From Monosiga brevicollis MX1 (Eukaryota; Opisthokonta; Choanoflagellata; Craspedida; Salpingoecidae), in the NCBI RefSeq assembly GCF_000002865.3, contig NW_001865078.1, positions 284,353 to 312,619 of the forward strand: 28,267 nucleotides of DNA. Direction: 5' to 3'. Made by a program: the position numbers and the translations under genes. Shown piece after piece: positions 1 to 28,267 of the stretch. Position 1 is the stretch's first letter, and every line of letters begins with the position of its first letter. The notes beneath the pieces were generated by a model. It made no database searches, was not told the DNA's origin, and saw only the letters and a list, made by a program, of their open reading frames with translations.

Positions 1-1
1 T

Positions 2-3000
2 CGCCGTAGGAGCAGTGTCCCCGAAACCATTGCTGAAGAAGCGCTCGCCACCAACCCCCCCAAACCCAGCCCCCTGAGCCAGCAACAAACCGCCCCAGCT
101 TTCCAGCCCAACCCGGCCCTAGCGGCCGCCGCCACACCCTCCAGCCAATCCCCACAGACAAAGCGCACATCCGCCCTCGTTGTAGAGCCTTCCCCTGCAC
201 TAAAGGCATCGGCTGCAGAAACTCCCAATGCTACCACTACGCCCTTGGCTGAACCCGATCTCCGGCACCGCCATGCGCGGAGCCCCACCTTCTCAGGCCG
301 CATCTCCCCCAACCCGCCCGCCTCTGATGCCGGCGCCTCGTCCAACGCTGCGTCCCCTCCCACCGCCATGACAGCCGTGGGCATGATCATGAACAAGGAT
401 GCTGCCGGGCCCAAAGCCCCTCTTCGCAGCGCCCTCAACGAAGCTGCCCAGCTCGCACCATCCACTCGACCCCCCGCCTCAGGCACCAGCCTCCTGCGCG
501 ATGAACCCCTGCCTGATCCCTCCCCCGAGCCCCGTGCCGCTGTCTCACCCCCACCCACGCTCCCTGGTACCGTCGAACGTCGCCTCAGCCGGGTGGGGCC
601 CGAGACCCCAGCCCCCAAGGACAGCCGCGCTAGCCCAGCCCCTCCCGGCTCTGGAGCTGGCCCCGACGACGATCGGGCCAGCGTCGGGTCCACCTTGTCC
701 CGTCGCCCTAGCATGCTCCAGGAACAAATGACCCTCGAGCGAGGCTTGGAGCGCCAACGCGAACGCCGCCAATCCACCACCCTCAAGCGCCGAGAAAGCA
801 TGGTCAGCAATCAGAGCACCACCAGCACAGACAGCCGTACAAAGGGCCGCCGTGGCCATCGCCGCCGTGCCTCCCATCGCCGCCAGTCCGGCCAAAACTC
901 AGAGATACCCTCTGCTCAACCACAGCACACCTCGGCCATTGCATGTGCGTCATTCCTCTCCACCAGTCTGCAGCGCCCCCTTGACCCTCGTAGGATATGT
1001 ATGACCCGTGTGGGACATGCTTCTCATCTTGTCTGGGCGCCCTTTGCACATTATCTTGGCTCGTGACTTTTCATTCCAGCCCGTGCAAACATTGCCGGAA
1101 GCTTTTTTGGACGTCACAGCAGCGTATCTCCCTCCACTCGATCCGAAGCCTGGAAAGACGTACGTCTGCCATTCTGGACCTTGGACTTTGTCCCTGCTCT
1201 TGCGATGGCGTTACGCTCTCGAAACTCACGACCAGACTCACCACCAATCACGCATTGTTCCGCTCCCTCTCTCGTATCGCCTGGCTTTTGGCTCTGCCCG
1301 TAGGAGGAGGTGCAAGAAGTCAGGGATGAGTATTACGAAGAGGACGTCCTCTGCTGGCGTCTCTACGATTGCACCGACTCTTTCCGCGCCAAGCTTTTGG
1401 CCTTCATGACCCCCCGCCGTGTGCTCCAGTCTCGCGAGGAAACTCGCTGGGGCCGCTTTTGGGTCGCCATTCTAACCGTCGTTGTCTTGTACAACCTCCT
1501 GGCCATTCCCTTTCGCATCGGCTTTCGAGCGACGTGGTACCATCCCGACTGGAAAGCCTTCTTCTACACTTGCGATTACGTCGGCGACGCTATTTTGCTC
1601 TTTGACATATTCCTCAATTTTCGCACCGTTTTCATTTCCGATGGCCTTGAAGTCAAAGACCCAGCTGACATTGGTACGCCACCCCCCAATCGCCCTCGCT
1701 CCCCCATGGCGCCCTTAGCGCCCGACCCCCCTCGCACCTGGCTCTCATCGGCGGCATCGCGATACGTAGTGGTGCATTATGCACGCAACGGCTTCAAGTG
1801 GCATTTCGTAGCCTCGTTACCCATCGATCTCATATTCTGGTACAATCCTTGGGCCAAGGCCCTCTCCCGTCTCCCACGCCTCATCCGTCTTTCCTCGGTA
1901 CGTGCCAGCAACTCCCCTTGCCAGCTTGGCCCAGGCACTGGTCCTTCATCTTGCCTGACTGATGCGACGCAATTTCGACTGACGTTGCCGCGTCCGGTAT
2001 ACAACAGACGCTGAATCAACTCGACGAGCTCTCCCGTAGCACAGAGCTTGGTAACATTATTCAAATCACAAAGGTTGGCCAACCACTTCATGCTTCCCAA
2101 TTTCATCCGCTCCTCCTACTTTGACGCTACCGACCTTGATCAATCTCTCATATACGTCCAACTTGGTTGCTCTCTAGCTGTTCTCGTCGGTGATGATTCT
2201 GTGTCACTGGATGGCCTGTCTTTACTTTTTCGTCGCATACCATGATGGCTTTGCACCAATCTACGACCCGGAGAGCTTTACCCCTGCCGTGGGCGTGCGT
2301 CATTGGATCGTGTCCAGGCAATACCTCTACGGCCTTTCATGGAGCGTTGATGTCATTTCCGGTGCCTTTGTCATCAGTGCGTCCCTCGACTCTTTTTGCC
2401 GCGCTTACGCACAATAGAACCGCTTTTACTTGCTCCTGACAACTTTGCTCACGACGCCCCTCGCTCTTCCTTGCTTTCGCTGGCTCTCCCTCCCTCTTCC
2501 TCTGCGCATTGGATCCGCTTCACGCGAGCAGCTGCTCCGCCATTCTCCGACCTGCAACGTGGTTTCATGATCCTCTGCGACTTTGCCCACGTGTTGGTGA
2601 TCGCCTTCTTCATCGGTAGCGTCGAGCAGCTTCTGCTCGAGTGGAATCGTGATGCTGAAGAGTTTCGCGCGCGCATGATGAAACTGAACCAGTTTATGGG
2701 CCGCCGGCATCTTCACAAGGAGTTGCAGCAGCGCATTCGCAACGTGCGTTGCCCCTCGTGGCTCGGGAGTGCCAAATCTGTTTGGCCTTGCTTCTGTCGT
2801 CCTTGCCTAATGCCTCAAATTGTGCTCATTTTGTCGTCGTTTCTGCATCGAATATGATAGTACTATTTCCATGCATGGTCTCGCCAAGGTGCTTTTGACA
2901 ACCCTCAAATTCTCCGGTATGTGGACTGAGACCCAAGTCAGGATCTTTTGTGATTCCTTTTCCTCCTTTTCAAAAGCGACAACATCTTACCCAAGCATCA

Positions 3001-4612
3001 ATCGCCGCCTGCAGAGACTTGCCCGTCAACCTTCGTACCGAGGTCAATGTGTGTACACATGGAAAGGTGTTGGCCAAGGTGCCCCTTTTCAAGTCACTGG
3101 ACAAGTCTTTCTTGAACCAACTGACGGAGAAGATCAAGCTGCGCATTTATGCGCCAGGCGATCTCGTTGTGGCTGTTGGCGAGGAGGGTGATGAAATGTT
3201 CATTCTCAATCGCGTAAGCTTCTTGCCTTGCAGCCGCAGACCCATCTGCAACTGCGTATCACGCAAGGCCTAACCCCCCTCCCCTGGGCATTGATATCTC
3301 ATAGGGCAACGTGGACATTGAAAATCGTGAGGGCAAGGTCCTTGTCACCCTGGGAGAGGGGTCAGTCATCGGCGAGGTATGGCTCCTGACAGCTCCCACC
3401 GAGCTGAAATGCTTTTGTATCTCTTGGCGATTGACTTTGAAGACGCAGCATGTAACATTGCTTTGCAATGTGCTTGCCTAGGTTGCCTTCTTCTCTCCCA
3501 ATTCGAAGCGAACGGCTACCGTACGAGCCAAGACCTGGTGTGACTTTGCCTGCCTGGAAAAACAAGACTTTATGGCTGTGGCTTCGCGCTTCCCCGAAGA
3601 GGTTTGTATGCCCGCTACACAACTCGATGCCCACTCCAGGTCTTTTCGAGCCTCCTCCTGTGAATGATTCAGCTCACATTGGGGCATGTTGTGTCGACTC
3701 AGCGCATGGCGGTCGAGTCCTTGGCTCATGCTCGCCTGGCCAAGGATTTGCTCCGGAAGAAGATTAGCGACCATCCCTTGTTCAAGGGCTGCGAGGCTGA
3801 TCTGATTGCAAAGGTGGCCGACCGTTTTGGATCTTACGAGTTTGTCGGCGGCGAAACCCTTTATGTACAAGGAGAGCCCGCCGATGCTTGGCTCTTTGTC
3901 GGCCTTGGCAAGGTTGTGGTTTCAGAGCAGGTCTTGGGTGTGACGAAGAAACACGACAAAACCGTTAAGACCGAGCTGGAGGCAGGTGAATTTCTCGACG
4001 TCATTGCCTTTATGCAGGAAGGCAAGCGCAAGGACATGTGCAAGGCCTTGGGCTCAGCTAGCATCTTAGCTTTGGACAAGACGGCGTTTGATCAGATTCT
4101 CCTCGAGCAACATGCCTTTGATATTGTCAACCAAAATTCCCAGGAGATTGCGCGTAAAGCCCGACTCGCGAGTGCAAAGCACAAATTCAAGCGCGCCATG
4201 GCTCGCCTTCGGACTTCCAACCTGCTGGGCAGCTCCGTCTCGAGGGTGCGCCCCCGCCTCACTGAGTGCTTTGTTTGTTTGCATGCGGGCTGAGGCTCAC
4301 ATCACAATCTTACGACTGCTGTCATTGTCATTATTGTGGTGCCAACTTACACAGGAGCCCAGCATTCGGGAAAGCGACTCAGACTCGGTGGCGGATATGC
4401 AGGCAGCTGGAGAGGTAAGTCGGGACATTGCTGTATCGACATGTTGCTGCGCGTAGCTGCGTCCTGATTCGATCTCACGACGCCCTTTAACTCTTTAGAC
4501 TTTGAAGACTCTGTCGGATGAGGTGCTTGACAGCAAGCTCAAGGAAGCTCTCAAGCTCATCACCAACATTAGCTCAGTGCGTACGCAGCGCTTGTCGGCC
4601 AAGCCAGCGTAA
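2..4612 (+). CDS. Cyclic-nucleotide-gated-type cation channel with two tandem cNMP-binding domains (5' partial)
   Basis: Exons: <2-944, 1080-1159, 1304-1673, 1770-1897, 2008-2073, 2178-2376, 2532-2743, 2861-2916, 3015-3213, 3305-3376, 3482-3601, 3703-4245, 4355-4414, 4499-4612 (TAA). All phases match, giving at least 1053 residues. The first ~340 residues are Ser/Pro/Ala-rich. The core then follows in order: S1 (FWVAILTVVVLYNLLAI), S2 (AILLFDIFLNFRTVF), S3, a weak S4 (RLPRLIR), an S4-S5 region of CNG length, S5 (ILCHWMACLYFFVA), pore, S6 (FAHVLVIAFFIGSVEQ) and a C-linker (YYFHAWSRQGAFD). The first cNMP-binding domain keeps the phosphate-binding cassette (GSVIGEVAFF then KRTATV). The second (3703-4245) is recognisable but lacks the GE and RTA residues. 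A short acidic and helical tail ends the protein. It should sit in plasma or flagellar membrane and pass cations when cAMP or cGMP binds; this is inferred from the family. S4-S5 spacing and the C-linker favour CNG/HCN over EAG. The gene begins upstream of the window. Confidence 0.88.
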
Positions 4613-5091
4613 CGCGGCCGACAAGCAAATCTATGCTTGCCCCAAGCCTGGCAGCTCAAGTTGTAAATGGTGGGCTTGGTTCGCAAGCTGGTCGTGTCCG
4701 GGCTTGGTGCTCGGACGCTTTTTGATTCGACAAGAAGAGTAGTAAATGAGAAAGGTCTGACTGAAATGGGTCCTCCAAAAGCAAGTTGTTGTGCTGGACT
4801 CGAGTGGCTTATGCATTAATAATTCTAAAACTAATATTATTGTTGTGGAACAACTCCTGACAGACACAAAAGCCTGACCAGCACCAAAAGCATGCTTTGC
4901 AGCCACGTCTTGGCCGCGCATGTATGCGTCCAAAATCGCGTCCTTCCTTTGAATAATCCCAAGGTTTCAAAGGGTGAGGAGGTCTGGGGCACAGTGAAGG
5001 CTCAAGTGTCAATTCGATTTGCCTGGAATCAGACTGGGAGTGGTGCCTGTAAATCAGACTGGGAGTGGGAGCGGAACACAAGTATGCACGA
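4613..5091. other. Tail-to-tail intergenic region between channel gene and SRP68
   Basis: This stretch separates the 3' ends of two converging genes and must hold both 3' UTRs. The only marked feature is an AT-rich patch near 4813-4850 (TTAATAATTCTAAAACTAAT), a plausible polyadenylation zone for either gene. A near-direct duplication of about 14 bp (AATCAGACTGGGAG) occurs at about 5029 and 5052. No coding sequence is supported. Confidence 0.6.
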
Positions 5092-7824
5092 CTAGCTGAA
5101 CCAGCCACCAGTAAAAGATTTGAGAACGCCACCGACAGTGCTGGTCACCGAGGCAGCCGTGGCCTTGGTCTCGAGACGATGGGCCAACGAGGGATATTGC
5201 CGGTAGTCAATGGCCAGATCAAAGACCAAGGGCTTGCATCGGATCGGCTAACGAGTCACGGGATGCAAAACGCGGTGAGCATTCGCCAGAACATGATCAT
5301 GAGATAGCAACGAGAGCCCTGTGCTGGGCAAGGCAAACAAGCATGGGCATAAGCAGCTGGCGAACCTGCATTTGGGGTGGAAGAGCAACAAGAGGACGCT
5401 CCAATGCGGCCTCTGAGTCGTCAAAGACCTGCAAGTCATCGGCCAAAGCTGTGGTGGCCGCTGCACTTTTGGTAGCCGAGGCCTGGGCATCGGTAAGCGC
5501 CACGGTGGCCTTCATCGTGAGATGAACGGCACGGATGCTGCGCTTGACCATGGCCAGATCAGCTTGGACGCGCTGGTCTTCAGACAATGGCTCGTCTAGA
5601 CGCTTGATGGCAGCGTGGGCCTGTGTACAACGCTCCTGTGTGCGATCGTACAGACGCAGGCTCTCCTTGAACTAAACAGGGTAAGAAGCGATGGTTCAAA
5701 TGATGAGTGAAAGAGTGGATGGGCGAGGTTGCAAGGAAGGAGGTGCTGGGGAAACGCCGTAGGATGGCCCCGCTATGGTACCTTGTCGGTGCGGCGCAGA
5801 ACCTCCGCCACGTAAAAGCAGCGCAGGGCACGAAAGTAGGCTTGGCGAGCGGCAATGGCATCCATGGCATCGGCATCATCCTGGATCAACTCAATGGTCT
5901 CGAGATCGGTGACAACTTGCAGCTGGTCGTCATAAAGGCGAATAAGTTCATCTGGCTTGCCCTCATCGGCACGCAGGCGGGCGGCACTGGCATCGACCAT
6001 GACGTAGTTGCGTTCCATGGTTGTGCGCAGGCTGGTCAGAGAAAAGAGCAGAAGAACAGGGGACAGGGTGAGCAAAACAGGCAAACGGGCATCAACAAAA
6101 AGAGTCAATGTTGTTTGACGCGGCCAATGGGAGGGAAGCGCACCGTTCGGCGGCGAGGTAGGCTTTGAGAAATTGAAGGTGGGCTTGTTTTTCCAGAGAG
6201 GACTCGGAGGCATTGGAGCCGGCCTCGGCGCGTTCATCGGCCAAGGCCTTGGCGGTCACGCGCTCGGCTTCGGCATAGTCCATGAGGAGCTGATCAAAGG
6301 CGACCAAGTGTTCCTTAGTGTCGGCAAAATTGGCGGCTGTCATTTCATCACGGCGGCCCTGAATCTGGGCCAAGGTCTGGCGGATGGGCAGCGTGGGCAC
6401 GGGAGCTGTGCGGCCGAGCCAGGTGACGTTGGCGAAGCTGTCCGCATCGCCTTCGTGCTCGACGACCAGGGCAGCCTCGAGACGTTCACCAAGCATGGCC
6501 ATGACACCCGCATCGTCGGCGGCCAGCTGGGCTTTGAGGTCCTTGAGGGCCTTGGAGGCGTCGGCGCCGTGGCCCTGGGTCTGAGCAATGTTGTAGTGAC
6601 AGTAGCGAAGGCTGGCGGTGATTTCGGTTACGCGCTGTTGGTAGATTTTTTGCAGTTCAGCGTCCGCGGCAATGGCGGGAGTAGCCGCAAGGCCCTGGTA
6701 GATCTGGGCACTCTGCGTCAGGAGCTCGGTGGCGCGCTCCCAGTTGCTGTTTTCAAAGGCAGCCACGCCGGCGATCCAGGTCAGATAAGCCTGCAGCTCT
6801 GTCTGCGTAGCTTCTTCCACGGTGGCAGTTTGTTCCTCGGCCGCTTGGGCTAGCAGGGCCTTGAGAGCTTCGGCGTGCTTGACGGCCTTGCCCAGGCGAG
6901 TGCGCTGTGGACAGCAAGGAGGGGTGAGCGGGCGAAGCGCCAGTTGTCTGCATGCTGTTGGTGTGGTTGTTGTTGTGTGTTGTGATGAGGGAAAAGGGCG
7001 ATACGGAGACACGAACAGCGTGCATGCGTTTGCGTGGCGTGTCCTTGGCGTCTTGCTTGTCCTCAAGGGCGTAGGCCCAAGCCTGTGTCATCAAGTACAT
7101 TGGGAAAAAAGATAGGGGAGGGGGGTCGTTGAGAAGGGCGCTGAGCGAAGCACGGGAGGAGCGCTCGGGACGCAAGAGAGGATTGAGCGTGCGGGGATAG
7201 ACGTACGCGCTCAATTTCAAGCAGAAGGATCTCAAGGTGCGCTTCGCTGGTCAGGTTGGCGGCGGTGATGGGCGCCGGCTGGAAGGTGCGCTTGCCATGG
7301 GTCAGCTTGATCGTATGACGCAGGCGGTGGATGCGACGGGTGCAAAAGCGACTGAGGGAGGGAGCAAGGGAAGGGAAGGGAAGGGAAGGGAAGAGAAGGG
7401 AAGGGAAGGGAAGGGTTGAGATGAGGACGATGAGGCATCAAAGGTGAAGCTTGTAGTACCCAGCACAGACGAGACTCAAGACGCATGGCTTCATCCATCG
7501 CCAAGAACCAGAAGTATCACTGCCATTGAGGGCGGGGGAGAGGGAGAGAGGGGGGGGGAGAGGGGGAGAGGGGGAAGCGATGCGCAGCCATACGCACCGA
7601 TAGCGCTGAAAGTCGTTGTGGCGCAGACCATGTTGACGTTGCAGACCGACCACCATGGGCAACACTGGGAGGGAGGTGGGGGCGATACCACGATCAGTCC
7701 ACACACGCATGTCTGTTGTAGTACATCACAGCACAGCACATCACAGATCATCAAAGGGAAGCGCATGATGAAGACACGTACCGTTGCACTGCAGCACGAC
7801 GGCGCTGCCGTTTTCCTCCGCCAT
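5092..7824 (-). CDS. SRP68: Signal recognition particle subunit SRP68
   Basis: Exons in gene order: 7824-7782, 7664-7598, 7351-7207, 7082-7017, 6904-6144, 6031-5782, 5671-5366, 5247-5092 (TAG). Phases agree at all seven junctions. The protein is 597 residues; human SRP68 is about 627. SRP68 binds SRP RNA at its N-terminal domain, pairs with SRP72 through its C-terminus, and helps target ribosomes to the ER. Visible family signatures in order are: QHGLRHNDFQRYRRFCTRR in the RNA-binding domain, ILLLEIERAWAYAL, PRKRMHARTRLGKAVKHAE, RYCHYNIA, TWLGRTAPVP, PDELIRLYD, ALRCFYVAEVL, and near the end PIRCKPLVFDLAIDYRQYP followed by a Gly-rich tail (GGWFS). The start ATG (7824) gives a short leader MAEENGSAVVLQCN. 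The gene is head-to-head with IFT81. The 246-bp intron 7352-7597 holds purine repeats. I know of no other family with this set of motifs. Confidence 0.95.
7352..7597 (-). repeat. Purine-rich repeats inside SRP68 intron (AAGGG array and G-runs)
   Basis: On the + strand, 7368-7415 is a pentanucleotide array of AAGGG with one AAGAG variant. Further along, 7529-7577 is made of G-runs separated by GA (for example GGGGGGGGGAGAGGGGGAG). The whole lies in one intron of SRP68, so the pre-mRNA carries the C/T-rich complement. The G-runs could form a quadruplex in the + strand DNA. Confidence 0.85.
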
Positions 7825-8030
7825 CTTCGCTCTGTGTGTGTGTGTGTGAGTGAGTGCGCTGAGGTGAGTTTCACACAACAGTAGTTTACAACTGTCTTCG
7901 ACAGCGAAGACTTTTGTTCAGAAAGGCTGTTCTGCTGTGCATTTTGAATGGGAGATGAAAGTCTGACGAATTTGATGATCGATGGTTACTGTGATTAATG
8001 TTACACTATCTCTTTCTCTGACTAGCAACC

Positions 8031-8256
<226 letters not shown>

Positions 8257-8419
8257 ATTTTTGCCTCGAACGGCACACACACAATAAAAAAACACAACAT
8301 CAGATTCAGGGAACGCTCCGTCGTTCCTCCCCTTCCCCTTCCCCTTCTTCCCCCTTCCCTGCCCTTTCCTTCTCTTCTGCTCTTGCTCTTTCATTAGCGC
8401 TTTCGCAGGGCCTTGGAGG

Positions 8420-8648
8420 GTACGTGCTGTGGTGTGTGGTTGCGGCCGGCTGTTGTCACTGTGTGTCGCTGCACTGGCTACACTTGGTGGTCACTCATGT
8501 GAGAGGTCTCTCTCTTTCTCTCTCTCTCTCGCGCGCGCGCTCTGTGCGTGTGTGTGTGTTTGGTGCACGTAGACGCGGACGACGACGCGACGACGCTGGG
8601 GTATCTCGAGCCTGCTGCTGGGCGTGGAAGAGCTTTGTGGATTGACAG
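8420..8648 (+). other. Candidate 5' UTR intron of IFT81
   Basis: A strong local-style donor (GTACGT) at 8420 and an acceptor (GATTGACAG) ending at 8648 frame a 229-bp stretch just before the IFT81 start at 8661, leaving 12 bp of leader between acceptor and ATG. Only splice-site form supports it. Confidence 0.4.
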
Positions 8649-8660
8649 ACACCGTTCATC

Positions 8661-11235
8661 ATGACGGACAGCGTGGCCGAGGTGGTGCGCATGCTCAATG
8701 AGCCGCCATTTGAAAAAGCGTTTACGCTCATTGGGTACGCTGAGATGCGCCGTGATTCGCCCTCTGGCTGCGTGTGGCTTGTTGTCCTGCCGTACCGTCC
8801 GATGGATCTCTTGTGTTGGTGTCGTTCAACCCCTCTCTTACGTGCCGAGTCGCTCCCCGTGGGTACAGGTTTGATGCCATCACGCCCATTCAACTGCTGC
8901 AAGTCTTCAATGATGTTCTGGCCTCGATCGCCCCCGATGTACGCGCCTGTTGATCGCACCCCATGCCAATGTTCCTCTGCCCGTCCCCATGCCCATGCCG
9001 GCGCCGTTGTCGTTTGTCCTTCCCTGTCCCTCCCCTGTCTCTCGGGGTTGCACGTTTGATGCAAGTGCCTCGCGTCTTTTCGACTGGGTATGTCTCTGAT
9101 CACCACCTTGTCCTTGCTGCGCAGCATGAGATGGACATTCGATCAGAGGATCCTGAACAAACCGTGGTCCGCTTCCTCTCCCTTTTGCGCGTCCTCAAAT
9201 ACAAACCTAACCTCGGACCAGCGTACGTTTCTGCCTTGCTGACTTTCTTTCTTTCTTTCTTTCTTCCCCATCACCTTGCCTGGTGCAATTTGAAGCCCGA
9301 AATGGAAAAGGGAGAAGATAAAAAAAAAAAAAAAAAAAAAAAAGAGGAAATGGCTTGCCCCCTCCTTAACCCCTTCGGCCCTTTCAAGAAAAAAAAAAAA
9401 AACACCCACCATTGTCCTGTCGCCTCTGCCTCACATCTTTCCTGTTTGACAGCGAGTTTCGACAGGGGCTGGTCGCAGCGAGTCGTGATGTCATTTACCC
9501 GGCCCTGCATTGGCTGCTACAGCGACGGGAAGAGCTTGCCAAGCGTGCCTACCTGGCACGGTACTTGATGCGCGTGGAGGTGCCGGCCGATATTCTCCAG
9601 GACGAGACGGTGGGCGAGACGAATCGCCGATATTTGGAGCTGATTGACATGTTCAAAACCACTCACCAGGAGTTGGAGGGCATGAAGTCCTCCAACCTGA
9701 GCATTGCCGAGATCAAAAATGATATCAAAGCCATGGAGACGGAGCAGGCACAGCTGACCACCCGCCTGAACCGCCTGCGCACCAAGACGGAAGGCGTGGA
9801 CCGCCGGGATGAGCTGCTGGCGGCGGCGCGGGCGCTGCGACAGGAACATGAGCGACAGGAGCTGTTGGAACAACAACGCGAAGACCAGGTAGAGCAGCGC
9901 TCCGCCTTGGAGGACAAGCTGCATCGCGTGGCCGAGCAGTTGCGCCAGCTGCGGGCCACGGCAGTCACGGGCGGTAGCGAGGGTCTCTTGGCGCGGCTCG
10001 AAGAGGAGACACAGATGTATGCCTACCTGGCCACAGACAAGCTCCCAACGGCCTTGGCGGAGAAGGAAGAGCAGGTGGCAGCCAATCGCCGAATTGTGGA
10101 CGGGCCGGCGCTGACGGGGTCGGACTTGGACGCTTTGCAGCGGGAGATTCAGGAACGAAGCCGAAACATCAACCGGATGATGGAGGCACGGTTGGCCAAG
10201 AGCGGGGAAGACGCCTCGGACCAGCTGACGGTGTTTCGCAAGCAGGCCGCAATCATCGCGAGCAAGAAGAGCAACATGAGCGAGAAGCTGCAGGATCTCC
10301 AGGACGAGCTGGCGCGACTACAGAAGGAGTACTCGGGGCGACGGGCGGCCCTGGGCACGTCAGGCCCTCGGGTGCCCGGGGCGGACGAGTTCAAGGCGTT
10401 TGTGGCCAAGCTGCGCAGCAAGAGCACGCAATACAAGGAGAAGCGGGCCCAGCTCAACGCCATGGAGGCAGAAGCCATGCTGTTGGAACGGACGGCGGCC
10501 ATTTTGACGGCGCGCCTGGACGGGGTGCGCGCCGAGTTGACCGCGGTGGAAGCCGCGCAGGGAGTGTCGGGCGCGTTTGACGCCCAAGAGCGACTGGAAC
10601 AGGTGTCGATGGCCAAGAGCGAAATTGACGAGCGCAAGGGAGAGGCGCTGGACGACATTAGCTCCATGGTGGACAAGCTCACGCAGACCATTGCCAACAA
10701 GCGGGAGGAGCTGGCGCCGCTGGTGGCGGAGCTGCGCAACCTGCGGGCGGACAAGGCAAAGTTGCAGGAGGAGTACGACACGAAAAAGGCCGATTACGAC
10801 CGAGTGGCCGGCACCCTGGGGGCGACCAAGGCCAAGGAGGAGAAGATGGTGCGCGCATATCGCGAGGAGATTAACCAGGACGAGAGCCGATACCACTACC
10901 TGCACGCGATGATTCAACAGCTGCAGGCGCAGCAGCGGGCGGCCGCCGACGAAGAAGAACGATACATCAACAAGAAGGAGGGTGAATCGATGCGACAAAT
11001 TTACAACAAGCGCATTCGCGAGCAGGACACGCTGAGCAAGCACCTTCGCGAGCGGCAAAAGGAGGTCGAGCAGAACCACGACAACAACCTCAAGCAGCTG
11101 GACATGTGGGCCGACTTGGACCGCATCTTCCAAGCCAAGCTCGACTCGTCCAGCGATGGCGCAACCGGTGGCGCCGGTGGCGCTGGAGCCCATGCCGACA
11201 GACTCGATGGCACGGAGAACCACCTCGTGCTCTAG
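8661..11235 (+). CDS. IFT81: Intraflagellar transport protein 81 (IFT-B core)
   Basis: Exons: 8661-8734, 8869-8938, 9125-9222, 9453-11235 (TAG). All phases agree. The protein is 674 residues against about 676 in human. IFT81 is part of the IFT-B train that carries tubulin into flagella, paired with IFT74. The N-terminal ~120 residues match the tubulin-binding calponin-homology-like domain (PIQLLQVFNDVLASIAPD, then PEQTVVRFLSLLRVLKYKP, then FRQGLVAASRDVIYPALHWL). The typical KKRAYLAR-like junction appears as AKRAYLARYLMRVEVP. The rest is a long heptad coiled coil with family landmarks such as FLQDETV-like ILQDETVGETNRRY, GDEFK-like ADEFKAFVAKLRSKSTQYK, ALDDISSMVDKL and ESRYHYLHAMIQQL. The third intron (9223-9452) carries a TTTC repeat and two poly(A) runs. 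The gene is head-to-head with SRP68. Its presence shows the organism builds a flagellum. Confidence 0.97.
9245..9402 (+). repeat. TTTC repeat and two poly(A) runs within IFT81 intron 3
   Basis: The intron holds five TTTC units (about 9245-9265), then an uninterrupted A run at about 9320-9342, then a second A run at about 9388-9402. No target duplication or element body links the runs, so they look like simple-sequence growth, not a retroposed insertion. Confidence 0.8.
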
Positions 11236-11748
11236 CTGGCGGACCGGCTCTCTACGAGCGATTGGTTTTTTAAATGGCCCTCACGTCCCATTCCTCTCTG
11301 TTGCCATGGGGAGGTCGGTTGATGTGGAGCGGGTCGCTCTTATTTTCTCCACTCTGCCATCGCTCGCGCATCCGGTTCATCAGCTGATGGTCGGCCTGAG
11401 CATGGTACAATGTATGCCAATTGACATGTGAATCCAACGTCTACTTTGTGTGTGTTTTTTTTTTTTTTTTTAAGCCTTGAAGGTGCATCGATCAGAGCAC
11501 AACGGGTTTTTGTGTGGCCATTGATGATCAGCAGGCATCTCGGACCGAGCGAGACTACCCATATACATGCGCAATGCCAGACACCAGACACCCGTCATCA
11601 AACGGAATACCAGGCGGCAACTCGATGATGTGCGTGCGCGCCCATAGGAAACGACGGACGACGGACTGGCAGCGCTACCTGTGCACAACCCCCGCTTCGG
11701 CGTGTGCTATAAATAGACGATCGGTCGCTTGACCGGACACACGTAGTT
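11236..11748. other. Intergenic: IFT81 3' flank and a TATA-like motif
   Basis: This stretch should carry the IFT81 3' UTR. It includes a run of about 17 T (about 11455-11471), a short CCAGACACCAGACACC tandem near 11578, and a TATAAATA motif at 11708-11715. No coding sequence is supported. The TATA-like motif is about 860 bp from the next start codon and may simply belong to the AT-rich island that follows. Confidence 0.5.
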
Positions 11749-12075
11749 GATATCTACCACAACTCGATATTTGTCTTCACAAACTCTCTTTATGAACATT
11801 ATTGTTCCGTCTATTTGTTAATATTTGGCCACAACAACCTTGTAGGACTCGTCTTATGGGAAAAAGAACTACGCAGGAGTAGATACAACGATAACCCAAG
11901 ATCCTACTACAATAACATGTATGTGTACCACAGGATCCTATTATTTTACGACGTAAGCTATGAGTTGTTACCAATGCAAGATAAGCTTAATTAATATTTT
12001 ATCTGCAATATCCTCTACCCCACATACTATAACATTATATCAAGGCTCAATAACAAGTAGATCGTGGTCGATATC
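11749..12075. mobile_element. AT-rich island bounded by inverted repeats; possible remnant element (MITE-like or solo LTR)
   Basis: This ~330-bp stretch is clearly richer in A+T than its surroundings. Its edges carry an imperfect inverted repeat: GATATCTACCACAA at 11749-11762 matches the reverse complement of 12062-12075 (GATATCGACCACGA) at 12 of 14 positions. Nested inside, 11816-12055 begins TGTTA and ends TAACA, the form of a copia-type LTR end. I found no target-site duplication, primer-binding site or coding part, so it is a fossil at most and the family is undecided. Confidence 0.3.
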
Positions 12076-12104
12076 TATCCGACTCTGGAACGATCACCAA
12101 GAGT

Positions 12105-12252
12105 TGCTCTCTCTCTCTGTGTCTCTCAAACTTCCGCAGACTCTCTCAAACTCTCTCAATCTCTCTCATTTTTCTTTACGATCATTGATACATTCTCTCT
12201 CTCTCCGTCTCTCTCTCTACGAGATCGACGCTCTCTCTCTCTCTCTGTGCCG
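12105..12252 (+). repeat. Degenerate CT-rich tract upstream of the membrane-protein gene
   Basis: CT dinucleotide runs mixed with CTCTCAAA and CTCTCATTT variants, ending about 320 bp before the start codon at 12571. It lies between the AT-rich island and the candidate leader exon. Confidence 0.8.
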
Positions 12253-12336
12253 TTTGCCTTTGATCGCGTGCTCATTTTTTCATTTTTCATCTCAAGGAGG
12301 ATCAAGTGCCGGCGGGACGACAGAGCGACAGAACCG

Positions 12337-12561
12337 GTGAGTCCTTGGGCTTGTGTGCTCCCCGTTGGCCTGCGAGTTGTTGTTGTTGTTGTTGTGTGTG
12401 TGTGTGTGTGGTCGGCGGCTGCTTGATCGCTTGATGGGGCGGGGGGGAGGCAGATTGCCATCGGGATGGATCGAGTGTGTGTGTGTGTGTGTGTGTGTGA
12501 TCCCGAAGCCACTCTCTGGAGGCTCATGCGAGCTGCTGTTGTCTCGTCCTGGTGTTGGTAG
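12337..12561 (+). other. Candidate 5' UTR intron of the type I membrane-protein gene
   Basis: A consensus donor (ACCG|GTGAGT) at 12337 and an acceptor (GTGTTGGTAG) ending at 12561 leave nine bases before the ATG at 12571. The stretch contains (GTT)n(GT)n at about 12376-12409 and a second (GT)n at about 12475-12499. Support is from splice-site form and placement only. Confidence 0.45.
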
Positions 12562-12570
12562 GTGGTCAAG

Positions 12571-14154
12571 ATGCTGGGTCTGCAATCTTGGCATCATGCC
12601 CTTTTCCTGGCCGCCGTGCTGGTCTGCGGTACGTCCCAATCTGCGCGACATTTGGTCCGGGCCTTTGCGTAGCCTCTCACAAACTGATGTTGCCCGAACA
12701 GCGTCGCTGTCCGCTGTGACGGCCGATCCCATCACGGTGCGCACCACGTACATCGGCAGGTCCTGCGGTACCTTTGAGTACGCGTCCGCCTTCTATCCCA
12801 TCTGCACTCGCACTCGCTTCAGCTACATCAACAACGATTCGCTCGTGGACGACGATGATGCCTACGTCCCAAACGTTGAAGATGATGACGACACCCCTGC
12901 CAAGAGCGACGACGACACCCCTGCCAAGGGCGACGATGACACCCCTGTCAAGAGCGACGATGATGATGGTCACAAGGCCAACGACGATGACAAGGCCCCA
13001 GCTCGCGATCGACGCGCCGACGATGATGCTGGCGATGATGACGACGGCGTCCCCGACGGCGTGCTTGTCCCCCATGGAGATTACAATTACGTTATTTCAC
13101 AGCTTGTGTGTTCGGTACGCCCTGCCCGTGCATCCACCGGTACCCAAACTTTTTTTTTTTTTTTCTTTTTTTTTTTTTTTTTCGGGTCCTGGTGCCATGT
13201 GGGGCCTGGCCGCTTACTCAAAATGCCAAACCTGCTCTGTCACGCCCTCAGTCTTCAGCTGTCACGAACCAATACTACGCCGACTGGAACTGCGGTCGCA
13301 CGGCCCCATTTGCCGCCGCTCTGGCCAAACCCAAAACGTGCCTCGTAGAGCATGACTCAGAGCATAGCGAATACTTTCAGTGCATCAACTCTCCTTCCGA
13401 GTATACCACCCCCGATCAAGCCCTCTGGATTGCCCACTCGGAAACCAACGGTGGCCCGACAATCATGGCTGAAACCCGGCCCTGGAACACCTGCCTCACC
13501 TTTGAATCCGTGCCCACCGCCTACCCCGCGGCGCGTGCCTACATCTTGAGTGCCACCGACGACCTCCAAACTGTACGGCTCCCTCCAACTGATTGTCTCA
13601 CGCTTCAGGCCTTGTCTTGGTTCAAGCCCGGCCTTGTGTGGCATGCCATTCCCCCTTGCTGACGCCAGTACCATCTGATTTCGTCGGTTGTTGCTCATCT
13701 GCTTGTCCGCCCGTCACACGCATAGATCAAAGTCGCCATGTACGCCGCCACCAATTGCCTTGACTCCTCCAGTGTCGGCATTTGGACACAGCCCGTCAAC
13801 ACCTGCTTCAACGCCAAACAGCAAGGCTTCGAGTACGATTCGGCCTTGAAATACGTCTTCTTCTCCAACGAGCTGCCTTCCCAAGCAGGTACGCCCCCTC
13901 CCTTTTTTTTTTTTTTTTTTTTTTCGTACTGGTGACGCAACGACCGTTATTAGTCCTGCTCATCCTTCGCAATTGTCCAACACTCGTCCTGGTTCTGCGC
14001 CCCCGCCCTGATGCACACCTTAGGTGGCAAGGCCCAGCCACTCACAGGTGGCGAGGTGGCGGCCATTGTCGTCTGCTTGGTTGTCTTTGTTTGCATCGTC
14101 ATTGGTGTTGTCGCTTATCAAAAACGCAAGAGCGCATCGTACAACTCCATTTAA
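12571..14154 (+). CDS. Type I membrane protein with Asp-rich repeat and YNSI tail (unknown family)
   Basis: Exons: 12571-12628, 12702-13114, 13252-13572, 13726-13888, 14024-14154 (TAA). All phases agree, giving 361 residues. I do not recognise the family. The N-terminus is a clear signal peptide (HHALFLAAVLVCASLSAVTA, cleavage likely just before DPITV). One N-glycosylation sequon (NDS) follows near residue 63. Residues ~70-130 are highly acidic, with three 8-residue units of the form DDDTPAKS. Cys-containing segments follow. Two share the motif TRPWNTC / TQPVNTC, each followed by a Tyr/Ser-rich stretch, so they look like a degenerate internal repeat. Near the end is a single transmembrane helix (AAIVVCLVVFVCIVIGVVAY), then a 10-residue basic tail ending SASYNSI. 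YNSI fits the YxxPhi endosome/lysosome sorting signal, placed at the very end as in LAMP proteins. A lysosomal or endocytic surface role is inferred; a flagellar or collar surface protein is also possible. Confidence 0.8.
12884..12955 (+). repeat. 24-bp coding minisatellite (Asp-rich 8-residue unit, three copies)
   Basis: Three adjacent 24-bp units at 12884-12907, 12908-12931 and 12932-12955 encode D-D-D-T-P-[AV]-K-[SG]. Differences are mostly at third codon positions, so the peptide pattern is better kept than the DNA. Looser Asp-rich sequence continues to about 13060. Confidence 0.9.
13149..13182 (+). repeat. Long poly(T) tract in intron 2 of the membrane-protein gene
   Basis: Two T runs of more than 12 bases separated by a single C, inside intron 13115-13251 but about 70 bp from the acceptor. 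A similar T run occupies about 13902-13924 in intron 13889-14023 of the same gene. Confidence 0.9.
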
Positions 14155-14467
14155 ACATGCCGGCCTTGATACCTCAACTGCCATACCCGTACAAAACAAA
14201 ACTGTGTTTTTTTACTTTTCTTTTTGAGTTTGACCGCCAACAACAATATAACGTTTGGAATGTTGATGCCCTATCCAATCGATATACCTTTGCTATTTTG
14301 ACTGATGAGTTGCTTTCACGTTGGAATTTTTCAAATACAGTCATGACCTCAGGGCTTGCACGGGGTCTAGCCGAAGAGCAAGGGCATTAACTTTCCAGCC
14401 CTTTCATTTTCTTGAAGTGATATGGAGCAACGAACACCACCTCTTTGGGTGCCAATTTAAATATGAG

Positions 14468-14499
<32 letters not shown>

Positions 14500-14592
14500 A
14501 AAAATTTAGAATAAATTGGACTCTCCTAGCATGCAAGTGGTGCATGTAGGTGCTCGATCAATTCCTATCTTGATACGTCAGGTATACTCTCA
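14155..14592. other. Tail-to-tail intergenic region with A29 tract
   Basis: The 3' ends of the membrane-protein gene and ADCK1 converge here. It contains an uninterrupted run of 29 A (14468-14496) and, just after it on the + strand, AATAAA at 14510-14515, a candidate polyadenylation signal. No coding sequence is supported. Confidence 0.6.
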
Positions 14593-17566
14593 TCAAACCG
14601 CACTTTGGGGACGAGGACCGTAGCCCAGTCGTGCATCGAGCTCTTGGCTCATGTTGCGTTCCATCATCTACCACAATGTCGTGCGGTTTTGGAAACGAAT
14701 TCGCAATCAGGCCAGGCAAGTTTGCGACAGGGCTGACTCGCTTCGCATGACAGGATGTGGTCAATCATGGACTTACGTCTTCAATGCCACCCACATCACG
14801 TCGGCGCACCCACATGTTCACTTGCCGCCACAACTGTGTGGCATGATGTGCCAAATCAATGGCCACGAGCCGCAAGCTATGAATGTCAAAAGCACCAAAT
14901 CAAAGAATGGTGACAACCTCGAACAAATGCCATGGGCACAGGCTGAAACGGCCAATCGCGGTAGAAGGGGGTCGGATGGGACCTTCGTACCGAAAGTCGA
15001 GGAGCATGGACTTGGCACGAAGCCACTCCCACCATGAACGATCTGCTTGCAGCAGGCCCCTTTGGTTGGCGCGTTCAGAACGCGAGAGTTCGAGGCCCTG
15101 AACGGCCGTCTTCGCACGGGAAGACAAGGCACATCGGAGCGAGTTGATGAGTAATGAAAGCAGACCTATTGAGAAGCAAAGGCCAACTTGGGATTGAAAC
15201 TATTCGAGACAGACCTGAGCAAAAATGTTGACGCGATTGACGACGGACCCAGCAGCCTTGTTATTGCCGCGCAGGCAATTCATGGTGCGGCCGAGAATCA
15301 CCAGTTCGGAGGGAATCTTGTGAGTCTCCTTGAGCAATTCGCGCACCCGATTCTTAGCCTCCACCTGAAACTGCATCAGTTGCTATCAGGAGGCGTGATG
15401 CAGTCCATGACATCCATTTCATGGTTGGGAAACAATGGAGCATGAAAAACAGGGGGTCAGCGGCACATCAACCAGTAGACGATCAAGCCAAGAAAACGGG
15501 GAAAACAAAGATGAAAGAGAAAAAAAAAAAAAGCGACGAAGCGAACCTCTTTGGTCAGTTCCTCGGGACGAAGTCGACGGGCGCTCTTTTTGCCAAAAGG
15601 CCGGAACAGCTGAAGGCTGGCAAAGAGCTCCGAGTCGTGGATGCCCCAGTCAGTGCACACTTCTTTCAGGGCCTTGAAGTCGGTCAAGATCAGGCTCTGG
15701 ATTTGGGACAAGTCATCGAGGTCAACTGGCAAAACGGGCGCAATGGTGCAGGGGTGCGGTGCGGACTACAGGCCCCACCTTCCAAAGCTTGCAGTATTGC
15801 AAGCGAAATTCTTCGCGTTGGCAAACGTAGAGACCATGGTCAATGATGACGACCTGTTTCAGAACCGGTGTGGTGAGATACCAAAGCGGTTGGTTGAGAG
15901 AGCGTTGAATGGTGTGGACATGAGGAAGAGTCGTGCCTCTGACCTGGTGCTGTGTTTTGGGGTTGCCTGGTTCTTGTCGAACAATAATGTTGCCAGGGTG
16001 GGGATCACCATGCACGCGGCCGCTGATAAAGAGCTGGTGAGCAAAAGCCCGCATGGTCGTGGTCATGACATCCTTGATGCTGAAACCTAATCCACGCGGG
16101 GCCGTGCCAGTGTCAGGAAAAAGGCAAGGCAGGGGCACCGGGCTGTGCGAGTTCAATGCAAGATGAGCTTGAGGTGGGAAAATTTTTATGGCGCGAAAAA
16201 GACCAACCTTTCGCTTGTAGTTCAGCGGTTTTGGATAGTTTGTCTCCGACAATCCATTCTTGGACCATGACGCGGGGCCGACTAAACTCGTCGTAGACTC
16301 GAGGCACATACACGTGTGGCACATGGCCTTCAAGGTCTTGCTGTGAAGCAGGGAACGTTGGAGCGCGATTTTGAGATTGAAGTTGCAAGGCAGGTGTTTA
16401 AATGGGCGATAGCGGGGGGGGGCTAGGGCATGGGGGGCTCAAAGCATCATGACACCTTGGCCTGCTTGGTAAAGTTGGCCTCGCTGCGAAAGTCGGCTTC
16501 CAAGGTGATGCTTTTGCAGAGGTCATGTGTGGTCCAGTAGAGGGGTAGATCAAAGGTCCACTCAAACGCTTTGACCATGATTCGGTAGCACCAGAGATCA
16601 AAGGGCATCTGGGAGGATCGAGTGAACCGTGCATATGTGTCAGGCAAACAAGGGCGGACGGGGTCGGGGGGCTGCAATTGAGTTTGCAGCCCATGGAGGG
16701 GCATGGCTACCTGGTAGCGGATGTTGGGCTTTTGGACCTTGACAGCCACCTCAGTCCCGTCGTGGAGTTTGGCGTGGTGGACTTGGGCAATCGAGGCCGA
16801 GGCCACGGGCTGGCGATCGAATTCGGCAAAGATTTCGTGCGGGGCCAGGCCATTGAAGTCTTCGCGAAAGACCTTGCACACCTCGTCGTAGTCGACATAT
16901 GGAGCTTGATCCTAATGAAGATTGAGCAGGCAGCAAGGTTTTTGCCAAAGGATGAGAACAAGAGGAAGAAGAAGAGAAAGAGGAAGAAAAGGAGGAGGAA
17001 GAAGAAGAGAGTGGGGCAGGCGACGAGGGGGCCCCGACCTGGAGGGCTGCAAAGAGCTGGCCAAAGGCTGGCGGCATGATGTGGTTCATCAAAGAGACGG
17101 ATTGGCCCAGCTTGATGTAGAGGCCAGCGTTGACGCAGCAAATGTTGTACCTACAAAGAGGATTTGGGCGTCAGCTTGCAGCACCCGAGGGACTCGGGAA
17201 AGCGGCGGGACGGGGCCGGAACGGGCATGTGGGACGAACCAGCGCTGGGCGACACGGGCGTGAATATCGTCGATCGCTTCTGGGTGACGATCGAGGTCAA
17301 TCTTGTAGTCGTACACGGTGGCAATGGCAGCAAAGAGCTAAACGGGTGGATCGACAGCGAGAAGCAAAGAGTTGTGAGCCGGTCGCTCGGGAGCACGGGG
17401 CGGGGGAGGCACGGGGCGCGGTCAGCTCGGGTCGTACGGTGCGGACGTTGCGATTGAAGCGCTCATAGCAAAAGTGGGTGTCATATTGATGAGCAGCCAG
17501 CGCGGTGACGGCAAGGGTCGACTTGATCGGATTGCGCCGCAGCCAGCGCGTCAGGCTCGCCGCCAT
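14593..17566 (-). CDS. ADCK1: ADCK1-type UbiB/ABC1 atypical kinase (mitochondrial)
   Basis: Exons in gene order: 17566-17438, 17337-17240, 17150-17039, 16911-16711, 16608-16456, 16340-16208, 16086-15944, 15853-15779, 15696-15547, ~15364-15215, ~15165-14991, 14876-14777, 14667-14593 (TGA); about 560 residues (human 523). Family hallmarks are present: KxGQ (YIKLGQ, ~residue 89), the Ala-rich loop in place of a Gly-rich loop ([11 protein letters not shown], ~148-158), the ATP-site lysine (VAVKVQKP, K171), an [10 protein letters not shown] segment, HGDPHPGN (~301-308) and the metal-binding DHG (VVIIDHGLY, ~328). DHGLY followed by [11 protein letters not shown] is the ADCK1 form; most relatives have DFG. 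The basic N-terminus ([16 protein letters not shown]) fits mitochondrial import. ADCK1 relatives affect mitochondrial membrane and lipid homeostasis; the substrate is unknown. The exon 10 start could be 15370 (a second AG). The exon 10/11 junction does not keep frame in any ordinary model; downstream exons are mutually in phase. Confidence 0.9.
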
Positions 17567-17748
17567 CCTCCCCGGTGCCTTGAAGCCCCCCGTCCCGAGC
17601 CAGCTCACACCACCACCGGCAGTCACCTCCTTGCGCTTCACCACTGCCACTGGCTTGAGGTGTTCACACGTCCAACACCAGCACCCCTCCACACACACGT
17701 GTGTGTGTGTGTGTGTGTGATGCGATGCCGTAGTCCTTTTTTTTTTTT

Positions 17749-18010
<262 letters not shown>

Positions 18011-19051
18011 GAGATTGGTAGAGGGCTCCAGTGAAAGTTGATGTGCTGTATTCATACAGCGGTTCTCTCCTCTCTCCTCTGTGCCTGCCTTGCCTTCCTT
18101 GCCTTGTTTCAAGCAACAGGGGTATGCGGGGCTGCCAGTCAGAGGTACATCCAAAAAGCGAGAGTGAACCAGGGGGAAGGGGCAGAAGGGAGCGAGCTGG
18201 CGGGGCGGGGGGTGCTCGTGTCGAGTGTAAGAGGGCTGTAATGAGCAGGAGCTTGAATGGCCCCGAAACGGTGGTGTAATCTTGAGAGGGGCAGCTCGTT
18301 TGGTGGGGCATTATCGTGAGAGACAAGGGCTAAGCAAGCTTGTTCCAGAGGTTGGATTCGGGTAGAAATATGCCTTGATACGCTTTTTGCTCTGACATAT
18401 GGTCTGACAAACAGTGTATTACAACAAGTGTTTACAACGTAATTTTAGGCAGACGCGACAAAGCGTGAAATTTGTTTCGCTTTATAATAATCTGACAAAG
18501 CATCGTGGAGCCTTTGATCAGTCTCTGATGCAGGTCCAGCTCCGTCTAAACTCTCTGCCATCACCTTTCTTTCTCCACTGATCAAAATCACATTTCAAAG
18601 CCTCTCTCTGACCACTGACCGTTTTCATTCTCCCTCCTCTCCGTCACCGCCGTCACGCTCGTCGGCATTTTTGTTACATTTGCATTTGGCGGTCGCACCA
18701 CTGACCCAACACGGCAGCGCGGACGCTCAGACCTCTCCTCTGACGCCTGTCCTGCTTGTCAACGGATTGGAGGATCCCGGCTACTTGTGCATCACTGGCC
18801 TGTCTCGTTGCCTGTCACCGTCTCGTTTCTGGTATTCGTTGTGCCATTTTGGCCCCAGCGTCCTTCATCGCTCGCCTGTTGGAACGGGTCACTCGAGCGT
18901 GTCAAGGCCGAGCAATGGTGGCCTGAGCGGCTGTGCCGTGATCTGCCGAGGTCCCAGCGCTCACCTGCGAGATAATATAGCACGGAAGCCAACAGCGTGC
19001 ATTGCATACCCTTGCACCTGTGTGGCCCTCTTTGATCTGACCTGATAAGAG

Positions 19052-19298
19052 GTGCGTGCGGCTTTCGTTCTTCTACCCTCGCTCAAACTTGGGCATCAAA
19101 CGCGCGCGCGCGCACACACACAAGCAGGCCCAAAAGCGATGCCTGTTGCTACCCTTTTTCCCTCTGCCTTTGGGCTTTGCTTGACATCATGGCGCGCGCT
19201 CTGGCCCACATCGCCTCTTTACGCTTGAACCCCTGGTACTCTTCTGACACATTTTCTTTCCTCTCTCACACCCGCTGCGATTCGCGTTGGCGCTGCAG
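19052..19298 (+). other. Candidate 5' UTR intron of KIF13
   Basis: A donor of the common local form (AGAG|GTGCGT) at 19052 and an acceptor (GGCGCTGCAG) ending at 19298 would leave 24 bases before the ATG at 19323. It includes the CG/CA dinucleotide run. Only splice-site form supports it. Confidence 0.35.
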
Positions 19299-19322
19299 AC
19301 ACCAACCAACGTTACCAGTATC

Positions 19323-22300
19323 ATGAGCAAGGTTCAAGTTGCCGTCCGTGTGCGGCCCTTTAACAAGCGCGGTTGGTACCCCATTTGAAAAAAAAAAAAA
19401 AAAAATACACGCCTTTCAACTTACCCACCCCCGCTCAAATCTCGGCCTCGACCCACAGAGGAAAAGCTAAAGTGCAAGCTGGTCATGGCCATGCAAAACT
19501 CCTCAACCATCCTCTTTGGCAACGACAAGCTCCCTGAACTGCGGCAAAACAGAGCCGAAAAGGTGATTGCCCTTTCACTCGCCGCTCACCCTTTGTCGAG
19601 CCCATGTGTTACGTGTGCCAACGACCGGACCCCCACCCCCCACCCTCATGTATCTGCTTCATGCGCCGCGAGTAGACCTTTACCTTTGACCATTCCATCT
19701 GGTCTGTCAATCCCGACGATGAAAACTTTGTCGGTGCGTCTTTGCATCCGTGTGGAAGAAGCAGGACCAACCACACACAAGCCCCTTGGCGCCATCGTGA
19801 TGCCCTGGCTACGGACCCATCATACACTTCCATATGCACACCCGCGCGCACACATGCCTGCCTTAACACAACCCGACCCTGGGCTTAAATCAAGAACATT
19901 CTCCAAGCGCCATCGCTCACCGTCGCTCACCGTCGCGTCTCCTCTAATTTAGGTCAAGAAGAGGTCTACGCCAAACTGGGGGTCAATGTTCTGAAGAGTG
20001 CTCTTGAGGGATTTAACGTGCGTGTGTCTTGTATCGACTCGCCCGCTTTTTTATTTTGATTGTTATTCCGAGTGGACAGGCTTCAGCACAACAGGTTGGG
20101 GTGTCAAAACATGCCCTTAATGATCCCCACCTCGCCTCGACAATGCTTGCAGGCATGCATTTTTGCTTACGGTCAGACGGGCTCGGGCAAGTCCTATACC
20201 ATGATGGGCGGAGGAGATGAAGCCACCAAAGGATTGATCCCACGCCTCTGCCACAACCTCTTTGCCACCATCACCGAGGTTTGCTCTCGGCTTCCGGGCA
20301 CCCGTGCCACCTACCATTGAAACAGCAATTCCCATCTTCACCCCGCCGTCGGCTACACGAATGTACAACGCAGAACGAAGATGACAACCTGACCTTTCGC
20401 GTCGAAGTGTCATACCTCGAAATCTACAATGAACGCGTTCGCGATTTACTCGGTGATGTCAAGGGCCAAAAATCTCTCCGTGTGCGCGAGCACCAGATCC
20501 TTGGACCCTATGTGGAGGGCCTGACCAAACTCGCTGTGCGAGATCATTCAACCATTTTGCGACTCATGGAGGTCCGTTGCAACCTGGCCATCTTCGAATT
20601 GGACCGATCGAGGCATGTGGCTCACGCTCGCGTCTGGCCCAACGGCAATAGGAGGGAAACCAGTCGCGCACGGTAGCAGCGACCAGCATGAATTCGGAAT
20701 CCTCGCGCTCTCACGCCGTCTTTAGCATTGTGGGTCGGCGCCAGGCCTGCTGCCAACCTTTGTGCACTTTTCAAAGGCATCGTTCGACCGCTCACTCGTG
20801 ACGCCTCGATAGACGGTGACCCAAGAACATTATGATCCAGTGTCCGAGCACACTGGCCAAAAAGTTTCCAAGATCTCCCTGGTTGATCTGGCCGGCAGCG
20901 AGCGCGCCAGTGCGTGGACACGGGTCACCCATGCCACGCCAGTGGCACTCCAACTTTAGCTCATGCCTGCCCTCGATGTGTTTCTGCGTCCCGTCTGACA
21001 GATAAGACGGGGGCCACGGATGCCCGCCTGAAGGAGGGAAGCAACATCAACAAATCTCTGACCACCCTTGGTCTGTGCTCCTCGCCTCACGCCCAGAAGC
21101 AATTTTACCGATTCCTGCTGTAATAGCTTGCTCATTGTCGCCGGCACGCTCCTGCAGGTATCGTCATCTCAGCTCTTGCAGATGCCTCAAGCAAGCGGTC
21201 CAAGGAAAACGCATTCATACCCTATCGAGATTCAACCCTGACCTGGCTCCTCAAGGACAATCTGGGTGGCAACAGCAAAACCGTCATGGTGGCAACCGTC
21301 AGCCCGGCCTCAGACAACTATGATGAAACCCTCTCGACGCTCCGGTGAGTCGTCGCACCGCACCGCAGCTCAGGCTTGCCCTCGTCGATCATATGTTCAC
21401 TTTGCTTGTTTCGTCGCGTTTGCGCCCTCCTCAACCCAACAGATATGCTGATCGCGCCAAACGCATTGTCAACAACGCCGTGGTCAACGAAGACCCTTCC
21501 GCCAAAATCATTCGACAGTTGCGGGAGGAAGTGGAGACACTTCGTGCCCAGCTTGGGGGTGGTGCGTCGTGCGCCTACACTGGTCTTTTTGTCGTTGTTT
21601 TCAGCAGTCACGCAGTCACTCATCACTCAAATTTGCCTCCTCGCACCATAGGGGCTGGCAATTTGACTGACAAGGAGCTTCTCTCCCGACTCAAGGAGAA
21701 CGAGAGCCTCATGGCTGAAATGGAGCTTTCCTGGGAACAAAAGCTCAAGGTGCGCCAAACCCGGAGATAGCGTGCTCTCAATGCGTAACACAGCTCAGTT
21801 GACCTCGTGTCCAACAGATGGCAGAGGAGACGATGGAGCAGCGCCAACGTGAGCTTGAGGAGATGGGTATCTCCATTAATCAGGCAGGCGTAGCTATTGA
21901 CCGGGACAAGTTTTACCTTGTCAACCTGAACGAGGACCCTGCCATGTCTGACATGCTGGTCTACTACCTCAAGGTTGGTTATCGGCGTTTCTCTTGTTTC
22001 TTTTCTCTTACCACCACGCAGGCACACCCCCTTTTGTTCGCCAAGGGACAGGGAAGAGTCACGCCAGGTCAAGTCTCACTTTTTTTTTTTTTTTTTTTTT
22101 GTAGAAGGACAAAACCACCGTGGGCAGCGCTGATGGCCAGGACATTGTTTTGCAAGGCATTGGCTTGCGACCACAGCACGCCATCCTCACTATTCATGAT
22201 GGCATGGTGCGTTTGTTGGCCCGCAGCTCTGTTGTCTTTATATTTGATTTTTTGTTTCCCTGCTCACCGTACTTTGGTTTGCTATACCCAGCTGTTAGTT

Positions 22301-25300
22301 ACACCCTTGGACAATGCACCTGTTATCGTCAACGGAATTGAGGTGACGACCGAAACCCGCCTCAAGTCAGTCGAGAAAGCCTGCCTCGCCTTTCGCCAAC
22401 ATCATGTTTTTTTGCTTCTCTTTAAGATTCGAGTTTCATGTTGTTCAACTCTGGCTCATTCAAATCACTGTATGAATCCCATGCGCCCGTGCTTTGCCCC
22501 GCTTGTCCAGGCATGCGGCCCGCTTGCTGTTTGGTAGCAAGCAGCTGTTTCGCGTGGCTTGCCCGCGCACCGCTGCTGACACGGAGGAGCAGGATCCTGA
22601 CTGGGAGTTTGCCCAGCAGGAGCTCGTTGTGGGCAAATCAGGGGCTGATTACTTGCGTGAAAAGGAAATGGCCCTTGATGAACAGCGTCAATTTTACGAA
22701 CAGCGACTCCGTCAACTTGGCATGGCTTCCGCAACATCGGGCTTTGGCGCCAGCACGGATGAGTCGGGCACCGATCTATTGCCTCATGAGGTTGCCCAAC
22801 TCCAGGAGCGCCTGGTTCACTGCGCCCAGCTTATTCGCGAAGCCAACATGCTCTCGGACGAAATGTGCGTGCCGGTCGGCTTTCAGGCCGTGATTCGCCT
22901 CTCTGAGGCAGCCCTGGCCAACCCCGCCCTCTGTGGCCTTACCAGCCGTGAGCTGGCCGTGCTCATGACACACAAGCGCCAAAAACTGCGTCGCTACAAG
23001 TCACTCGAGGCCTTTGAAAAGTATCTGGACAGCATGAAACAGGCCGCCGAAGCTCGGCTCAATGGCGAACAGGTGCCCCCACCACCCCTCTTTTTTCAAA
23101 ACTCTACCGATTTGATTGGCGTCGCGTGCCTGCACCTGGATACTCTGCGCCACGGGACCCAGGCTGAGATACATGCCACCATTGTCAACCAAGAGGGGCG
23201 TACCGCGGGCCAGCTGCGCATTTTGATCATCACTGAGGACTGCCTGGAGGGCAAAGCCATGCCCCGCAGCTCCGTTGCGGCCCTGTCCTCCCCCAGCACC
23301 CCCTTGCACGGGCGCGAGGCCCGCGAAGCCCACCATGCTCAAAACACGGTGGACGTTGGCGATCGTCTCCGCCTGGTCGTGCGCTTGATCGATGCACAGG
23401 GCCTGCCTACCTCTTTGGCAAACGCCGTCCATTGCCGGTTCCAATTTCCTCCCTCTGACAGCACGCAAGACGACGACGAGGAAGATGACGACGATGCGCA
23501 GTCGGAGCGGGGCGGTGGAAGCCGAGCTGGTGACGTCAGCTTGGTTGGGTCCGACCCCGAGCTGCCCCTGGCTCCCGGTTCCCAGCACTTTGTGGTCTAC
23601 CAGCACGATGACACGGATCACACGGGGGGTCAAGCGCGCGTTCGCTTTCCCGTTGAACACGAGGTTCTTATTTCACAGGTCGTGACACCGGACCTTCATC
23701 GCCGCCTGCAAACATTACCTTTGGCCTTTGCCATTTACGGTCACTCAAGCAAGGTGGATGATCAGGACGAGCCCTTTGTAACACCCATCGACAACGCTAC
23801 AGGCCGCGGCAATGGCGCCGGAGGAAACGGCAGCTCAAACCTTGTGTGGGACGCTGACCTGATCGCGCACACGTCGTATGCGGAGCGATGGGCCAAGCAC
23901 CTGACGCGCCTGCAGGTTGACCTGCAAGTGCTCGAGACCAACGATCGCCGCGAATTTGAACCGGTGTTTGGTTTTGCCAAGCCTCCCGTCGCCTCCGGCT
24001 ATGCCATGCGCTTGCGCGAGGATGCATCCCGGCGCCTACAGATTTCAGTGGGCACCATCAACGGCGCTCGTCTTCCCATGACGGGTCTCAAATCGGTCAG
24101 CATCGGCAGTCTACAGCGGGTTCCGCGTACTGATGAGGCCCTGCATCTCTGCAGTGCCTCCGTCTCGGACGACGTGGAGCTGGTGCAGTCACATTTCTTA
24201 AACTTGGCCAAACAAGAGCGGGAGCGCCTAGAGGAGCTCTTTATGAACCTGGCGGATCGCGATCAGCGCACAGAAGAGGACGAGGAGCAGTATCGCAAAC
24301 TTCGATACCAAATGCAAATCATCGTCAAGGAGCGCGAGGCTGTTCAGAATGTTAGTATGCGCTGACCTCGATCAAAGGGGCAATGCCATTCAAAGAGCGC
24401 CATAGCCCGATGCTTTGACTTGTGCTGAAGCTGTTGTTTTGTTTTTGAGCACGATGAATTGGGTTGCCTCGTGTGCGTTGCTCATTCTTGCTTGTTTCAC
24501 AACATGTAGCCAAAGGCCGGCTCTGGTCTGCCAGGCGCCGAGTCGGTAGAAACTTTTCCCGACGGCATCGAGTCCAAGGAAATGCTTCTTTACGTACCTC
24601 TGGGTAGGCTATCGACCAGACTCTGTTGGCTGCTCTGCTTTAACAGCACATTTTTTTATTTTATTTTTTCTTTCCTAATTTTGTACGTTTTGCTTTGCAA
24701 CGTCATAGCTTCGAGTGAGGTGGTGGATACATTTTCAGCAAGCAAAATGTCCTCCAGCTCTAGCTTTGTGGATCTTCGTCTTGTGGAGCAGAACCTGGAC
24801 GCGGCGTCTGGTCAACTGAGCGGCACCTTCAGCTGGGACGCGGCGGCACACACAGAGGCAAATTTGTTGCTGCAGCCGACCCAAAAGAATGAAGTCATCA
24901 TGTTCACCGTGCGCATCGTCGTCGGGATTGAGGACAGCGACGATGATGTCGTCATTACCAAGTTGATGTGCTGTAAGGTTGTGGAGCGAGGTCAAGGCTT
25001 TGAGCCCGGCTTTTTTCAAAAGCTGCGCACTGGTACGTGCAGACCTGTGCAATATGGGCGTTGCTGTAAATGGCGAGCATGAAGCTCCCCTCACGCGGCG
25101 GATCGTTGCCATGCTGTGCATCTAGATTTTATTCCCCACGCGCGCTGTGGCCTGCGCGTGATCGTCGTCACCGGCATTCCAATGGTTGGCCTCACAGACG
25201 ACGGTGAGTCTCGAAAACTGCGTTTCTTCTGTTCATCTTTGCAGGTTCAATGGTGGTCCCGAAAACTTGCGTTCTTCTTGGCTGCCTCAACTCAACCCGG

Positions 25301-27309
25301 TCTTATGGTGCTCTAGACCTGGATGAATCTGATGCCGTCCACGATCGCTTTGCACGGAGTCGGCAAGCATTTTTGGCCATTGTACGCTGCTATGGTGCAC
25401 CTACCTATCCTCTCTCAGCTCTCTCTGTTGCGTGCCCTAAATTGTTTCTCTCACCGCATATGCATGGGACCACAGGACCAGGCGGATCACTCGGCACAGC
25501 ATGTGGCGTTGTCGACGGGAGCCTGTGGTGCCAACCGGCGCGTCAGCTACATTTCGCAGCGGCCCACGGCCTTGAGCCCCATTGCCGTAGCCGTGGGTGG
25601 GGCCACAAACATGCCGCGCCTTGAGGAGGTTGGTATTCTTGTCTGCTCGATGCATCTGTGTTCAAGCGCAACCTACGTCCCGCCCACCGTCTTGCTTCCT
25701 CTCTTGCTTTTGAATGTTGTTATTTTGCCGCCTCGTGCTCACGATTGGCGATGGGTGGCTGTTTTCAGGAGGTGCACGTTTTCCAGATGCGACGACGTCA
25801 TGCCCAGGAGCAAGGGGATGATGTGTTGGCTGAGGAGCTGAGTAACCGGGCCATGGAGCTGCAACGCCTCTTGGCCACTGCGGATGAGATGTCCTGGTCA
25901 GTCTTGTGGAAGTCTTGGTTGACTTGGCGGCTGGTGTCCGCATTCATGTGTTTCCACATTTTTATTTTATTTTATTTTTACTTTTTAATTTTTTATTTTT
26001 TTCTAGGGTAACGGTTCAACGTCCGGGTGGGGCAAGCAATAGCGCGTCCCCGTCTAGTCGCCGAGATACATTACAGTCACCACCAACGGTGGCAGGGACG
26101 GCCGACGCGCGCCTGCGCCGTGCCACGGCTCCAACCAAGAGCCATTCCTCACCGCTGTTGATGCACAAGACCTTGGGCAACAATACGCCGCCAGCAGAGC
26201 GTGCGGCTTCTCCAATCTCCGCTGCAGTAACTCCCATCAGCAAGCCGCGAGAAGCAGTTGCTCGCGAGGAGCGCAGCGACGCGCGAGTCGAGCAGCCCAA
26301 GCCTCGACGAGTCTTACCGGCCGTTCCGCCCAGCGTCGGAGCCAGCCCGATCGCCACGCCGCGCGCGTCGACAGACATGGTGAACTCAAGCGCAAGTGCG
26401 CCTGTTCCGCTCATCGGGCAAGCACTCAAGCAGCCTGCCTTGGTTCCTACGGTGACCGGTTCCAGCCCAAGTTCAGAGCCGGAGCGACAGCTGCCAGCAA
26501 CCCCGCAGACCAAATCGCAGAATCAACCCTCCGCATCGGGTGATGGCAGTGCTTCACTGACCGTGCCACGGACCGCAAGCTTTGCCACAACGGAGAGTGC
26601 GGGTGCGACGCCCAGTTCTCTCCGGGAGTTTGAGCTCAACGAGTTTCTTGTGGAGGAGCAAGAAATGAAGCGAACAACATCCAGCCCCAGGCCCGAAGCT
26701 GGATCCTCGAAGCCGATTGCGGACACGTTGGGAGACTCTGCCGTCAAGGCCGAGCCCGTCAAGGCCGAACCCGTCAAGGCCAAGCCTGTCAAGGCCGAGC
26801 CCGTCAAGGCCGGCGCTACCAAAGCTGCGACCAAGACGGACCAAAAATCGTCGCCAGCAAAGACAACGACTCAAGCGCCGCCGCCTGCCCCGGCCAATGA
26901 CAATGCAGAGGACGAGGAGGACGAGGAGGACGAGGAGGTTGGCACGGCCAGCGATACGTCGACCAGTCGGGCATCAAGCGCAGCTGCCAGCCGTGGATCG
27001 AGCACTCGCAGCACGTCGAGCGGGCGGCGAACGTCCAAGTGGGCCAAGGTCACGACCCTGCCGCCGGCGCCGGCAGACGTGGGCGAGCGGGTGCTGGTGG
27101 TTCATGCCAAGGGGCGGCGGATGGGAACAGTGCGGTTCTATGGCTTTGTTGACTTTTCACCCGGGCCCTGGGTGGGGGTGGAGTACGACAAGGCGGAGGG
27201 AAAACATGACGGCAGCAAGGGTGGTAAGACGTATTTCAGCTGCCCAGCCAATCATGGCTCGTTTGTTCGACCCGATGCCGTGCGTCGCGTGCTCAAGAGC
27301 AAGAGCTGA
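19323..27309 (+). CDS. KIF13: Kinesin-3 of the KIF13 type, with FHA and C-terminal CAP-Gly domains
   Basis: 23 exons: 19323-19371, 19459-19562, 19676-19733, 19953-20017, 20153-20278, 20374-20571, 20652-20729, 20813-20909, 21002-21070, 21158-21344, 21443-21561, 21652-21749, 21818-21973, 22105-22206, 22292-22365, 22511-24350, 24510-24603, 24709-25032, 25126-25203, 25317-25381, 25476-25628, 25769-25896, 26007-27309 (TGA). All phases agree; 1854 residues (human KIF13B about 1826). Motor domain ~1-350: P-loop GQTGSGKS (~99-106), switch I NSESSRSH (~214), switch II DLAGSE (~251), then [17 protein letters not shown]. Kinesin-3 features follow: coiled coil, [26 protein letters not shown] leading the FHA domain (~440-545), a KIF1B-like segment (~725) and a later stalk domain with [12 protein letters not shown] (~1030). 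A Ser/Pro/Ala-rich linker has four KAEPV-like units. The last ~75 residues are a CAP-Gly domain ([20 protein letters not shown], then GKHDG), diagnostic of KIF13B/Khc-73. It is a plus-end vesicle motor. Alternative KIF1/UNC-104 is excluded by the CAP-Gly and lack of a PH domain. Confidence 0.94.
22080..22100 (+). repeat. T run directly abutting a KIF13 splice acceptor
   Basis: About 21 consecutive T end only a few bases before the GTAG acceptor that opens the exon at 22105. Here the run serves as the polypyrimidine tract itself. Confidence 0.9.
26744..26815 (+). repeat. 15-bp coding repeat in KIF13 linker (KAEPV units)
   Basis: Consecutive 15-bp units encode [20 protein letters not shown] and then KAG. 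They precede an acidic DEEDEEDEE run at about 26911-26937, giving a basic-then-acidic disordered linker just before the CAP-Gly domain. Confidence 0.9.
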
Positions 27310-27835
27310 GGAGGGGCCGTCCAGACCATACATAGAAACATGGCGAAAGCAATGTGAAGCCAGCTGTTGGAATGTATGGGGGGTTTCGTTTTTCTTTGTT
27401 GGCACGTGTGTTTTTGAAATGTTGCGTGTGCGTCTCGTGTAGGGCCACTTACATGGCAGTGAGGCCTGATGCGCCTAGCAGACGAGAGTGTTCTTTTTTT
27501 TTCCTTTTGATTGGTTTATGCTTGGTTGGCTAATTGACATGACGGTGATTATACGATGGTGCCGATTGATGATGGTGGCGATGGTGGCGATGGTGGCGAT
27601 GGGCTTCGTGGACGGAGACACTTTTTCACCTGTTCATCGAGACAACTTCGGTCACGTACCAAGTGTCATCCCTTATGGTTTGACCGTTGAGATTCGTTCT
27701 TCCGTTACAATTTCCGTTGCATTTTCCTTCTCCTCAACGGTGAGTCCCCACCCTTCCTCATTCCTCGCATGCGCTGCCATTTATTGATGCGTGAACCATC
27801 TCACCTTGCCTTTCTTTTCTTTGCGTGCAGCCATT
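27310..27835 (+). other. KIF13 3' flank and leader of the next gene, with a 9-bp repeat
   Basis: This stretch joins two same-strand genes. It carries three and a half tandem copies of GATGGTGGC (27571-27602). A leader exon then ends at 27739 with a consensus donor (AACG|GTGAGT), and a 91-bp intron runs to the acceptor TTTGCGTGCAG at 27830. Reading from the leader exon into the next exon meets a stop in the only phase-matched frame, so the leader is most likely non-coding. Confidence 0.55.
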
Positions 27836-28267
27836 ATGGCGACTCCTTCTCCGGTGTCTTGTGCAATCTGCAACATGCTTGTCTCGGATTCCAATGAGCA
27901 ACGCCATGTTCAAACGCACCATTCCACTCCACCCGATCTCCGCCGCCCTTCCGAGTGCTTTCCTTCTCTGAACTGGATTGACTGTCCTGCGCCAGGATGT
28001 GTGTGCTCAATGCGCAAGGGCGATCCGCTGATGGCGCACTACATTGAAAGCCATCCTGTACATGCCAACGAAAATTTGACCACCTTTTTTCCCAGCGCTG
28101 TTTGCTGCGACTGCGGCCACTGGTCCTTTAATCGCGTCTGCGCCAAAAGGCATCGCTCTATGAAGCATCGTGATGCAATAACGCATCCCCCCAAGGTCAG
28201 CTCCCGCGTCTTCGTGCTCGGACATGCACTACGCACAGTGCAATTGATCCTTTGGCAGGCCTGCCTC
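27836..28267 (+). CDS. C2H2 zinc-finger protein, N-terminal part (runs off right edge)
   Basis: First coding exon 27836-28195 (120 codons), donor GTCAGC, intron 28196-28258, then the start of exon 2 (28259 onward, phase 0). I do not recognise a named gene. Three zinc-ligand sets are visible: CAICNMLVSDSNEQRHVQTH (C-x2-C-x11-H-x3-H, one residue short of the classic spacing), CPAPGC followed twelve residues later by HYIESH (C-x4-C-x12-H-x4-H), and CCDC followed twelve residues later by HRSMKH (C-x2-C-x12-H-x4-H). The ATG lies five bases after a candidate leader-intron acceptor, and no in-frame coding continues upstream. Nucleic-acid binding is likely from the finger spacing, but the target is unknown; the fingers diverge from the standard TGEKP-linked transcription-factor type. 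Confidence 0.68.
   Translation, partial: MATPSPVSCAICNMLVSDSNEQRHVQTHHSTPPDLRRPSECFPSLNWIDCPAPGCVCSMRKGDPLMAHYIESHPVHANENLTTFFPSAVCCDCGHWSFNRVCAKRHRSMKHRDAITHPPKVSSRVFVLGHALRTVQLILWQACL

Follow-up and report, generated by a model that had tools for sequence, protein, structure and literature searches.

Can a cyclic nucleotide-gated (CNG)-type channel subunit be built around a pore loop that has no recognisable selectivity filter and, if so, what might such a subunit do? This is the question raised by a gene at the beginning of a 28,267-nucleotide stretch of Monosiga brevicollis DNA (hereafter the window, equivalent to C17:284353-312619 of the searched assembly, which totals 39.5 Mb over 57 contigs). 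In known channels, no part is more conserved than the filter. Among CNBD channels, marked departures from TVG(Y/F)G have been described as rare and individual, the exception being the metazoan CNG clade with its TIGE motif (PMC7576140). Two further papers state that choanoflagellates possess CNG channels (PMC10770216), and that in M. brevicollis metazoan-like CNG channels occur and HCN was not found (PMC4640657). It is possible that the literature already lists the window gene among CNG channels; in searches of open-access full texts, we found no description of its filter.

The gene lies on the forward strand at window positions 2-4612 and comprises 14 readable exons. Its true start is upstream of the window, where the directly adjoining DNA is an unbroken run of N. 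Joining the exons yields a continuous reading frame of 1,063 residues, which is open partly by construction as splices were picked to preserve the frame; homology backs exons 3 to 11. The first readable exon (2..944), incomplete at the window start, encodes a Pro/Ser/Ala-rich N-terminal region and is placed by its frame, as is exon 2 (1080..1159), for which no homology was found. Frame and homology to solved structures define exon 3 (1304..1673; pre-S1 to S2-S3), exon 4 (1770..1897; S3-S4), exon 5 (2008..2073; the post-S4 linker), exon 6 (2178..2376; S5, turret, pore helix and the filter stretch to GAFVI), exon 7 (2532..2743; the loop remainder TAPPFSD, S6 at about 2552-2635 and the start of the C-linker) and exon 8 (2861..2916; C-linker). 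Pfam matches additionally support exon 9 (3015..3213), in which the C-linker ends and the first CNBD begins, as well as exons 10 (3305..3376) and 11 (3482..3601), both within this domain. Exon 13 (4355..4414) is placed by frame only, and the last exon (4499..4612) closes with a TAA stop codon at 4610-4612.

Towards its N-terminal side, the protein has Pfam matches to Ion_trans (2.1e-13) and to a cNMP-binding domain (6.5e-16); together with structure comparison, they reveal the six-helix Ion_trans core, C-linker and CNBD that characterise CNG channels. Residues 53-473 of the 474-residue core matched the solved structures of CNGA1 (7.8e-57), HCN1 (9e-41) and CNGB3 (4e-35); CNGA1, CNGA3, CNGA2 and TAX-4 ranked first, followed by CNGA4, HCN, SthK, CNGB3 and KCNH, and these scores rule out an HCN or KCNH identity. 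The first CNBD retains the GE and RTA motifs when aligned to CNGA1, with KRTATVRA in exon 11 opposite the phosphate-binding RRTAN, so that both the phosphate-binding Arg and Thr are present. Gene structure and homology indicate that this is a real, intact CNG-like channel subunit gene of a unicellular holozoan. A holozoan source is also suggested by the 114 SH2 matches in the genome, set against 0 of 14 prokaryote controls, and one SH2 protein compared with PDB entries had PLC-gamma as its first match; the SH2 count and an IFT81 gene in the window fit a choanoflagellate. A second cNMP-binding domain follows in tandem behind the first (exon 12, 3673..4245; domain at about 3841-4104) with a weaker match (PF00027, 6.1e-9). 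By eye, its phosphate-cassette Glu and Arg appear to be lost and the Arg/Thr pair seems absent. An open-access text search for channels with two cNMP-binding domains turned up nothing but a paper on PKA.

At the place of TIGE in CNGA and of GYG in K+ and HCN channels, the window gene carries WSVDVISGAFVITAPPFSD, within the full pore loop RQYLYGLSWSVDVISGAFVITAPPFSDLQRGF. Exon 6 contributes the pore helix and atypical filter as WSVDVISGAFVI plus the first base of a Thr codon (2340..2376), a phase-1 intron occupies 2377..2531, and the spliced reading over the 2376/2532 junction is RQYLYGLSWSVDVISGAFVI|TAPPFSDLQRGF, with the Thr codon split A|CT. The filter position reads SGAFVIT. It contains none of the motifs given for CNG subunits (TIGE in CNGA, TVGD in CNGA4, TIGG in CNGB; PMC10761061), nor the G(Y/F)G of HCN and K+ CNBD channels. 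The stretch quoted in the earlier note has a single acidic residue, a pore-helix Asp encoded at 2349-2351; the statement that no acidic residue is present is therefore correct for the filter core and incorrect for that stretch as a whole.

The HMMER alignment places T-I-G-E of CNGA1 opposite A-F-V-I and makes the window loop one residue longer than that of CNGA1, rather than about two as had been proposed. A gapless count to hERG, whose filter is Ser624-Val-Gly-Phe-Gly628, sets these residues opposite Gly-Ala-Phe-Val-Ile, with Phe and Ile at glycines 626 and 628. Neither alignment preserves the filter glycine, nor the acid or second glycine. The loop length appears to be K+-type, since the aligned window pore spans equal those of LliK, SthK, hERG and CNGC15b without a net gap (for CNGC5 the spans are 125 and 123, and those for CNGA, TAX-4 and HCN take in the turret). 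The flanks had been likened to CNG channels, and they do align with CNGA1 and CNGA3: YxYxLxWS precedes the filter and PP..D follows it, as in CNGA. In the alignment, S6 keeps the glycine equivalent to CNGA3 Gly397, and Ile occupies the two positions of the hydrophobic gate, where CNGA has Phe and Val.

A missing filter could reflect a wrong splice. Thirteen single-intron solutions keep the frame at the pore (GT or GC donors at 2320-2449, AG acceptors to 2559, introns of more than 40 bases). TIGE or GYG occurs in none of them, nor was a TIGE-, TIGG- or GYG-like peptide found in any of the six frames of 2178-2743, which upholds the original reading of a pore devoid of both signatures. Donor 2377 scores 5.4 bits; across the paralogue pair, 23 further introns (picked by homology and frame) have donors of 3.5 to 12.4 bits, one of them lower than 2377. 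Acceptor 2531 scores 0.6 bits, below the 4.3 to 8.9 range of the same 23 introns. The AG at 2417 reaches 4.3 bits; we disfavoured it despite the better score, as it implies a 41-base intron, where the shortest of the others has 71 bases, and 38 additional residues, still without a filter. Acceptor 2528, three bases ahead of 2531, may be an alternative that adds one Ala. The 99-base stretch ending at acceptor 2531 is 72% pyrimidine, and the APPFSD that this acceptor produces aligns with PPPVRD of CNGA1. The alternative donor noted before at 2361 has its GT beginning at 2362; its product, WSVDVISAAPPF, indeed lacks both signatures.

An extra exon inserting a TIGE- or GYG-like filter, raised in the earlier note, has no usable GT in this intron. 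Between 2378 and 2531 there is a single GT, at 2381, and it precedes the first AG, at 2417; a GT-AG cassette exon does not fit here, and one carrying a hidden filter is ruled out for GT donors. A frameshift masking a filter is likewise ruled out, and no simple indel hides one, because the motif occurs in no frame. The spliced reading over 2376/2532 held up, and what we consider its strongest support comes from a paralogue, in which the pore intron lies at the same codon and in the same phase 1 (SGAFVI|T in the window gene, TDVGGE|S in the paralogue).

This paralogue, on contig C24 (modelled part G000:C24:301649-304614), was the only one found in a genome search with the window protein, and is 42% identical to it over the aligned core. 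Five of the eight window-gene introns of the aligned region are common in position and phase, a count that leaves out the common end of both junction lists; besides the pore intron, shared junctions lie at the start of exon 4 (phase 1), at the end of exon 5 (K|L, phase 0) and at both ends of exon 8. The paralogue pore loop, WGVKGVTDVGGESPRAQTNLQHAF (WGVKGVTDVGGES), equals the window loop in length when the favoured acceptor is used. Its splice has a donor of 5.3 bits and an acceptor of 6.5 bits, and acceptor 3528 in place of 3519 would make the loop three residues shorter; none of 19 frame-keeping splices gives TIGE, TIGG or GYG. The paralogue filter, VKGVTDVGGES, is also atypical and is CNGB-like in two respects. 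A Lys occupies the position, located by counting from the filter, of the basic pore-helix residue K841 of CNGB1 and R403 of CNGB3 (PMC10761061), and there is a Gly-Gly as in TIGG, which is followed by Glu. The window protein has its Asp at the position of this Lys, and it is possible that the two form a complementary pore-helix pair. The S1-S6 core of the paralogue is nevertheless closer to CNGA1 (3.7e-24) than to CNGB1 (9.5e-10). Ion_trans and CNBD are present, although the phosphate-cassette Thr is replaced, and a second CNBD is partly recognised (Pfam 0.0034, below the cut-off).

Conservation between the two paralogues is inverted, the filter having diverged while the remainder of the protein is kept. 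Identities amount to 43/115 in S1-S4, 7/21 in S5, 8/27 in the turret, 13/28 in S6, 37/65 in the C-linker and 54/98 in the first CNBD. From the pore helix to PFSD they fall to 3/25, with 2/13 in the core from W to T, and the pore helix with the filter is the least conserved of the eight named segments. In 12-column windows the filter has 0/12 identities; stretches behind S4 and in the turret also come down to 1/12.

Elsewhere in the genome, a PF00027 profile search gave nine matches, two of which are the window gene and its paralogue. A third CNBD channel was not found with the PF00027 and PF00520 profiles, whose counts are lower bounds, as split exons can be missed. Of the other PF00027 matches, those on C19, C48 and C32 lie on the reverse strand and another is on C43; none of these four adjoins a PF00520 match, the nearest on the same contig being about 35 kb away (C32). 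At G000:C56:167238-167507 (L045), hydrophobic stretches accompany a cNMP-binding domain and a POPDC1-3 match below the cut-off, and the product is possibly a Popeye-like protein in a unicellular holozoan. Pattern searches for relatives elsewhere gave 64 matches in genome contigs and 122 in viral contigs, none of which was confirmed.

As a control, 28 other Ion_trans/Ion_trans_2 loci of the same genome were read on both strands. T(V/I)G(Y/F)G filters occur seven times among them, distributed over six sites, namely C45:291k (L004/L061/L065), C32 (L017/L058), C26 with two filters (L057/L059), C45:111k (L060/L062), C56 (L063) and C48 (L064), so the assembly displays normal filters elsewhere. TIGE, TVGE, TIGD and TVGD occur in none of the 28 loci on either strand. 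TIGG/TVGG and loose GLG/GFG strings are found in L001, L002, L005, L006, L007, L010, L015, L018, L057 and L059 and, by eye, look like chance.

The earlier note had left two interpretations for the missing signatures, a novel ion selectivity or a modulatory or non-conducting partner, and the second fits better in our analysis. Our preferred reading, held tentatively and at slightly less than an even chance, is that the window subunit would lack a filter that conducts by itself and would serve as a modulatory or non-conducting, cyclic-nucleotide-binding partner, probably of the C24 paralogue. In this mechanism SGAFVIT would not support homomeric conduction, the first CNBD would bind cyclic nucleotide, and the subunit would co-assemble as a modulatory or silent partner with the C24 product, whose VKGVTDVGGES loop keeps glycines and a glutamate. 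We prefer it because a paralogue is available for pairing and because there is precedent: CNGB1, CNGB3 and CNGA4 are described as forming no functional homomers (PMC10761061; PMC4942689). The analogy to CNGB is a loose one, as CNGB keeps TIGG and the window loop is far more divergent. A canonical principal subunit for pairing was not found in the genome, the paralogue filter being atypical as well. It is conceivable, if doubtful, that the whole CNG-type family of this organism consists of two co-diverged subunits forming an obligate heterotetramer, in whose pore SGAFVIT and VGGE would be combined and the Asp would face the Lys.

Other explanations draw on parts of the same evidence. That neither paralogue conducts, both being channel-shaped membrane sensors or scaffolds that bind cyclic nucleotides, would agree with the lack of a canonical filter in both detected CNBD-channel genes and with the C-linker and first CNBD being the best-conserved parts; S6 is conserved too, however, and the paralogue retains V-G-G-E, and we regard this explanation as unlikely. 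Slightly less probable still is conduction through a new type of filter, by the window subunit alone or with its paralogue, in which backbone carbonyls of SGAFVIT and other residues would set selectivity. The frame is open through the pore, S6 keeps the Gly397 equivalent and the Ile residues at the gate, and the lack of a net gap to SthK, LliK, hERG and CNGC15b makes the filter look substituted, not deleted, but bulky hydrophobics stand where relatives have glycine carbonyls or an acidic ring. Gene decay, with the filter lost under relaxed constraint, would place the greatest divergence where it is seen, in the filter region. We consider it very unlikely, given the 14 exons in an open frame of 1,063 codons (with the reservation made above) and the well-kept S6, C-linker and first CNBD. 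An artefact, that is, a wrong splice, an assembly error or alternative splicing that conceals the true filter, is suggested by the weak acceptor 2531 beside the higher-scoring AG 2417 and by the N run at which the gene begins. Against this, neither the frame-keeping splices, a GT-AG cassette exon nor any reading frame restores a filter and the paralogue junction is identical in codon and phase, which leaves it the most improbable explanation of those considered.

The two CNG-type genes detected, both off the canonical filter, bear on the origin of the principal and modulatory CNG subunits of animals, and the pair offers a natural test of how much filter loss a CNG-type pore tolerates. If the obligate mixed-pore heterotetramer were true, it would amount to a previously unseen mode of permeation, or to a cyclic-nucleotide sensor in the shape of a channel, near the base of the animal CNG channels. 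Should both paralogues be non-conducting, the organism would employ them in some other way in its cyclic-nucleotide signalling.

The remainder of the window contains several other recognisable loci. On the forward strand, a frame at 9370-11235 matches the IFT81 calponin-homology domain (4.9e-13), marking a flagellar transport gene, and a frame at 25888-27309, in which a 15-base unit is repeated in tandem at 26741-26812, ends in a CAP-Gly domain (4.1e-24), its product presumably resembling the end of a KIF13-like kinesin. Reverse-strand frames match SRP68 (6092-7087, 5e-32) and the ABC1 atypical kinases (15722-16438, 4.3e-11). Two long, imperfect dinucleotide arrays are also present, one of CT (8032-8253, 111 units) and one of GA (17749-17987, 118 units).

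Among known systems, the window protein most resembles CNGA1-3 and TAX-4, with which it shares S1-S6, the C-linker and the CNBD over about 420 residues as well as the phosphate-cassette Arg-Thr. It differs from them in the lack of TIGE, the one additional loop residue and the second CNBD. As read from the alignments, its S6, like that of the paralogue, also has His where CNGA3 has the hinge glycine and Glu where CNGA3 has Gly400. Like CNGB1 and CNGB3, it has abandoned TIGE and lost the filter glutamate, and a modulatory role is proposed for it; in contrast, CNGB retains TIGG and a basic pore-helix residue where the window protein has Asp, and the window core is less similar to CNGB than to CNGA. 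The KCNH and prokaryotic CNBD K+ channels hERG, SthK and LliK have pore spans of equal length, yet the window protein lacks their G(Y/F)G, with Phe and Ile at the glycine positions in the gapless count to hERG. The four-repeat CNGK channels, reported in Salpingoeca rosetta (PMC4749565), are likewise CNBD channels of a choanoflagellate or relative, but whereas CNGK combines four repeats with GYG/GFG filters, the window protein has one repeat and two CNBDs.
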